Source of the DNA: Rhodospirillales bacterium
GTDB lineage: Bacteria; Pseudomonadota; Alphaproteobacteria; ATCC43930; CGMCC-115725
Reading direction: 5' to 3'
NCBI GenBank assembly: GCA_947473305.1
Contig: CANJCB010000013.1
Span: forward strand, 1-64,000
DNA: 64,000 nucleotides
Positions within the stretch are counted from its first letter, which is position 1; every line of letters starts with the position of its first letter. The translations under genes and the position numbers were made by a program. The notes beneath the pieces were generated by a model. The model had not been told where the DNA came from. It did not search any database and saw only the letters and a list, made by a program, of their open reading frames with translations. Shown in pieces: positions 1 through 64,000 of this stretch.

Positions 1-108
1 GACTGGTTCAACAACAGGCGTCTGCTGGAGCCTATCGGAAACATTCCTCCCGCCGAAGCCGAGGAACGCTACTACGCCATGCTCGACGACATACAAGCGG
101 CAGCATAA
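1..108 (+). pseudogene. IS3-family transposase (OrfB), C-terminal end only
   Basis: The window opens inside a reading frame whose last 35 codons begin DWFNNRRLLEPIG and end in Ala-Ala-Ala-stop at 106-108. This is the typical C-terminus of the DDE transposase OrfB of IS3-family elements, lying after the catalytic core. The catalytic residues lie to the left of the window, so it cannot be said whether the element is intact; it is called partial because of the window edge. The frame is followed directly by a plausible element right end. Confidence 0.85.
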
Positions 109-147
109 CTTAAACTAAACGGCCTCCACGAATCCCGGGGCGGTTCA
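109..147 (+). mobile_element. Right end of the IS3-family element
   Basis: Directly after the transposase stop comes an A-rich stretch and then a GC-rich segment ending CCGGGGCGGTTCA at 135-147. The last bases CA are the usual terminal dinucleotide of IS3-family inverted repeats. The left end is outside the window, so the terminal repeat cannot be paired and the boundary at 147 is inferred from family habit. Confidence 0.6.
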
Positions 148-164
148 AGCCTCGCACCACGGGA

Positions 165-198
165 AGCCGGTCTCATCTCTGAGACCGGCTTTTCTTTT
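165..198 (+). terminator. Rho-independent terminator
   Basis: A perfect 11-bp stem (165-175 with 180-190) closes a four-base TCTC loop and runs into a T-rich tract (TTTTCTTTT, 190-198). It reads on the plus strand and would end transcripts coming out of the IS3-type element or of whatever gene lay here before the insertion. Confidence 0.75.
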
Positions 199-235
199 CC
201 CCGAGGCATATGCTGGTGAAGGTAAGCGCCTTCCC

Positions 236-505
236 GGGCTGATTGAAGGCAGGGCTGGCCCCCGAGGCGACGGTCGCCCAGCTCTCGTTCCGAGAATATG
301 CCCGATCATCCTCCGCTCTATCGCCAGGCCCGGTTTTATGCCCGTCAGGGCGTCAACCTCGATCGCTCGCCCCGCGGGGCGGCCGTCCTCTACTAGGTTC
401 GGCGTGCCGCCTTCCTGATGTTGTCGGTGCAGGGACGACTATTCATTCTGACTGAAGGTATCGCAGAAGCTATTCGCCGAGGAGATCACGCTGCCGACCT
501 CACCT
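236..505 (+). pseudogene. Decayed IS66 transposase (TnpC) fragment
   Basis: Pieces of an IS66-family TnpC can be read across shifting frames: GLIEG at 236-250, then after one extra base GLAPEATVAQLSFREYA from 252, then after one extra C near 302-305 DHPPLYRQARFYARQG and LDRS, and finally SQKLFAEE from 461. These match in order the part of TnpC just before its catalytic region (family pattern GLPTEA...KYADHLPLYRQ...ARQG...LDRS...KLF.DET). At least three frame breaks and a short deletion after LDRS make it non-functional. Its right end runs into the 3' end of the neighbouring integrase gene. The short open frame at 243-455 is only one slice of this remnant. Confidence 0.75.
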
Positions 506-1688
506 CCCGAACCAACGAGGATACATAATCTGCCCAGGCTGCCAGCGCCTGCCGCTTTTCGCTCACATAGAGATGCCGGTTATAGACGCTCGAAAGTCCC
601 TTCTGCGCGTGATTGAGCACGCGATCGATGACCTCCTGGGACACCCCGAGCGCCGCCATCCCGGTACTCGCGGTGCGCCGTAAATCATGGAAAGTCCAAT
701 CCCCTACCGAGGACCTGCAGTCGAGGATATCCTTGAGGCGCTTTTGGCCTGCATAAGGCTTCTTGCCATTCACCGTAAACACGTAATCACCCAACCTCGG
801 AAGTGACTGCAGCAGCGCAACCGCCTGCTCAGACAGCGGAACCTCATGGTCGCGCTTGCTTTTGTTGCGCGATCCGGGGATTGCCCATATCCCCCGCTTC
901 AGATCAAGTTCGCTCCACCCCATGCATCGCACCTCATCTCGCCTTTGTCCGGTGAGGATCCACATTTTCACCAGCGTCCTGCTGGGATCGGGCAGCTCGC
1001 ATGCAGCACCCCACAGCGCGCACAGTTCGTCATCGTTGAGCACGCGCGTGCGGCTGTGTTCCACGCGCCGCTTCTTAATGGCTGCAACCGGATTGACCTC
1101 CATATAGCCACGCTCAATCGCCCAGTTGAACGCGGCAACCAGCTGCGATCGAACGCGATTAACCTGGGCAGCAAGCTTCTTCTTGGACTGGAGCATGTCG
1201 AGCAGCTCAACGATTTTGACTCGCCGAACTTCATTCAGCATCGTCGATCCGAGCGTCGGCGTCACATGCATTTCGAACATACGTTTCGTGAGCGTCCAAC
1301 GCCGCTGAGACGCCTTGCAGTAGTTTTCGACATATTCACCCAAGAGCCAGGAAAGGGTACGAGCCTGCCTCACGCGCTCGAGTTCGCGCACCTCCTCCGC
1401 CTTGCGAGCGGCACGCTCGGTCTCAGGAAGATCGATGCCATGACGAGCGGCGGCATAGATCGCCGCGGCGCGTTGCCGGGCATCAGCCAGCGACACAGTA
1501 GGATACGGCCCTTTCACCTCGTAGCGCTGAGATTGTCCCTTAGGCCTATACCGGATTTGCCAGCTCTTCTCCCCTCTGGTCGTCACGCGCAGTGTGAGCC
1601 CAAGCGTCGATGCATCCGCGATGGACAGCCGGCCCGTGGCCGGCGGTTTCACGGTTTGAACGAATTTTTCGGTCAATTTCACGTGCAT
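486..1688 (-). CDS. P4-type tyrosine recombinase / integrase
   Basis: This 400-residue protein has the two-part form of P4-like integrases: an N-terminal DUF4102 arm-binding domain (about 1-90), a core-binding SAM-like domain (about 110-205) and a C-terminal catalytic domain (about 215-385). The tyrosine-recombinase residues are all visible: Arg249 in TGQRRDE, a Lys near 276-278, His334 and Arg337 in FHDLRRT, His360 in LNHA and Tyr369 in SVYNRH. It should catalyse site-specific integration or excision of a genomic island. Length is normal for the family. Its last codons overlap the decayed IS66 fragment, so its natural C-terminus may have been altered. No excisionase or phage gene is seen, so the island either lies to the left of the window or has been lost. 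Confidence 0.93.
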   Translation of the reverse strand: MHVKLTEKFVQTVKPPATGRLSIADASTLGLTLRVTTRGEKSWQIRYRPKGQSQRYEVKGPYPTVSLADARQRAAAIYAAARHGIDLPETERAARKAEEVRELERVRQARTLSWLLGEYVENYCKASQRRWTLTKRMFEMHVTPTLGSTMLNEVRRVKIVELLDMLQSKKKLAAQVNRVRSQLVAAFNWAIERGYMEVNPVAAIKKRRVEHSRTRVLNDDELCALWGAACELPDPSRTLVKMWILTGQRRDEVRCMGWSELDLKRGIWAIPGSRNKSKRDHEVPLSEQAVALLQSLPRLGDYVFTVNGKKPYAGQKRLKDILDCRSSVGDWTFHDLRRTASTGMAALGVSQEVIDRVLNHAQKGLSSVYNRHLYVSEKRQALAAWADYVSSLVREVRSAA

Positions 1689-1889
1689 GCTTTGTTCTCA
1701 GCGCTTTTCTGGGCACTCACGGGGCACTCAAAATGTTCTGGCTTTGGACGAACATCTGCGAACGCCAATAAACATAGCATGACCTGTAAGGCATTGTATA
1801 TAAATGATTATTTGGACGATGGTGGACATGAAAGGACGCCGGCAAACGGCTTCTGGGACGTCTCCCAGACGTGAAGCCTCCCTGTAACT

Positions 1890-1922
1890 AGCCCCCGGAT
1901 AACCTCCGGGGGCTGTTCTTTT
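1890..1922 (+). terminator. Rho-independent terminator without an obvious parent gene
   Basis: A 9-bp GC-rich stem (1890-1898 with 1906-1914, loop ATAACCT) is followed by GTTCTTTT. It reads on the plus strand, yet no convincing plus-strand gene lies upstream; the integrase is antisense. A 27-codon open frame (1804-1887) stops three bases before the stem, which suggests it may be the 3' end of a gene displaced or rebuilt by integration. Confidence 0.7.
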
Positions 1923-1950
1923 GTGCAGCCGGACTATTTCTGTGCACAAT

Positions 1951-1982
1951 CTGGACGCTTATCTGGCTGGACGCTTATCTGG
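1951..1982. repeat. Perfect 16-bp tandem duplication
   Basis: CTGGACGCTTATCTGG occurs twice back to back (1951-1966 and 1967-1982). The second copy contains the stop codon of the following DUF1801 gene. It could be a replication-slippage duplication or a trace of integration or excision next to the integrase. Confidence 0.9.
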
Positions 1983-2370
1983 CCTTTGCGCCGTTGAGCG
2001 CCACCGCAGCCTGTATCAGCGCCTTGAAGGCCCTCTCGTCCAATTCTTCGCCCTCATGGATATCGATGGCGCGCCGGGTGTTGCCCTCGAGGCTGGCGTT
2101 GAAGAGGCGCGCGGGGTCTTCAAGCGAAGCGCCTTTGGCGAAGGTGAGCTTCACCACGCTCTTATAGGTCTCGCCCGTGCAGATGATCCCGCCGTGAGAC
2201 CACACCGGAACGCCGCGCCATTTCCATTCCTCGACCGCTTCGGGGGCCGCTTCCCTGATGAGGCCACGGACCTGGGAGAGGATCTTGCCCCTCCAGTCGC
2301 CCAATTCCTCGATCCTCGCATCGATCAGCCGCGACGGGGCCTCATCCCCGCTCGTTGCGCTCTTCGCCAT
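1975..2370 (-). CDS. DUF1801 domain protein
   Basis: A 131-residue soluble protein of the DUF1801 family (a YdhG-like fold). Family features visible are the WRGKILSQVRGLIREAAPEA helix near the N-terminus and the EEWKWRGVPVWSHGGIIC segment around residues 46-63, followed by a KLTF strand. Members are small cytoplasmic proteins, sometimes annotated as iron-chaperone-like on weak grounds; no biochemical role is firm. It stands alone: the next gene runs in the opposite direction and the integrase transcript starts behind its 3' end. Its stop codon lies inside a 16-bp tandem duplication. Confidence 0.85.
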   Translation of the reverse strand: MAKSATSGDEAPSRLIDARIEELGDWRGKILSQVRGLIREAAPEAVEEWKWRGVPVWSHGGIICTGETYKSVVKLTFAKGASLEDPARLFNASLEGNTRRAIDIHEGEELDERAFKALIQAAVALNGAKAR

Positions 2371-2508
2371 GGTGTGTCGGGCTCCTTCGGTTTTTCATCT
2401 TGCGGCGGCAAAGAAACTCCCGCCCGATTAAGCTCGAACAGAAGCTCGGATTAGCTTAGGTAAATTTCCACCCCCCTGGCAGCAACCTTCACGCCATTGG
2501 AGATTACG

Positions 2509-3846
2509 GTGCCCCGGCATATCCATCTCGGCTTCGACATGACGATGACCCATCTCAACGGGCGCTGGCGGACGCCGGGTCCCTGGGCGGCGAACGATTA
2601 TCCCCATATCGGCATGTTCGAGGACCTCGCCCGCACGGCGGAGCGGGGCGGGCTCGACATGGTCTTCTTCGGCGATGGCAGCGGCATCCCCTCGACCTGG
2701 GAGAGCTCCCACGACGAGGGCGCGCGCTGGGGGCTGATGTGGCCGCGCCAGGACATGACGCCCTATATCGGCGCGCTGGCGCGGGTGACGCAGCATGTGG
2801 GCTTCGGGATCACCTATGCCTCGACCTTCATGCCGCCCTTCTATGTGGCGCGGCTGCTGAACTCGCTCGACCATATCACCAATGGCCGGATCGCCTTCAA
2901 CGTGGTGGCCTCGACGCGGCGGGCCGACGCCGCCAACTACGGCTTCGAAGAATTGATGAACCATAACGACCGCTACGAGCTGATGGAGGAATTCATCCAC
3001 GTCTGCAAGCGGCTCTGGGACAGCATCGAGCCCGACGGTTTCCTCTGGGACCGGGCGACAGGCGTGGTCTGCGACCCGAAGAAGGTCCATCGGCTCGATC
3101 ACAAGGGCAAATTCTTCAAGGTCGCCGGACCTTTGAGCGCCGTGCCCTCGCCGCAGCGCCACCCGGTGCTGATCAATGCCGGCGGCTCGGAGCGCGGGAT
3201 CTCGGCCGCGGCGAGTTTTGCCGATCTCGTCTTCGTCGATGCGGTGAGCCGGGCCGAAAGGGTCAAATACCGCGAGGGGCTCAGCGCGGCCATGACGGAA
3301 CACGGGCGCGATCCCTCGGAAATCGGCATCCTGCTCTATTCCTCGGTCGTGGTCGGCGAGACCTCCGAGGAGGCCAAGGCCAAGAAGGAGCGCATCCTGA
3401 CCTTGATCCCCGACGAGGCGATCGGTCCCCTGCTCTCCCATACGGCGGGCTACGATTTCTCCAAGCTGCCGGACACGTTCTGCCCGGCCGAGATCAATGC
3501 CGAGATCGTCGCGAGCCAGGCATCGCCCGTGGGTGTGATCTCGCGGCTCGCGGCAGAGCTTGGACCGACGGGCAAGATCTCGCGCCGGGATTTCTTCGAG
3601 CGCGCGCGGCGGCAGGTGACAGGCTACCAGCGCACCGTCGCGGGCACGCCCGCGGAAGTCGCGGATTTCATGGAGGAGGAATTCGTCGCCATGGGCGAAT
3701 GCGGCGGCTATATGCTGGGCTCGGCCTATTCCGCCCAGCGCGACTTGCTCGACGTGGTCGATTTCCTGGTGCCCGAATTGCGGCGACGCGGACGCTTCCG
3801 CACCAAATACGAGGGACGGACCTTGCGCGAAAACCTGGCTTCGTGA
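2509..3846 (+). CDS. LLM-class flavin-dependent monooxygenase (NtaA/SnaA/DszA type)
   Basis: A 445-residue protein of the bacterial luciferase-like superfamily, of the subgroup that includes nitrilotriacetate monooxygenase NtaA and dibenzothiophene-sulfone monooxygenase DszA. These use reduced FMN supplied by a separate reductase. Visible features are the N-terminal HIHLGFDMT strand, SLDHITNGRIAFNVV (the conserved phosphate and flavin region), INAGGSERG, and the C-terminal LVPELRRRGRFRTKYEG tail typical of the subgroup. A GTG start at 2509 is preferred over the TTG at 2497 because TTGGAG sits six bases before the GTG. No flavin reductase is adjacent. The substrate is unknown. It is a paralog of the gene at 17597. 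Confidence 0.88.
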   Translation: MPRHIHLGFDMTMTHLNGRWRTPGPWAANDYPHIGMFEDLARTAERGGLDMVFFGDGSGIPSTWESSHDEGARWGLMWPRQDMTPYIGALARVTQHVGFGITYASTFMPPFYVARLLNSLDHITNGRIAFNVVASTRRADAANYGFEELMNHNDRYELMEEFIHVCKRLWDSIEPDGFLWDRATGVVCDPKKVHRLDHKGKFFKVAGPLSAVPSPQRHPVLINAGGSERGISAAASFADLVFVDAVSRAERVKYREGLSAAMTEHGRDPSEIGILLYSSVVVGETSEEAKAKKERILTLIPDEAIGPLLSHTAGYDFSKLPDTFCPAEINAEIVASQASPVGVISRLAAELGPTGKISRRDFFERARRQVTGYQRTVAGTPAEVADFMEEEFVAMGECGGYMLGSAYSAQRDLLDVVDFLVPELRRRGRFRTKYEGRTLRENLAS

Positions 3847-3880
3847 TCGCGGAGTCCTTTGGCGAGACGGGAGCGCCGGC

Positions 3881-4389
3881 ATGATCGATCGAGTGGAGCG
3901 AGCGCTTATCGGCTCCCTGCCGCCGGATGCCGACGGCCGCCTTCACAGGCTTTATGCCTATTGGAATGCCATCAGACCCGCCCCCGACGTACTGCCGGGG
4001 CGGCAGCATTTCGACCCGGCGATATACCGGCTCTCCTGCCCTATCTCTGGCTGCTCGACGTCTACCGCGATCCGCTGCGCTTTCGTTACCGCCTCTCCGG
4101 CACCGAGCTCGTGAAGGCGATGGGAGCCGACTTCAACGGACAATACCTCGACGAGATCCATGCCGATTTCGCCGAAACCACCACGGGCCGGCAGCACGAA
4201 GAAGTGGTCCGGACCGGAACCATCGCCTTCCGAGAGGGATGGCCGACCCTTCACAAAGATAAGGAATTCCGCTGGCTGCAACGTCTGGTCCTGCCGCTCG
4301 CCCGCGACGGCAGGACGGTCGATATCGTGCTGGGGATCGGGATATACGGCGAGACGCCGAAGCAGCCGACGCACTTTTCGGTGCGTTAG
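3881..4389 (+). pseudogene. PAS_5-family protein broken by a one-base deletion
   Basis: Two frames together make one alphaproteobacterial PAS_5 (PF07310) protein of about 169 residues. The first frame starts at ATG 3881 after GGGAGCG and gives MIDRVERALIG...RLHRLYAYWN...RQHFDPA. The second carries DIPALLPYLWLLDVYRDPLR, FRYRLSGTELV and LGIGIYGE to the stop at 4389. The switch falls at 4016-4022, where CCGGCGATA would need to be CCGGCGGATA to stay in frame. PAS_5 proteins are small sensory-fold proteins of unknown ligand. It is either a recent pseudogene or an assembly error in a G run. It sits 34 bp behind the flavin monooxygenase and may have been co-transcribed with it. Confidence 0.78.
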
Positions 4390-4489
4390 AACCCTTCTCC
4401 GAGAGTGGGCGAAGATTGGAGCCGGGCTGACAGCCGTGACGAGGTGACGCCACGGCGCCAGCTTCTCGCGGACGACATGCCGGCACCGG

Positions 4490-4657
4490 TCATGACGACC
4501 GCTGCCCCTTTCTGAAGGAAGCGTCCTGCTCCTCGGCCAATTGCTCGTAGATCGCGGCAGCGGCTTCCAGGTGGCGTGCTATATTCGGCGTGGGAGCCGT
4601 CGCTGCCTGAGCCTTGAGCGCCACGGCTCTTTTTCGAAGTTCTTCGGACGCAATCAT
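4490..4657 (-). CDS. Small hypothetical helical protein
   Basis: A 55-residue protein starting MIASEELRKRAVALKAQA. It is almost entirely predicted helix, with alternating Ala, Leu and charged residues (RHLEAAAAIYEQLAEE), and a short basic tail. The start at 4657 is chosen over the upstream ATG at 4699 because GCGGAG stands nine bases before it. No family is recognised beyond resemblance to small alphaproteobacterial hypothetical proteins. It lies alone between two frame-broken plus-strand genes. Confidence 0.55.
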   Translation of the reverse strand: MIASEELRKRAVALKAQAATAPTPNIARHLEAAAAIYEQLAEEQDASFRKGQRSS

Positions 4658-4869
4658 TGCAAAGTGCTCCGCGCTTACGACCGTGCCAGGTTGTGGCACC
4701 AGGCAAGCCCACGCCGCCGGTCAATTATAGTTAAAAAATTCCTAACGCCGGATAACCTTACATCGGCAGGATTAACCGAACATTGTGTGTTATCGCCTGC
4801 TGGAGGCTATGCCCCTGCCAGGCAATCCGCTAAATTCAGCAGGCATTTCTTCGCCAGGGGAGCAGGGCC

Positions 4870-5309
4870 ATGCAACCGTCGGAACAGCCGGTCATCAAGA
4901 TCGGCCAACTTGAAATCCGCTATCTGATCGATGGCACCCTGACCGGCGCCGGAATGGGGATGTTCGAGTTGACGGTAGGGCCGGGCGCGCGGGTCCCCCC
5001 TGCCCATAGCCATCGCGGCAACGAGGAGATCGTCTATGTCCTCGAGGGAGTTTTCGCTACACGGTGGATGGAGAAACACGCGACCTTGAGCCCGGCGAGC
5101 GCATGTATACGCCGCGCGGGTCGGTCCATGCCTTCGGCAACCCGCACGAGCGTCCCGCGCGGGCTCTCATCGTCCTGACACCGGATATCGGCGCTCAGTA
5201 TTTTCGCGACATCGCCGAAGCCGCGGGCGCTCCGGGCGGCCCCAATCCGGCAAAGATGGTCGAGCTGATGAACCGCTACGGTCTCGACCTCGCCGCCCCG
5301 CAACCCTGA
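4870..5309 (+). pseudogene. Cupin-domain protein broken by a one-base deletion
   Basis: A cupin of about 146 residues is split over two frames. The first frame (ATG 4870, behind GGGGAGCAGGG) carries MFELTVGPGARVPPAHSH and NEEIVYVLEGVF, which is cupin motif 1 with its metal-binding His and Glu. The second frame continues YTVDGETRDLEPGERMYTP and GSVHAFGNPH (motif 2) to a normal C-terminus at 5309. The shift lies at 5051-5057, where TTTTCGCTAC would be in frame as TTTTCCGCTAC. Both halves are well conserved, so the lesion is recent or a sequencing error. The protein would be a small single-domain mononuclear cupin of unknown substrate. Confidence 0.78.
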
Positions 5310-5395
5310 GCTTGCCCGGGATCGGAATATAGCTGACATTACGACAATCAATCGACGGCCAGGCAATGGCTCGGACTTTCTCGGAGGATGTAACA

Positions 5396-6472
5396 ATGGG
5401 GACAGATAGGCTCATCGGTGTTTCACGTCGCACGCTGATCAAGACGGCGGCGGCCTCGGGCGTCATTCTCGCCGCGCCCGCGATCATTTCGCGCCGCTCG
5501 CTCGCGGCCGACGAAAAGGTCCTTTACGTCAATACCTGGGGTGGCGGCTGGACGGCGGCGCAGCGCACCACCATGTTCGCGCCCTTCACCGAGAAGACCG
5601 GGATCCAGATCAAGACCACGGAGCCGGTTTCCTTCGCCAAGCTCAAGGCGCAGGTTCAGGCCAAGACCTACGAGTTCGACGTCACGAGCTTCACGTCTAT
5701 GGAATATTACCGATCCAAGGAGGAAGGCCTCGTCGAGCCGATGGATTGGAAGCTCTTCGACAAGAGCAAGGTAAACCCGGCCTGTCTCGCGGACGAAGGC
5801 GTCAAGTCCTCGGTGCTCGGCACCGTGATCCTCTACAACAAGAACAAGTTTCCGAACGGCGGGCCGCAAACCTGGGCGGACTTCTGGGACGTGAAGAAAT
5901 TCCCCGGCACCCGCGCGCTCAACCCGACGACGGCGCAGACCGCCATCGCCTTCGCGCTGCTCGCCGACGGGGTTCCCCGCGACCAGCTTTTCCCCTTCGA
6001 CCTCGACCGAGCCTTCAAGAAGCTCGACCAGATCAAGCCGCATATCAAGGTCTGGTGGACCCAGAGCGCCCAGAGCGAGCAGATCTTCAGGGATGGCGAG
6101 GTCGACATGATGTCGATCTGGAGTTCACGCCTCGCGAACCTGACCAAGGCCGGTGCGCCGGTTGGGGTTTCCTGGAACGGCAGTCAGAACGACACGGGCG
6201 TCTGGTTCCTGGCCAAGGGCACGCCGCGCAAGGAAGCCGCCATCAAATGGATGGAATTCCTCTGCGAGCCCAAGCCTCATGCGGCGTTTTGCGAGGCTCA
6301 AGACCTCGGCCCCTCCAATCCCGACGCGGCCCAATACATGTCTCCCGCGTCCTTGGCCTTGTCCCCCAGCAGTCCCGAACACGAAGCGGTTTCTTTCAAG
6401 CAGGACGCCGCCTGGCTGGCGCCGCGGCTGTCGAAGATCGCCGAGCGTTTCACGGAGTGGATGTCGGGCTAG
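5396..6472 (+). CDS. PotD-like ABC substrate-binding protein (orphan)
   Basis: A 358-residue periplasmic binding protein of the spermidine/putrescine (PotD/PotF, SBP_bac_8) class. A Tat-like leader SRRTLIKTAAASG occupies about residues 10-22, and the mature protein begins near ADEKVLYVNTWGG. Typical segments are VSFAKLKAQVQ, GGPQTWADFWDVKKFPG and IKPHIKVWWTQ. The ATG at 5396 is chosen because CGGAGG stands eight bases before it; the frame is open further upstream. No permease or ATPase gene is next to it, so it must share a transporter encoded elsewhere. It is a paralog of the proteins at 42030 and 44267. The ligand is probably a polyamine-like or small organic solute. Confidence 0.88.
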   Translation: MGTDRLIGVSRRTLIKTAAASGVILAAPAIISRRSLAADEKVLYVNTWGGGWTAAQRTTMFAPFTEKTGIQIKTTEPVSFAKLKAQVQAKTYEFDVTSFTSMEYYRSKEEGLVEPMDWKLFDKSKVNPACLADEGVKSSVLGTVILYNKNKFPNGGPQTWADFWDVKKFPGTRALNPTTAQTAIAFALLADGVPRDQLFPFDLDRAFKKLDQIKPHIKVWWTQSAQSEQIFRDGEVDMMSIWSSRLANLTKAGAPVGVSWNGSQNDTGVWFLAKGTPRKEAAIKWMEFLCEPKPHAAFCEAQDLGPSNPDAAQYMSPASLALSPSSPEHEAVSFKQDAAWLAPRLSKIAERFTEWMSG

Positions 6473-6525
6473 GAGCCATCGGGCGGCGGCCCGGTCCTCT
6501 GGATCGGGCCACCGGCTCTTGCGCG

Positions 6526-7092
6526 TTAGCGGGTTGTCGGCGGATCGAGCGGCGGGGTCTCCCCTTCCGGGAACGGGGTTTCGGTCACGTTCAGCACATG
6601 GGCGAGGATCGTGAAGGTCCCGATGAGCATCGTCAGCTCCAGCGCCATCACCTTGCCGAAGCGACCGGCCACCTTATCGAAGGTCGCGTCGCTCACGCGG
6701 CCCTTGACCAACACCTGCTGCACGAAGTCGTAGACCATCTCCTGACCTTCGCTGAGGCCGGTGGGATGTTGCCCCTTAGCGAACTGCTTGATCAATTCCT
6801 CGCTGAAGCCCTGCTCTCGCGCCAACGGCATATGGACGAAGAATTCGACTTGGGCGTCCCAATAGCGGGCGATCGAGAGGATCGCCGTCAGCCGTTCCGG
6901 CTCCGGGATGGCGGTCTTGTAGCGCAGTTCCGCCGTCATCAGCTGGAGGAGGCTGTTGAGCTCCGGCGTATACATGAGCTGGACGAAAGGCCCACGCACG
7001 CCACGCGGACGACGGGCGGTGATCGCATCGTAAACGCGGCGCTGGTCCGCAGTGAATTGGTCGTGCGGGATTTCCGGATAACGCTTTGACAT
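6526..7092 (-). CDS. Carboxymuconolactone decarboxylase family protein
   Basis: A protein of about 188 residues with the all-helical CMD/AhpD-like fold: DQRRVYDAITARRPRG, RGPFVQLMYTPELNSLLQL, RLTAILSIARYWDAQVEFFV and a C-terminal helix MALELTMLIGTFTILAHVL. The AhpD CxxC pair is absent, so peroxidase activity is unlikely; many such proteins are decarboxylases or of unknown role. Two ATGs (7098 and 7092) follow a GGGGGA Shine-Dalgarno sequence; 7092 has the better six-base spacing. An 11-bp inverted repeat just upstream is a likely operator. The gene reads away from the hut locus and does not obviously belong to it. Confidence 0.82.
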   Translation of the reverse strand: MSKRYPEIPHDQFTADQRRVYDAITARRPRGVRGPFVQLMYTPELNSLLQLMTAELRYKTAIPEPERLTAILSIARYWDAQVEFFVHMPLAREQGFSEELIKQFAKGQHPTGLSEGQEMVYDFVQQVLVKGRVSDATFDKVAGRFGKVMALELTMLIGTFTILAHVLNVTETPFPEGETPPLDPPTTR

Positions 7093-7120
7093 GCTCATTC
7101 CCCCATTTTGGATTCTTGCC

Positions 7121-7161
7121 ACTGTGCCAATCGTGGAACCGAGTTTAACAATTGGCACAGT
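7121..7161. promoter_or_regulatory. 11-bp perfect inverted repeat, candidate operator
   Basis: ACTGTGCCAAT (7121-7131) and ATTGGCACAGT (7151-7161) are perfect reverse complements separated by 19 bases. They lie 29-70 bp upstream of the CMD-family gene, where its promoter should be. There is no T-tract after the second arm, so a protein-binding dyad is more likely than a terminator. Confidence 0.6.
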
Positions 7162-7185
7162 CAGCGTGAACGGGGGAAACTTCAG

Positions 7186-8550
7186 TCAGCGAGCCGCCAG
7201 CGCTTTTTTCAGAGTTTGGCGATAACGGGCGGCAATGCTCTCACCTTCGATATGGCGGCCGTCCTGAACGACCTCGCGGCCGCCCACCGACACGCTTCTG
7301 ACGAGCGATTTTCCGCCGGAGAAAATCCAGCCGTCGAGTACCGCATCGCCCGAGGCACCGGTGAGCGTCGGCGCTTCGTCGTCGAGAGTGACGAAATCCG
7401 CGAAATGGCCTGGCAAGAGCGCGCCGATGGGGTGGCCGAGCGCTGCCGCCCCACCGGCCAGTGTAGCCTTATACAGCGCCGCTCCGGTGGAACTTCCCTC
7501 CCCTTCGGCCAGCACATTGCGCCGCCGCAGCAAAAGCCGCTGACCGTATTCCAGAAGGCGCAGTTCCTCAGCCGGGTCGATGGTGACATTGCTGTCGGAG
7601 CCGACGCCAAAGACCCCACCCTGCCGCAGAAAAGCCGGAGCGCGGAAAAGACCGTCGCCGAGATTGGCTTCCGTGGTCGGGCATAGCCCCGCGACCGCTC
7701 CGCTTCGGGCGAAGCGACGGGTTTCACCGGCGGTCATATGCGTCGCATGAACGAGACACCAATGCCGGTCGACCTCATGATGATCGAAGAGCCAATCGAC
7801 CGGTCGGGCTCCCGACCAGGCGACACAATCCTCGACCTCCTTGCGCTGCTCGGCGATATGGATGTGGATCGGCATCTCCCCATCGATCCGCCGGGCCTCG
7901 CGAATGACCTCGGCCAGGGCATCGGGCGGGGCCGCGCGCAAGGAATGAGGGGCGATGCCAATGCGGATCATCGGATCTTCGTCATAGGCTGCCCGCAAAT
8001 CCTCGACAAGACGCAGGAAGCTTTCCGCATCGTTCAGGAACCGGCGCTGCCGCTCGCTCGGAAGCGCACCGCCGAAGCCGCCTGCCGCATAGAAGACCGG
8101 CAGCAGCGTCAGCCGGATCCCGGTTCGCCGCGCCGCCGCGACGATGCGGTCCGAAAGCTCGGTCCTCGCCGCATAGGGCCGCCCGTCCGGGGCGTGATGG
8201 AGATAGTGAAACTCCGCGACCGAGGTGTAACCGGCGCAGAGCATTTCGGCGAAAGCCTGGGACGCGATGGCTTCGATGTCCTCGGGACCGAAAAGTTGGA
8301 CGAAGCGATACATGAGTTCGCGCCAGGTCCAGAAGCTGTCCTTCCCCGGCCCCGCCGTTTCGACCAGCCCCGCCATGGCGCGCTGGAAACTGTGGGAGTG
8401 AAGGTTGGGCATGCCGGGCAGGACGATGCCCGTTCCGCCCGTCTTGCCTTCTGCGACGGAGGCGATGAGACCGCGCCCATCGACATCGAAGGAAGCGTTC
8501 CTGGTCCATCCGCCGGGCAACAGGGCAAGGTCGGCGCTAAGGCCGCTCAC
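7186..8550 (-). CDS. hutF: Formimidoylglutamate deiminase
   Basis: A 454-residue amidohydrolase-superfamily enzyme that converts N-formimidoyl-L-glutamate to N-formyl-L-glutamate and ammonia, the fourth step of the five-step histidine pathway. The metal site is visible as NLHSHSFQRAM (about residues 49-59); later family segments are HIHIAEQRKEV, VHATHMT, LCPTTEANLGDG and GVGSDSNVTIDP. Its start overlaps the hutD stop by four bases (ATGA), and it is the last gene of hutU-hutD-hutF. The partner hutG lies in the divergent operon, so the pathway proceeds by deimination rather than direct formiminoglutamase cleavage. Confidence 0.96.
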   Translation of the reverse strand: MSGLSADLALLPGGWTRNASFDVDGRGLIASVAEGKTGGTGIVLPGMPNLHSHSFQRAMAGLVETAGPGKDSFWTWRELMYRFVQLFGPEDIEAIASQAFAEMLCAGYTSVAEFHYLHHAPDGRPYAARTELSDRIVAAARRTGIRLTLLPVFYAAGGFGGALPSERQRRFLNDAESFLRLVEDLRAAYDEDPMIRIGIAPHSLRAAPPDALAEVIREARRIDGEMPIHIHIAEQRKEVEDCVAWSGARPVDWLFDHHEVDRHWCLVHATHMTAGETRRFARSGAVAGLCPTTEANLGDGLFRAPAFLRQGGVFGVGSDSNVTIDPAEELRLLEYGQRLLLRRRNVLAEGEGSSTGAALYKATLAGGAAALGHPIGALLPGHFADFVTLDDEAPTLTGASGDAVLDGWIFSGGKSLVRSVSVGGREVVQDGRHIEGESIAARYRQTLKKALAAR

Positions 8551-9137
8551 GTCGCAGGAAGCTCCAGATCGACCACCACGCCACCGCCGCCCGGCCCGAC
8601 TTCCGCCGAAAGTTCGGCGTCGCCCCGGTGGCGAAGCAGAGACTCACCGCTCGCGACAACCATTTCCCGGTCATCGATCCTGCAGATAATCGTGCCTTCC
8701 GCGACATAGAGAAGTTGGGCGCCCCCCCGCAGCGGGCAATAACGGGCAATCCCCGCCGACCGAAGAATGGTCACATCGGACCGTCCGGCGGAGCGGTCGG
8801 AGATCACATTGAAATCGGTAACGACGCCACCGAGGAGGCGGCAGTCGGTCTTCCAGTCGCCTGAAAAGGAAAAAGGCTCCAACGGCCGCGCGATCCTCAC
8901 CGGGGCATGATGCTCACCAAAGCTCAACTCCATGCCGTCGCCCTTCAGCATGGTGATGACCCGGTCATAGCCCGGAAAGGCCGAAAAGGGGCCATCGCTA
9001 TCCACCGTGGCGATGGAGATGCGCCAGCGATAACGCTCGCCTTCCTGGGGCACGCGGGCGAGTTCCGTGGTCACGCCCAGGCCGTTCGCCCAGCGCATGG
9101 CGCGATAATCCGCGGTCTTGAGGTGGCGCGGCGCCAT
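8547..9137 (-). CDS. hutD: HutD/Ves family protein
   Basis: A 196-residue double-cupin protein of the HutD (Ves) family, with MRWANGLGVTTELARVP near the N-terminus and RISIATVDSDGPFSAFPGYD at about residues 38-57, both diagnostic. HutD is found in hut operons of many proteobacteria. In Pseudomonas it has been proposed to moderate hut activity, perhaps by binding a pathway metabolite, but its reaction is not established. It starts three bases after the hutU stop and overlaps hutF by four bases, so the three are translationally linked. Confidence 0.93.
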   Translation of the reverse strand: MAPRHLKTADYRAMRWANGLGVTTELARVPQEGERYRWRISIATVDSDGPFSAFPGYDRVITMLKGDGMELSFGEHHAPVRIARPLEPFSFSGDWKTDCRLLGGVVTDFNVISDRSAGRSDVTILRSAGIARYCPLRGGAQLLYVAEGTIICRIDDREMVVASGESLLRHRGDAELSAEVGPGGGGVVVDLELPAT

Positions 9138-9140
9138 GGT

Positions 9141-10817
9141 TCAGCGCCCGATCATCGGCAGGTTCAGCTCATGCTCCTTGGCACAGGCGATAGCGTCCTC
9201 GTAGCCAGCATCCGCATGGCGCATGACACCCGTGGCGGGATCGTTCCAGAGCACCCGTTTGAGCCGCCGCCCGGCGTCCTCGGTTCCGTCGCAGACGATC
9301 ACCATGCCGGCATGCTGCGAGAAACCGATCCCCACGCCGCCGCCGTGATGGAGACTGACCCAGGTCGCCCCCGAAGCCGTATTGAGGAGGGCGTTGAGCA
9401 AGGGCCAGTCGGACACGGCATCGGAGCCGTCGCGCATGGCCTCGGTCTCGCGATTGGGGCTGGCGACGGAACCTGAATCGAGATGATCGCGGCCGATCAC
9501 CACCGGAGCCTTCAACTCGCCCTTGGCCACCATCTCGTTGAAGGCGAGGCCGATCTTGTCGCGCTGCCCCAAACCGAGCCAGCAGATCCGCGCCGGCAGG
9601 CCCTGGAACTTGATGCGCTCGCGCGCCATGTCGAGCCAGGTGTGAAGATGAGGATCGTCGGGGATCAGTTCCTTCACCTTCTGGTCGGTGCGGTAGATAT
9701 CCTCCGGATCGCCCGAGAGCGCCGCCCAGCGGAAAGGTCCCACGCCCCGGCAGAAGAGCGGGCGGATATAGGCGGGCACGAAACCGGGGAAATCGAAGGC
9801 GTCGGTGACGCCGACATCATGGGCCATCTGGCGGATGTTGTTGCCATAGTCGAAGGTCGGCACGCCCAGACGGTGGAAGCCCAGCATGGCGCGGATCTGC
9901 ACCGCCATCGAGTCCTTCGCCGCCTTGACCGTCCCCTCGGGATCGCTGGCCTTTCGCTCCTGCCACTGCTCCAGCGTCCAGCCCTGGGGCAGATAGCCGT
10001 TCAGCGGATCGTGGGCGCTGGTCTGATCGGTCACCGCGTCGGGCCGGACGCCGCGTTTCAGAATTTCCGGGAAGACATCCGCCGCATTGCCGAGGAGGCC
10101 GACCGACACCGCTTCCCGCTTCTTCCCGGCCTCGTCGAGGATCTTCAAGGCCTCGTCGAGCGAGTTCGCCTGCCGGTCGAGATAGCCCGTCCTGAGCCGC
10201 ATCTCGATCCGGCTCGGCTGGCATTCGACGGCCAGCATGGAGGCCCCCGCCATGGTCGCGGCGAGCGGCTGCGCGCCCCCCATTCCGCCCAGGCCCCCCG
10301 TCAGGATCCAGCGGCCCTTGAGATCGCCACCGTAATGCTGCCGGCCCGCCTCGCAGAAAGTCTCATAGGTGCCCTGGACGATGCCCTGGCTGCCGATATA
10401 GATCCAGGAGCCGGCCGTCATCTGGCCGTACATCATGAGCCCGTCGCGATCGAGCTTGTTGAAATGCTCCCAGGTCGCCCAATGGGGCACCAGGTTGGAA
10501 TTGGCGATCAGGACCCGCGGCGCGTCCTTGTGCGTGCGGAAAACGCCCACCGGCTTGCCGGATTGGACCAGCAGCGTCTCCTCTTCCCCCAGGGTCTTGA
10601 GGCTCGCGACGATCTGGTCGTAGCATTCCCAGTTCCGCGCCGCCCGTCCCTGCCCGCCATAGACGACGAGTTCGTCCGGGTTCTCGGCCACCTCCGCGTC
10701 GAGGTTGTTCATGAGCATCCGCATCGGCGCTTCGGTGAGCCAGCTTCCGCAGGAAAGCTCAGTCCCCCGAGGTGCACGGATCTGACGGGTGTTCTGCGCG
10801 GATCTGCTTAAGCTCAT
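9141..10817 (-). CDS. hutU: Urocanate hydratase (urocanase)
   Basis: A 558-residue urocanase converting urocanate to 4-imidazolone-5-propionate with a tightly bound NAD+. Family segments include [19 protein letters not shown] at the N-terminus, the NAD-binding [13 protein letters not shown] and the C-terminal [17 protein letters not shown]. The ATG at 10817 is chosen because GGGAAG sits seven bases upstream and the resulting length matches the family; the frame is open to 10853. It is the first gene of the minus-strand hut operon, with a HutC-type operator 27 bp upstream of its start. Confidence 0.97.
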
Positions 10818-10840
10818 GAAAGGGCTTCCCATCGGGTCAT

Positions 10841-10855
10841 TAAGTATAGACAATT
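10841..10855. promoter_or_regulatory. HutC-type operator in the divergent hut promoter
   Basis: GTATAGAC (10844-10851) fits the HutC-subfamily GntR consensus GT-N-TA-N-AC exactly. On the minus strand it overlaps TATACT, a good -10 element for hutU. It is the only such match in the hutU-hutI intergenic region, so one site may control both operons. The hutC gene ends the plus-strand operon. Confidence 0.6.
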
Positions 10856-10918
10856 AGTGCTCAGTGAAGAGATCGAGTCAAGCATCGAGGCTGCCAGGAA
10901 AAACCAAAGAGGGATAGG

Positions 10919-12127
10919 ATGCGTTTCGACAGAATCTGGACCGGCGCCCGGCTCGCGACGCTCTCCCCCTCCCTCCCGGGACTTGGGATCGTGGAGCGGG
11001 GCGCGGTGGCAGCGAAGAACGGGAAGATCGCCTTCGCCGGCCCGGAAAGCGACCTGCCTAGCGGTTGGACAGCCGAGCAGCGCGTCGATTGCGCCGGCCG
11101 CTGGATCACGCCGGGGTTGGTCGATTGCCATACCCATCTCGTCTTCGCGGGCGACCGCGCGATGGAATTCGAGATGCGCCTGGCCGGCGCCAGCTACGAA
11201 GAGGTCGCGCGAGCGGGCGGCGGCATCGTCTCCACCGTCAAGGCGACCCGGGAAGCCGATGAGGAAACGCTCCTGAAGAGCGCGCTCGGCCGCCTCGACC
11301 GGCTGACCGCGGAGGGCGTCACCACCATCGAGGTGAAATCAGGCTATGGCCTCGATCTTCCGACAGAGGCGCGGCTGCTGCGGGTAGCGCGACGGCTGGA
11401 AATCGCCCGGCCGATTTCGGTGGCGACGACCTTCCTCGGCGCTCATGCACTTCCTCCCGAAGCCGGGGGCGACAAGGACCGCTACATCGCCCTGGTCACA
11501 GACAACATGCTCCCCGCCATCGCGGCCGAACATCTGGCGGATGCGGTGGACGCCTTCTGCGAGGGGATAGCCTTCTCGCCGGAACAGACGCGGCGCGTCT
11601 TCGACGCGGCCAAGGCCCTGGGGCTCCCCGTGAAACTTCACGCCGACCAGCTTTCCAACCTGGGCGGCGCGGCGCTCGCCGCCGACTACCAGGCGCTTTC
11701 CGTCGACCATCTCGAATATACCGACGAGGCGGGTGTTGCCGCTCTTGCCGCATCGGGAACCGTCGCGGTGCTTCTGCCCGGCGCCTATTACACCCTGCGC
11801 GAAACGCATGCGCCGCCGGTCGAAACCCTGCGCCGCCACAAAGTGCCCATCGCCGTGGCGACCGATTGCAACCCCGGCACCTCGCCCCTGAGCTCGATCC
11901 TCACGGCCATGAACATGGCGGCGATCGAGTTCCGGCTGACCATCGAAGAGATCATCGCCGGCGTGACGCGGGAGGCCGCCCGCGCGCTTGGCCGGCTCGA
12001 CAGCATCGGAACGCTGGAAACCGGCAAATGGTGCGACCTCGCGATCTGGGACGTGGAACGCCCGGCGGAACTCGTCTATCGCCTGGGATTCAACCCTCTC
12101 TACAAACGCGTTCGGCGAGGAGCCTGA
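10919..12127 (+). CDS. hutI: Imidazolonepropionase
   Basis: A 402-residue metal-dependent amidohydrolase that opens imidazolone propionate to N-formimidoyl-L-glutamate. The metal ligands appear in [13 protein letters not shown] (about residues 69-81), [10 protein letters not shown] and the C-terminal [24 protein letters not shown] is a family signature. The start at 10919 follows AGGGATAG. It leads the plus-strand operon hutI-hutH-hutG-hutC and ends one base before the hutH start. Confidence 0.97.
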
Positions 12128-12128
12128 C

Positions 12129-13658
12129 ATGACCATCAAGCTCGGGGCGGATTGGCACGGCCTCAAGGACTGGCGAGCGATCTATTTCGGCGAAGGCGTA
12201 TCCCTCGATCCCACCTGCCGTCCTCGCGTGGAAGCTGCGGCGGCGACGGTGGCCGCAATCGTCGCCAAGGGCGATCCGGTCTATGGCATCAACACGGGCT
12301 TCGGACGCCTCGCCTCGGTGAAGATCGAGGCCGCCGATCTCGCGGCGTTGCAGCGGAATATCGTCCTGTCCCATGCAGCCGGCGTGGGCGAACCGCTGGC
12401 CGACGGCATCGTCCGCCTGATCATGGCGCTGAAGGCCGCGAGCCTCGCCAAGGGCGCATCGGGCGTCCAATGGGCCACCATCGAGTATATCGTCGATTGC
12501 CTCAGCGCCGGCATCCTCCCGATCATGCCCTCCCAGGGTTCGGTCGGCGCCTCGGGCGATCTGGCGCCGCTCGCCCATATGGCCGCTGCCCTGATGGGGC
12601 ATGGGGATATGAGCGACAAAGGCTTCCTCGACGGGGCGGCAGCGACCCTCAAGCGAGCGAATATCGAACCGCTGACGCTTGGCCCCAAGGAAGGACTGGC
12701 GCTCCTCAACGGAACGCAGGTTTCCACAGCCCTGGCCTTGGCGGGACTTTTCGAGACGGAACGGGTTTTCCAGGCAGCCCTGGTGACCGGCGCGCTGGCG
12801 ACCGACGCCGCAAGGGGTTCGGATGGGCCCTTCCTCCACCGCATCCAGACCTTGCGCGGCCACAAGGGCCAGATCGCCGTGGCGGATGCGCTGCGTGACC
12901 TCATGGCGGGAAGCGAGATCCGCGCCTCCCATCTCCTGGGCGACGACCGGGTCCAGGACCCCTATTGCCTGCGCTGCCAGCCGCAGGTCATGGGGGCCTG
13001 CCTCGACATTCTCCGCCAGGCGGGCGACACGCTCGGCACCGAAGCGAACGGCGTCTCGGACAATCCGCTCGTCTTCGCCGATACGGGCGAGGTCATCTCC
13101 GGCGGCAATTTCCATGCGGAGCCCGTCGCCTTCGCGGCGGATATGATCGCCCTGGCGCTCTGTGAGATCGGCTCGCTTGCCGAGAGGCGCATTGCTATGC
13201 TGGTGGATCACAGCATCTCCGGCCTGCCCGCCTTCCTGACCCCGAAGCCCGGCCTCAATTCGGGCTTCATGATCCCCCAGGTGACGGCGGCGGCGCTGGT
13301 GTCGGAGAACAAGCAGCGCGCCTATCCCGCGAGCGTCGATTCGATCCCGACCTCGGCCAATCAGGAGGATCATGTCTCGATGGCGACCCATGGCGCCCGG
13401 CGTCTTCTGGCAATGAGCGACAACACCGGCAATATCGTCGCCATCGAATTCCTAGCCGCGGCGCAGGGCTGCGACTTCCATGCACCGAAGCGGTCGAGCG
13501 AAGCCCTGGAGCGGGTGCGGGCGCTTTTGCGCGCCGACGTGCCGCATCTGGAAGACGACCGCTTCTTCGCCCCGGATATTGCCTTCGCCGCCTCGCTGGT
13601 GCGCTCCGGCAAAGTCGCCGCCGTCACCACCAAGGAACTCCCGGGGGTGGCCTCGTGA
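12129..13658 (+). CDS. hutH: Histidine ammonia-lyase
   Basis: A 509-residue lyase that removes ammonia from L-histidine to give urocanate. The tripeptide that forms the MIO cofactor is present as Ala141-Ser142-Gly143 in [10 protein letters not shown]. Other family segments are [11 protein letters not shown] near residue 53, [25 protein letters not shown] and [17 protein letters not shown]. The start at 12129 is set by GAGGAG six bases upstream and by the usual family length, although the frame is open from 11988 through the hutI coding region. Its stop overlaps the GTG of hutG. Confidence 0.97.
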
Positions 13659-14479
13659 GCGCCGCTCCCTGGCTCACGGTCATCGAGGGCGATGCGCCGC
13701 TCATCCTGAGCCAGCCACATACCGGGACTTCAATCCCCCCAGACCTCATGACCCGCTTCGTTTCTCCCGCGCTCGCCCGGCGGGACGCGGACTGGTGGGT
13801 GGACAAGCTCTACGACTTCGGCCAATCGCTCGGCGCGACCGTCGTTCATACGGCGATTTCCCGCTCGGTGATCGACGTCAACCGCGATCCTTTGGGCGGG
13901 CTGCTCTATCCCGGCCAGCAGGAAACCGGGCTCTGCCCCGCGACGACCTTCGACGGGACGCCCCTCTATCGCCGAGGCGAGGAGATTACCGAGCCTGAGA
14001 TCGCGGAGCGGCGCGAGCGCTATTTCATGCCCTATCACGCGGCGCTGGCCACCCAGATCGACCGGCTGCGCAAGAAGCATGGCAAGGTCGTGCTTTACGA
14101 TTGCCACTCGATCCGCTCGGTGATCCCGCATCTCTTCGAGGGCGAATTGCCGGTCTTCAACATCGGGACCAACAGCGGCAAGAGCTGCGATCCGGCGCTC
14201 GCGGCCAAGGTCGCGGAGACCTGCGCCACCAGCCCCTTCAGCTCGATCCTCAACGGGCGGTTCAAGGGGGGCTGGATCACGCGCAGCTATGGCAATCCCG
14301 ATCTCGGCGTCCATGCGGTGCAGATGGAATTGAGCTGTCGCGGCTATATGGACGAGCCGGCCGAGCCGTCCCTGCCCGGCACCTGGCCCACGCCCTATAG
14401 CGATGCCCGGGTCGCTCCCATGCGCGAAAGCCTGAAGCAGGTGATCGACGCCTGCCTCGCCTTTGCGAAAGACACTTGA
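13655..14479 (+). CDS. hutG: N-formylglutamate deformylase
   Basis: A 274-residue N-formylglutamate amidohydrolase, releasing formate and L-glutamate as the last step of the pathway. Family features are [13 protein letters not shown] near residue 17, [29 protein letters not shown] and YMDEP. It starts with GTG inside the hutH stop (GTGA overlap at 13655-13658) and its own stop overlaps the hutC start, indicating translational coupling. Its presence with hutF fixes the five-step pathway. Confidence 0.95.
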
Positions 14480-15228
14480 TGCGGGCGACCGCGACGCTGC
14501 CGCTCTATCAGACGATCAAGCAGGATCTGGAGCGCGCGATCCTCTCGGGCGACTGGCGGCCGGGGCACCGGGTGCCCTCGGAACACGAGCTGATGGGGCA
14601 ATACAGCTGCTCGCGCATGACCGTCAACAAGGCGCTGAGCCTGCTCGCGGCCTCGGGACTCGTCCTGCGGCGGCGACGGTCCGGGAGCTTCGTCGCGGCC
14701 CCCGCCGCCGAAGAAACGGTACTGGAGCTTCACGACATCCCGACCGAGATCGGCAAGAGCGGTGCCCCCTACCGCTACGAGCTCGTCGGGCGCAAGCTGA
14801 AGCGGGCGGGTCTCGGGGAAGCCGAGCGGCTCGGGATCGAAACCGGCGACTGGCTCCTGGCGGTAACGGCGCTTCATTTCTCGGCCGAGCGGCCCCATGT
14901 GCTGGAAAACCGGCTCATCAATATCGCGACCGTTCCCGATGCGCGGCTTGAAAGCTTTGCGGAAACCCCGCCCGGAAGCTGGCTCCTCGGCCGCATCCCC
15001 TGGAACGAGGCCGAGCATCAGATCCACGCGGTCAACGCCAAGGCCCCGGCGGCGAAGCTCCTGGCCATCGCTCCGGGCACGGCCTGTCTCGTGGTCGAGC
15101 GGCGGACCTGGTACGCGGGCAAGATCGTCACCCAGGTGACGCTGACCTATCCCGGCGGTGCGCACTTTCTGGTGGGCCGCTTCAGCCCGGTGAGAGGCCG
15201 CGCCGGAGACTTGCGCGCAGACGGCTGA
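14479..15228 (+). CDS. hutC: GntR/HutC-family transcriptional repressor
   Basis: A 249-residue regulator with an N-terminal winged helix (about residues 8-70: LYQTIKQDLERAILSGDW, VPSEHELMGQYSCSRMTV, GLVLRRRRSGSFV) and a C-terminal UTRA effector domain (about 95-240, with RIPWNEAEHQIHAV and VERRTWYAG). HutC represses hut genes and is released by urocanate. It starts with ATG overlapping the hutG stop (TGATG); a TTG codon one codon earlier is less likely. As the last gene of the operon it would control, it should be autoregulated through the operator near 10844. Confidence 0.94.
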   Translation: MRATATLPLYQTIKQDLERAILSGDWRPGHRVPSEHELMGQYSCSRMTVNKALSLLAASGLVLRRRRSGSFVAAPAAEETVLELHDIPTEIGKSGAPYRYELVGRKLKRAGLGEAERLGIETGDWLLAVTALHFSAERPHVLENRLINIATVPDARLESFAETPPGSWLLGRIPWNEAEHQIHAVNAKAPAAKLLAIAPGTACLVVERRTWYAGKIVTQVTLTYPGGAHFLVGRFSPVRGRAGDLRADG

Positions 15229-15381
15229 AAAAGCCCACCATCGGTTGAGCCCGGCGGCCTTTCGGCGTAGTTTCCCCCCGTTGCATTTACAGCAGCTTGG
15301 GGGGCCGTTCTGGGGCTTGACGATCTGATCGAAGCGAGCCGGGCAAGCCGGGTTCGCGGCTACGTCATCGCTCTTATCCTG

Positions 15382-17328
15382 GTGGCGCTGGCGACGCTCG
15401 TCCGTTTGCTTCTCCAACGGTCCGGCAGCGACACCTTTCCTTACGGCATTTTCCTGCTGCCGACCTTCTTCTCCGCCCTGGCGGTGGGTTTCGGGCCGGG
15501 CCTGCTGGCCATGGTCGCGGGCGCCGTCACCGCCTTTGTTCTCTCCTATGACGCCGAGCGCACCTTTTGGCCGCTCTTGCAGACCGATACCCGGCTCGTC
15601 CTCTATCTCGTCATTTCGTCCGTGGCCCTGATCGCGGGCGGCCTGATCCGCAGCGCGCAAATTCGCACCTACGAGCGGGGCCAGGCGCTGCGCGAAAGCG
15701 AGGCGAGGCTGCGGCGCGCCCATGACAGCGGCGGCGTGGGCGATTGGGAATGGCGGCCGAGCGATGGCTGGATGCGCGGGTCCGAAAGCGTGACCCGCAT
15801 GGTGGGGCGCGATCCCGCCACCTACGACCTGCGCGGGAAGGGTTTCCGCGACACCCTCCATCCCGACGATCTGTTGATCGTGGATAGGGCGCTGCACAAG
15901 GTGGTGAGAGGCGAAGCGGAGCGTTTCGACGTGGAGGTTCGAGCGGTCTGGCCGGACGGCTCCATCCGGTGGCTCGCGGCGCGGGGCGAAGCGGAGCGAA
16001 GCGAGGCCGGCGGCCTCACGCGGCTCGTCGGCATCATCTTCGACGTGACGGCCTTGCGCGAGGCGGAAGAGAGACTGCGCCACGCCAACGAGGAATTGGA
16101 GATCCGCGTTGAGGAACGTACCCGCGCGCTGACCGAGGCCAACACTCATCTCGCCGAGGAGATGGCCGAGCGCGAGCGGGCGGAATCAGCATTGCGCCAG
16201 GCCCAGAAGATGGAAGCCGTGGGGCAGCTCACCGGTGGCGTCGCCCATGACTTCAACAATCTGCTGACCGCGATCGGCGGCAATTTGGGCCTGCTTCGGC
16301 GACGGGTCGAGCGAGACGAGAGGGCGAGCCAGCTCGTCGCGGGCGCCCTGCGCTCGACCGAGCGGGGAGCGCAACTGACCCGGCAGCTTCTGGCCTTCGG
16401 GCGGCGCCAGAAGCTCGCCCTCCAACCCACCGATATCAACCGTGTCGTGACGGGGATGGAAAACCTGCTCCAGAGCACGCTGGGGGCCTCTGTCCAGGTT
16501 CGGACCGTGCTGGCGCAACCCCTCGCGCCGGCGCTCGCGGACGCGGGCCAGATGGAACTCGTCATCCTCAACCTCGCCATCAACGCGCGCGACGCGATGT
16601 CGGGGAGCGAGATCGTCCGGATCGAAACCGCCCGCAAGCTTCTCGGCCCCCCGCAGCGTTCGGAAGAACCCGCGGCGGGCGACTATGTCATGGTGGCGGT
16701 GACGGATACGGGCATCGGCATCGGAGCCGACCATCTGGATAAAGTCTTCGAACCCTTCTTCACGACGAAGGAGGTCGGGAAGGGCTCTGGCCTCGGGCTT
16801 CCCCAGGTGCTGGGGGTAGCGCAGCAAAGCGGCGGCGGGGTGAAGCTCTTGAGCCAGCCCGGTCGGGGAACAACGGTTCAGGTCTTCCTGCCGCTCGCGG
16901 CCGGACCAGCACTGCCCCCGCTCCCGTCCGATCCCGCGCCGAAAGCCGTTTCCATTCCGGCCGGCGCACGAATCCTGCTGGTCGACGACGACGCGGAAGT
17001 CCGGGCCGTGGTGGCCGATATGCTGGAGGTCAGCGGCTTCACCGTGACCATGGCCTCGAACGGCGAAGCCGCTCTCGACCTGATCGCGAAGGATCAGGGC
17101 TACGCCCTGCTGATCGTCGACTATGCCATGCCCGGAATGACCGGTGCCGAGGTCATGCGGCAGGCCGGGCGGCACTGGCCCGGCCTGCCGATCCTGATCA
17201 TTACCGGCTATGCCGAGGCTGCCCGGCTGGCCGAGGAATTCGGCGCCGCGAAGGTCATCCAGAAGCCTTTCTACGCGGAGGAAATCGCGGAACGCGCCTC
17301 GCGGGCGATCATCGGCGACACCCCCTGA
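15382..17328 (+). CDS. Hybrid sensor histidine kinase with receiver domain
   Basis: An inner-membrane hybrid kinase of 648 residues from GTG 15382. In order: a DUF4118-like membrane region (to about residue 95), a PAS domain with PAC tail (about 110-225), a coiled coil rich in Glu and Arg, HisKA with His289 in GGVAHDFNNLL, HATPase (FEPFFTTKEVGKGSGLGL), and a C-terminal receiver with Asp580 in LLIVDYAMPGM. The chosen GTG has no Shine-Dalgarno sequence and cuts into the first membrane helix. The frame stays open to 15271, and a CTG at 15310 lies five bases behind TTGGGGGG, giving an intact first helix. No response regulator with a DNA-binding domain is adjacent. Confidence 0.88.
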   Translation: MALATLVRLLLQRSGSDTFPYGIFLLPTFFSALAVGFGPGLLAMVAGAVTAFVLSYDAERTFWPLLQTDTRLVLYLVISSVALIAGGLIRSAQIRTYERGQALRESEARLRRAHDSGGVGDWEWRPSDGWMRGSESVTRMVGRDPATYDLRGKGFRDTLHPDDLLIVDRALHKVVRGEAERFDVEVRAVWPDGSIRWLAARGEAERSEAGGLTRLVGIIFDVTALREAEERLRHANEELEIRVEERTRALTEANTHLAEEMAERERAESALRQAQKMEAVGQLTGGVAHDFNNLLTAIGGNLGLLRRRVERDERASQLVAGALRSTERGAQLTRQLLAFGRRQKLALQPTDINRVVTGMENLLQSTLGASVQVRTVLAQPLAPALADAGQMELVILNLAINARDAMSGSEIVRIETARKLLGPPQRSEEPAAGDYVMVAVTDTGIGIGADHLDKVFEPFFTTKEVGKGSGLGLPQVLGVAQQSGGGVKLLSQPGRGTTVQVFLPLAAGPALPPLPSDPAPKAVSIPAGARILLVDDDAEVRAVVADMLEVSGFTVTMASNGEAALDLIAKDQGYALLIVDYAMPGMTGAEVMRQAGRHWPGLPILIITGYAEAARLAEEFGAAKVIQKPFYAEEIAERASRAIIGDTP

Positions 17329-17348
17329 CTCCAGTCCCTGGAGGGAGC

Positions 17349-17420
17349 TATTGGATACAGAACTCTCCCAGAAAATAAGGCCCCTCTCGAAACTTGCAAT
17401 TATCCAGCCTCATTGGATAC
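17349..17420. repeat. Direct repeat ATTGGATAC, candidate regulator sites
   Basis: ATTGGATAC occurs at 17350-17358 and again at 17412-17420, 62 bp apart, in the leader of the short ORF and flavin monooxygenase at 17430-18934. The second copy is followed by an imperfect reverse copy (CGTATGGACAAT). The sequence resembles GntR/FadR-subfamily half sites, but no regulator gene is adjacent. Confidence 0.35.
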
Positions 17421-17429
17421 GATAACCGT

Positions 17430-17600
17430 ATGGACAATCCAGTCAGTCTAGGCGCCCTGCAAATAGTCTGTCGTCAGGCGGTCATAGACGCCGTGCGCAG
17501 CCGCAACCCGAAGACCCTGGACGTCATGTTGCAGGAGCATGTCATCGATGGCGGGCGCCGTCACGTCGCCTTTCTGAAAGACCGCCGGGTGACGGCATGA
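17430..17600 (+). CDS. Small ORF coupled to the monooxygenase; possible GntR C-terminal remnant
   Basis: A 56-residue frame starting MDNPVSLGALQIV. Its stop overlaps the ATG of the downstream flavin monooxygenase (ATGA at 17597-17600), which suggests translational coupling. The segment RQAVIDAVRSRNPKTLDVM followed by EHVIDGGRRH resembles the last helices of FCD-type GntR regulators, where a helix of the type DAIRAGDPEAA is followed by an Arg-rich helix. It may be the tail of a deleted regulator kept as a leader peptide, or a non-coding coincidence. No Shine-Dalgarno sequence is obvious. Confidence 0.35.
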   Translation: MDNPVSLGALQIVCRQAVIDAVRSRNPKTLDVMLQEHVIDGGRRHVAFLKDRRVTA

Positions 17601-18934
17601 CAGGCAAGCCGCAAATCCACCTCGCCGGGATGTATTTCGCGCCGGGCGCCCATATCGGCGGCTGGCGGATGCCCGACGCCATTCCGGAATCGGACATGGG
17701 CTTCGAGCATTATGTCCGCCTCGCCCAAACCATGGAGAGGGGATGCTTCGACGCGCTTTTCTTCCAGGATATCCAGGCGGTGCCGGCGAGCGCCGCCCTC
17801 GAAAAGGGCGACACCTATGGATCGATCTCGATCCGGGCGACCTGCCTGGAACCGATGACGCTCCTTCCGGCGCTGGCGACCGTGACGAAGCATATCGGCC
17901 TCATCGCCACCGCCAGCACGACCTACAATGAGCCCTATCAGGTGGCCCGCAAATTCGCGACCCTCGATCATATCAGCGGGGGGCGTGCGGGCTGGAACCT
18001 CGTCACCTCGCAGAACGAGAACGAAGCCGCGAACTTCAACCGCGACGAACATCTGGAACATGCCAAGCGCTATGCCCGGGCTGCCGAATTCCATCAGGTG
18101 GTAACCGGCCTCTGGGACAGCTGGGAGAAGGACGCGATCACCCGGGACAAAGCGACCGGCGTCTATTTCGACTATTCGAAACTCCACATCCTCCGGCATC
18201 GGGGCGAGCACTTCCAGGTGCGAGGGCCGCTCAATGTGGCCCGTGCGCCGCAGGGTTATCCGGTGATCGCCCAGGCGGGATCTTCGGAGCCGGGCCGCGA
18301 TCTCGCCGCGCGCACGGCGGATCTCGTCTTCACGGCGCAGCATACACTTGGCGATGCTCAGGCTTTCTATGGCGACGTCAAGGCGCGCGCGGCCCGCTAT
18401 GACCGGGCTCCCGCCCATATCAAGATCCTGCCGGGTCTGACACCGATCATCGGCCGCAGCGAAAGCGAGGCCCGCGAGAAGCGGGCGCTCCTGGAATCGC
18501 TGATCCCGGACGATATCGCGATCATGGTCCTGATGCAGAACGCGGGCGGCGTGGATCTGCGGAAATATCCCCTCGACGGCCCGCTGCCGGAGCTCCCGGC
18601 CAGCAATAACGCGAAGGGACGCCAGCAGCTTTTCACCGAGATCGCCCGCCGGGAGAACCTGACCCTCGGCCAGATCGCGCGGCGGCAGGCCTCGGGCTCG
18701 GGGCATCTCGTGCTTGCCGACACGCCCAAGGGCATGGCGGATCTCATGGAGGAATGGGTTCGGGGCGAGGGAGCCGACGGCTTCACCATCCTCTGGCCCT
18801 ATTACCCGACGCCGGTGGACGATTTCGTCAACCTCGTGGTGCCCGAACTCCAGCGGCGCGGGATCTTCCGCAGCGAATACCAAGGGAAGACATTGCGGGA
18901 AAATATGGGACTTCCCTTCCCTACACGCAATTAG
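17597..18934 (+). CDS. LLM-class flavin-dependent monooxygenase (NtaA/SnaA/DszA type)
   Basis: A 445-residue luciferase-fold monooxygenase using FMNH2 from a separate reductase. It has the subgroup's HLAGMYFAPGAHIGGWRMP start, FATLDHISGGRAGWNLVTS, VIAQAGSSEPGRDLAARTAD and the C-terminal VPELQRRGIFRSEYQGKTLR. It is a clear paralog of the protein at 2509, with the same length and C-terminal signature, but the N-terminal active-site loop differs, so the substrate probably differs. It sits between two sensor-kinase genes without an adjacent flavin reductase. Confidence 0.88.
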   Translation: MTGKPQIHLAGMYFAPGAHIGGWRMPDAIPESDMGFEHYVRLAQTMERGCFDALFFQDIQAVPASAALEKGDTYGSISIRATCLEPMTLLPALATVTKHIGLIATASTTYNEPYQVARKFATLDHISGGRAGWNLVTSQNENEAANFNRDEHLEHAKRYARAAEFHQVVTGLWDSWEKDAITRDKATGVYFDYSKLHILRHRGEHFQVRGPLNVARAPQGYPVIAQAGSSEPGRDLAARTADLVFTAQHTLGDAQAFYGDVKARAARYDRAPAHIKILPGLTPIIGRSESEAREKRALLESLIPDDIAIMVLMQNAGGVDLRKYPLDGPLPELPASNNAKGRQQLFTEIARRENLTLGQIARRQASGSGHLVLADTPKGMADLMEEWVRGEGADGFTILWPYYPTPVDDFVNLVVPELQRRGIFRSEYQGKTLRENMGLPFPTRN

Positions 18935-19005
18935 GGTAGATTTAAGTCACTCTTTTCAGCAAAACTTGGCCCCGTAGGATAGTGCCTAAGGGGGCGAAGC
19001 AAGGG

Positions 19006-21197
<2,192 letters not shown>

Positions 21198-21201
<4 letters not shown>

Positions 21202-21569
21202 CCACAAAGATACTCGTGATCGACGACGATCCGCTGGTCCGGCGAAGCTTCGAGCAGTTCCTGACCGATGTCGGCTATGAAGTCGCTCTCGCCGCGAATG
21301 GCCGGGCGGGCCTGGCGCTCTTCACCAAGCTCCATCCGGACATCGTCGTCACCGACATCATCATGCCGGAGCAGGAGGGCATCGAGACCATTATACAGAT
21401 GCGGAAGCTCAACCCGAAAGCCAAGATCATTGCCGTCTCGGGCAGCGGCCGGGTGAGCAACCAGGATTTTCTGTCCATCGCCGCCAAGTTCGGAGCGGCG
21501 GCGACGCTCATGAAACCTATCGATCAGGACCAGCTTGTGGACGCGGTCCGAAAGCTTCTGGACGGTTAG
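21198..21569 (+). CDS. Single-domain (CheY-like) response regulator
   Basis: A 123-residue stand-alone receiver. The acidic pocket is VIDDDPLV near residue 8, the phosphoacceptor is Asp53 in VVTDIIMPE, and the conserved Ser/Lys positions lie in AVSGSG and LMKPID. It has no output domain, so it must act by protein interaction or hand phosphate to another protein. It overlaps the upstream kinase by four bases (ATGA). Confidence 0.92.
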
Positions 21570-21625
21570 AAACCTCTCCCGATTTCTTCAGGTAGAAGCC
21601 CGTCCCGAAGGCAGTATAGCGCTGG

Positions 21626-22693
21626 TTACGCCGCGCTATTCTGGCGTTTCGTCGGCGCCTCGCCCCAGGTCCCATCGGACTTCGAGCCGGGACCCACAGA
21701 TTTTTGCAGGTAGCCGTTGTTGAAGAAATACCAGTCCTGCAATTCCTGATAGGTGATCGGCGGAAACTGCGCCGGCTTTTCCGCGCTCTGGCAGGTCGGC
21801 AGGCATTCGATCTTCGCATCGAGATCGGCGCCGAAGAAAAGCGGGATCGAATAGCGCTCCTGGCCGGTCATGTTGATGACGTGATGCTTGGTCGACAGGA
21901 AGCGGCCGTTGGTCCAGCGGGTCAGCGAATTCCCCGTATTGACCATGAAGGCCCCGGTCATGGGTTCCGCCACCTTCCAATGACCGGACGGCATGCGGAC
22001 CGCGAGGCCCGGCACGTCGCCCAGGGCAAGGATCGTCATGACCGTGTTGTCGGTATGCGGCTTGATGCCGAAGAGGGGGTTTTCCTGCGGCTCCTGCGAC
22101 GGATAATGGATGAGGCTCATCGCCAGATAGGGCTCGCGGAACGAAGGCGCGAAATAATCCGCCGGCAGATCGAGCGCCGCCGCCCAGAGCGGCATCATCG
22201 AAAGGCCGACCTGTTCGACCCCGTTCAAATATTCAAGCACAGGCTCGCGGAAACCGGGCAGGAAATCCGGCCAATCGTTGGGCAGGCGATAGGGATGATT
22301 GGCGTCGAGCAGCGGATGGCCGGGCTCGCGCTCGCGATAGACATGGTAGCTCGACCTGAGGCTGATCGGCGGATCGTCGGGATGGGCCTCGGCGATCTTG
22401 TCCTCGACCGCGTCGTAGCCGCCGCGCGTCCGACGGGGCATACGGCGGCGCGTTTCGACCGGAAGCTGGTTGAAGCGCTTGGACTGGGCGAAGACACCGT
22501 CGATCACGCTCTGCTGCATGCCATGGCCAACGAGGTAGAAGAAGCCGATGGTCTCCGCGATCTCGCGGAGCTTCGCGCCGATCCGCTCCCGCGCCCCGGG
22601 CTCGCCGGCAATGTAGGGAGCGATATCCAATACCGGAATTTCTTCGGTGGAATCCGGATGCTGGATCAGGGTGAGTTCGTCCGCGCCGTCCAT
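21626..22693 (-). CDS. Isopenicillin N synthase-like 2-oxoglutarate/Fe(II) oxygenase
   Basis: A 355-residue non-heme iron oxygenase with an N-terminal DIOX_N region (VLDIAPYI, GFFYLVGHGMQQSVID) and a C-terminal 2OG-FeII domain: HTDNTVMTIL gives the His-x-Asp ligands, STKHHVIN the distal His, and RYSIPLFF the family Arg. The ATG at 22693 is chosen because GGAG sits six bases before it and its paralog at 23721 begins with the same MDGAD. The longer frame to 22864 runs through a terminator. The substrate is unknown. It is the last of three same-strand genes with the EhuB-like binding protein and its paralog. Confidence 0.88.
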   Translation of the reverse strand: MDGADELTLIQHPDSTEEIPVLDIAPYIAGEPGARERIGAKLREIAETIGFFYLVGHGMQQSVIDGVFAQSKRFNQLPVETRRRMPRRTRGGYDAVEDKIAEAHPDDPPISLRSSYHVYREREPGHPLLDANHPYRLPNDWPDFLPGFREPVLEYLNGVEQVGLSMMPLWAAALDLPADYFAPSFREPYLAMSLIHYPSQEPQENPLFGIKPHTDNTVMTILALGDVPGLAVRMPSGHWKVAEPMTGAFMVNTGNSLTRWTNGRFLSTKHHVINMTGQERYSIPLFFGADLDAKIECLPTCQSAEKPAQFPPITYQELQDWYFFNNGYLQKSVGPGSKSDGTWGEAPTKRQNSAA

Positions 22694-22742
22694 CTTGGTC
22701 TCCATCCCGGTAACGCTTTTCAAAAGCATGCGCCAATTGCGC

Positions 22743-22758
22743 GGATTGTCAACAATCC
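22743..22758. promoter_or_regulatory. Near-perfect palindrome GGATTGT-CA-ACAATCC
   Basis: Seven-base arms GGATTGT and ACAATCC flank a CA spacer, 50 bp upstream of the oxygenase start at 22693 and just downstream of the terminator of the preceding gene. The form ATTGT-ACAAT is typical of GntR-family operators. It suggests that this oxygenase has its own controlled promoter. Confidence 0.45.
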
Positions 22759-22776
22759 CGGGTGGAGGCCGCAAGC

Positions 22777-22805
22777 AAAAAAGGGCGGCCCCATAGGACC
22801 GCCCT
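22777..22805 (-). terminator. Rho-independent terminator of the EhuB-like gene
   Basis: Read on the minus strand, AGGGCGG and CCGCCCT (22799-22805 with 22782-22788) form a stem followed by six T residues (complement of 22777-22782). It lies 19 bp after the stop of the binding protein at 22824, so transcription of the downstream oxygenase likely starts separately. Confidence 0.7.
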
Positions 22806-22823
22806 CTTGTTCGACGCGCGCGA

Positions 22824-23705
22824 TCAGCCTGCGAGTTCGCAGGCCTTGAGGCCCGTAAGCTCAAGCCAGCCGGGCGGGATCTCGAAACCGAAGCCGGTGA
22901 TGATCTTCTGCGCCTCGCCCGACTGCTTCATCTTACGAAGCTCGGTCTGGAAGGCGTCGAAGAATTCGGTGTCCGCCTTGCGGAAAGCGGGACCGGAGCC
23001 ATGCGGAATATCGTCCGGAACCGGGAAGACGATCTCATAGGCATTGTTACGCTGGGCACGCAGGTCACGGATGGCGGAATAAGAAGCCAAAGCGATATCG
23101 ATGCGCTTCGTCTGCAGACCATCCAGCAGCGATGGGGTGTCGGTGTATTGCGTGACGTTGCCCTTGTCCTTCGCGGCAGCTTGAATGGCCGGAAGGAGAT
23201 AACCGCCGGTCAGCGCGCCGACCTTGAGCCCACGCTCGCCGGCTTCCTTGATGGTCTTGGGCGGATTGGCGAGGTTGGCGGAGACGTAACCCATGCAGGC
23301 CCCATCGATCACCACGGGATCGGAATACTGCACCTGCTCGCATCTAGCCTTGGTGATCGTCATGGAGGCGGCGATCATGTCCCAACGGCCGGCCTGGAGA
23401 CCGGGGATCAACTCGCCATAGGCGACGGCCGAGGCTTCGATCTTGGTGATGCCGAGGCGGTTCAGGATCGTCTTGACGATGGCTGGGGCCGCTCCGTCGA
23501 TCGATCCATCGGGATTGAGCGAGCTATAAGGCGGCTGGTTCGCGACCGCGACCTTGATGGACTTCTGCGCCTTGAGCCTTTCCAGCAGGTTGCCGGATTG
23601 CGCCTGCGCCGGAAGGACGATCCCGCTCGCAGCGCCGGCAACAGTGCCGGCCGCGGCCAAACCCAAGAAACCTCTTCTCGACCATCCTGATGCCATGTTC
23701 TTCAT
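22824..23705 (-). CDS. EhuB-like ABC amino-acid-type substrate-binding protein
   Basis: A 293-residue periplasmic binding protein (SBP_bac_3, family 3). A Tat-like leader SRRGFLGLAAAG is followed by Ala-x-Ala near residue 35. The segments VAVANQPPYSSLNPDGSIDG, YGELIPGLQAGRWDMIAASM and ITKARCEQVQYSDP follow the pattern of the ectoine/hydroxyectoine binding protein EhuB. No permease or ATPase gene is adjacent and no ectoine catabolic genes are seen, so the ligand is only guessed to be a small zwitterion or amino acid. It lies between two paralogous oxygenases, 15 bp after the end of the upstream one. Confidence 0.85.
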   Translation of the reverse strand: MKNMASGWSRRGFLGLAAAGTVAGAASGIVLPAQAQSGNLLERLKAQKSIKVAVANQPPYSSLNPDGSIDGAAPAIVKTILNRLGITKIEASAVAYGELIPGLQAGRWDMIAASMTITKARCEQVQYSDPVVIDGACMGYVSANLANPPKTIKEAGERGLKVGALTGGYLLPAIQAAAKDKGNVTQYTDTPSLLDGLQTKRIDIALASYSAIRDLRAQRNNAYEIVFPVPDDIPHGSGPAFRKADTEFFDAFQTELRKMKQSGEAQKIITGFGFEIPPGWLELTGLKACELAG

Positions 23706-23720
23706 CTCCTCGGTTGGTAC

Positions 23721-24761
23721 TTATTCGACCCAGCGGCCCCTTTGCTCGGTATCCGGCCCTTCGGCCTTCTTATCGTAGCCGCGGTCGATGAAATACCACT
23801 GCATCAAGTCTTCGTATTTGATCGGCGGAAATTCGGTCTCGCCATTCGGTCCGAGGCAGGTCGGGACCGTCTCGATCATCGCATCGGGATGCGGGCCGAA
23901 AAAGACAGGGATCGAATAGCGATCAACGCTGGCCTTGTTGATGACCCGGTGCTTGGTCGAGAGATAGCGCCCGTTGGTGAAGCGCACCATGGTGTTGCCG
24001 GTATTGACCATGAAGGTACCGGGGACGATGTCCGCGATCCGCCAATGGCCCGAGGGCATCTCGACGGCGAGGCCGGGCACGTTGGCCTGGGCCAGGATGG
24101 TCATGGTGCTGTTATCGGAATGGGGCGAAATGCCATACTTCCGATTGCCCACTTCCTTCTGCGGCGGATAATGGGCAAGCCGGATCGACATATAGGGGTC
24201 GGCGAAGGCCTTGTCGAAATAGTCGTCCGGCAGGTCGAGCGAGGCCGCCCAAAGCGGCATCATCTTTTTACCGAGCGCCTCGATCGTCTTGTAATAATGC
24301 AGCACGTTCTCGCGGAAGCCGGGCAGGTCTTCCGGCCAGACATTGGGACCCCAGAAGGGATGATTCGGGACCAATCGGGAGTGATTGGGAGGAAGATCCC
24401 GATGCAGGACATAGGTGTTGGTGAGGCTGGCCGTGGGGGTTCCCGCAGCGGGAGAATCAGACGCGAGCTGCTCCAGGCTGTGATAGCCCACGCGCTCGAC
24501 CTTCGGGATGCGCGCCTTCGCCTCGGCGGAAAGGGCATGGAGCCGGCGGGCCTCCTCGAAGGTCTGATCGACGAGCGACTGCTCGACCCCATGGCCGGCG
24601 AGATAGAAGAAGCCCACCGTCTCGGAAACCTCGCGAAGCTCGGCAGCGATGCGCTTCTTGGCACCCGGCTCGCCCCGGAGATAGGGTCCGATATCGAGCA
24701 GCGGAAGTTCCTCGGTGGAATCCGGATTATCGACCAGATAGAGATCGTCGGCGCCGTCCAT
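23721..24761 (-). CDS. Isopenicillin N synthase-like 2-oxoglutarate/Fe(II) oxygenase
   Basis: A 346-residue non-heme iron oxygenase, clearly paralogous to the protein at 21626 from its first residues (MDGADDLYLVDNPDSTEE) to its YEDLMQWYFIDRGYDKK tail. Iron ligands appear in HSDNSTMTIL and STKHRVIN, and the 2-oxoglutarate or substrate Arg in RYSIPVFF. GGAGGG stands five bases before the ATG at 24761. The upstream region contains TTGTATAC (minus strand, 24773-24780), a possible GntR half site. It would be first in the cluster with the EhuB-like protein. Confidence 0.88.
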   Translation of the reverse strand: MDGADDLYLVDNPDSTEELPLLDIGPYLRGEPGAKKRIAAELREVSETVGFFYLAGHGVEQSLVDQTFEEARRLHALSAEAKARIPKVERVGYHSLEQLASDSPAAGTPTASLTNTYVLHRDLPPNHSRLVPNHPFWGPNVWPEDLPGFRENVLHYYKTIEALGKKMMPLWAASLDLPDDYFDKAFADPYMSIRLAHYPPQKEVGNRKYGISPHSDNSTMTILAQANVPGLAVEMPSGHWRIADIVPGTFMVNTGNTMVRFTNGRYLSTKHRVINKASVDRYSIPVFFGPHPDAMIETVPTCLGPNGETEFPPIKYEDLMQWYFIDRGYDKKAEGPDTEQRGRWVE

Positions 24762-24855
24762 AACAACCCTCCGTATACAATTCCCGGCAGGCTATCATGG
24801 GGTGTGCGAAGCAACAAGACGTTGGCCCCGCGAGCCAACTTCAGGAGACGAACCC

Positions 24856-25191
24856 ATGGCGATCGATATGGTGAACATCCCTTCAAACCGCTTGAAGGAA
24901 TGGAGCCCCGGGACCGGCAAGGCCTTCCGCGAGATGCGCGACGCCATGGAAACCGATGGCCCGCTCGACAAAGAGGCCCGCGAATTGGTCATGCTTACGG
25001 GCTTCACGGTCAAAGGTTTCGAGATGCCCTTCAAGATCCATGCGGTCCGCGCCTTGAAGGCCGGCGTGAGCAAGGATGCCATCAAGCAAGCCGTGCTGCT
25101 GACCATCGGCGCCCATATCTCGATGTTCGAGGGAACGCGGGCGCTGAGCTGGCTCGAAGAGGCTGCGGCGGAGGTAGCGGCACAGGGATAG
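24856..25191 (+). CDS. Carboxymuconolactone decarboxylase family protein
   Basis: A 111-residue helical protein of the CMD/AhpD superfamily: FREMRDAMETDGPLDKEARE, LVMLTGFTVKGFEMPFKIH, and KDAIKQAVLLTIGAHISMF. The position of the AhpD CxxC motif is occupied by non-cysteine residues, so it is not an alkylhydroperoxidase. AGGAG at 24841-24845 sets the ATG at 24856, shortening the open frame by 18 codons. It diverges from the oxygenase at 24761 with a 94-bp shared promoter region and is followed by an alpha/beta hydrolase. Confidence 0.85.
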   Translation: MAIDMVNIPSNRLKEWSPGTGKAFREMRDAMETDGPLDKEARELVMLTGFTVKGFEMPFKIHAVRALKAGVSKDAIKQAVLLTIGAHISMFEGTRALSWLEEAAAEVAAQG

Positions 25192-25252
25192 TTGCGCGGG
25201 GCGCGTAAGGGCTCCTACGATCCCTCTCCCATAACGTGAAGGCGCAGAACCG

Positions 25253-26056
25253 ATGCTGATGCATGTAAAATCGCCCGACGGGGTCGAAATCGGCCTCGAA
25301 AAAAGCGGCAGCGGCTCCCCCGTTCTCCTGGTTCATGGCACGAGTTCCGACCGCACCCGCTGGCTGCCCGTGATGAAGGCCTTCGAGGCCAGGCACACGG
25401 TCTATGTCATGGACCGGCGCGGGCGCGGCGCGAGCAGCGACGGCAAGGGGCCGCACAGCATGACGCTGGAATTCGCCGATGTGACCGCCGCCATCGACGG
25501 GGCCGCCGCCGCCGAGAATGGCCCCATCGATGTGGTCGGTCACTCCTATGGCGCGATCTGCTCCATCGAGGCTTCGGTCCGGACGAAGAATATTCGGCGC
25601 CTCGTCCTCTACGAACCGCCGATCACCATGCCGGGCGTAACGGAAGCGCCGGGGCCGCAGCTTGCGGTCATGGAGAAGCTGCTGGCCGCGGGCGACCGAA
25701 AGGGCGTGCTGGAAACCTTCTATCTCCAGGTGCTGCGGGCACCCGCCGCGGAATGGGAAGCATTGCAGAAGCTGCCGAATTTCCCCGCCCGGCTCGAAGC
25801 CGCCCATGCGATCCCCCGGGAATTGACCGCCGTTCGCTCTTACGAATTCGAGCCCGAGCGCTTTAGGGATATGAAGACACCGACGCTTCTGATGCTGGGC
25901 GGTGACAGCGCGCAGAGGTTCCGGGCCGCCACCGACCTTCTGCGCAAGACCTTTCAGAACAGCCAGATCTGCATCCTGCCCGGGCAGTTGCATAACGCGA
26001 TCAACACGGCGCCGCCGCTTTTCTGGGGCGAGGTGCTCAAGTTCCTGGAGGGGTGA
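25253..26056 (+). CDS. Alpha/beta-fold hydrolase
   Basis: A 267-residue hydrolase. The oxyanion-hole segment is LLVHGTSSDRTRW (about 25-37), the nucleophile elbow GHSYG has Ser98, a likely acid is the Asp in LMLGGDSAQRF, and the catalytic His is in GQLHNAINT. The substrate cannot be deduced. It lies 61 bp after the CMD protein and four bases before the DUF6306 gene, so the three probably form one operon ending at the terminator near 26551. Confidence 0.85.
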   Translation: MLMHVKSPDGVEIGLEKSGSGSPVLLVHGTSSDRTRWLPVMKAFEARHTVYVMDRRGRGASSDGKGPHSMTLEFADVTAAIDGAAAAENGPIDVVGHSYGAICSIEASVRTKNIRRLVLYEPPITMPGVTEAPGPQLAVMEKLLAAGDRKGVLETFYLQVLRAPAAEWEALQKLPNFPARLEAAHAIPRELTAVRSYEFEPERFRDMKTPTLLMLGGDSAQRFRAATDLLRKTFQNSQICILPGQLHNAINTAPPLFWGEVLKFLEG

Positions 26057-26059
26057 GCC

Positions 26060-26548
26060 ATGGTTGAAAAGCCTCCCGAACCGTCATCGCCGGTGTGCTA
26101 CGCCGGAGAGGCGAGCGACGTCTATATGGGCTACGCCAGCCGGGACGAATTGATCCCCTTCCTGATCGAACTCCTGGAGGCCGAGCGGGCCGGCGCAAGG
26201 GTCGGTCTCAAGACCGCCCAGGAGACGGACGATCCGGCGATGAAGGCGCTTTTCCAGGCGATCCAGAAGGACGAGGCCAAGTGGTGCCGCATGCTGCTCC
26301 GCTGGATCAAGAAACTTGAGGCGGCGCCTTCCTGTATCGTCGGGGCCTTCTACGAGAAAGCCATGGCGGTGAACCCGCTGCCCGACCGCATCCGCTTCCT
26401 CAACCGTGGCCAGGGCTGGGTCGTGAAGAAACTGCGCGAAATGCTGCCCAAGGTCAGGGACGACAAGCTCCATGCCGATCTCAAGGAGATGCTGGAGAGC
26501 CACGTCGCCAATATCGCCACGGCCGAAGCGGCCATCGCCGCCCCATAA
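26060..26548 (+). CDS. DUF6306 ferritin-like helical protein
   Basis: A 162-residue protein of the DUF6306 family: long helices with LIELLEAERAGARVGL, a conserved QKDEAKWCRMLLRWI and VVKKLREMLPKVRDDKLHAD. The spacing of Glu and Lys in these helices resembles four-helix ferritin-like proteins, but iron ligands cannot be assigned with confidence. The role is unknown. It ends directly before a strong bidirectional terminator. Confidence 0.75.
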   Translation: MVEKPPEPSSPVCYAGEASDVYMGYASRDELIPFLIELLEAERAGARVGLKTAQETDDPAMKALFQAIQKDEAKWCRMLLRWIKKLEAAPSCIVGAFYEKAMAVNPLPDRIRFLNRGQGWVVKKLREMLPKVRDDKLHADLKEMLESHVANIATAEAAIAAP

Positions 26549-26550
26549 GA

Positions 26551-26580
26551 AAAGGCCCCGCGAACGAGCGCGGGGCCTTT
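26551..26580. terminator. Bidirectional rho-independent terminator
   Basis: A perfect 12-bp stem (26551-26562 with 26569-26580, loop AACGAG) has AAA at its left foot and TTT at its right foot. It stands between convergent genes (DUF6306 on plus, secreted protein on minus) and can end transcripts from both. Confidence 0.85.
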
Positions 26581-26597
26581 CTCCTGCTTGACCGCGT

Positions 26598-26876
26598 TTA
26601 GCGGAGCGGGATCACGAAGTTCAGCGACGGGGCGCCATAGCCGTAATAGGCAGGCGGCGTATAGACGTAGCTCGGCGCGCGATAGCCGTAGTTATACGCA
26701 TAGGGCCGGTAGGCCTGGTGGTAGCGGTGATCGTAGCGGCCATGATCGTTTCGATCATGATGCCAATCCGCTGCCATCGCCGGAGCCGCCGTGGCGCCGG
26801 CAACCGTGACACCGAGTGCCAGGGCCATCGCGACCTTCTTGAGGTTCCAGCGGGACGTCTTTGCTTCGGTCTTCAT
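26598..26876 (-). CDS. Small secreted His/Tyr-rich protein
   Basis: A 92-residue protein with a Sec signal peptide (KKVAMALALGVTVAGATA, cleavage after APAMA) and a mature part rich in His, Tyr, Asp and Arg (WHHDRNDHGRYDHRYHQ, then repeated Tyr-Gly-Pro). GGAGGGGG before the ATG at 26876 fixes the start. It resembles small periplasmic or envelope proteins of unknown role in alphaproteobacteria; the His-rich part could bind metal, which is inference. A repeated ATAAGC dyad lies 54-74 bp upstream. Confidence 0.75.
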   Translation of the reverse strand: MKTEAKTSRWNLKKVAMALALGVTVAGATAAPAMAADWHHDRNDHGRYDHRYHQAYRPYAYNYGYRAPSYVYTPPAYYGYGAPSLNFVIPLR

Positions 26877-26929
26877 GATAATCCCCCTCCTTTCCAGGGG
26901 CGATCCCGAGGTTGGGATCAATTAGCTAT

Positions 26930-26950
26930 GCTTATGATAAGCAAGCTTAT
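26930..26950. promoter_or_regulatory. Triple alternating half-sites GCTTAT / ATAAGC
   Basis: GCTTAT (26930-26935), ATAAGC (26937-26942) and GCTTAT (26945-26950) form two overlapping palindromes, with one-base and two-base spacers. They lie upstream of the secreted His-rich protein, where its promoter should be. The pattern is that of an operator bound by a dimeric repressor at adjacent sites. Confidence 0.5.
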
Positions 26951-27002
26951 GGAAAGGACATCCCCTTACAAATTTGTAATCTTCGGGGGACGGGGAAAGA
27001 CC

Positions 27003-27506
27003 CTATGACGCCGGGGCTCGGGCCGTCGAGGCGCTCGCCAAACTACCGGCCGTCAGCCGGAGCTGTCCGATATCGTAATGGGCCTGATCCGCATCGATCA
27101 GCGCCACCACATAGGTCGCGAGATCTATGGGATTGCCACGCCGGGTCATGCCGCCCCAGCTCATAAGGGATTCGATCTTGGCATAGCGGATCTGCCCCGC
27201 CTCAATCCGGGCATTCTTGAATTGGTTGGGGAAGGCGAGATCGGAGGAGACCGAGATCAGGTAGGTGCCTGGCGCGATGTCGCGATAGAAGACCTCGCCG
27301 CGCCAGAGCAAACCGACCTCCTGATTGTTGAGGGAGATCTGGGCAACTTTGCCGGACTCGGCGTAATCCGCATCGCGATAGAAAAAGACCCGGGCCATGC
27401 CCGCCGGCACCGGTGGCAACGACGCCTCCGGGTTGACCGGCAGGGCCACGACGCAGCCCATGAGGCCGATGGCGGCAAGAAACAAGATCGAGAAGCGGCT
27501 CAACAT
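27003..27506 (-). CDS. DUF2846 lipoprotein
   Basis: A 167-residue predicted lipoprotein: signal helix LSRFSILFLAAIGLMGC with the lipobox LMGC, then a beta-rich DUF2846 domain (PPVPAGMARVFFYRD, GEVFYRDIAPGTYLISVSSD). DUF2846 proteins are envelope proteins of unknown function. The ATG at 27506 is chosen over 27518 because GGAG sits six bases before it. Confidence 0.82.
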   Translation of the reverse strand: MLSRFSILFLAAIGLMGCVVALPVNPEASLPPVPAGMARVFFYRDADYAESGKVAQISLNNQEVGLLWRGEVFYRDIAPGTYLISVSSDLAFPNQFKNARIEAGQIRYAKIESLMSWGGMTRRGNPIDLATYVVALIDADQAHYDIGQLRLTAGSLASASTARAPAS

Positions 27507-27604
27507 CGACGGCTCCATTCGGGAAAGGCTTCAGGCCCGATCTTTGGAATATAGGCAGATGCGAGCGCATCGACGACCCCAGACCGTCCGCCGCCTCGCA
27601 GCGA

Positions 27605-28453
27605 TCAGGCCCTCGCGCCCCGTCGGCCTGCGGGCTGGCGATACCAGCGGATGGCTCCCAGCAAGGCGATCCCCAATCCGATCGCCAGCACCACGGGTGC
27701 AGGCCGGACACCCGCCTGGAAGGTCCAATTGACGCTCAAGACCCGCATCGGGTCCACATGAAGCACAAGCCAGAACCACCCGGCCTCGCCCAGCGCCGTC
27801 AGCAGCCCGGCAGCGATCCCCAATCCCAGAACCCAGCCGGTCGCCAGATGCCCGCGCTTGGCGAAACCCCAGGCCAGCAGGCGATATCCGATGAGCCAGA
27901 GGTAAAGCCCGGCGACGATGGTGGGCTCCCATTGTTCCAGCTTCGACTGCATGAAATAGTGGATGCAGGCGAGGCCCGCGATCCCATAGGCGATGCGATG
28001 GAGCGTGGACCAGCGCCGCCCAAGCCGCCGCACTATGGCGTCCGTGGAAGTCGCGGCCAGCGCCGCCAGTCCCAGGAGCGCCACGAAGCCGATGGTGAGA
28101 TAGATCCGCAGCGCGATCTCGGAAGCGACTTTGCGGAGGTCGAAAGCCTCGTCCGCCGCATAGAGCGTGAGATGGATCATGACGTAAGCGAAGGCCGCCA
28201 CGCCCAGCATGCGCCGCACCAGCACGAGGCTCGGCCAGCGCAGGATGTCCCGTAGCGGCGTGATCGCCAGAGCCAGAAACAGGAAGCGCAACGTCCAGAG
28301 CCCGATCTGATGGATCGCCTCCGTCAGCGGCCGCGATCCGAGCATGCCCAGGGGATATGAGGCCGCCGCCCAGAGCGCCGGGGCGAAAAGCGCCAGGAAC
28401 ACGATGAGCTTCGGGGGCGAAAGGCGGCCGCTGTAATCACGCCATGGAATCAT
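27605..28453 (-). CDS. msrQ: MsrQ-like heme-binding membrane subunit
   Basis: A 282-residue polytopic membrane protein of the ferric-reductase-like transmembrane family, best matching MsrQ (YedZ), the heme b subunit that passes quinol electrons to the periplasmic methionine-sulfoxide reductase MsrP. Helices carry the heme-ligand His residues in AIHQIGLWTLRFLFLALAI, VMIHLTLY and LHRIAYGIAGLACIHYFM. It is longer than Escherichia coli MsrQ by roughly 70 residues, with extra C-terminal membrane helices. No msrP lies next to it; the upstream gene encodes a DUF5666-like secreted protein. Its partner is therefore uncertain. Confidence 0.78.
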   Translation of the reverse strand: MIPWRDYSGRLSPPKLIVFLALFAPALWAAASYPLGMLGSRPLTEAIHQIGLWTLRFLFLALAITPLRDILRWPSLVLVRRMLGVAAFAYVMIHLTLYAADEAFDLRKVASEIALRIYLTIGFVALLGLAALAATSTDAIVRRLGRRWSTLHRIAYGIAGLACIHYFMQSKLEQWEPTIVAGLYLWLIGYRLLAWGFAKRGHLATGWVLGLGIAAGLLTALGEAGWFWLVLHVDPMRVLSVNWTFQAGVRPAPVVLAIGLGIALLGAIRWYRQPAGRRGARA

Positions 28454-28481
28454 GCGCTGCCTGTCGCCCTCTTCAGCATTC

Positions 28482-29084
28482 TCACATCGGCGGCTTGACG
28501 CCGTCCTTCTCCACCGTCACCCGCGCGGCGGAGAGGCTGCCATCCGCCTTCTTCTGCGCGAAAATGAAGACTGCGGCGCCGGCTTTCAAGGCCGAAGCGT
28601 CTGAGGGAGCATAAGCTACCACTGGCGTGTCCGGCGTCACGAAGACCTCGGCGTCGGTGCCCTTGTAGTTGACCTTGATCGACTGCGATCCGGGCGCCGC
28701 CGCGATGCCGGTCACCACCGCGTTGGTCATGAGGCTGTCGGGCGCCAGGTCCCAGGGCGTCTGCCCCTCGGCCGTGGCACGCGCCGATTCCGGCAGGAAA
28801 TGCAGCTCCAGCGCGTGCAGCTTGCCGTCGGTGCCCTTGACCGAGGTCGAGGCCACGAAATCACCGGCCTTGATGTCGGAGAAACTCTTCTTCACCACTG
28901 CCGCGACGGTGAAATTGGCATCGAGCGCGATGGTCGCGGAAGAGCCTTCCCGGGTCTTCACCACCAGGGTCTGACCGTCGAGCTTTTCGACCGTGCCCCG
29001 GATCCGGGACGGCGTCGTCTGTGCCAGAGCTGGAAGACTGAGAAGGGCGACCAGCGCCCAGACTAAAGCAAAAGTGCCGCGCAT
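28482..29084 (-). CDS. Secreted DUF5666-like protein
   Basis: A 200-residue protein with a Sec signal (LVWALVALLSLPALAQ) and two repeated OB-like beta modules: SRIRGTVEKLDGQTLVVKTR with KAGDFVASTSVKG, and a second from AVVTGIAAAPG to KAGAAVFIFAQK. Such modules are found in DUF5666-type envelope proteins. Databases sometimes label close relatives as metal ABC transporter permease, but no membrane helices beyond the signal are present. ATG 29084 follows GGGAG. It is 28 bp upstream of msrQ on the same strand, a likely operon partner. Confidence 0.75.
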   Translation of the reverse strand: MRGTFALVWALVALLSLPALAQTTPSRIRGTVEKLDGQTLVVKTREGSSATIALDANFTVAAVVKKSFSDIKAGDFVASTSVKGTDGKLHALELHFLPESARATAEGQTPWDLAPDSLMTNAVVTGIAAAPGSQSIKVNYKGTDAEVFVTPDTPVVAYAPSDASALKAGAAVFIFAQKKADGSLSAARVTVEKDGVKPPM

Positions 29085-29192
29085 GCCCTTATCTCCCGGT
29101 TGGAACTCGTCAGTAATATGGCGTGGTAGCATGGCGCCGCCCGCCGTGGGCGGGCATGATGGTCACAATCGCGCGACCGTGCTGTGAGACAG

Positions 29193-29483
29193 TCAGCCGG
29201 GACCGCCATAGCGCTTGAGATCCCTGCCGTCGATATGGACATTGGCGTCCGGTCCCAATTCGCGGGCGCGAAGCTTTGCCTCCGCCACCCGTTCGAATTC
29301 CGTGCGGTGAAGATGGAGAAACTCCACGCATTGCTCGGGTGTCGGCCGCATCTGCAGCACCCCGTGGATGGTCCGCCGCGTGACCAGCACCAGACCGCGA
29401 TACTCGCCGAGTTCCACGTCGAACTCGACCACCTCTCGCTCTTCATTCCAACGCGGATCACCGGGAAAACTGAAGATCGGCAA
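29193..29483 (-). CDS. DUF1488 family protein
   Basis: A small cytoplasmic protein of about 96 residues resembling DUF1488: a FSFPGDPRWNEEREVVEFDV start, a strand LVLVTRRTIHGVL, and a helix ending EFERVAEAKLRARELG. The function of the family is unknown. The TTG at 29483 follows AGGAGG by four bases; the ATG at 29501, six codons upstream, has no Shine-Dalgarno sequence but cannot be excluded. Confidence 0.7.
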   Translation of the reverse strand: MPIFSFPGDPRWNEEREVVEFDVELGEYRGLVLVTRRTIHGVLQMRPTPEQCVEFLHLHRTEFERVAEAKLRARELGPDANVHIDGRDLKRYGGPG

Positions 29484-29579
29484 AATTCCTCCTCGGGGCA
29501 TGACTGCCCGGACGAGAAGCCTATAGGGCGGCGAGGCTCCTCATGACAATATCCCGCGCCCAAAACGAAGAGAGCAGGG

Positions 29580-30512
29580 ATGGCGGGAATACCGGTGGCT
29601 GAGGAAAAACAGCGCAGAGGCCTGAGCGACGGGGGCGCCTACGTCATCCTGACGATTGCCATGGCGGCCTGGTCGGGGAATATCGTGGTGGCCCGCGCCA
29701 TCGTCGACGTGGTTCCGCCCTTCGTCTTCAGCCTGGGGCGCTGGAGCATCGCTTTCCTGGCCGTGCTCCCCTTCGTGGCGGGAGAGCTTTATGCCAAGCG
29801 GGCGATCATTTTCCGGCAATGGCCGTTGCTTCTGTTCCTGGGCGTCTTGTCCGTAACCCTGGCGAACGGCTTGACTTATGTGGGCGCCACGATGTCCACG
29901 GCCATCAACGGCGCGATGGTAACTTCAGCAGGACCCATGGCGACGGTAGCGGTCGCCTATCTCTATTTTCGGGAAAGGGCCTCCTGGCGACAGATCCAGG
30001 GGATCGTGCTGTCGAGCGTGGGCGTCTTGACGATCCTGGCTCATGGGAGCGTCGAGAACCTCGCCCAATTGAGTTTCAATTGGGGCGATCTTCTCTATTT
30101 CTTCGGCATCCTCGCCTGGGCGCTCTATAGCCTGCTCCTGCGGCGGGTTTCTCCAGAACTCTCGCCCCTGGTGGTCGTCACCCTGATGTTCGCTGTCGGC
30201 ATCCTGACCTTCTTGCCGCTCCACCTCATCTTCGAGGAAAAGTCCTTCGGCGAAATTCCGCCGACGCTTCCGGTGATCGCCGCCTTTTTCTATGTGGGCC
30301 TTTTTCCTTCGGTGCTCTCCTTCATTTCCTGGAACGTGGCGGTGAAGGTGATCGGCACCAATCGAGCCATACCTTTCAATCATCTCAATCCCTTGATCAC
30401 GACGATGCTCGCCTTTCTCTTCCTTCACGAGGAGATCGCGGCCTATCATCTGGCCGGCGCCGCGCTTATCTTCGCCGGCATCTTCCTCGCGGGGCGCAAG
30501 TCTCGTCCCTGA
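29580..30512 (+). CDS. EamA-family (DMT) transporter
   Basis: A 310-residue inner-membrane protein with ten predicted helices in two EamA repeats. The first contains LGRWSIAFLAVLPFVAGE and the second LNPLITTMLAFLFLHEEIA, the usual end-of-repeat signature. Such proteins export metabolites or amino acids; the substrate cannot be told. It diverges from the DUF1488 gene and is followed by a thioesterase 30 bp downstream. Confidence 0.88.
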   Translation: MAGIPVAEEKQRRGLSDGGAYVILTIAMAAWSGNIVVARAIVDVVPPFVFSLGRWSIAFLAVLPFVAGELYAKRAIIFRQWPLLLFLGVLSVTLANGLTYVGATMSTAINGAMVTSAGPMATVAVAYLYFRERASWRQIQGIVLSSVGVLTILAHGSVENLAQLSFNWGDLLYFFGILAWALYSLLLRRVSPELSPLVVVTLMFAVGILTFLPLHLIFEEKSFGEIPPTLPVIAAFFYVGLFPSVLSFISWNVAVKVIGTNRAIPFNHLNPLITTMLAFLFLHEEIAAYHLAGAALIFAGIFLAGRKSRP

Positions 30513-30542
30513 CCCTCAAAGCAACTTCCGGAGACCGATGAA

Positions 30543-30977
30543 TTGCCGCTTGCGAACACTGATCCTGCCTTCGATTTCCGTAAAGCCGGCTTCGGCGAAA
30601 TCATGGGGTTCGAGCGTCTGGAATGGGGAACTGGACATGCGAAGCTCGCCTGCGACCTGAAGCCCTATCACATGAACCCCCTGGGCATCGTCCATGGCGC
30701 GGTCCTGATGGCGCTCCTGGACGTGACGGGCTGGCTCGCCGGCGCCTGGGTGGGCGATCCCAACAAGCGCCGCTCCGCCGTCACCGCCAGCCTTACCTCA
30801 AACTTCGTGGGCCAGGCGCGCGAAGGCCGCATCATCTCCACCAGCAAGTTGATGCGCGAAGGCAAGACGCTCTATTACTGCCACACCGAGGTCCATGACG
30901 AAGCGGGCGAGCTCCTGGCCTATGGGTCTTCGAGCTACCGGATCCGCCCCCCGGTCCCGGCCAAAGTCGCCGGCTGA
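30543..30977 (+). CDS. PaaI-like hotdog thioesterase
   Basis: A 144-residue hotdog-fold acyl-CoA thioesterase: YHMNPLGIVHGAVLMALLD carries the family's HG motif around the central helix, followed by TASLTSNFVGQAREG and a last strand AYGSSSYRIRPP. It hydrolyses some acyl-CoA, probably aromatic or short-chain. The start is unusual: a TTG at 30543 lies nine bases behind GGAG, while an ATG at 30538 is out of frame and would give only a short unrelated peptide. Confidence 0.85.
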   Translation: MPLANTDPAFDFRKAGFGEIMGFERLEWGTGHAKLACDLKPYHMNPLGIVHGAVLMALLDVTGWLAGAWVGDPNKRRSAVTASLTSNFVGQAREGRIISTSKLMREGKTLYYCHTEVHDEAGELLAYGSSSYRIRPPVPAKVAG

Positions 30978-31043
30978 TCGAAGGGGCCGGTTGCCATCCT
31001 GCTTTCCGCCCCGCAAAATCGCTTAACGAAAGGGAGAAACGCC

Positions 31044-31679
31044 ATGTTCACGCTCTATTTCAGCCCCGGCGCCTGTTCCACCGCGTCCCACATCACGCTT
31101 GAGGAAACCGGCGCTGCCTATGAACACAAGCCGATCCTGCTCGCGAACAAGGAGCAGCTGAGCGAGGCCTATCAGAAGATCAACCCGCGCATGAAGGTCC
31201 CGGCGCTGCAGCTCGAGGACGGCTCGGTGATCACCGAGAACACGGCGATCCTCTATTACCTCGGAAAAAAATATCCCGACGCGAAGCTCCTGCCCCAGGA
31301 CACCCTGGGCGAGGCGCGCTGCATCTCCTTCAACGCCTGGCTGTCGAACTCCGTCCACCCCTGCTTCACCCACGTCGCACGGCCTGAACGTTTCACCGCC
31401 GACGAAGCCGGCAAGGATGGCGTCAAGACCCAGGGCAAGGCTTCCTTCTGGAAAGCGCTCCAGGAGATCGATTCCCATCTCGCGGGCAAGCAGTTCATCC
31501 ATGGCTCGGATTACACCTGCTCCGACGCCTATTCCCTGGTGTTCCTTGGCTGGGGCACCCGGATCGAGCTGCCGGTGAAGGAACTCACGAACTATCAGGC
31601 CATGAAGGACCGCGCCCTGAAGCGCCCCGCCGTCCGCAAGGTGCTGGAGCGCGAGGACAACGTCCTACTGAAGTCCTGA
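31044..31679 (+). CDS. Beta-class glutathione S-transferase
   Basis: A 211-residue protein with a thioredoxin-like N-terminal domain (FTLYFSPGACSTASHITLEE, the beta-class Cys at residue 11; PALQLEDGSVITENTAILYYL is the glutathione-binding Pro and Glu-Asn/Ser region) and a helical C-terminal domain. It conjugates or reduces small electrophiles with glutathione in the cytoplasm. AGGGAG stands nine bases before the ATG. Confidence 0.92.
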   Translation: MFTLYFSPGACSTASHITLEETGAAYEHKPILLANKEQLSEAYQKINPRMKVPALQLEDGSVITENTAILYYLGKKYPDAKLLPQDTLGEARCISFNAWLSNSVHPCFTHVARPERFTADEAGKDGVKTQGKASFWKALQEIDSHLAGKQFIHGSDYTCSDAYSLVFLGWGTRIELPVKELTNYQAMKDRALKRPAVRKVLEREDNVLLKS

Positions 31680-33485
31680 TCAGGGACAGTTCAGCGGATA
31701 GGCGTAGTTCTGCTGCGGATTGAAGCGCAGCCGGCGGGTTCCGATCTCGATATCCAGGATAACCGGCGGGACGGTCTTTAACGCGCCGGCCCGCGCCGCC
31801 GTGCGGACGTCCGGGCAGGAGATTTGCGGCCCTGACAGGCTGCCGAACATCGACCAAAGGCCATCGGCGCCCCGCTTGAAAACGGCGGCGTTATTGACCG
31901 CGGGGGACACGTTGTTGGGGCCGATGAGGATGATCTCCTCGGCCCCATCCCCATCGATATCCAGGAAGAAGGCATCGCATTGCACCGCTCGATTGTGGAG
32001 ACAGCCGGGCGCATTGTAAGTGGACTTCCAGTCCTGGGCGAGAAATGCCTCGGGCACCGCCCTTCCCTCGGGATGGGCCGTGATATTACCGGCCAGTTCC
32101 AGCGCGGTCGGCGGAGCGAAGCCCGGCCCGTAGCGATTGGTGAGCTTCAAGGCCGTCTCGGCTTGCTGGCGGATCGCTGCGGCATTTTCTCCAACCTGTA
32201 GATCCTTCAGGCGCTCAAGCGCCTCCCGGCCATAGCGCGCGCCGTCGAAGCGCAGGTATTTGAAATCGAACTGGGCAACCGGGACCTTGCCCGCTTCGAG
32301 CCGCGCGACCTGATTGGCCACCGCGATGCGGGCCGGGTCGGCAATCGGCGTGAAAAAGGCCAGGATCAGGCCCAGGACAATCACGGCGGTCGCGATGTTT
32401 ACAGTCTCCAGTCGTCTCAGCCATTCACCCCGCATCACCAGAGCCCAGACATAGCCCAGGGCATAGCAGACCAGAACGCCGATAGTCGCGGCGACGAAGA
32501 TCCGGGAACTCGTCCAACCGCGCTGTTCCACTCGAAGGAAGAGGGCATAACCCGCAAGTCCCACGAGCACAGGCAAGGTAACAACCGCGAACGATCCCGC
32601 GTAGCGCAGGAGCCGGGGCGGCGCGCGCTCCGCCTGCCCATCCTGATAGGCAGAGTTCACGAGCACTATGAGCGCCACCGAGGCGGCGATTAACAGCCAC
32701 ACGGCGAACCTCGTCCGCCACAAGGGATCGAGGCCGGTGAAAGGTAAGGCCACCACGAAACCCACGGCAATGAGCGTCATCAGCGGCAACAGCCAGGACA
32801 GCAGGGTGAGCTTCAGGGTCCGGATGCCGCGCACGATGGCGACCCGGATATCTGTCAGATGGATTGCCGCGGCCAGCGCAAGCGTGGTGATCGGCAGGGC
32901 GAACCAGCGATGTTTGATAAGGTCCGAAAAGAACCTGATCTTGAGAAGCTCGAAAAGCTCTGTGCCCAGCGTCAACACCCCCCAGAAAAGCCCGACGAAG
33001 ACCGCCGAGAAGATCAATTGGACGGCACATTTCCAGGCTTCGTCGAAATAGCGCGAATAGCTGGCCGGGATTTTCCGCTCGGCCTCGCTGGGGATCACTA
33101 GGCATTGGGCGATGAAAAGCGACAAGGCGATGGCCGCAAGCACCATCGGCGAGGGATAGCCCAGGACCGAGGGCTCCAAACCATAGGGCCGCTCCGCACC
33201 CCGATAGATATCGCAGGCCGCAAGCCCCCCGACAAACACACTGGCAGCCAAGGCCCAGAGGGCCAACCGCGAGACCTTGAGCACTCCAAGATCGAGCAGC
33301 AGGAACACGGGAACGAAGAGCGCCACCGCGAAAAGCGGCGCGAAGATCATCGGTTGCGTCGCGGGCCAGACCGGCCCATCCGTAGACCGGACCAGGAGAT
33401 AAAGCGCCAGCCCTTGCAATAGGCCGATCGCCAGACGTGTCCGCCCCCGCGTACCCTCGGATGTCGCGACAATGTTCTCGGACAT
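31680..33485 (-). CDS. DUF4153 polytopic membrane protein
   Basis: A 601-residue protein with about twelve to thirteen membrane helices in the first 420 residues and a soluble C-terminal part. DUF4153 features are the PASYSRYFDEAWKCAVQLIF segment and the Trp/Gly-rich helices. The C-terminal third holds FDFKYLRFDGARYGREALER and a Cys-containing FG-GAP-like strand around FFLDIDGDGAEEIILIG, which looks calcium-binding. The function is unknown. ATG 33485 follows AGGGGGC, removing 146 codons of an artificially long open frame. It is convergent with the GST, whose stop directly abuts. Confidence 0.82.
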   Translation of the reverse strand: MSENIVATSEGTRGRTRLAIGLLQGLALYLLVRSTDGPVWPATQPMIFAPLFAVALFVPVFLLLDLGVLKVSRLALWALAASVFVGGLAACDIYRGAERPYGLEPSVLGYPSPMVLAAIALSLFIAQCLVIPSEAERKIPASYSRYFDEAWKCAVQLIFSAVFVGLFWGVLTLGTELFELLKIRFFSDLIKHRWFALPITTLALAAAIHLTDIRVAIVRGIRTLKLTLLSWLLPLMTLIAVGFVVALPFTGLDPLWRTRFAVWLLIAASVALIVLVNSAYQDGQAERAPPRLLRYAGSFAVVTLPVLVGLAGYALFLRVEQRGWTSSRIFVAATIGVLVCYALGYVWALVMRGEWLRRLETVNIATAVIVLGLILAFFTPIADPARIAVANQVARLEAGKVPVAQFDFKYLRFDGARYGREALERLKDLQVGENAAAIRQQAETALKLTNRYGPGFAPPTALELAGNITAHPEGRAVPEAFLAQDWKSTYNAPGCLHNRAVQCDAFFLDIDGDGAEEIILIGPNNVSPAVNNAAVFKRGADGLWSMFGSLSGPQISCPDVRTAARAGALKTVPPVILDIEIGTRRLRFNPQQNYAYPLNCP

Positions 33486-33653
33486 GATTGCCCCCTGTCT
33501 TCCGGTCAAGGATGCCATGGAGCCGAGCCGTCGGCCATCCCGTTCCAGGCGATTACCGGGGACTTGAGCCGCGACTGTGGCGCAAGCGCGGCGATTTAGC
33601 GATTTCACATCCTGGAACGACGGCCTTGGCATCCCCGGCCATGTGGGGCAGAG

Positions 33654-33663
33654 TTGTGCACAA
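33654..33663. promoter_or_regulatory. Palindrome TTGTGCACAA upstream of the hydroxylase cluster
   Basis: A perfect 10-bp palindrome 30 bp before the start of the first gene of the 33.7-41.9 kb cluster. The form is that of a GntR/FadR-subfamily operator. No such regulator gene lies within the cluster. Confidence 0.45.
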
Positions 33664-33692
33664 TAAGACCGAACCCGAACCAGGAGGCATGG

Positions 33693-34073
33693 ATGTCGCT
33701 CGTCCCGCTGGCTAAAAAAGGCAACTTCTTCCACATCTACGATTTCCGCGTGAAAGCCGGAAAGGGTGAGGAATTCATCCAGTCCTTCAATGACTTCGAC
33801 TATGGGCCGGACAATCCCATGCATAAGTCCCCGGCCCAGGTAAAGGACGGCGTCCTCTGCCGCGACGCCAACGATCCCGACCGTTTCTGGCTGATCGGCG
33901 AATGGTCGGACATCGAGGTTCATAAAAAGATCCGCAAATATCTCGCCGAGGAGATGAAGCCGAGCTTCGTCGGGCTTATCGAGGGCGGCGGCGCCAAGTT
34001 CACTTGCGACTATGGGGAGATCGTCTCCTCGACTCCGCAGGACATCCTCGACAAGGCTAACGCCGCACGCTAG
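33693..34073 (+). CDS. Dimeric alpha/beta-barrel (ABM-like) protein
   Basis: A 126-residue protein with a ferredoxin-like strand-helix pattern: FFHIYDFRVKAGKGEEFIQS, DRFWLIGEWSDIEVHKKI. This is typical of the antibiotic-biosynthesis-monooxygenase / dimeric barrel superfamily, whose members include small cofactor-free monooxygenases and many proteins of unknown role. AGGAGG precedes the ATG. It is 14 bp upstream of the molybdenum hydroxylase large subunit and heads that cluster. Confidence 0.7.
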   Translation: MSLVPLAKKGNFFHIYDFRVKAGKGEEFIQSFNDFDYGPDNPMHKSPAQVKDGVLCRDANDPDRFWLIGEWSDIEVHKKIRKYLAEEMKPSFVGLIEGGGAKFTCDYGEIVSSTPQDILDKANAAR

Positions 34074-34087
34074 GGGGCTTTCGGTCC

Positions 34088-36436
34088 ATGGGTAAGGAAC
34101 AGGGGATTGGCGCGCGCGTCCCGCGTAAGGAAGATGCGCGCTTCCTGCACGGCCGGGGCAATTACGTCTCCGATATGCATCTCGACGGGCAGCGGGAGGT
34201 CGCCTTCCTGCGAAGTCCCCTCGCCCACGCCCGCATCAAGTCGATCCGCTGGCCCGAAGGTGCCCCCATCGTCAGCTGGGCGGAAATGGCTGGCGTCAGC
34301 CCTATCGTCGCGCCCTCGAACCTGCCGACCTTCAAGATTTCCGAACAGCACCCTCTAGCCTTCGAGAAGGTGCGTTTCGTCGGTGAGACGGTCGCAATGG
34401 CCTATGCGCCGACCCGCGCCGAGGCCGAGGACTGGCTGGAGAAGATCGAGGTCGAATACGAAGAGCTGCCGCCACTCATCGACAGCCACCTGGCTCGAGC
34501 GAACAAAGAAGTGCGCGTCCACGAGCATTGGGACGACAACGTCTTCCTGACCCTGAACCTGGACAACGGCTTCGAGGAGAAGTCGCGCAACGCGCCCGTC
34601 GTCGTCAGAAAACAGGTCCAGCTCAACCGCCAGGTCATGGTGCCCATGGAGGGGAAGGCCGCGCTCGCCCAATGGGACGAGCGGGTGGACCAGCTCATTC
34701 TTTACGCCTCGACCCAGATCCCGCACATGATCCGCATCGGTCTGGCGGATGTGCTGGGCCTCGATCATGGGCAGGTCCGGGTCATCTCCCCGGATGTCGG
34801 CGGCGGCTTCGGCTACAAGTGCCAGCTCTTCCCCGAGGATGTCTGCTGCGCCTGGCTCGCGCTCAAGCATCGCCGGCCTTTCCGCTATATCGAGGACCGG
34901 CGCGAGCATCTGGTGGCGGGCGCCAATTGCCGCCAGCATCATTATGACCTGACGGGCTATGCCGACGAGAAGGGCCGGCTCTTGGCGCTCGAGGCCGAGG
35001 TGACGATCGACGGCGGGGCCCATTCCAACTGGCCCTTCACCATCGGCCTCGAACCCGGCCAAGCCACCGGTAACCTGCCGGGACCCTACGAGTTCCAGGG
35101 CTATCGGGTGAAAACCGTTTGCGTCGCCACCAACAAGCCGGGCTTCATGCCCTATCGCGGCGTGGCGCGCACCGGTGTCTGTTTCGCCATGGAATTGTTG
35201 ATGGACGCCATTGCCCGCAAGGTGGGTCGCGAACCCTGGGAAGTCCGCCACGATAACCTCGTGCCGGCCGAGGCCATGCCCTACGACAATGTGGCGAAGA
35301 AACATTACGACAGCGGCGACTACCGCAAGGCGCTGGTAATGGCGCGGGAGAAGCTCGACTTCGCCAAATGGCGTGAACGGCAGAAGACACCCGAGGCCGA
35401 CGGCCGCAAGATCGGCGTCGGCTTCGCGAGCTATTGCGAACAGACGGCCCATGGCAATTCGGTCTTCGCCGCCTGGGGCCTGCCGATCACGCCCGGTTAT
35501 GACCAGGCCTTCGTGCGGGTGACCCCGGACGGCGGTCTCGAAATCCGCGCCGGCGTCCATTCCCATGGACAAGGCATGGAGACGACCTTCGCCCAGCTCG
35601 CCCATGAAGTAATGGGCATCGATATCGCCAAGATGCGGGTGCTTCTGGGCGACACCGGCCTCACCCCTTTCTCGACCGGCACTTACGCGTCGCGCAGCAT
35701 TGTCATGTCGGGCGGGGCGGTGGTCGCGGCCTGCAAGGAACTGGTGCCCCGCTTCGTCGAGATCGGCGCGCATCTCATGCAAGCCGCGGTGGTCGCCTGC
35801 CGCTTCGAGGACGGCCACGTGGTGGGTCCGCAATCGAAGATCTCGGTCAAGGATATCGCCGACGCCTGGTACAAGCATCCGGAGCGCCTGCCGCCCAATG
35901 TGGACCGCACCGGCCTTGAGATCACCATGGCCTATAAGCCCGAACGGGACACCGGGGCCTTTGCCTATGCGACACACGCCTGCGTGGTGGCCGTCGATCC
36001 GGAACTCGGCCATGTGGAGATCCTCGACTATGTGATCGTCGAGGACTGCGGGACCATCGTGAATCCCATGATCGTGGACGGACAGACCTTCGGCGGCGCG
36101 GCCCAGGGCATCGGCACCGCGCTCTATGAAGAAAGCCCCTATGACGCCAACGGGCAGCCGCTGGCCTCGACCCTCGCGGATTACCTTCTGCCCGGCCCGA
36201 CCGAGTTGCCCAACTTCCGCATCTTCCATATGCAGACCCCCTCCCCCTATACCCACAGCGGCATCAAGGGCATGGGGGAAGGCGGCGGCATCGCGCCACC
36301 CGCCGCGATCTGCAACGCGGTCAACGACGCGCTGAAGGAATTCGGGGTCGAGATGGCGGAAACGCCGATGACGCCACGCCGGATTCTGGAGGCCCTGGAA
36401 CAGGCCCAGAAAAACCCAGGGGAGAAGGCGGCATGA
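34088..36436 (+). CDS. Molybdenum hydroxylase large subunit (xanthine dehydrogenase/CoxL family)
   Basis: A 782-residue Mo-cofactor subunit with the aldehyde-oxidase a/b-hammerhead domain (GIGARVPRKEDARFLHGRG start, about 1-140) and two MPT-binding domains. Typical segments are SPDVGGGFGYKCQLFPED, HSHGQGMETTFAQLAHE and the catalytic Glu region GIKGMGEGGGIAPPAAI. The active-site loop reads MPYRGVARTGVCFAMEL. This is neither the AYRCSFR of true CO dehydrogenase nor the AYRGAGR of the common form, so it is not a CO dehydrogenase; the substrate is probably an N-heterocycle or aldehyde. Its stop overlaps the FAD subunit by four bases. Confidence 0.93.
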   Translation: MGKEQGIGARVPRKEDARFLHGRGNYVSDMHLDGQREVAFLRSPLAHARIKSIRWPEGAPIVSWAEMAGVSPIVAPSNLPTFKISEQHPLAFEKVRFVGETVAMAYAPTRAEAEDWLEKIEVEYEELPPLIDSHLARANKEVRVHEHWDDNVFLTLNLDNGFEEKSRNAPVVVRKQVQLNRQVMVPMEGKAALAQWDERVDQLILYASTQIPHMIRIGLADVLGLDHGQVRVISPDVGGGFGYKCQLFPEDVCCAWLALKHRRPFRYIEDRREHLVAGANCRQHHYDLTGYADEKGRLLALEAEVTIDGGAHSNWPFTIGLEPGQATGNLPGPYEFQGYRVKTVCVATNKPGFMPYRGVARTGVCFAMELLMDAIARKVGREPWEVRHDNLVPAEAMPYDNVAKKHYDSGDYRKALVMAREKLDFAKWRERQKTPEADGRKIGVGFASYCEQTAHGNSVFAAWGLPITPGYDQAFVRVTPDGGLEIRAGVHSHGQGMETTFAQLAHEVMGIDIAKMRVLLGDTGLTPFSTGTYASRSIVMSGGAVVAACKELVPRFVEIGAHLMQAAVVACRFEDGHVVGPQSKISVKDIADAWYKHPERLPPNVDRTGLEITMAYKPERDTGAFAYATHACVVAVDPELGHVEILDYVIVEDCGTIVNPMIVDGQTFGGAAQGIGTALYEESPYDANGQPLASTLADYLLPGPTELPNFRIFHMQTPSPYTHSGIKGMGEGGGIAPPAAICNAVNDALKEFGVEMAETPMTPRRILEALEQAQKNPGEKAA

Positions 36437-37257
36437 AGCCCGCGGCTTTCGAATACCTGAAACCCCGCGATCTGCCGGAAGCGGCCGCAGCGCTCGGCGC
36501 CGAAGGATCGAAGCTCCTCGGCGGCGGCCAGTCGCTGGGTCCCATGTTGAACCTGCGGCTCGCAAGACCCTCGCTGTTGGTGGATGTCTCGAAACTCGAC
36601 AGCCTGCGCCGCATCGAGGAGACGCCAGACCTCTGGCGGATCGGCGGTTCCGTCACCCATGCCCAGATCGAGGACCGACGTGGCTCCCTGCCCGGCATCG
36701 AGATGATGGCCGAAGTAGCGGCCGGCATCGCCTATCGGTCCGTACGCAATCGCGGCACCATCGGCGGCTCGCTCGCCCATGCGGATCCGGCGGCGGACTG
36801 GCCGCTGGCCCTCGCCGTGATCGACGCGACGGTGATTGCCAGCGGCAAGGCCGGCTCGCGGAAGATCCCGGCCGACCGCTTCATGATCGCGACCTTCACC
36901 ACGGAACTGAAAGCGGATGAGATCATCGAGGCGGTCGAGGTCCCGAAGCTTTCCGCCTCCGCCCGCACCGGCTATTTCAAGTTCTGCCGCAAGACCGGTG
37001 AATTCCCGGAGGCCAGCGCCGCCATCGTGCTCGACGGGCCTCGGCGCGTGGCGAGGCTCTTCATCGGGGCACTCAACGGGGCACCACAATCGCTCCCGGC
37101 TCTCGCTGCGGCGGTAGCGGAAAAGGGCATGGCCGCCGCCTCCAAGGAAGCTATCGTCGCGGCCCTGAAAGCGGCTGCCCCGGAACTAGACGCCGTAGGA
37201 TTGAGAATGCACGCAGGAGCGGTCACCCGCGCGATCAGCCAAGCGGTGGGGCCATGA
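36433..37257 (+). CDS. Molybdenum hydroxylase FAD subunit (CoxM-like)
   Basis: A 274-residue FAD-binding subunit. The FAD motifs are LLGGGQSLGPMLNLRLARP (about 33-51) and RNRGTIGGSLAHADPAADWP (about 102-121). It takes electrons from the Fe-S subunit and passes them to an acceptor. It overlaps both neighbours by four bases (ATGA on each side), so the three subunits are translationally coupled. Confidence 0.94.
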   Translation: MKPAAFEYLKPRDLPEAAAALGAEGSKLLGGGQSLGPMLNLRLARPSLLVDVSKLDSLRRIEETPDLWRIGGSVTHAQIEDRRGSLPGIEMMAEVAAGIAYRSVRNRGTIGGSLAHADPAADWPLALAVIDATVIASGKAGSRKIPADRFMIATFTTELKADEIIEAVEVPKLSASARTGYFKFCRKTGEFPEASAAIVLDGPRRVARLFIGALNGAPQSLPALAAAVAEKGMAAASKEAIVAALKAAAPELDAVGLRMHAGAVTRAISQAVGP

Positions 37258-38405
37258 CCGCGATAACCCTCACGATCAACGGCGAACGCACGCCGCTGGA
37301 GGTCGAGCCTCGCACCCATCTCGGCGATGCGATCCGCGAACAGGTCCGGCTGACCGGCACCCATCTCGGCTGCGAGCATGGGGTCTGCGGCGCCTGCACC
37401 GTCCTGCTCGACGGCGTGCCGGTGCGATCCTGCATCACCTTCGCGGTGGCCTGCGACGGGCAGGAGGTCCGTTCCATCGAGGGTTTCGAGGAAGATGTCG
37501 CCATGGCGCAGCTTCGCGACGCCTTCACCAAGGAGCATGGGCTGCAATGCGGCTTCTGTACGCCCGGAATGCTGATCGCTTCACGCGACATCGTGCTGCG
37601 CATTCCCGATGCGGACGAAGAGCGGATTCGCCACGAGCTTTCCGGCAACCTCTGCCGCTGTACCGGCTATGTGGGGATCGTGAAGGCGGTGCGCAGCGTC
37701 ATCGTCACGCGCCAGGCGATGAGCAGAACCGCTCCGGTTGCCGCAAAGCCGACGGTCGAGGCGAAACCCTTCGCGGCTTTCACGCCCGCCGCTCCGGTCG
37801 CGACGCAAAGCGTGACGGCCGCCGTGTCCGATACCGCGCGGCAAGGCTGGACCCGCTTCGAGGAAAACTTCGTCATCCGCCGCACGCCGGCCGAAGTCTG
37901 GGAAGTGCTGAAGGATTTTCCCACAATCGCGGCGGCGCTTCCGGGCGCGGAGCTCATCGAGCACGACGATGCTCACGTCAAAGGCCGGATGAAGGTGAAG
38001 CTAGGCCCGATCGCCGCGAGCTTTGCCGGTTCCGCCCAGGTGGAACGGGACGATAAGGCGCTGATCGGCATGGTGCGGGGCGCCGGCAGCGACAGCGGCT
38101 CCGGCTCGCGCACCAAGGCGGAGGCACGCTATCAGGTGACGCCCCATGGCGACGGCGAGGCCAAGGTCACGCTGACCGTCGAATACAACCTGCAGGGACC
38201 CTTGGCGCAGTTCTCGCGCTCGGGTCTCGCCCAGGACTTGGGACGCCGGATCGTCGGGGAGTTTGCGGCGAACCTCAATGCCAGGCTCGGCGGAGGACCG
38301 GCGGTCGCGGCGGCGGTCGCGCTCGATGCGGGTAATATGGTCGGGGCCGTGCTGTGGATGAGGATAAAGGGGATCTTCACCGCACTTTTTGGGAATAAGA
38401 CCTGA
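37254..38405 (+). CDS. Molybdenum hydroxylase Fe-S subunit fused to a CoxG-like domain
   Basis: A 383-residue fusion. Residues 1-160 are a CoxS-type subunit with two [2Fe-2S] sites: Cys40, Cys45, Cys48 and Cys60 (LGCEHGVCGACTV), and Cys99, Cys102, Cys134 and Cys136 (CGFCTPG, CRCTGY). A linker rich in Ala and Pro (about 160-195) leads to an SRPBCC/CoxG domain (about 200-345: FEENFVIRRTPAEVWEVLKD, VTLTVEYNLQGPLAQFSRSG) and a C-terminal hydrophobic helix near 355-378 that could anchor it to the membrane. In carbon monoxide dehydrogenase CoxG is a separate membrane-recruiting protein, so the fusion ties the hydroxylase to the membrane. The fusion is seen in other alphaproteobacterial homologs. 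Confidence 0.92.
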   Translation: MTAITLTINGERTPLEVEPRTHLGDAIREQVRLTGTHLGCEHGVCGACTVLLDGVPVRSCITFAVACDGQEVRSIEGFEEDVAMAQLRDAFTKEHGLQCGFCTPGMLIASRDIVLRIPDADEERIRHELSGNLCRCTGYVGIVKAVRSVIVTRQAMSRTAPVAAKPTVEAKPFAAFTPAAPVATQSVTAAVSDTARQGWTRFEENFVIRRTPAEVWEVLKDFPTIAAALPGAELIEHDDAHVKGRMKVKLGPIAASFAGSAQVERDDKALIGMVRGAGSDSGSGSRTKAEARYQVTPHGDGEAKVTLTVEYNLQGPLAQFSRSGLAQDLGRRIVGEFAANLNARLGGGPAVAAAVALDAGNMVGAVLWMRIKGIFTALFGNKT

Positions 38406-38410
38406 CAATT

Positions 38411-38494
38411 ACCCTCACCCTCCCCGTCGCAGATGCGACGGGTCCCCACCCTCTCCCAAGCCTGGGAGAGGGTGCCCGAAGGGCGGGTGAGGGT
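38411..38494. repeat. Dispersed palindromic (REP-like) repeat
   Basis: An 84-bp element with terminal inverted repeats ACCCTCACCC (38411-38420) and GGGTGAGGGT (38485-38494). Inside are two perfect hairpins: CCGTCGCA/TGCGACGG (38424-38441) and an 11-bp stem ACCCTCTCCCA/TGGGAGAGGGT (38448-38473, loop AGCC). This sequence type is a common intergenic repeat in proteobacteria. It fills the gap between the Fe-S subunit gene and the GGT-like gene and could affect read-through or RNA stability. Confidence 0.8.
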
Positions 38495-38521
38495 CTTCGT
38501 CAGGTCCAGGACTAAAGACAG

Positions 38522-40111
38522 ATGCGCGACTTCCAATCTCCCGGCCGATCCATCGTCTATGCCACGCGCGGCATGGCGGCCTCTTCGCACCCTCTGTCGA
38601 GTTTGGCCGCCATCGACACCCTGCGGCGGGGCGGCAATGCCATCGACGCGGCCGTTGCCGCCATCGCGCACCAGGGCGTGGTCGAACCCATGGCGACGGG
38701 TATCGGCGGCGATTGTTTCGCGATCATCTGGAAGGCGAAGGAGCAGCGCTTCGTCGCGATCAACGGATCGGGCTGGGCGCCCCAGGGGCTGAGTTCCCGC
38801 TGGATGCTCGACCAAGACATGAAGATGGGCCTGACCAGCCCCCATGCGGTGACGGTCCCCGGCGCGGTCGATGCCTGGTGCCGGCTCATCGCCGATCATG
38901 GGAAACTACCGCTCGCCCAGGTACTGGAACCCGCCATCGACCAGGCCCGGCATGGTTTTGCGGTCACACCTAATGTTGCCGAGGAATGGCGCGGCGCAGA
39001 AGGGAAGCTAAAAGCCACCGCCAATGCCACGCACCACTATCTGCCCGGCGGGCAGGCCCCGAAGGTTGGCGATATCTTCCACTCCGGCCCCATGGCCGAG
39101 GCGCTCCAGGCCATCGCCGACAAGGGCCGCGACGGGTTCTATAACGGCCCGGTGCTCGACGATATGCTCGCGTCGCTGAGGGCGGTGGGTGGGCTGCATG
39201 CAGCCGACGACTTCACCGCCTTCCGCTCGGAATATGTGGAGCCGATCTCCTCCAGCTATCGCGGGATCGAGCTTTTCGAGCTGCCGCCCAACGATCTCGG
39301 CGTCACCACAAGCCTTATGCTCAACATCCTCGAACGCTTCGACCTGAAGGCGCTCGAAGCGGGATCGGCGGAACGCTACCACCTGCTCCTCGAAGCCAGC
39401 CGGATCGCCTTCGCGGTGCGTGGCGTCTGTCTCGGCGACCCCCGCTTCCACACATCACCGATGGCAAGGCTTCTCTCGGCGGACCTCGCCGACAGTCTCG
39501 CCAAGCGCATCAAGCTCAACGGTCCCATCGCTGAACTGCCGCCGGCGGCAACCCTCCTCGGAACAGATACGGTCACAGTCTCGGTGATGGACGAGGAACG
39601 CAACATCGTCTCCATCGTCAATTCGCTCTTCCACCGCTTCGGCAGCGGCATCGCCAGCGAGCGCTACGGCATCATGTTCCATAACCGGGGCACCGGCTTC
39701 GTCGTCGAGCCCGGCCATCCCAACGATGTCCAGCCCCGGAAGCGCCCGGCCCATACGATCATGCCGGCGATCCTGAAGAAGGACGGCAAGCCCTGGCTGT
39801 CGCTGGGCGTCAAGGGTGGCCTCTACCAACCCGTAGGCAAGGTACAGATTGCCACCAGCCTCATCGATTACGGGATGGACCTTCAGACGGCTCTGGATTT
39901 TCCCCGGGCGAGCTACGGGGAATCGGGAGGCGTCGACGTGGAGCGTGGGGTAGCACCCAGCACCTGGGAGGCGCTTGCGGCCATGGGTCATCCCGTAGCG
40001 CTGGCAAAGGAACCGCTGGGCGGAGCGCAGGCCATCATGATCGACGGGAAAACCGGTGTCCTTGCCGGTGCGTCCGACAGCCGCAAGGACGGAGCCGCGC
40101 TTGGCTACTGA
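38522..40111 (+). CDS. Gamma-glutamyltransferase family protein
   Basis: A 529-residue Ntn-hydrolase of the gamma-glutamyltransferase family, made as a precursor that cleaves itself into two subunits. The probable nucleophile is Thr350 in GTDTVTVSVMDE. In classical GGT the sequence after the nucleophile is Thr-His-Tyr/Phe-Ser; here Val-Thr-Val-Ser follows, so the substrate site is altered. There is no signal peptide, unlike periplasmic GGT, which suggests a cytoplasmic acylase-type role on a catabolic intermediate. It is separated from the hydroxylase genes by a palindromic repeat and has no strong Shine-Dalgarno sequence. Confidence 0.88.
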   Translation: MRDFQSPGRSIVYATRGMAASSHPLSSLAAIDTLRRGGNAIDAAVAAIAHQGVVEPMATGIGGDCFAIIWKAKEQRFVAINGSGWAPQGLSSRWMLDQDMKMGLTSPHAVTVPGAVDAWCRLIADHGKLPLAQVLEPAIDQARHGFAVTPNVAEEWRGAEGKLKATANATHHYLPGGQAPKVGDIFHSGPMAEALQAIADKGRDGFYNGPVLDDMLASLRAVGGLHAADDFTAFRSEYVEPISSSYRGIELFELPPNDLGVTTSLMLNILERFDLKALEAGSAERYHLLLEASRIAFAVRGVCLGDPRFHTSPMARLLSADLADSLAKRIKLNGPIAELPPAATLLGTDTVTVSVMDEERNIVSIVNSLFHRFGSGIASERYGIMFHNRGTGFVVEPGHPNDVQPRKRPAHTIMPAILKKDGKPWLSLGVKGGLYQPVGKVQIATSLIDYGMDLQTALDFPRASYGESGGVDVERGVAPSTWEALAAMGHPVALAKEPLGGAQAIMIDGKTGVLAGASDSRKDGAALGY

Positions 40112-40175
40112 ATTTACAGGGTCGGCAAAGGCCGATACCCTCCAGATCAACCGCTGCTTTTTGTAGGATTAAACC

Positions 40176-41426
40176 ATGGACGACGCAGCCCCCCGTCTCA
40201 GGAACGATACCGACTTCCGCTGGCCCGAGCAGGGCCTGCAAGTAATCCCCGATTGGATCTATACCAGCGAGGAGATCCTCAATCGGGAGCGGGAGCGGAT
40301 CTTCAAGGGCCATGTCTGGAACTTCGTCGGTCTCGAAGCCGAGATCCCGAAAGCCGGCGACTTCAAGCGGTCCCATATCGGCGATATCGGGGTGATCGTC
40401 AGCCGGGCCGAGGACGGCTCGATCCATGTCTTCGAGAACCGCTGCGCCCATCGCGGTGCGGAGATCTGCCGCCGCCATAACGGTTCCAATGCCGAATTCG
40501 TCTGCCCCTATCATCAATGGACCTATGGGCTCGACGGCAGTCTCAAGGCGGTCCCCTTCCGTCGCGGCGTCGGCAAGAAGGGCGGCATGCCCGGCGACTT
40601 CAAGATGGAGGAGCATGGCCTGACGCGGCTTTCGGTCACCACCCATCGCGGCGTGATCTTCGCCTCCTATGCGAGCGACATGGAGTCCATCCCGGAATAC
40701 CTGGGCGCGGAAGTCCTGAAGGACTTCGAGGCGACCTTCGACGGACGCAAGCTCAAGATCCTGGGCTATTACCGGAACCTCATTCCGGGCAACTGGAAGA
40801 TGTATCACGAGAACCTGAAGGACCCCTATCACGCGACCCTGCTGCACAGCTATCTAGTGGTTTTCAATCTGATGGTAGCGGGGCAGAAATCGACCATGAC
40901 CGTCGATCCCACGGGCCGCCACGGCTCCATGGGATCGGCCAAGGGCGATCAGGTGGACGAGACCGACACCAGCCAGATGCGGGCCTATCGCTCCGACATG
41001 CGGCTGCGCGACCCGCGCATCGTCGATTTCGTGAAGGAATTCGACAGCCCCTGGTCGGTGACCATGCTGACCATCTGGCCCAATATGATCGTGCAGCGGG
41101 AGTTGAACACGCTGGGTACTCGCCAGATCGTGCCGCGCGGCCCAAACGAGTTCGAGTTGAACTGGACCATGTTCGGTTATGAGGGCGACGACGAGGCGAT
41201 GACCCGCCATCGGCTCCGTCAGGGCAACCTGATGGGTCCGTCGGGGTTCCTCGGTCTCGAGGACAACGAGGCGATCAAATTCGTGCAGGACGGCCTTCGC
41301 CATTCGACGCCCGAACATGGGACCCTGGCGCTTGGTGGCACCGAGGAAGGCACGACCCAGCATCTCATCACCGAGGCGGCGATCCGGTCCATGTATCGCC
41401 ACTATCGCGGCGTGATGGAGCTCTGA
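40176..41426 (+). CDS. Rieske ring-hydroxylating oxygenase, alpha subunit
   Basis: A 416-residue large subunit. The Rieske [2Fe-2S] ligands are Cys90, His92, Cys110 and His113 (NRCAHRGAEICRR and CPYHQWTYG), and the catalytic domain has the mononuclear iron region NLKDPYHATLLHSYL. It hydroxylates an aromatic or heteroaromatic acid using electrons from a ferredoxin and reductase, neither of which is encoded nearby. It is followed two bases later by the beta subunit, so an alpha3beta3 enzyme is expected. Confidence 0.94.
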   Translation: MDDAAPRLRNDTDFRWPEQGLQVIPDWIYTSEEILNRERERIFKGHVWNFVGLEAEIPKAGDFKRSHIGDIGVIVSRAEDGSIHVFENRCAHRGAEICRRHNGSNAEFVCPYHQWTYGLDGSLKAVPFRRGVGKKGGMPGDFKMEEHGLTRLSVTTHRGVIFASYASDMESIPEYLGAEVLKDFEATFDGRKLKILGYYRNLIPGNWKMYHENLKDPYHATLLHSYLVVFNLMVAGQKSTMTVDPTGRHGSMGSAKGDQVDETDTSQMRAYRSDMRLRDPRIVDFVKEFDSPWSVTMLTIWPNMIVQRELNTLGTRQIVPRGPNEFELNWTMFGYEGDDEAMTRHRLRQGNLMGPSGFLGLEDNEAIKFVQDGLRHSTPEHGTLALGGTEEGTTQHLITEAAIRSMYRHYRGVMEL

Positions 41427-41428
41427 CG

Positions 41429-41902
41429 GTGGGAACGACGGAACTCAGGGGCGAGATCGAGGACTTCAACTACGCCTATGCCGATGCGCTGGATTGCGGA
41501 CGGCTGACGGAATGGCCGACCTATTTTACCGAGGACGGCTTCTACTGCATCCGGTCCCGCGAGAATGCCGACGCCGGGCTTCCGGTGGGGCTCGTCTATT
41601 GCGAAGGCATGGCGATGCTGCTCGACCGGATCGACGCGCTGATCCATACGGCGATGTTCGAGCCGCGCTATTACCGGCATATGATCTCGAACACCCGCGT
41701 GCTGGGCGTCGAGGGGGGCGTGATCCGGTCGGAATCCAACTACATGCTGCTGGAAACCCTGATCGACCAGAACACCAAGATCCTCCAGGCCGGAAAATAC
41801 GTGGATGAATTCGTCAAGGTCGACGGCAAGCTCAAGCTCAAGAGCCGCGACTGCATCTATGATTCGCTGATCGTCCAGACCGCGCTGATCTACCCGGTGT
41901 AG
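41429..41902 (+). CDS. Ring-hydroxylating oxygenase, beta subunit
   Basis: A 157-residue cone-shaped (SnoaL/NTF2-like) small subunit. Family segments are EIEDFNYAYADALDCGRLTE, WPTYFTEDGFYCI and the final KLKLKSRDCIYDS. It has a structural role in the oxygenase. It starts with GTG two bases after the alpha subunit stop, so the two are co-translated. The cluster ends here; a palindromic repeat follows. Confidence 0.92.
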   Translation: MGTTELRGEIEDFNYAYADALDCGRLTEWPTYFTEDGFYCIRSRENADAGLPVGLVYCEGMAMLLDRIDALIHTAMFEPRYYRHMISNTRVLGVEGGVIRSESNYMLLETLIDQNTKILQAGKYVDEFVKVDGKLKLKSRDCIYDSLIVQTALIYPV

Positions 41903-41922
41903 CGGTCACCTTCCGACGACAT

Positions 41923-42013
41923 CGTCATCGCGAAAGAAGCGACGCAATCCAGAGTCTCGCCAAGTGGCAAGACCCCTGGATTGCCGCGACAGCTACGCCG
42001 TCTCGCGATGACG
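41923..42013. repeat. Dispersed intergenic palindromic repeat
   Basis: A 91-bp element between convergent genes. Outer arms CGTCATCGCGA (41923-41933) and TCGCGATGACG (42003-42013) are perfect reverse complements, and inner arms GCAATCCAG (41944-41952) and CTGGATTGC (41976-41984) form a second perfect stem. Elements of the CGTCATTGCGA...GCAATCCAG...CTGGATTGC...TCGCAATGACG type are widely scattered in alphaproteobacterial genomes. Confidence 0.8.
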
Positions 42014-42029
42014 CAGTCGGGTCAGGCGC

Positions 42030-43094
42030 CTATCCCGCGAGCCACTGGGCGAAGCGTTCCTTCAGGGAATCGAGGTTCTTGCCCAGCCATTCGGCATCGG
42101 GTTTGAAGGCGACCTTCAAATGGTCCGGCGCGGTCGGCAGCTTGTCCGCCTCCGCTTTCGACAGGAAGTCGAAAGCCTTGGGATTGGTCGGCCCATAGGG
42201 CATGCGCTTGGCGAATTCGGCCTGGGGCTTGCCCTGGGCCGCGAAGGCGATAAATTCCCAGGCGAGCTTGGCCCTGGGCGTGCCCTTGGCGACTTCCCAA
42301 TAGACATCCTGGAATTGCGCTTCGTTCCAAACCATCTGGATCGGCGCGCCGGCATCGACCAGTTCCTGCGCCCGGGCGTTCCAGAGCGGCAGCATGTCGA
42401 CCTCGCCGTCCTTGATGATCTGCTGCGACTGGTTGCCCTGGGTCCACCAGACCTTGATATGGGGCTTGATCTCGTTGAGCTTCTTGAAGGCGCGGTCGAG
42501 ATCCATCGGATAAAGCTTGTCCTTCGGCACCCCGTCCGCGAGCAGCGCATAGGCCACTATGGTATAGGACTGGTTATAGAGCGCGCGATTGCCCGGGAAT
42601 TTCTTCACATCCCAGAAATCGGCCCAGCTCTGGGGTCCGCCGTTGGGGAACTTGTCCTTGCGATAGCACAGCAGCGTGCTGAGGCCCTGGGAGCCCACCG
42701 CATAGGGAAGGACTTGGCCGGGACCGAAATTCTCGGCCTTGATGATCGAGGTGTCGACGGGCTCGTAAAGCCCTTCCGCCATCCCTTGGGCCAGTTCGAC
42801 GGAACCGAAGGTCGTGATGTCCCAATCGTATTGCCCGGTCTGCACCTGGGCCTTGAGTTTGGCGAAGGAAACCGGCGTCACAGCCTTTACCGGAATGCCG
42901 GTCGCCGCGGTGAACGGCTTGTAGAACGCATTTTCCTCGGCCTCGGTGAAGCCGCCGCCCCAGGTGTTCACATAGACGACCTTCTCCTGAGCCGCCACCT
43001 CTCGGCTGATGATCGCCGGGGCAAGGCCGGCCAGTACGGTGGAGGCTGCGCCTACCTTGATGAGCCGCCGGCGGGAAATCAGGAATTTCGTCAT
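42030..43094 (-). CDS. PotD-like ABC substrate-binding protein (orphan)
   Basis: A 354-residue periplasmic binding protein with a Tat-like leader (SRRRLIKVGAAST) and a mature start near QEKVVYVNTWGGG. It shares nearly all framework segments with the protein at 44267 (FYKPFTAATGI, VSFAKLKAQVQTG, GGPQSWADFWDVKKFPGNR, ADGVPKDKLYP, KGTPRAKLAWEFI) and has exactly the same length, so the two are recent duplicates. ATG 43094 follows GAGGAGG. No permease or ATPase is adjacent. The differences between the copies lie in the region after TTFGSVE, so they may bind different ligands. Confidence 0.9.
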   Translation of the reverse strand: MTKFLISRRRLIKVGAASTVLAGLAPAIISREVAAQEKVVYVNTWGGGFTEAEENAFYKPFTAATGIPVKAVTPVSFAKLKAQVQTGQYDWDITTFGSVELAQGMAEGLYEPVDTSIIKAENFGPGQVLPYAVGSQGLSTLLCYRKDKFPNGGPQSWADFWDVKKFPGNRALYNQSYTIVAYALLADGVPKDKLYPMDLDRAFKKLNEIKPHIKVWWTQGNQSQQIIKDGEVDMLPLWNARAQELVDAGAPIQMVWNEAQFQDVYWEVAKGTPRAKLAWEFIAFAAQGKPQAEFAKRMPYGPTNPKAFDFLSKAEADKLPTAPDHLKVAFKPDAEWLGKNLDSLKERFAQWLAG

Positions 43095-43201
43095 AGCTGA
43101 GCCTCCTCTCGTCGCTGCACGGCCGTCGGGCGGCCGTTTGGAGAAAGAATACATTATCGGTGTGTCACAGGCCAGCGGGAGGCGTTGCGCGACCGCGCCG
43201 A

Positions 43202-44146
43202 TCAAAGTCGGTTTATGCGGCTCGTCAGCACGTCCAGGACGCGATCCCCATCGGCTTCGTAAACCCAGGTCGCATTGGGCCTTCTATCCGTCACACCCCA
43301 GAAATCGACGACAGTCATGCCGAGGGTCAAAGCGGACTGCACTTCGATCTCCACGTTGACGTGGCGCGCCTGGAAGAGAGTCGGATCGAGCAGATAGGCG
43401 ATCACGCAGGGATCGTTCACCGAAGCGCCATCCGTGGTGAAACCGAACTTCCGAGCCCGCACGGCATCGTAGTGGGCGATCAAATCCGCCATGGTCATCG
43501 CGATGCGCCGGCCGGAACCTCTCAAAACGTCTAGCCATTTCCGCCCGCACAAGACCCGGCTGCAAGCGTCGAGGCTGATCGCAACCACCGGGCGGCCGGA
43601 CGAGAAAACCACCTGCGCCGCCTCGGGGTCGAAATGGATGTTGAAAGTCGCGGCCGGGGTCACATTACCGCCGGTGCTGCGCGCACCGCCCATCAGAACG
43701 ATCTGCCGAATTTTCGCCCCCACCTCCGGTGCTTTCAGCAGAACGGCCGCAAGATTGGTGAGAGGTCCCAGGCAAGCGATGGTGATCGCGCCATCTTCGT
43801 CGGCTAAAAGCGTATCGATGATGAAATCGACCGCAGGTTTCTGCTCTGCCGGAAGACTCGGCTCGAAGCTCGGGAACCCATCGAGACCCGATTTCCCGTG
43901 AACGCTGGCATAATGGGAGAAGCGTCTCAGCGGGCGCTCGGAACCGGCATAGACCGCTATGTCCGATCGGCCCGCGAATTCGCACAGCATGCGGGCATTT
44001 TTCTGAGTGAGTTCGACACTCACGTTTCCCGTCGTCGTGGTGATTCCCAGGATGTCGAACTCCGGGGACGCGAAGGCGAGCATCAAGGCGACGGCATCGT
44101 CGTGACCGGGATCGCAATCGATGATGAGGCGATGACGCAGTTCCAC
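43202..44146 (-). CDS. Inosine/uridine-preferring-type nucleoside hydrolase
   Basis: A 314-residue cytoplasmic hydrolase that cleaves the N-glycosidic bond of ribonucleosides or similar compounds. The calcium-binding motif DCDPGHDD occupies residues 10-17. Other family parts are ILGITTTTGNVSVELTQKN, ACLGPLTNLAAVL and FNIHFDPEAAQVVF. It starts with GTG after AAGGAG. It lies between two duplicate binding proteins on the same strand, which suggests that these may supply a nucleoside-like compound, but this is inference. Confidence 0.93.
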   Translation of the reverse strand: MELRHRLIIDCDPGHDDAVALMLAFASPEFDILGITTTTGNVSVELTQKNARMLCEFAGRSDIAVYAGSERPLRRFSHYASVHGKSGLDGFPSFEPSLPAEQKPAVDFIIDTLLADEDGAITIACLGPLTNLAAVLLKAPEVGAKIRQIVLMGGARSTGGNVTPAATFNIHFDPEAAQVVFSSGRPVVAISLDACSRVLCGRKWLDVLRGSGRRIAMTMADLIAHYDAVRARKFGFTTDGASVNDPCVIAYLLDPTLFQARHVNVEIEVQSALTLGMTVVDFWGVTDRRPNATWVYEADGDRVLDVLTSRINRL

Positions 44147-44227
44147 GGTGCTCCTTGCAGCTTATCGGCAGGATATACCGGTCGCCCGACCAATAACACC
44201 GCTCGGGGAGCGCCTGGACCCAAGTGG

Positions 44228-44257
44228 AAAACGCCGCCGGCGACAAGGCCGGCGGCG
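44228..44257 (-). terminator. Rho-independent terminator
   Basis: On the minus strand a perfect 10-bp stem (44248-44257 with 44232-44241, loop CTTGTC) is followed by TTTT. It lies ten bases after the stop of the binding protein at 44267, so that gene is probably monocistronic. Confidence 0.75.
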
Positions 44258-44266
44258 CTTGTCAGA

Positions 44267-45331
44267 CTAACCAGCCACCCATTGGGTCCAGCGTTCCCGC
44301 ATGGGGCCGAGGTTCTTGCCGAGCCAGATCGCGTCAGGCTTGAAAGCGATCTTCAGATGCTCGGGCGAGGTCGGCAGTTTGTCCGCCTGTTCCTTGGTCA
44401 GGAAATCGAAAGCCTTGGGATTCGACGGTCCATAAGGCATGCGCTTGGCGAATTCCGCCTGGTTTTTGCCTTGGGCGGAAAACTCGATGAACTGCCAGGC
44501 GAGTTTGGCGCGCGGCGTGCCCCGCGGCACTTCCCAGAAAACGTTCTGGAACTGCGCCTCGTTCCAGACGATCTGGAGCGGCTGGCCCTGGTCGATCAAA
44601 TCCTGGGCGCGGGCGTTCCACATGCACATCATGTCGACTTCGCCGTCCTTGATGAGCGACTGGGACTGCGCGCCCTGTTCCCACCAGACCTTGATATGCG
44701 GCTTGATCTGGTCGAGCTTCTTATAGGCACGGTCCATATCAAGGGGATAGAGCTTGTCCTTCGGCACGCCGTCCGCCAGCAGCGCGTAATTGACGTTCGT
44801 ATAGGACTGGTTGATCAGCGACCGGTTGCCCGGAAACTTTTTCACGTCCCAGAAATCGGCCCAGCTCTGCGGTCCGCCGTTGGGGAACTTATCCTTGCGA
44901 TAGACCAGCACCGTGCTGATGCCCTGGGATCCGATGCCATGGCTCTCGATCGCGCTGGCGGCGAGCTTGGACTTGTCGACCACCGAGAAATCCACAGGCT
45001 CCCAGAGGTTCTCGACCTTGGCCTGCTCGTATTCGATATCGCCGAGAGTGGTCACGTCCCATTCATAATTGCCCGTCTGCACCTGCGCCTTCAGCTTGGC
45101 GAAGGAGACCGGCGTCACCGGCTTCACCTGGATGCCGGTTGCAGCGGTGAAGGGCTTGTAGAAGGCGTTTTCCTCAGCCTCGGTGAAGGGGCCGCCCCAG
45201 GTGTTGATATAGACCACCTTTTCCTGGGCCTGCGCCTCGCGGGCGATGATCGCGGGCGCGATCCCGAAAAGCGCCGTGGAAGCGGCGCCGGCCTTGAGCA
45301 GTCCCCGGCGGGATATCACGAATTTAGTCAT
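44267..45331 (-). CDS. PotD-like ABC substrate-binding protein (orphan)
   Basis: A 354-residue periplasmic binding protein with a Tat-like leader (SRRGLLKAGAAST) and a mature start near QEKVVYINTWGGP. It is the close duplicate of the protein at 42030 and a more distant paralog of that at 5396. ATG 45331 follows GAGGGG. It has its own terminator, and no transport partners are adjacent. The class usually binds polyamines or related cations; several alphaproteobacterial members are of unknown ligand. Confidence 0.9.
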   Translation of the reverse strand: MTKFVISRRGLLKAGAASTALFGIAPAIIAREAQAQEKVVYINTWGGPFTEAEENAFYKPFTAATGIQVKPVTPVSFAKLKAQVQTGNYEWDVTTLGDIEYEQAKVENLWEPVDFSVVDKSKLAASAIESHGIGSQGISTVLVYRKDKFPNGGPQSWADFWDVKKFPGNRSLINQSYTNVNYALLADGVPKDKLYPLDMDRAYKKLDQIKPHIKVWWEQGAQSQSLIKDGEVDMMCMWNARAQDLIDQGQPLQIVWNEAQFQNVFWEVPRGTPRAKLAWQFIEFSAQGKNQAEFAKRMPYGPSNPKAFDFLTKEQADKLPTSPEHLKIAFKPDAIWLGKNLGPMRERWTQWVAG

Positions 45332-45496
45332 CTGACGTTTCCCCTCGTCTGCGCGGCTTATTTTGTTGCTGCGCAAAAACTATACAGACGCCTAATAATT
45401 ATGCAATTACGCCGCGTGACAAGGCAGTCCGGGCTTATCAGCGATCCCCCTTCGCGTTAAGCTCGGTTTAAAGAATCACCCGAGGAGGAGATCCCG

Positions 45497-46198
45497 ATGA
45501 CACACCCCTTCAAACTACCGGAAGACCTCGTCAACACCATGAAGACGCGCCGTGGGGTCGTGCATCCCTATGAGCGGATCGAGGCCAAGCGCACGGCCAT
45601 GATCGTCATCGACATGCAGTATTATTTCATGGGAGCAGGCTATCCGGGCGAAGCGCCCATGGCGCGGGAGATCGTGCCGAATATCAACCGGCTGGCCTCG
45701 GCGGTCAGGGCCGCGGGCGGGCGCGTCATCTGGGTCCAGAACAGTTCCAAGGGCACCGACGAGACCTGGACCGTGCTCCACGACCATCTCCTGAGCCCGG
45801 CGCAGAAGGAAAAGCGCCTGGAGCAGATGAACGAGGTCCATGAGGGCTACCAGATCTGGCCGACGCTCGAGGTGAAAGCGGAAGACGACCGCATCATCAA
45901 GAAACGCTATAGCGCCTTCATCCGGGGCTCCTCCCCGATCGAGGAACTCCTCAACCGGCACGGCATCGACACGATCCTGATGACCGGCGTTTCCACCAAT
46001 GTCTGTTGCGAGAGCAGCGCACGCGACGCCATGATGCTCGACTTCAAAGTTGCCATGGTGAGCGACGCCTGCGCCGCAAGTTCAGACGCCTTCCATCAGG
46101 CGTCCCTCACCAGCTTCTACCGCTCCTTCGGCGACGTGCTGACGGTGGACGAGGCGATTCGCGGGATGAGGGAGATTGGCAAGGCGGCGGCGGAGTAA
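45497..46198 (+). CDS. Isochorismatase-like cysteine hydrolase
   Basis: A 233-residue hydrolase. The catalytic triad is visible as Asp39 (MIVIDMQYYF), Lys135 or Lys136 (IIKKRYSAF) and Cys170 (GVSTNVCCESSARDAMM), followed by the cis-peptide region. Family members include N-carbamoylsarcosine amidase, maleamate amidase, biuret hydrolase and ureidoacrylate amidohydrolase; the Cys nucleophile favours an amidase rather than an isochorismatase. GAGGAGGAG precedes the ATG. It is convergent with a formamidase-family gene, which suggests a nitrogen-releasing context. Confidence 0.9.
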   Translation: MTHPFKLPEDLVNTMKTRRGVVHPYERIEAKRTAMIVIDMQYYFMGAGYPGEAPMAREIVPNINRLASAVRAAGGRVIWVQNSSKGTDETWTVLHDHLLSPAQKEKRLEQMNEVHEGYQIWPTLEVKAEDDRIIKKRYSAFIRGSSPIEELLNRHGIDTILMTGVSTNVCCESSARDAMMLDFKVAMVSDACAASSDAFHQASLTSFYRSFGDVLTVDEAIRGMREIGKAAAE

Positions 46199-46223
46199 GA
46201 TCCGCCGCCACAAGGCAGGCGTC

Positions 46224-47339
46224 TTACTCTTCGAAAATATCCGTCGGCAGGAAGGCCGAGACGATGACGTTCGGCACGTCCACCGCCTGGCTGATGCGGA
46301 GATCGACCGCGACGCTGATGAGGCAATAGGCCTGCTCCGGCGTCAGACCCCTGGTCGTCACCAGATAGTCGATCATGTTGAGAATCGCGTTCTCCGCCGC
46401 GACGTTCAGGTTTTCCGATTCGTTGCGGCCATCCTTCCGCACGGAATTCCCCGTGGTCGCATAGAAGGGACGCGCCGCCAGAGCCGGGCTCGGCCGCGCA
46501 CCGTCGTTCGAGAAGGAGGGATCGGTTTGGCCCCGCCGCTTCGCCTCGCCTTTCAGAAGCTCGAAACGGGCGACGAAGGTCGAGGCGGTCTCGATGGCGG
46601 TGCCGCAGCTCTCCCCATCCCCTTGCGCGAAATGCCCGTCGCCCACCGAGAAGAGCGCGTCCTTCTGATAGACCGGCAAATAGAGCGTGCTGCCCGCCAC
46701 CAATTGCTTGATGTCCATGTTGCCGCCCACCTCGCGCGGCGGGACCGTCCGAAGCGCGGTCCGGGCGATCTGGGGATCAGCGGGCACCGCTCCATCGGCA
46801 TTCGGGGGCATGACCATCCCGCCCCGCGCCAGAAGATCGGCTTCGCGCGCGGAGATGCGGTCGAAAAGCGCCTGGGACGGGGCGAGCCCCATCACGCCCA
46901 TGAAAGGCGCGCCCGGGATCTTGACCCCGGGGATCTGGGCCGAATGCGCAAAGCCGTTCGCCATCTCCCAATGCACGAGGAAAGGTTTCGGAAAATGGTG
47001 GCGCAGGAAGCCGAAGCCCGGTGAGATTACCGTGAAGCCCCGGTCGATGGTCGAGATTTCCTGGATCCTTATAGCCAGCAGGTCACCGGGCTCGGCTCCC
47101 TCCACCGCGACCGGCCCGGCCAACGCATGGACGCGGCTGGACTGCAAGGTCGCGAGATCGGCGGCCGTCATCCCCGGCTTGATCTGGCCGTCCAAAGGAT
47201 CGAGGCATTCGATCTCGACCTCGGTCCCCGGCGCGACACGAAGCGCCGCTGGAATGTCGGGGTGCCAACGGTTGTGCCCCTTGTGCGATTGCGCCGACAA
47301 GGGCAGCGACCGGTCGAGATGCAGATGCGCGCGTGCCAT
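46224..47339 (-). CDS. Acetamidase/formamidase family protein
   Basis: A 371-residue enzyme of the FmdA/AmdA family, which hydrolyses formamide, acetamide or related short amides to ammonia and acid. Family segments include HNRWHPDIPAALRVAPGTEV, GPVAVEGAEPGDLLAIRI, REVGGNMDIKQLVAGSTLYL and VGDGHFAQGDGE. ATG 47339 follows GGGGAGG; the 20 further upstream codons are unlikely. It ends 25 bp from the convergent isochorismatase-like gene. Confidence 0.92.
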   Translation of the reverse strand: MARAHLHLDRSLPLSAQSHKGHNRWHPDIPAALRVAPGTEVEIECLDPLDGQIKPGMTAADLATLQSSRVHALAGPVAVEGAEPGDLLAIRIQEISTIDRGFTVISPGFGFLRHHFPKPFLVHWEMANGFAHSAQIPGVKIPGAPFMGVMGLAPSQALFDRISAREADLLARGGMVMPPNADGAVPADPQIARTALRTVPPREVGGNMDIKQLVAGSTLYLPVYQKDALFSVGDGHFAQGDGESCGTAIETASTFVARFELLKGEAKRRGQTDPSFSNDGARPSPALAARPFYATTGNSVRKDGRNESENLNVAAENAILNMIDYLVTTRGLTPEQAYCLISVAVDLRISQAVDVPNVIVSAFLPTDIFEE

Positions 47340-47504
47340 GGAAGCCTCCCCGCTGCTGTTGGTTGCCCCTATCACGCCCGGCTCCGGGGCCAAGGTCAAG
47401 CTTCCGAGGAGTGTCGGAATCTCATACTTAATGGCAGTTGTGTCCTTTCGGGCAAGGCCCTAACCTCGCGGCCGGGTTAGCCGCGATAAGGATCATTCGC
47501 TTTC

Positions 47505-50006
47505 ATGCCCCTGTGGCTGCGAGGAGCATCCACCGCGATCTGGTCCCTGCGCGTGCTCCTGGTCGCGGCGGTTCTCGTCCCCTTCCTCCTGTTTGCGCTC
47601 GCCGCCGCGGAGAATTACCGCCAGGTCTTCCGAGACGCGGAACGCGATACAAACCGGGTGACCGCGCTCTTGCGGGAACATGCCCTCAAAGTCATCGAAA
47701 CGGACGAATTGATCACCGGTCGCGTTCAGGACCGGGTCCGGGACATGAGTTGGGAGGAGATCAAGGCTTCCGAACAGGTCCACGACTTCCTGGCCGAGCT
47801 TAAGACGCAATTCCCCCAGGTCGAATCCGTTTTCCTGACGGGTCCCGACGGCGTCATCGCCTCCAGCAGCCGGCAGTTCCCGATGCTTCGCTTCGATGCC
47901 AGCAACCGGGAATATTTCACGGCTCACCGGGACGGCGAAAAAGGGACCTTCGTCAGCGAACCCTTTCGCGGCGGCGTGCAGGGAACCTGGGCTTTCACGG
48001 TCAGCCGACCCCGCCAAACGCCGGGCAAGGCTTTCGACGGGGTGATTGCGGTCACCGTATCCCCCGATTATTTCGCCACCTTCTACCGCCCCTTCACCGA
48101 GGGCATGGCCGCGGTGATCGCGATCCTGCGCGATGACGGCAAGGTGCTGGTGCGTCATCCCCCCGTGGACCCGTCGATAGAGCGCCTGGATCCGGATCTC
48201 GAAACCATGCGCGCCCTTCGCAGATCGTCCTCGGGCTTCATCCCGCCGCACGCGGCAGTAGACCGCAGCGAACGCATCTCCGGGTTCAGTCGGGTCGGCC
48301 CCTATCCGATCTGGGTGGTCTTCGGATTGCCGACCGCGAGATTGCACCAGGAATGGCGGGCAAACCTTGTGAACTTCGGCTCGGTAGCGCTGCCCGCAGC
48401 CCTGGCGCTCTGCTTCGTTGGCTGGCTCGCCCTGCGACGGACCCGGGCGGCGGATCGGGCGCTCGCCCATTGGCACGAGGAGGCCGAACGCCGCCGGGAA
48501 GCCGAGGCCGCCGCCCTCGATAGCAAGGCGCTCTATTCCGGCATATTCCATCATGCCGCCGATGGGCTCTTCCTGGCCGCCGTGGAGAAAGCCAAGCTCA
48601 CCCGCTACGAAGCGATCAACCCGGCCTTCGCCGCTATAACGGGTCTCTCGGAAAGGGAAGTCATCGGCAAGACGCCGGGCGATATCTTCACGCCCGAGGA
48701 AGCCGCCCGCATCGAAGCCCATATCGGCCGCGCCGTCGCCCAGCGGGGACCGCTGGTCTTCGAGCAGACCTTGTCCCTGCCCGGCGGCGAGAGGGTGTTC
48801 CAGACGACCGTGGCGCCGGTTCGCGGGGCCGAGGGCCGCATAACCCGGGTTGTCGGCGCGCTCCGCGATGTGACCGAGCAGAAAGCGGCCGACGCGACCC
48901 TCGCCCAGTCACGCAAGATGGAGACCGTCGGCCGGCTCACCGGCGGCGTGGCGCATGACTTCAACAACCTTCTTACCGCGGTCACCGGCAATCTCGACAT
49001 GCTGCTCATGCGGAACAAGGATCCGGAGCAGGAGCGGCTTATCCAGGCGGCGCTCAGGGCTTCCGAACGCGGTGCGCGCCTCACCCGCCAGCTTCTCGCC
49101 TTCTCGCGCAAGCAACAGCTGGAACTCAAGCCCGTCGACCTTGCCGACCTCGTACGCGGCATGCAGGACATCCTGGAACGCACTCTCGGCTCGCCGATCA
49201 CCATCGAAACCCGGCTCGCCGAAGGCATCTGGCCCGTCCTGGCGGATCGGACGCAGCTCGAATTCGTTCTTCTCAACCTCGCCCTCAATGCGCGAGACGC
49301 GATGCCAGAAAACGGCGCCATCGAGATCGAGGTGGACAATGTCCCGGCCTCGGACAATCGGCGGCCTCCCGACCTCCCGGCCAGCCTCGACTGCGTCATG
49401 CTCGCCGTCATCGACAAGGGCACGGGCATGGCGCCCGAGGTGGCGGAACGGGCCTTCGAGCCCTTCTTCACGACCAAGGAAGTCGGCAAGGGGACCGGCC
49501 TCGGGCTCTCGCAGGTCTATGGCGTGGCAAAACAGTCGGGCGGGGCGGTCCGGATGGACAGCAGGCCGGGCCAAGGCACCACAGTCCAGGTTTTCCTTCC
49601 AAGAGCAACCGTGGCGGAGCGCGATGCTCTGGGTCTCGGATCCGCCACGGGCAAAACCGTGCTGATCGTCGACGACGACACCGCCGTTCGGGAAGTAACC
49701 GCCGAATGGCTCAGTGAGGCGGGTTTCACCGTGATCGAGGCGGCGAGCGGCCACGACGCGCTCGAACGCCTCACCCAGACGCAAAATATCGATTTCCTGG
49801 TGAGCGATGTCGCCATGCCCGGCATGAGCGGAACGGTTCTGGCCGAGACCGCGCTGCGGCTTCGACCGGACCTCCGCATTATCCTCATCACCGGTTTCGC
49901 GGAAAGCCTTACGTCCCAGGATCTCCGCCGGGCGTCTCTCCTGCGCAAGCCCTTCGCCCGCAGCGAGCTTATCGCCGAGATCGGCCGGCTTTCGTCGGCG
50001 GGATAG
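47505..50006 (+). CDS. Hybrid sensor histidine kinase with Cache sensor and receiver
   Basis: An 833-residue inner-membrane kinase: TM1 (about 15-35), a periplasmic double-Cache (PDC) domain (FLTGPDGVIASSSRQFPM, GTFVSEPFRGG), TM2 (about 288-307), PAS (about 345-460), HisKA with His484 in GGVAHDFNNLL, HATPase (FEPFFTTKEVGKGTGLGL) and a receiver with Asp768 in FLVSDVAMPGM. Its kinase core closely resembles that of the protein at 15382, so the two probably arose by duplication with different sensors. No output regulator is adjacent. Its last 38 bases overlap the 3' end of the convergent glycosyltransferase gene. Confidence 0.92.
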   Translation: MPLWLRGASTAIWSLRVLLVAAVLVPFLLFALAAAENYRQVFRDAERDTNRVTALLREHALKVIETDELITGRVQDRVRDMSWEEIKASEQVHDFLAELKTQFPQVESVFLTGPDGVIASSSRQFPMLRFDASNREYFTAHRDGEKGTFVSEPFRGGVQGTWAFTVSRPRQTPGKAFDGVIAVTVSPDYFATFYRPFTEGMAAVIAILRDDGKVLVRHPPVDPSIERLDPDLETMRALRRSSSGFIPPHAAVDRSERISGFSRVGPYPIWVVFGLPTARLHQEWRANLVNFGSVALPAALALCFVGWLALRRTRAADRALAHWHEEAERRREAEAAALDSKALYSGIFHHAADGLFLAAVEKAKLTRYEAINPAFAAITGLSEREVIGKTPGDIFTPEEAARIEAHIGRAVAQRGPLVFEQTLSLPGGERVFQTTVAPVRGAEGRITRVVGALRDVTEQKAADATLAQSRKMETVGRLTGGVAHDFNNLLTAVTGNLDMLLMRNKDPEQERLIQAALRASERGARLTRQLLAFSRKQQLELKPVDLADLVRGMQDILERTLGSPITIETRLAEGIWPVLADRTQLEFVLLNLALNARDAMPENGAIEIEVDNVPASDNRRPPDLPASLDCVMLAVIDKGTGMAPEVAERAFEPFFTTKEVGKGTGLGLSQVYGVAKQSGGAVRMDSRPGQGTTVQVFLPRATVAERDALGLGSATGKTVLIVDDDTAVREVTAEWLSEAGFTVIEAASGHDALERLTQTQNIDFLVSDVAMPGMSGTVLAETALRLRPDLRIILITGFAESLTSQDLRRASLLRKPFARSELIAEIGRLSSAG

Positions 50007-52278
50007 CGAAGCCCTCGGGAGGAGAGCCGCTGCGAGCCCGCTCCACCATCCGCTCGAAGGCCGTTTCGAGATCCCGCGCGTAGATCTCCGTATCGAAGAG
50101 CGGAGCCGTGTCGCGTTTGACGGCGAGCTTCGCTTTCAGGCTGTCTATGGCGCCCGGCTCCGTCGCGAGACGGATCGCTTCCGCCTCATAGGCATCCAGC
50201 GAGGCGGTCACCAGCTCCGGCAATCCCACTGCCTCCAGAAGCGAGGCGGCTACCCGGGCGGGGAAAGTCTCACCGCGGCAGGTCAGAACCGGCACCCCCG
50301 CCCAGAGCGCGTCGCTGGCGGTCGTATGGGCGTTATAGGGCAAGGTATCGAGGAAGAGGCCGGCATGGGCGTGCCGCGCCAGATGGTCCGCGGACGGCAC
50401 CGGCCGCGCGAAAACAAGGCGGTCGGGATCGACGCCCCGCGCGGCGGCTTCCCGTCGAAGATTGTCGCGGACGAGATCGTCTTTCGCCAAGAGCCAGAGC
50501 ACGCTCCCCGGCACGGCGCCGAGAATGTTCATCCAGCGCTCGAAAATCCGGGGCCGCAGCTTCGCCGAACTATTGAAACAGCAGAAAACGAAGCCTTCCG
50601 CCGGCAGCCCGCAATCGATGCGGCTTGGAGCATCCGCCGCGATTTCCCGCTTCCGGTCGTTCGGCTGGTAGCAGAAGGGGAGGCGGACGATGGCTTCGCT
50701 GAAGAAAGGCTCAAGTTCCGGCGGCAGTACAACCGGGTCGGCGATCATATAGTCGATGAAATCGGCCCCCATGGTGCCGGGATAGGCAAGATAGTTGACC
50801 TGGATCGGGGCCGGCCGCTGGCCGAGGATCGCCGGCCGAGCCAAGGTTGTATATCCCATGAGGTCGATCAGGATATCGATCCCATCGTCCCGGATGCGGC
50901 GGGCCGCGGACTCATGATCGAGCAGCCGCATATCCACGAAGCGCTCGAAAGCCTCTTCCATCCGCCGCCGCATCGGGCTGCCGTCGTCGGCCGCCAGTGA
51001 ATATCCCACGATCTCGAAGCGGGAATGATCATGGGTCTCGATGAGATCCGCCAGGAGATGGGATGTCGCGTGAGCCCGATAGTCGGCGGACATATATCCC
51101 ACCCGGATCCGGCGATTTTCTGGAGGCGCGGAGACCCCCTGGCGCCCCTCGGTCTTCGCGGCGAAGGTCCGGGCATATCGCCGAGCCGTGTCGAGTTGCA
51201 GTGCCGGATCGCACTCTATGAGGAAGAGAGGGAAAGGCCCGACCGGACCGGCGGTTCCCCTTGCGGCCTCCCGCATGCGCCTCTCATCGGCCTCGACCTC
51301 CCGCCAATCGCAGGCATGGGCGCGAAGATGGCCCAGCTGCATCGGCGCTTCGGGCGGCATGATGCGCGCCTCGACCGCACTCTCCGCCGCCGTGATGGCC
51401 TCGCCGAGACTGCCCTGCCGCCAGAGCGCGAAAGCGAGGTTGGCATTGGCCGCGCCATGTTTCGGATCGATCGCCAAAGCGCTGCGATAGCAGTCGACCG
51501 CTCCGTCGAAATTGTCGTAGCCCTGGGCGACCAGCCCCAGGTTCGCGAAAGCCTCCGCGCAGCGGGAATCGGCCGCGATGGCCTGGCGGAAAGCCGCTTC
51601 GGCCGCTTGGAGCTTCCCTTGCCGGCGCAGCACCTCCCCCAGGTTGTTTCGGGCGCCGGCATGGTGAGGAGCCAGGGCGAGCGCCCGACGCAGGCATTCC
51701 TCCGCCTCCTTCAGAACGCCCTGCTCCTGAAGCGCCCCGCCCAGGCTGTTCCAATATTCGGCGATATCCTTTCTCGCCACGACCGCGCGGTGGAAGCTTT
51801 GGATCGCCTCGTCGAAACGGCCAAGGCTACGCAGCACCGCGCCGAGGCTGTTATGGGCATTGGCATAATCCGGCCGCAAGGCGATGGCGCGGCGGAGGCT
51901 GCCGACGGCTTCTTCCGCCTTGCCGGACTGCCAGAGCGACAGGCCGAGATTGTGATGACCGTCCATGTAGTCGGGTGCCAGCTTCAGCACGCGCCGGCAT
52001 TGGGCAACCGCATCCTCAGCCCGACCGACGGTGCGCAGCGCCTCGCCGAGATTGAGATGATAGGCCGCCATACCCGGCTGCAGCCGGATCGCATCCTCGA
52101 TCAGCTCGATGGCCGCATCGCTCCGGCCGACCTGATGGGCGACAAGCCCCAGGAGATGGAGACTATCGGCATGCCGGGGGTCGGCCGCCAGGATCTCGCG
52201 ATATCCGGCCTCCGCCTCGGCGAGGCGTCCGGCACGATGATGCTCGACCGCAGCGGCATAGAGTTCGTCGAGCGTCAT
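49969..52278 (-). CDS. TPR-repeat O-GlcNAc-transferase-like (SPINDLY/GT41) protein
   Basis: A 769-residue protein. The N-terminal half (about 1-330) is a run of roughly nine TPR units (HHRAGRLAEAEAGYREILA, ALRPDYANAHNSLGAVLRSL and similar). The C-terminal half is the GT41 catalytic region: GYMSADYRAHATSHLLADLI, PIQVNYLAYPGTMGADFIDY, CCFNSSAKLRPRIFERWM and a nucleotide-sugar part LDTLPYNAHTTASDALWAG, GETFPARVAASLL. Bacterial members glycosylate proteins such as flagellins or adhesins; the target here is unknown. The last 13 codons overlap the convergent kinase gene. Confidence 0.92.
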   Translation of the reverse strand: MTLDELYAAAVEHHRAGRLAEAEAGYREILAADPRHADSLHLLGLVAHQVGRSDAAIELIEDAIRLQPGMAAYHLNLGEALRTVGRAEDAVAQCRRVLKLAPDYMDGHHNLGLSLWQSGKAEEAVGSLRRAIALRPDYANAHNSLGAVLRSLGRFDEAIQSFHRAVVARKDIAEYWNSLGGALQEQGVLKEAEECLRRALALAPHHAGARNNLGEVLRRQGKLQAAEAAFRQAIAADSRCAEAFANLGLVAQGYDNFDGAVDCYRSALAIDPKHGAANANLAFALWRQGSLGEAITAAESAVEARIMPPEAPMQLGHLRAHACDWREVEADERRMREAARGTAGPVGPFPLFLIECDPALQLDTARRYARTFAAKTEGRQGVSAPPENRRIRVGYMSADYRAHATSHLLADLIETHDHSRFEIVGYSLAADDGSPMRRRMEEAFERFVDMRLLDHESAARRIRDDGIDILIDLMGYTTLARPAILGQRPAPIQVNYLAYPGTMGADFIDYMIADPVVLPPELEPFFSEAIVRLPFCYQPNDRKREIAADAPSRIDCGLPAEGFVFCCFNSSAKLRPRIFERWMNILGAVPGSVLWLLAKDDLVRDNLRREAAARGVDPDRLVFARPVPSADHLARHAHAGLFLDTLPYNAHTTASDALWAGVPVLTCRGETFPARVAASLLEAVGLPELVTASLDAYEAEAIRLATEPGAIDSLKAKLAVKRDTAPLFDTEIYARDLETAFERMVERARSGSPPEGFAIPPTKAGRSRR

Positions 52279-52284
52279 CGCGCC

Positions 52285-53568
52285 TTAGCGGATATAAGCG
52301 ACACGCCAGACAGTCCCCGACCCGTCGTCGGTGACGAGCAGCGCCCCGTCGGCCGCCGCCGTCACGCCCACCGGGCGGCCGCGCACCTCACCGCTCCTGC
52401 CGACGAATCCGGTCATGAAATCCACATAGGTCCCATCGGGCTTACCGTCCTTCAAGGGGATGCAGATCACCTTGTAGCCGGTGCGTTGGGCGCGGTTCCA
52501 GGAGCCATGCAGTCCGACGAAGAGATTGCCCCGATAGTCGGCGGGAAAGGCCGTGCCCCCGTAAATCGTAAGCCCGAGCGGCGCGGAATGAGGTTGGATC
52601 AGAACATCGGGAAGCCTGACCTTGCCTTTGAGATCGGCCGGCGCCTCCTTGTGGCGGGGATCCGGGTGATCGCCGATATAAAACCATGGCCAGCCGTAAA
52701 AACCGCCCCGCGCCACCCGGGTCACATAGTCGGGCGGCAGATTGTCCCCCAGAAGGTCCCGCTCATTGACGCTGGTCCATAGATCGCCAGTCTCGGGATG
52801 AACGAGAAGCGAGACGGGGTTGCGGATGCCCGAGGCAAAGACCTGCTCGCCGGAACCATCGGCATTGAATTCCAGGATATTGGCGCGGCGGGCCTCGCCC
52901 GCCATACCGCCCTCGGCGGCATTGCTGGCGGAGCCCACCGCGACCAGCATCTTCGAGCCGTCCTTCGAGAAGGTCACATCCCGCGTCCAATGCCCGCCCT
53001 GCGGCAGGTTCGGCACCACGACTTGGGCCGTCCCGCCCGCCTTCAGGTCGCCGGTCTTATAGGGATAGCGGATCACCTGTCCCTCGGTCGCCACATAGAC
53101 GAATTGGGGATTGTTTCCCGTTGGCCAGAAGCCGATGCCATAGGGACGCTGGGAGATGCCCTCGGCGAAGACCGAGACCTCCGCTTTCGCGGCGCCGGGA
53201 GCCGCCCTGAGAACGAGAATCCGCCGAGAGCCGCTTTCGGCCAGGAAGACATCGCCGTTGGGAGCGACCCGCATCTGGCGCGGCATGCTCAGCTTCTCGG
53301 CGAAAGGCGTCACGGTGAAACCGGCCGGCACCTGCAATCCCGAATCGGATGCCGCCGCAGCGCCACGGGAGGAGTTGCTCGCCGAGCGCGTGGCGAAGGG
53401 CGGGGGCAGATCGCCGGGGCGGATATGCCGGACCACACCAGGTTCCGAGACCGTCGTATCGCCATAGGCCGCCTCGCCGGTCAGCACGGGATCGGCGGCA
53501 AAGGCGGTCGATCCCAAGGTGAGGGCCCAAGGCAGAGCGAGAAGCGCGAAACGGCGGCGGACCGGCAT
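52285..53568 (-). CDS. Soluble PQQ-type sugar dehydrogenase (sorbosone dehydrogenase family)
   Basis: A 427-residue periplasmic protein with a Sec signal (RRRFALLALPWALTLGSTAFA) and a six-bladed propeller: MPRQMRVAPNGDVFLAESGS, RDVTFSKDGSKMLVAVGSAS, GIRNPVSLLVHPETGDLW, VTRVARGGFYGWPWFYIGD and FVGLHGSWNRAQRTGYK. Family members oxidise aldoses or sorbosone with PQQ, but many homologs have no shown activity. Two ATGs lie close together (53574 and 53568); 53568 has AAGGGG at six-base spacing. It is six bases upstream of the glycosyltransferase start, so they are probably co-transcribed. Confidence 0.87.
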   Translation of the reverse strand: MPVRRRFALLALPWALTLGSTAFAADPVLTGEAAYGDTTVSEPGVVRHIRPGDLPPPFATRSASNSSRGAAAASDSGLQVPAGFTVTPFAEKLSMPRQMRVAPNGDVFLAESGSRRILVLRAAPGAAKAEVSVFAEGISQRPYGIGFWPTGNNPQFVYVATEGQVIRYPYKTGDLKAGGTAQVVVPNLPQGGHWTRDVTFSKDGSKMLVAVGSASNAAEGGMAGEARRANILEFNADGSGEQVFASGIRNPVSLLVHPETGDLWTSVNERDLLGDNLPPDYVTRVARGGFYGWPWFYIGDHPDPRHKEAPADLKGKVRLPDVLIQPHSAPLGLTIYGGTAFPADYRGNLFVGLHGSWNRAQRTGYKVICIPLKDGKPDGTYVDFMTGFVGRSGEVRGRPVGVTAAADGALLVTDDGSGTVWRVAYIR

Positions 53569-53689
53569 GGTCATCCCCTTGGAAAAGCGCCCGAGCCTCG
53601 CACAGGCCCCGGGCGAGGCACAACGATTAGATCGGATCAGACCCTTCCGCGCGCCGCCCAGGCTGTCGCGGCCATGCTGCGCGGGACCG

Positions 53690-53892
53690 TCCGTTCCCCC
53701 AGAGAGATAGGCCCGGCGGACCGCCTCCGCCAGCCACTCTCATCGCTCGGCATCGACTTGCCTCGTGGTGGCCAAGGGTAGCGGACGCAAGGTCATGAAT
53801 GTCGCCAGGATCGATGCGGACATGGGCGGTCGTCTGGCCCTACTTCACTTCACGATCTTGCCTTTCAACCGATTGCGCGCGCTGAGCTTCAT
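53690..53892 (-). pseudogene. mop: Decayed molbindin (mop) gene
   Basis: From ATG 53892 the minus strand reads MKLSARNRLKGKIV and then stops at codon 16. Restoring one G (GTGAA to GTGGAA) continues VK, a TAG codon where Lys is expected, and GQTTAHVRIDPGD, which is the molbindin/TOBE core (family pattern SARN.LKG.V..V..G.TTAHV.ID). Further on, shifted pieces such as EAVDA can still be read. So the gene has at least one frameshift, one nonsense codon and later shifts, and is dead. Intact Mop proteins of about 70 residues bind molybdate in the cytoplasm and are often encoded beside modABC. This copy diverges from modA, with ModE-like sites in between. Confidence 0.78.
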
Positions 53893-53907
53893 GGCCGCAT
53901 CTGCCTT

Positions 53908-53931
53908 CGCTATATCGAAAATGAAATAGCG
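53908..53931. promoter_or_regulatory. ModE-like dyad, mop-proximal
   Basis: CGCTATAT (53908-53915), eight bases, then AAATAGCG (53924-53931): a near-perfect dyad (7 of 8 positions) in the form of the Mo-box bound by molybdate-ModE. It lies 16 bp before the start of the mop pseudogene. Confidence 0.6.
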
Positions 53932-53955
53932 TTATGCTTCCTTTCGCAGGCACCA

Positions 53956-53979
53956 CGCTATATCTTTAGAGATATAAAG
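53956..53979. promoter_or_regulatory. ModE-like dyad, modA-proximal
   Basis: CGCTATAT (53956-53963), eight bases, then ATATAAAG (53972-53979). It has the same 8-8-8 layout as the site 48 bp to the left and a perfect inner palindrome TATATC/GATATA. It lies 19 bp before the modA start, where bound ModE would block transcription when molybdate is plentiful. Confidence 0.65.
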
Positions 53980-53998
53980 ATCATTCAGGAGCTCTTTA

Positions 53999-54781
53999 AT
54001 GGGGTTAACTGTTCGTATCCGTGCGTTTCTGCTTCTCGGCCTCGGATGGATGCTGGCGCTGCCCCTGGCCCAGGTCAGGGCCCAGGACCCGCTCGTCCTC
54101 GCGGCAGCGAGCCTCAAGGACGCACTCGACGAAGCAGCCGGCATCTGGAAACAGCAGAGCGGCGGCGGAGCGGTCACGATCTCCTATGCATCGAGTTCCG
54201 CTCTCGCAAAGCAGATCGAAAATGGTTCGCCGGCCGATATCTTCATGTCCGCCGATCTCGACTGGATGGACTATCTCGACAAGAAGAACTTCTTGAAGCC
54301 AGGGACCCGCTTCAACTGGCTCGGCAATAAGCTGGTGCTGGTGGCCCCGGCAACCAATGCCGTCATGATCGACATCAAACCCGACTTCCCCCTGTCGAAG
54401 CTTCTGAACGGCGGCAAGCTCGCCATCGCCCAGCCCGAAAGCGTCCCGGCCGGCAAATACGGCAAGGCCGCGCTGGAAAAGCTCAACGTCTGGTCCTCGG
54501 TGCAGGGCCAACTCGCCACGGCCGAGGATGGGCGCGCCACGCTGCGCTTCGTTTCCCGTGCGGAAGCCCCGCTCGGCATCGTCTACCAGACAGACGCCGC
54601 TTCGGACAAAGCGGTCAAAATCGTCGGGACCTTCCCTGAGGGCAGCCATCCGCCGATCATCTATCCGGCGGCCCTGCTGAAAGACGGCAAGAACGACAAG
54701 GCGGCGGCGTTCCTCGCCTTCCTGCGTTCACCTGCGGCCCAGCCCGCCTTCACGAAGCAGGGCTTCGAGGTATTGAAGTAA
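53999..54781 (+). CDS. modA: Molybdate ABC transporter substrate-binding protein
   Basis: A 260-residue periplasmic protein with a Sec signal (LLLGLGWMLALPLAQVRAQ). ModA signatures are VLAAASLKDALDEAAGIW (oxyanion-binding Ala-Ser), ISYASSSALAKQIENGSPAD, DIFMSADLDWMDYL and LGIVYQTDAASDKAVKIVG. It captures molybdate or tungstate. AGGAG stands before the ATG at 53999. ModE-like dyads upstream suggest molybdate-responsive control. It is followed by modB but no modC is present. Confidence 0.95.
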   Translation: MGLTVRIRAFLLLGLGWMLALPLAQVRAQDPLVLAAASLKDALDEAAGIWKQQSGGGAVTISYASSSALAKQIENGSPADIFMSADLDWMDYLDKKNFLKPGTRFNWLGNKLVLVAPATNAVMIDIKPDFPLSKLLNGGKLAIAQPESVPAGKYGKAALEKLNVWSSVQGQLATAEDGRATLRFVSRAEAPLGIVYQTDAASDKAVKIVGTFPEGSHPPIIYPAALLKDGKNDKAAAFLAFLRSPAAQPAFTKQGFEVLK

Positions 54782-54786
54782 TTCCT

Positions 54787-54831
54787 ATGGCCTTGTGTCC
54801 CGGGCCTTCTACGGCTTAGACACAAGGCCAT
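54787..54831 (+). promoter_or_regulatory. 13-bp hairpin covering the modB start
   Basis: ATGGCCTTGTGTC (54787-54799) and GACACAAGGCCAT (54819-54831) are perfect reverse complements with a 19-base loop. The right arm holds the first two bases of the modB ATG (54830-54832) and the only Shine-Dalgarno-like bases (AAGG). There is no T-tract. If formed in RNA it would hide the modB start, giving translational control or dependence on coupling. Confidence 0.7.
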
Positions 54832-55522
54832 GTGGACCCTTTCCGACGAAGAGCGTTCCGCGCTCTGGCTCAGTCTTCAGGTTTCGGCATGGGCGGTGGG
54901 CGCGAGCCTGCCGCCCGCCCTGCTTTGCGCGCTCCTCATGGCCCGCGTCCGCTTCGTCGGCAAAAGCATCTTCGAGGGGCTGATCTACCTGCCCCTGGTG
55001 CTGCCGCCGGTCGTGACAGGATATCTCCTGCTCATCCTCCTGGGACGGCGGGGATATATCGGCTCCTGGCTTTACGATACCTTCGGCATCCTCTTCGCCT
55101 TTCGCTGGACGGGGGCGGCCATCGCCTCGGCCATCATGGGTTTTCCCCTGATGGTGCGGGCGATCCGCCTGTCGCTGGAATCCGTCGACCGCCGCATCGA
55201 GACTGCCGCCAGGACGCTCGGCGCCGGACGCTGGCGGGTCTTCTTCACCATCACCCTGCCCCTGACCCTGCCGGGAATCGTCGCCGGCAGCGTACTCTCC
55301 TTCGGGCGCAGCCTGGGCGAGTTCGGGGCGACCATCACCTTCGTGTCGAATATTCCCGGCGAGACGCGGACCCTACCCTTGGCGATCTATACCCTGACCC
55401 AGGTGCCGGGCGGCGACGAGGCGGCGCTGCGCCTCATCGTCATCTCGATCGCGCTGTCGTTGGCGACGCTCATCGCGTCGGAGCTTCTGGTCAGGCGCGC
55501 GACCGAGCGGCTGCACGGCTAG
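54830..55522 (+). CDS. modB: Molybdate ABC transporter permease
   Basis: A 230-residue inner-membrane permease with five to six helices. The start MWTLSDEERSALWLSLQVS is typical of ModB, and the ATPase-docking EAA loop reads ETAARTLGAGRWRVFFTITL. SFGRSLGEFGATITFVSNIPG is the conserved ModB segment near the C-terminal helices. Length is normal. It lies 48 bp after modA behind a strong hairpin. Its stop abuts the convergent gene at 55523, so the usual third gene modC is missing here and the ATPase must be encoded elsewhere or borrowed. Confidence 0.95.
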   Translation: MWTLSDEERSALWLSLQVSAWAVGASLPPALLCALLMARVRFVGKSIFEGLIYLPLVLPPVVTGYLLLILLGRRGYIGSWLYDTFGILFAFRWTGAAIASAIMGFPLMVRAIRLSLESVDRRIETAARTLGAGRWRVFFTITLPLTLPGIVAGSVLSFGRSLGEFGATITFVSNIPGETRTLPLAIYTLTQVPGGDEAALRLIVISIALSLATLIASELLVRRATERLHG

Positions 55523-57112
55523 CTATTTCGCGAGCCAAGCCTCGGTCCAATAGCCGCTGCCCTGGGCCTTACCCCAGACGCCGCGCAGGCGCTTCGACGC
55601 CGCGTCGTTCTCCTTGTACTGACGCAGCGTGAAGACCGGCAGATCCTCGGCGACGATGGCCTGGGCCTGCTTATAGAACGGCCCGCGCTCGGCAAAATCG
55701 GTCGCCCCCTCGCCCTTCGCAAAAAGCTCATCGACGAGCGGATTGGAATAGGCCGAGGGATTGCCGTAGGACTTGCCGATGACTGCCGTGCTCCAGGTCC
55801 GGGCGACACCCAGGGCCGGGTCCGAATAGCTTGTATAGGTCTGCACGGTGGTATCGAAGTCCATATCCGTGAAGACCTTCTTGATCATGGTCGCGTCTTC
55901 GAGGGCTTCGGTCGAAGCCTCGACACCCACCGCCTGCCACATGCTGCGCATGGCCGCGGCGACCTGCTGAAACTCCGGATACTGGTTCGAGAAGATGCTG
56001 ATCGTGGTGCTGAAACGCTTGCCGTCGGGTCCCCGCTTCAGGCCCGCCTCGTCGAGCATCGCATTCGCTTTGGCGACATCGAAGGGATACATCTTGCGGT
56101 AATCGATGTCAGGATTGGCGGCCCAGGCGATCTCCGTGGTGAAGGGCGCGGTGCCCACTTGCCCTACCTCGAAGAAGGCGTTCTTGAAGATATAGTCCCG
56201 GTCGATCGCCATGAAGAGCGCCTTGCGCACGAGCTTGTTGTCGAAGGGCTTCTTCTTCGTGTTGTAGAAGACGAGCGTGGTCAGCGGCGCGGAATCGCTG
56301 GTCTCGACCTTCAGGTTCGGCGCGGCACGCACCGTCGAAAGGTAGTTGGGCGGGAAGGCGCGCGAGACATCCACCTCGCCGGCCTGCAGCGCCTGCACGC
56401 GTGCGGAGGCCTGGGAGATGACCTTGCCGATCACCTCGTCGAGGTAGGGCTTCCCCTCCATATAATAGGTCGGGTTCCTGACCAGCTTGACGTGATCGCC
56501 GTGCTGCCAGCTCGAATATTTGAAGGAGCCGGTGCCCGCGAGCTGGGAGATATTGGCTGCGGTCTTGACCGGATCGGTGCCCTTGAAGATATGCGCCGGC
56601 ATGATGGCCGCGCCCTGGATACAGCCCAGCGAGATCAGGAAAGGCCCGAAGGGACGGGAGAGCTTGATGACAACCTTGTCCGGGGCCGGCGTCTCGATCT
56701 TGTCGATGACGCGCCCGGCCGGGGCGAAGACCGAGGAATATTTGGCGCTGACATCGATCAGCGAATAGGCGACGTCCTCGGAGGTGAAGGGCTTGCCATC
56801 GTGCCAGGTCGTCTTCTGCAGCTCGAAGCTGTAGGTCAGCCCGTCGGGCGAAACGCTCCAGGATTTGGCAAGGAGTGGCATCAGCTTGTAGTCGGGCGAA
56901 AGCATCAGGAGGCCTTCGTACATGATGCAGCCCAAGACCCTGTCGCTGACATTCGTCGACAAGGCGGGATTGAGAGAGGTCGGCTCCTGCGGCAACACCG
57001 CGATGGCGGTGCCGCCCCGCACCGGCGTCTCCGCGGTCTGGGCCTGAACAACCGTCACGCCACCGATACCGGCAGCCATCGCAACAAGGCCCCCGAGGAT
57101 AAGTTTTTTCAT
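55523..57112 (-). CDS. Family 5 (peptide/nickel-type) ABC substrate-binding protein
   Basis: A 529-residue periplasmic binding protein (SBP_bac_5). A Sec signal (LILGGLVAMAAGIGGVTVVQ) precedes GTAIAVLPQEPTSLNPALST. Family segments are YEGLLMLSPDYKLMPLLAKS, SPDGLTYSFELQKTTWHDGK, FTSEDVAYSL and KALFMAIDRDYIF. It would bind an oligopeptide, opine, glycoside or similar. ATG 57112 fits the signal peptide; the 19 further upstream codons are not needed. No permease or ATPase genes are adjacent. It is the fifth binding protein in the window without transport partners. Confidence 0.9.
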   Translation of the reverse strand: MKKLILGGLVAMAAGIGGVTVVQAQTAETPVRGGTAIAVLPQEPTSLNPALSTNVSDRVLGCIMYEGLLMLSPDYKLMPLLAKSWSVSPDGLTYSFELQKTTWHDGKPFTSEDVAYSLIDVSAKYSSVFAPAGRVIDKIETPAPDKVVIKLSRPFGPFLISLGCIQGAAIMPAHIFKGTDPVKTAANISQLAGTGSFKYSSWQHGDHVKLVRNPTYYMEGKPYLDEVIGKVISQASARVQALQAGEVDVSRAFPPNYLSTVRAAPNLKVETSDSAPLTTLVFYNTKKKPFDNKLVRKALFMAIDRDYIFKNAFFEVGQVGTAPFTTEIAWAANPDIDYRKMYPFDVAKANAMLDEAGLKRGPDGKRFSTTISIFSNQYPEFQQVAAAMRSMWQAVGVEASTEALEDATMIKKVFTDMDFDTTVQTYTSYSDPALGVARTWSTAVIGKSYGNPSAYSNPLVDELFAKGEGATDFAERGPFYKQAQAIVAEDLPVFTLRQYKENDAASKRLRGVWGKAQGSGYWTEAWLAK

Positions 57113-57255
57113 TTCCAAGCTTCTCTCACAAAGTGCCACACATGGGGCGGCATCGTCGGGGAATCCCACTAATCCGTCAACCGACGCTCCACCGGCGATT
57201 GCCAGGAAGCCCAGGGCAAGCTACCCCTGTATCCGGGGTGGATTTGGGGAAACAG

Positions 57256-58803
57256 ATGACCGGACAATCGGACCGCAGCGCGGCAGTCGAATACATCCAT
57301 GGCTGCTATCGCGAACTCGCGCCATCGATCATGCAGTTGGCGCTCCTCTCGCAGAGGCAGAAGGCGCGGATCTCGGCCCCCCTCCGCTACCTCGAACTGG
57401 GTTTCGGCCAGGGCCTGTCGCTCAATATCCACGCGGCCGGAACCCCCGGGGAATATTGGGGAACGGACGCCAATCCGGCCCATGTCGCCAATGCCCAGGA
57501 AATGGCGGCGGCCTCCGGCGCCGACGCTCACTTTTTCAACCAGTCCTTCGCGGATTTCGCCGCCCGGGACGATCTGCCGGAATTCGATGTCATCGCCTTT
57601 CACGGCGTCTGGAGCTGGATAGCCGACGAGGACCGCAAGGCCGTCATCGATATCCTCGAGCGCCGGTTGGCCGTGGGCGGCCTTTGTTACCTGAGCTACA
57701 ACGCGGTGCCCGGCTGGTCGACCTTCATGCCGCTGCGGCATCTCATGACGCTCCATTCCGATCTGATGGCGCCCCAGGGGCAGGAGGTCGGGGCGACCAT
57801 CGACGGCGCGCTCAACTTCGCCCAGACCCTCGCCGATGCGGGCTTGCTCTATTTCCGGGCGAATCCGGCGGCGGCCGAACGGGTTAAGCAATTGCGCGAT
57901 CAGGCGAAGAACTATCTCGCCCACGAGTTCCTCGCCGCGGATTGGACCCCGATGGCCTTCTCGGAGGTAGCGCGGTGGATGGACGGCGCGCGGCTGAGCT
58001 TTGGCGCTTCCGCCCATCTCCTCGATCACATCGATGCCTTGAATCTCACGGTCGAGGGTCAGAAGCTCATCAACAGCGCAAGCCATCTCGTCATGCGGGA
58101 ATCCTTGCGCGATTACGCGATGAACCAGCAATTCCGGCGGGATGTCTTCGTCAAGGGGCCTCGGTCGATGACCTTGGCGGAACAGGCCGAATGCTTTCGC
58201 GAGATGCGCTTCGCCCTCATCGTTCTGCCGAAATCGGTGCGCTACACCGTGAAGGGAACGCTCGACGAAGCGACCTTGCACGAGGCGGTTTACCGTCCGG
58301 TTGTCGAAGCGCTGGCAAGCCGGGACTATGCCGCGAAAAGCGCGGGCGAACTCTTTGGCATCGTGGACGCCAGCGGGGTCGGTTTCCCGCAGCTCTTCCA
58401 GGCCCTCATCGTGCTTACCGGCATGGGCTATGTGCATCCGGCCCAAAGTAGCGAGGTCGCAGCAGCGGCGACTGAGACCGCCCGTAAGCTCAATGCATAT
58501 CTGATGGAACGGGCGGTTCACAGCAGCGAGATCGGCGTCATGACAAGCCCGGTCACGGGCGGTGCGGTGGGATTGTCGCGTTTCTCCCAGCTCTTCCTGC
58601 GCGCCCGCATCCGGGCGACCGAGCCCTCAAAACCCGAGGATTGGGCGCGCGAGGCTTGGACTGTCGTGAGCGCCTTGGGTCAGCGCCTGATGAAAGACGG
58701 CCAACCGCTCGACACGGCGGAAGAAAATATCGCCGAACTCACTATCCAGGCCGAGGAATTCAACGATCTCCTGCCGCTGATGACGGCGCTCGGCATCGCC
58801 TGA
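57256..58803 (+). CDS. SAM-dependent methyltransferase with regulatory domain
   Basis: A 515-residue protein. Residues about 10-210 are a class I Rossmann methyltransferase (motif I LELGFGQGLSLNI, then GTDANPAHVANAQ, FDVIAFHGVWSW and CYLSYNAVPGW). This is followed by a methyltransferase regulatory domain (PF10119-like, about 215-300: AHEFLAADWTPMAFSEVARW) and a helical C-terminal part. Such proteins often accompany glycosyltransferase or surface-polysaccharide genes; the acceptor is unknown. ATG 57256 follows TTGGGGAAAC. It diverges from the binding protein at 55523. Confidence 0.85.
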   Translation: MTGQSDRSAAVEYIHGCYRELAPSIMQLALLSQRQKARISAPLRYLELGFGQGLSLNIHAAGTPGEYWGTDANPAHVANAQEMAAASGADAHFFNQSFADFAARDDLPEFDVIAFHGVWSWIADEDRKAVIDILERRLAVGGLCYLSYNAVPGWSTFMPLRHLMTLHSDLMAPQGQEVGATIDGALNFAQTLADAGLLYFRANPAAAERVKQLRDQAKNYLAHEFLAADWTPMAFSEVARWMDGARLSFGASAHLLDHIDALNLTVEGQKLINSASHLVMRESLRDYAMNQQFRRDVFVKGPRSMTLAEQAECFREMRFALIVLPKSVRYTVKGTLDEATLHEAVYRPVVEALASRDYAAKSAGELFGIVDASGVGFPQLFQALIVLTGMGYVHPAQSSEVAAAATETARKLNAYLMERAVHSSEIGVMTSPVTGGAVGLSRFSQLFLRARIRATEPSKPEDWAREAWTVVSALGQRLMKDGQPLDTAEENIAELTIQAEEFNDLLPLMTALGIA

Positions 58804-58822
58804 GCGCCGTCTTTAGAGCGGA

Positions 58823-59980
58823 TTACTTCAGTCCGCAGCGGGCGTAGAGCTTCAGGGCGTTGTCCCAGAGAAGCTTGTGCTTGCGCTGCTCGTCCATGGT
58901 TTTCCAATCCATCACGAGATCGACCGACTTCGGGAAATGGCTCTCGCCATGGGGGTAGTCCGAGGCATACATCAGGATGTCCTCGCCGACGAGATCGATC
59001 ACCGAATTGGTGAGCTTCTCACCCTCGGGGATCTCGATGGACTGGAAGTAGCGGCCGCCCAGCACGTATTCCGAGGGCTTGTGCTTCAAATCCGCCGGCA
59101 GGGCCGCCCGGATCGTGTCCCAATGCTCGTCGATGCGGGCCATCCAGAAGGGCAGCCAGCTATGGCCGGCCTCCAGGGTGCCGATGCGCAGCTTCGGATA
59201 GCGGTCCATGATCCCGCTGCCGATCAGCGAGGCCATGTTCCGCATGCCGCACCAGGGATGCGCCGCCGAGCGCTGCAGCCAGAGGTTCTCCCAATTGTCC
59301 AGCCCGCCCGGCGCATAGGGTGGCATCACCGTGAAGGTATGGAGCGCCACGCAAAGGTCGTGAGCCTGGGCTTCCGCCCAAATCGGCTCGAAGTCCGGAT
59401 GGTCGAGCGGCACACCCACCGGCGCATAGAGCAATACGCCCCAGGCCCAGCGCGATTTGCCCCAGCGCTTGATCTCCTTGACGCTGCCCTCGACGTCTCG
59501 GGCGCCGCAGAGGATCACACCGCCAAGGCGGTCGGGGAAAGCCCCGCAGTAATCCTCCATCCAGCGGTGATAGGCGGTATACATCGCCATCTCGAGCTTG
59601 ACGTCGTCGCCGGTCGTCCAGGTGCCGAACCAGCCTGACGGCAGCGTCAGGTTCACGTCGACCCCTTCGTAATCCATGTCCTTGATGCGCTCGGCCGGAT
59701 CGTCATCGACCTTGGGCGACACGTCCCGCTCGCGCTTCGGACCGGTGAAGCCCGCCATATAGCCTGCGGGCCGCGTGTCCGCGGCCGCCGTGCCGAGTTG
59801 CCGACGATAGACCCGCTGGCCCCGGTTATAGGTCACATGGCCGGTCTTGGTCGTGGTCTTCCACTGGTCCCAGAGAGCGAGCCGGGCCTTGTCCTCGGTC
59901 GAGAGATACTTGTCGAGGATGTCCGCATAGGGACCGACATGGGTGTCGCTGTCGAAAATCTTATAGCCGTTGCGCGCCAT
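58823..59980 (-). CDS. Amidohydrolase_2-type metal-dependent hydrolase
   Basis: A 385-residue TIM-barrel enzyme of the amidohydrolase_2 (ACMSD-like) family, which includes decarboxylases and hydrolases of aromatic acids. Metal-site candidates are Asp and His in IFDSDTHVGPYAD, the His in CVALHTFTVMPP, LEAGHSWLPFWMARIDEH and the Asp/His of MYASDYPHGESHFP. GGAGG precedes the ATG at 59980. It is the last gene of the minus-strand operon that carries an ABC transporter, an IclR regulator and a PEP-mutase-family lyase, so it probably acts on the transported substrate or its product. Confidence 0.88.
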   Translation of the reverse strand: MARNGYKIFDSDTHVGPYADILDKYLSTEDKARLALWDQWKTTTKTGHVTYNRGQRVYRRQLGTAAADTRPAGYMAGFTGPKRERDVSPKVDDDPAERIKDMDYEGVDVNLTLPSGWFGTWTTGDDVKLEMAMYTAYHRWMEDYCGAFPDRLGGVILCGARDVEGSVKEIKRWGKSRWAWGVLLYAPVGVPLDHPDFEPIWAEAQAHDLCVALHTFTVMPPYAPGGLDNWENLWLQRSAAHPWCGMRNMASLIGSGIMDRYPKLRIGTLEAGHSWLPFWMARIDEHWDTIRAALPADLKHKPSEYVLGGRYFQSIEIPEGEKLTNSVIDLVGEDILMYASDYPHGESHFPKSVDLVMDWKTMDEQRKHKLLWDNALKLYARCGLK

Positions 59981-60026
59981 AAATGCCTCCGGATGTGTCC
60001 TGCGGAATGGGTGGGATAAAAAGTGC

Positions 60027-60995
60027 CTAGTCGATCTGGACGCCCTTGGGCGTGCGGCGGTATTTCTCCAGGCTCGCCGCCGAGAAATAGCGCTCCTCAA
60101 GCTCGCGCTGCTTGTCGAGCCCTTCGCCCTCGGGACCGACTTCGGGATAGGGATAGGGGCGGTCCCTGCGGCTCGCCTGAAAATCCTCCCAGGCGGCGAT
60201 GCCCCGGGCGTTGAAGTCCTGCATGAAGTCCCAGGTCGCGGCCCAGCCGACATGATGGGTGAAGCCCGGATACCAGGCGATATTGACGCCCAGTTCCAGA
60301 TGCTCCTCCAACCCCAGGTAGCGCGGCAGCTTCCCCTTCATGAAAGAGAGCGGCCCTGGCACCACGGCGCGGGCGCGCTTGATCTCCTCGACGGAATGGG
60401 GCGATTCGAGCTGGACCCAATCGACGCCCGCATCCTTCTGATAGGCTTCGAGGCGGCGGAGCGTGTCTTCCAAGTCGCTGTTCGCGGCGTCCCGGGCATA
60501 GCACTGCGACATAATCACGAAATTGGGGTCGAGTTCGTTGCGCATATCGACGGCGGCGCGATAGCGGGCGATGGCGTGTTCCAGCGGTACGACTTCCAGC
60601 CCCGCGCTCTGGGTGCGGCGCTTGCCCTCGATCGGCTGGTCGTCGATGCGGATGCCGGCGATCCCGGCGTGGATGCATTCCCGCACCAGTCGCCGAACCG
60701 CCATGATCCCGCCATGGCCGGTGTCGCCGTCCATGATGATCGGGAAATTGACGGTCTGTGCGATCCAGCCCGCGACCATGATGCATTCGGTCATGGTCAT
60801 GGTGCCGACATCGGAGAGGCCGGTATAGGCCCCCACCACGCCGCTGGTGCCGACGAAAGCCGCCTCGCAGCCCGCCTTCTCCATGATCCGGCCGAGCGTG
60901 GCGCTGGGCGTATGGAGAACCGAGAGGACCTTGTCCTTGCGCTTGATAAGTTCCTGGAGCCGCTTGGTCTTGGCCTTGGGATCTAAGACGCTCAT
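60027..60995 (-). CDS. Isocitrate lyase/PEP mutase family protein
   Basis: A 322-residue TIM-barrel lyase. Family features are LHTPSATLGRIMEKAGCEAA, IIMDGDTGHGG (metal-binding Asp), GIAGIRIDDQPIEGKRR and VIMSQCYARDA. Enzymes of this group cleave or rearrange C-C or P-C bonds in 2-hydroxy or phosphono acids, for example methylisocitrate lyase, oxaloacetate hydrolase or carboxyPEP mutase. The catalytic Cys loop of isocitrate lyases (KKCGH) is absent. ATG 60995 overlaps the permease stop (ATGA), although the frame continues upstream inside the permease gene. Confidence 0.88.
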   Translation of the reverse strand: MSVLDPKAKTKRLQELIKRKDKVLSVLHTPSATLGRIMEKAGCEAAFVGTSGVVGAYTGLSDVGTMTMTECIMVAGWIAQTVNFPIIMDGDTGHGGIMAVRRLVRECIHAGIAGIRIDDQPIEGKRRTQSAGLEVVPLEHAIARYRAAVDMRNELDPNFVIMSQCYARDAANSDLEDTLRRLEAYQKDAGVDWVQLESPHSVEEIKRARAVVPGPLSFMKGKLPRYLGLEEHLELGVNIAWYPGFTHHVGWAATWDFMQDFNARGIAAWEDFQASRRDRPYPYPEVGPEGEGLDKQRELEERYFSAASLEKYRRTPKGVQID

Positions 60996-61891
60996 GTGGC
61001 CTGCACCTCCCATTTTTCGACGGTGCGTTTCTCGATCGTGTCCACGATGAGCTTCTCCGTGAGATAGCCAACGATGCTGACGAGGATCATGGCGGTCATG
61101 AGATCGGCCGCGCGGAACTGGAAGCGCGCCTCCATCAGCATGTAGCCGATGCCGTCCTGGGAGGCCAAAAGCTCGCCCGCCACGATCATGCGCCAGGCGG
61201 TGCCGAGGCTGATCCGCAGCCCCGTCACGATATGCGGGACGGTCGCCGGGAAAATGACCCGGAAGAACATCACGAGGCCCCGCGCGCCGAAACAACGGCC
61301 CGCGTTGAGAACGGTCGGGTTGATTGCCCGGGCACCGGCCTCCGTGGTGAAGATCAGCGGGAAGAGTGAGGTCGTGAAGACGACGAAAACGACGGCGGTG
61401 TCGCCGAGCCCGAACCACAGGATCGAGAGCGGGATCCAGGCGATGCCTGGCACCGGATAGACCGCCTTCACCAGCGGCATGACGAACTCGCGCACCGCAG
61501 TGGAACGGCCGAGCAGCAACCCCAGGGGGATGCCTATCACTGCCGCGCTCAAGAACCCGGTCATGCAGCGCAGGAAGCTATGCTCCAGATGCACATAGAT
61601 ATTTGGCCCGTAAAGCCAGCGGTTGTTCGCGAGGAGCAGCGTGCGGACCGTGTTCTCGATCACGACCAAAGGGCGTGGCAGGATGAGCTGGATGCCGAAA
61701 TAGCGCGACATCGCTTCCCAGATCAGCAGCACGGCCAAGACCCCGATAGTCCCGCGAAAGGCCCGGCGGAGCAGGATGCGGCGACGCTTCGCCTTCATAT
61801 AGGCGTCGTAATCCCCGAGCACCGCAGAGGTCGCGAGGCCCCGGGGAATGGCGTCCTGGGATGCCGAGGTCGGGGCGGTGATATTGCTCAT
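60992..61891 (-). CDS. ABC transporter permease (SsuC/TauC/NrtB type)
   Basis: A 299-residue inner-membrane permease of the nitrate/sulfonate/taurine group with six to seven helices (GVLAVLLIWEAMSRYFGI, FLSAAVIGIPLGLLLGRS, TAVVFVVFTTSLFPLIF). The EAA loop is GARGLVMFFRVIFPATVPHI and the terminal signature GTAWRMIVAGELLASQDGIG. It works with the ATPase at 61923 and the binding protein cut by the right edge. The charged N-terminal extension of about 40 residues is usual for the group. Confidence 0.92.
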   Translation of the reverse strand: MSNITAPTSASQDAIPRGLATSAVLGDYDAYMKAKRRRILLRRAFRGTIGVLAVLLIWEAMSRYFGIQLILPRPLVVIENTVRTLLLANNRWLYGPNIYVHLEHSFLRCMTGFLSAAVIGIPLGLLLGRSTAVREFVMPLVKAVYPVPGIAWIPLSILWFGLGDTAVVFVVFTTSLFPLIFTTEAGARAINPTVLNAGRCFGARGLVMFFRVIFPATVPHIVTGLRISLGTAWRMIVAGELLASQDGIGYMLMEARFQFRAADLMTAMILVSIVGYLTEKLIVDTIEKRTVEKWEVQAT

Positions 61892-61922
61892 GGCTTTTCC
61901 TTCCCCTTCGGTGTCGCGGTCA

Positions 61923-62720
61923 TCAGTGGGCCTCCTCGGGATCGAGGCCGTGGCTGCGCATCTCTTCGGTGATCCGCATCTTGAAAGCAGCGAATTCCGG
62001 TGAGTTCCGGTCGCGCGGCCGGGGCAGGTCCACTTTCAGATCCGCAGCCAGCCGTCCGGGCGAGGGCTTCAGAATCACGACCCGGTCGGCGAGATAGGCC
62101 GCCTCCTCGATGTCGTGGGTCACGTAGATGACCGTGCGCTGCTCTTCGAGCCAGGTCTGGACGAGGTAGTCCTGGAGCGTCATGCGGTTGATCGCGTCGA
62201 TCGCCGAGAAAGGCTCGTCCATCAAGAGGAGCGCCGCGTCTTGGAGTGCCCAGGCCCGGGCGACCGCCACCCGGTGTTTCATCCCGCCAGAGAGCTGATA
62301 GGGATAGAGGTTCGCATATTGCGCGAGACCGACGATATCGAGCACATGCATGGCCCGCTCGCGCGCCGCCGCCTTCTTCCAGCCGCCCATCTCCAGGCCG
62401 AACTCGACATTCTTGATCACGGTCAGCCAGGCGAAAAGCGCCGGTTCCTGGAAGACGATGCCCCGGTCGAGCCCCGGTCCCTCGACGGGCTTGCCGTTGA
62501 GCAGGACCTTCCCGCCGCTCGGGTGCATGAGCCCGGCGACGATTTTCAGGAAGGTGCTCTTGCCGCAACCGCTCGGTCCCAGGATGCAGACGAATTCGTT
62601 CGGCGAGATTGCAAGGTCGAGCTTTTCCAGCGCGTGGATCCAGCCGGTCGGACCCTCGTAAAGGTGATCGACCCCAACCGCTTGGACGACCGGTGTTCCC
62701 AAAAGTGCATCACCCCGCAT
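61923..62720 (-). CDS. ABC transporter ATP-binding protein (SsuB/TauB/NrtD type)
   Basis: A 265-residue nucleotide-binding subunit: Walker A GPSGCGKST (48-56), Q-loop VFQEPALFAWLTV, signature LSGGMKHRVAVARAW, Walker B LLLMDEPFSAID and the switch His in VIYVTHDIEEAAYLADR. ATG 62720 is chosen because GGGAGG stands seven bases upstream; it lies inside the last codons of the iclR gene, an 11-bp overlap. It energises import with the permease at 60992. Confidence 0.94.
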   Translation of the reverse strand: MRGDALLGTPVVQAVGVDHLYEGPTGWIHALEKLDLAISPNEFVCILGPSGCGKSTFLKIVAGLMHPSGGKVLLNGKPVEGPGLDRGIVFQEPALFAWLTVIKNVEFGLEMGGWKKAAARERAMHVLDIVGLAQYANLYPYQLSGGMKHRVAVARAWALQDAALLLMDEPFSAIDAINRMTLQDYLVQTWLEEQRTVIYVTHDIEEAAYLADRVVILKPSPGRLAADLKVDLPRPRDRNSPEFAAFKMRITEEMRSHGLDPEEAH

Positions 62721-63534
62721 GAGCGTGCCTCCCGGCCTTGCCCGATCCCAATTGCGCCGAGACCACGCGGGCGCCTTCGACAACCAGGTCGATCGACTTC
62801 CGCCGCACCTCCTCGGTAAAGCGGTTGACCGGGATCGACACGGTCAGCGAGGCCACCACCTTTTCGGTCGAGTCATAGACGGGCGCCGAGGCGCCGGCCC
62901 CGCCGGAATTGCGCTCGTCGAAGCTTTCCGCAAAGCCCTGGCGCCGGATCTTCTCGATCTCCTCCCGCAGCGCCCCCGGTTCCGTAATGGTGCGCGCGGT
63001 CAAGGCCGTGAATTTCGTTCGGGCAATGTAATCGGCGATGTCTTCGTCGGTCATGCCCGCCAGCAGGGCCTTGCTGCCGCAGCCTGTATAAAGCGGCTTC
63101 TGGACACCTAGCGCGATGACCCGACGCACGTCCCGTGTGCTTTCGAGCTGTTCGAGGTCGGCGCGCATATCCCCAACCCGGACGCTCAGGAAGACGGTCT
63201 CGTTGAGCGCCTCGCGGATGCGCCGCATGGTCGGCAGCGCCTCTGCCACGAGGCCCGAGCGGATCTTTGCGATCTCGGCGAGCCCGATGAGCGCCCAGCC
63301 CAGGCGGTAGCGGTTGGTATCCTCGTCCTTGTTGATGAGCCCCCGGCTGCGCAGGGTCGCGAGGAAGCGCAAGGCGGTGGACTTATGAAGGCCAGCGGCC
63401 AGCGCCACCTCGTTGAGCGTAAGCTCGGGCTTTGCGCGGCTGAACACTTCCAGCACGCCAATGGCGCGTTCCACGGTGGCGAGGATATAGCCGCCGTCCT
63501 CACCCTTCGATCGCCGACTGATCGCGACGGGCAT
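62710..63534 (-). CDS. IclR-family transcriptional regulator
   Basis: A 274-residue regulator with an N-terminal winged helix-turn-helix (about 15-85: TVERAIGVLEVFSRAKPE, LTLNEVALAAGLHKSTALRF) and a C-terminal effector domain (about 95-265: RIREALNETVFLSVRVGDM, YTGCGSKALLAGM, SVSIPVNRFTEE). IclR proteins bind small carboxylic or aromatic effectors. It sits inside the operon, 12 bp after the binding-protein gene and overlapping the ATPase gene, so it is made together with the transporter and likely controls the whole operon. Confidence 0.93.
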   Translation of the reverse strand: MPVAISRRSKGEDGGYILATVERAIGVLEVFSRAKPELTLNEVALAAGLHKSTALRFLATLRSRGLINKDEDTNRYRLGWALIGLAEIAKIRSGLVAEALPTMRRIREALNETVFLSVRVGDMRADLEQLESTRDVRRVIALGVQKPLYTGCGSKALLAGMTDEDIADYIARTKFTALTARTITEPGALREEIEKIRRQGFAESFDERNSGGAGASAPVYDSTEKVVASLTVSIPVNRFTEEVRRKSIDLVVEGARVVSAQLGSGKAGRHAHAG

Positions 63535-63546
63535 CGGTGATGCCTC

Positions 63547-64000
63547 TCAGCGCCGGGGATCGAGGCTGAGATCGAAGAGATCGGACATCTTCACGTCCGG
63601 CCCGATCTCCTTGCGCGCCCGCATCGCCGCACCGAACACTTCCCACCAGGTCTGGGCGCCCTTTTCGGTGAGCGTCACCCGAGGATCGAAGCGCGCGTAA
63701 AGCCCCTCCAGCATCTGGTGATCCTGCTTGGTCCATTCGGCCATGATCGCCAGCATCTTCTCGCGCGGCTCCTTGTCAAAGCTGTCGCTCGCATCCTCCA
63801 GCGCCTTGATGAAGCGCTTCGTGACATCGGGGTTCTTCTTCATGAAGGCGCGATTGGCGCTGACCGCGGTGCTAGTCACCGTGGAAAGCCGCTCGCCCAT
63901 CGAGCCATCGTGGTTGGTCATCAGGACGAAGCCGATGTCCTTGTCCACCGTGAGCGTCGCGGTCAGGGCGTCATGCATATAGCCGTCAAGCTGGTTGCTC
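63547..64000 (-). CDS. ABC substrate-binding protein, C-terminal part (runs off the window)
   Basis: The frame is open from the right edge to a stop at 63547, giving about 150 residues. The segments SNQLDGYMHDALTATLTVDK, SANRAFMKKNPDVTKRFIKA and MLEGLYARFDPRVTLTEKGA match the C-terminal lobe of nitrate/sulfonate/taurine-type binding proteins (NMT1/THI5-like fold). The start and signal peptide lie beyond position 64000. It is the first gene seen of the operon with iclR, the ATPase, the permease, the PEP-mutase-like lyase and the amidohydrolase. Confidence 0.88.
   Translation of the reverse strand, partial: SNQLDGYMHDALTATLTVDKDIGFVLMTNHDGSMGERLSTVTSTAVSANRAFMKKNPDVTKRFIKALEDASDSFDKEPREKMLAIMAEWTKQDHQMLEGLYARFDPRVTLTEKGAQTWWEVFGAAMRARKEIGPDVKMSDLFDLSLDPRR

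Follow-up and report, generated by a model that had tools for sequence, protein, structure and literature searches.

A molbindin (mop) gene remnant opposite intact modAB, with two Mo-box-like sites between them, in a Rhodospirillales bacterium

The 64,000-nucleotide stretch of DNA analysed here (the window; positions 1 to 64,000 of contig CANJCB010000013.1, assembly GCA_947473305.1) very probably preserves what is left of a once divergent pair of molybdenum genes, in which mop and modA were controlled through Mo-boxes and a short ModE; mop would since have been lost, and the boxes would still serve modAB. This reading brings together a mop remnant, two Mo-box-like dyads, intact modA and modB genes, a separate modC, a short ModE-like protein, an intact counterpart of the gene pair in a relative, and a patchy distribution of mop, all of which were observed. 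The main idea of an earlier note on this DNA, that the storage protein was lost and the regulatory sites and modAB remained, stands, and is corrected here as to how far the remnant extends, how the boxes are assigned and the precedent taken from Rhodobacter capsulatus. No description of a mop pseudogene facing modA was found in the literature searched, as judged by titles and the beginnings of abstracts.

The remnant lies at 53804–53892 on the minus strand and covers residues 1–30 of the 68 of a Mop protein. From the ATG at 53892 it reads MKLSARNRLKGKIV, then, with one base lacking at the Glu15 codon (around 53850), VK, a TAG at 53842 in the position of Lys18, and GQTTAHVRIDPG, the part downstream of the TAG reading GQTTAHVRID; owing to the one frameshift and the one TAG it has no open reading frame. 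Both lesions, like the start and the TTAHVRID core of a dead molbindin gene on this strand, had been read correctly in the earlier note. In a DNA alignment allowing for frameshifts and stops, with a profile of 33 Mop proteins from the loci collected here, the segment scored 70 over Mop positions 1–30 of 68, whereas 150 control segments of equal length, taken from the window's first 52 kb, averaged 12.0 and reached 17.2 at most. That the similarity arose by chance and mop was never present deserves next to no credence, given the best score among these controls and the position of the segment, which has the same strand as, and nearly the same distance from modA as, the intact mop of the related genome G016 (see below). 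The NCBIfam Mop model TIGR00638, searched against the whole genome, picks 53842–53892 weakly (15.5 bits, E 0.07, one internal stop), and the remnant is not among the matches to the Pfam TOBE model (PF03459) in the same genome. With the free Mop/molbindin genes of these families it shares the first 30 residues, the start motif MKLSARN and a divergent place beside modA like that in G016; it differs from them by the frameshift, the stop and the missing 3′ half, which leave a full protein unreadable. The N-terminal sequence of the family is present and the single TOBE domain of about 68–70 residues is absent, and on this sequence evidence 53804–53892 is a non-functioning remnant of a member of the Mop/molbindin family.

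The earlier note had followed the gene further, by way of later shifts, down to 53690, and this claim had to be given up: of 53690–53892 (minus), 53804–53892 is Mop-like and the remainder is not. Between 53580 and 53805, an alignment tolerant of frameshifts recovers no Mop residues (score 10.1, control mean 10.8; 141 of 200 controls as good). The expected place of the rest of mop, 53575–53803 (minus), contains no recognisable Mop sequence and constitutes the upstream region of a gene of the glucose/sorbosone dehydrogenase family (GSDH-type; 52285–53574, minus strand; PF07995, 55.5 bits). As read here, the 3′ half of mop is deleted or unrecognisable, and 53804–53892 is the remnant that can be supported. 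One might suspect a sequencing or assembly artefact of an intact mop, since there is a single assembly and an isolated frameshift might come from an error, but here a frameshift, a stop made by substitution and the absence of the complete 3′ half occur together, and we regard an artefact as very unlikely. The GSDH-type gene, downstream of the remnant on the same strand and beginning 229 bp beyond it, might also have taken over the promoter and box of mop and now be regulated by molybdenum, which would fit the fact that the box has not been erased. We hold such a takeover to be distinctly improbable: to our knowledge this gene family is not a member of any Mo system and makes no use of molybdenum, and a promoter and terminator scan of the mop/modA region found nothing, although a consensus promoter is absent for modA too.

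On the opposite strand, the molybdate uptake genes are intact, as the earlier note had stated. The plus-strand genes modA (53999–54781; molybdate-binding protein of 260 aa; TIGR01256, 192.4 bits, cut-off 62.5) and modB (54830–55522; molybdate permease of 230 aa; NF006939, 361.8 bits, cut-off 262) both match their models above the cut-offs. No modC follows modB, the next gene (55523–57169) being encoded on the minus strand; an intact modC is found alone on another contig (C1:149945–151048), apart from modAB, and the ModABC transporter is complete in this genome, with intact ModA and ModB and a ModC encoded outside the operon. The top box-like site of a 14 kb stretch of that contig is located directly before modC, with a matrix score (see below) of 6.9, which is below that of the weakest training site (8.9). 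Among relatives, a ModC-like TOBE match lies about 2.3–3.6 kb after modA in 70 of 80 loci (the best 80 of at least 376), and the ModC-type match in the genomes G007 and G016 is likewise distant from modA or on a different contig.

Between the remnant and modA lie two dyads of the same layout, 48 bp apart, as had been noticed before: a mop-side one at 53908–53931 (CGCTATAT-N8-AAATAGCG) and a modA-side one at 53956–53979 (CGCTATAT-N8-ATATAAAG). Both follow the ModE-type Mo-box pattern CGnTATAT-N8-ATATAnCG with 13 of 14 core letters each; the published consensus is ATCGCTATATAN6TATATAACGAT (PMC2700814). They are the sole matches to CGNTATAT-N8-ATATANCG in the window at up to two mismatches, where 0.02 would be expected, and none of 100 shuffles gave two matches. 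We also scored the window with a matrix trained on 120 different sites upstream of modA at other loci, which were chosen by the same core and reach 8.9 to 41.4 (median 31.7); the window's own sites were left out. The modA-side dyad ranks first (26.3) and the mop-side dyad second (14.9), followed by the next real site at 10.8. The matrix test proposed in the earlier note bears out both dyads by rank and the mop-side one weakly by score, the best site in five shuffled windows reaching 13.6. By the matrix, the mop-side dyad is only just outside chance, and it is credible because it is placed between two molybdate genes.

The distribution of such boxes was determined in 110 modA loci (80 of at least 376 relatives plus 30 of 35 matches listed, including the window's own), many of which belong to close relatives from Rhizobium and Agrobacterium and are not independent. 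With modA starts estimated by alignment with the ModA of the window, one or more boxes (12/14 or better) are present within 300 bp before the start in 85 of the loci and two boxes in 54, compared with 0 of 545 shuffled upstream regions. Fifty of the 54 two-box loci, the window included, are without an intact mop in the compared flank, that is, without one of at least 80 bits within up to 5 kb (80 loci) or about 1.5 kb (the other 30). The two-box layout is therefore a property of modA promoters in their own right and does not, taken alone, show that each gene had its own box; the assignment of one box to each gene in the earlier note is not borne out here, and G016, with its mop intact, has one box. 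We nevertheless rate it as somewhat short of an even chance that each box was the operator of a single gene, the mop-side one of mop and the modA-side one of modA, and that the former is now a fading relic. Among the 33 collected mop genes, 13 are preceded by a box (12/14 or better, up to 250 bp upstream), the distance to the start ranging from 11 to 145 bp, so that a mop gene can have a Mo-box as well. Of the two dyads in the window the mop-side one scores lower, the sole box of G016, at 22 bp from the start of mop, aligns with it, and the spacing departs from the 42–44 bp seen in 47 of the 54 pairs, 48 bp occurring once, in the window. Such an assignment has to contend with the 50 two-box loci without mop and with the position of the mop-side dyad, which, at 91 bp from the start of modA, falls inside the range of 80–191 bp (median 96) of the distal box in the 53 other two-box loci. 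We prefer the reading in which both boxes serve modA, and infer that the mop-side box was kept for this gene and is not merely un-eroded.

An intact mop divergent from modA and within 500 bp of it is rare (3 of the 110 loci). Two of the cases are on contigs of Rhizobiales MAGs, where mop starts at about −165 (L056) and −169 (L071) relative to modA; the third is G016, which belongs to the same family as the genome studied here. In G016, the start of mop is 108 bp ahead of that estimated for modA, or 105 bp ahead of an in-frame GTG, and the corresponding distance in the window is 107 bp; the remnant could be aligned with the intact G016 gene. This pair most strongly supports the view that the window represents the lost member of a once functioning divergent mop/modA pair, and it agrees with the orientation proposed earlier. 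No genome of the same genus was among the genomes searched. The neighbours in G016 differ from those in the window: a periplasmic-binding-protein gene (PF01497) follows modA, and a response-regulator-like gene, recognised by eye, lies beyond mop. The former, at 424–1497 (minus) of contig G016:C14 (L137), matches its model with 59.1 bits and occupies the place after modA without being modB.

Rhodobacter capsulatus, named in the earlier note as a known case of divergent mop and mod genes, turned out not to be one as far as the available part of the source goes: there, nif cluster A contains Mop (Rcc03261), MopA and ModA correspond to Rcc00561 and Rcc00562, and a divergent arrangement is described for morC/morAB (PMC6925177). 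The mop and mopA-modABC genes of this organism resemble the window in their protein families and Mo-boxes, but mop is situated away from mopA-modABC and that part of the source describes no divergent mop/modA pair, unlike the window (PMC6925177).

The earlier note had pointed to modE and further mop genes as relevant to its idea, and the genome search yielded one ModE-like protein, below the family cut-off, and no free mop above it. The ModE-like match is on contig C17 (TIGR00637 domain E 2.4e-23 in a longer frame; 83.7 bits, curated cut-off 98.5), the other four matches in the genome reach at most 13.5 bits, and the cut-off of TIGR00637 is reached in none of the 39 family genomes. From the chosen ATG the protein has 131 residues and has no match in Pfam, hence none to a TOBE domain, and the TOBE search of the genome gave no match there either; the regulator would be a short ModE-like protein consisting of the DNA-binding domain only. 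Its gene starts 83 bp after a TauE/SafE-type gene. In another family genome, a ModE-domain match and a match to the first 40 Mop positions share a 187-residue open frame (G012:C396:4835–5263), perhaps a fusion cut short.

In the ancestor, mop and modA would have stood back to back on either side of a short shared intergenic region, whose Mo-boxes a short ModE would have bound. In the lineage of the window genome, mop would then have been lost through a frameshift, a stop codon and deletion or wearing away of its 3′ half, and the boxes would have been kept because they still serve modAB, the regulator repressing uptake once the supply of molybdenum or molybdenum cofactor suffices. Repression of the ModE type, acting on modAB by way of the boxes, most likely goes on as the storage gene decays; both the binding and the repression are inferred. 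Against this explanation stand the weak matrix score of the mop-side dyad, the single box instead of two in G016, the rarity of intact divergent mop genes, the ModE match below the curated cut-off, and the 48 bp spacing, at which the two boxes may not act as a tandem operator of the common kind. It could be supposed further that buffering and sensing have moved wholly to the level of the cofactor and that the old shared mop/modA operator serves uptake alone, because the genome of the family with the most matches to large subunits of the xanthine dehydrogenase (XDH) type is without a free mop and its ModE-like protein without a molybdate-sensing domain; we consider this unlikely.

A known system close to this one is that of Agrobacterium tumefaciens, in which, according to Hoffmann et al. 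2016, a short ModE reportedly binds two Mo-boxes at modA and answers to molybdenum cofactor. The window genome shares with A. tumefaciens two boxes before modA, a TauE/SafE-type gene before modE and, probably, a short ModE without TOBE, and several Agrobacterium loci among the best 80 of at least 376 relatives have two boxes about 42 bp apart; unlike A. tumefaciens, the window has a box spacing of 48 bp, a mop remnant on the opposite side and a modC apart from modAB. Decay of a ModE regulon has been described for Geobacter metallireducens, where, in the available part of the source, the DNA-binding part of the regulator is lost and the sites are fading (PMC2700814). Common to both cases is the partial decay of a molybdenum-response system in which some binding sites outlive another part, but the window genome lost the storage gene and kept regulator and sites.

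In the genome as a whole, the box pattern at up to two mismatches has 13 sites, compared with seven for a reversed control pattern, and some of the sites are therefore chance matches. Strong box-like sites were considered as markers of molybdenum genes and were not borne out as such, as the four other sites with at most one mismatch precede DcaP/Porin_2-type, TauE/SafE, aldehyde dehydrogenase and luciferase-like monooxygenase genes, none of which we know as molybdenum genes. The first of these sites (C13:106278–106301, L193; outside the window) has a matrix score of 32.2 and is about 65 bp before the gene for the DcaP/Porin_2-type outer membrane protein, which is possibly a molybdenum-controlled porin. 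Another (C25:13821–13844, L194; 29.3) is located just before a TauE/SafE-type transporter gene, a second gene of this type being the one that precedes modE on C17. A site with two mismatches (C4:115530–115553, L195; matrix score 16.5) lies about 430 bp before an XDH-family open frame with both MoCoBD domains. This site and the weak one before modC are the candidates for the matching dyads at other molybdenum genes that the earlier note called for.

The genome, which is rated 100% complete, contains no free mop above the family cut-off of the NCBIfam Mop model. This model scores best with the TOBE domain of the C1-encoded ModC (44.4 bits), and the other Mop/TOBE matches, on C17, C18 and C42, are weak (12.8–18.6 bits) and within frames of 348 to 1163 residues. 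Across the family, a free mop above the cut-off was called, by hand, in 23 of 39 genomes, this one included in the 39, and seven genomes of at least 90% completeness besides this one lack it. Since mop is patchy in the family, its absence or damage appears not to be rare there, and the window would be a case of ordinary gene decay. A second damaged mop was seen beside modA in G026 (L124, 1173–1374 of G026:C422), co-directional with modA; its aligned reading contains two frameshifts but no stop codon. This assembly is fragmented and 79% complete and contains another mop above the cut-off. With 34 matches to MoCoBD_1 (large subunit of XDH-type enzymes), the genome has the most of the 39, the next having 30, 24 and 24, counts that may be lowered by incompleteness and fragmentation; the loss of mop is therefore not explained by a loss of Mo enzymes. 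One of the 34 matches is inside the window (C13:34520–35260, plus strand). We also tried, and rejected, the idea that Mop follows the number of molybdoenzymes: XDH-family matches are more numerous in 14 genomes with mop than in seven without it (Mann–Whitney p 0.011; p 0.064 once this genome is added), in a comparison of genomes at least 90% complete that used presence called by hand, was uncorrected for relatedness and retained one genome with 7% contamination. Here, the match of G004 (59.4 bits, above the cut-off, in a 568-residue frame) was assigned to the ModC type, and G012, with a partial match below the cut-off, was taken as being without mop.

The window thus offers a still readable example of the loss of mop in which likely ModE-type sites before modA stayed in place, and the loci compared indicate that the two-box modA promoter is independent of mop. 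That the loss is found in the most XDH-rich of the 39 relatives argues against Mop being kept in proportion to the need for molybdenum, and makes the relation between Mop and molybdenum need a question that can be tested in this family.
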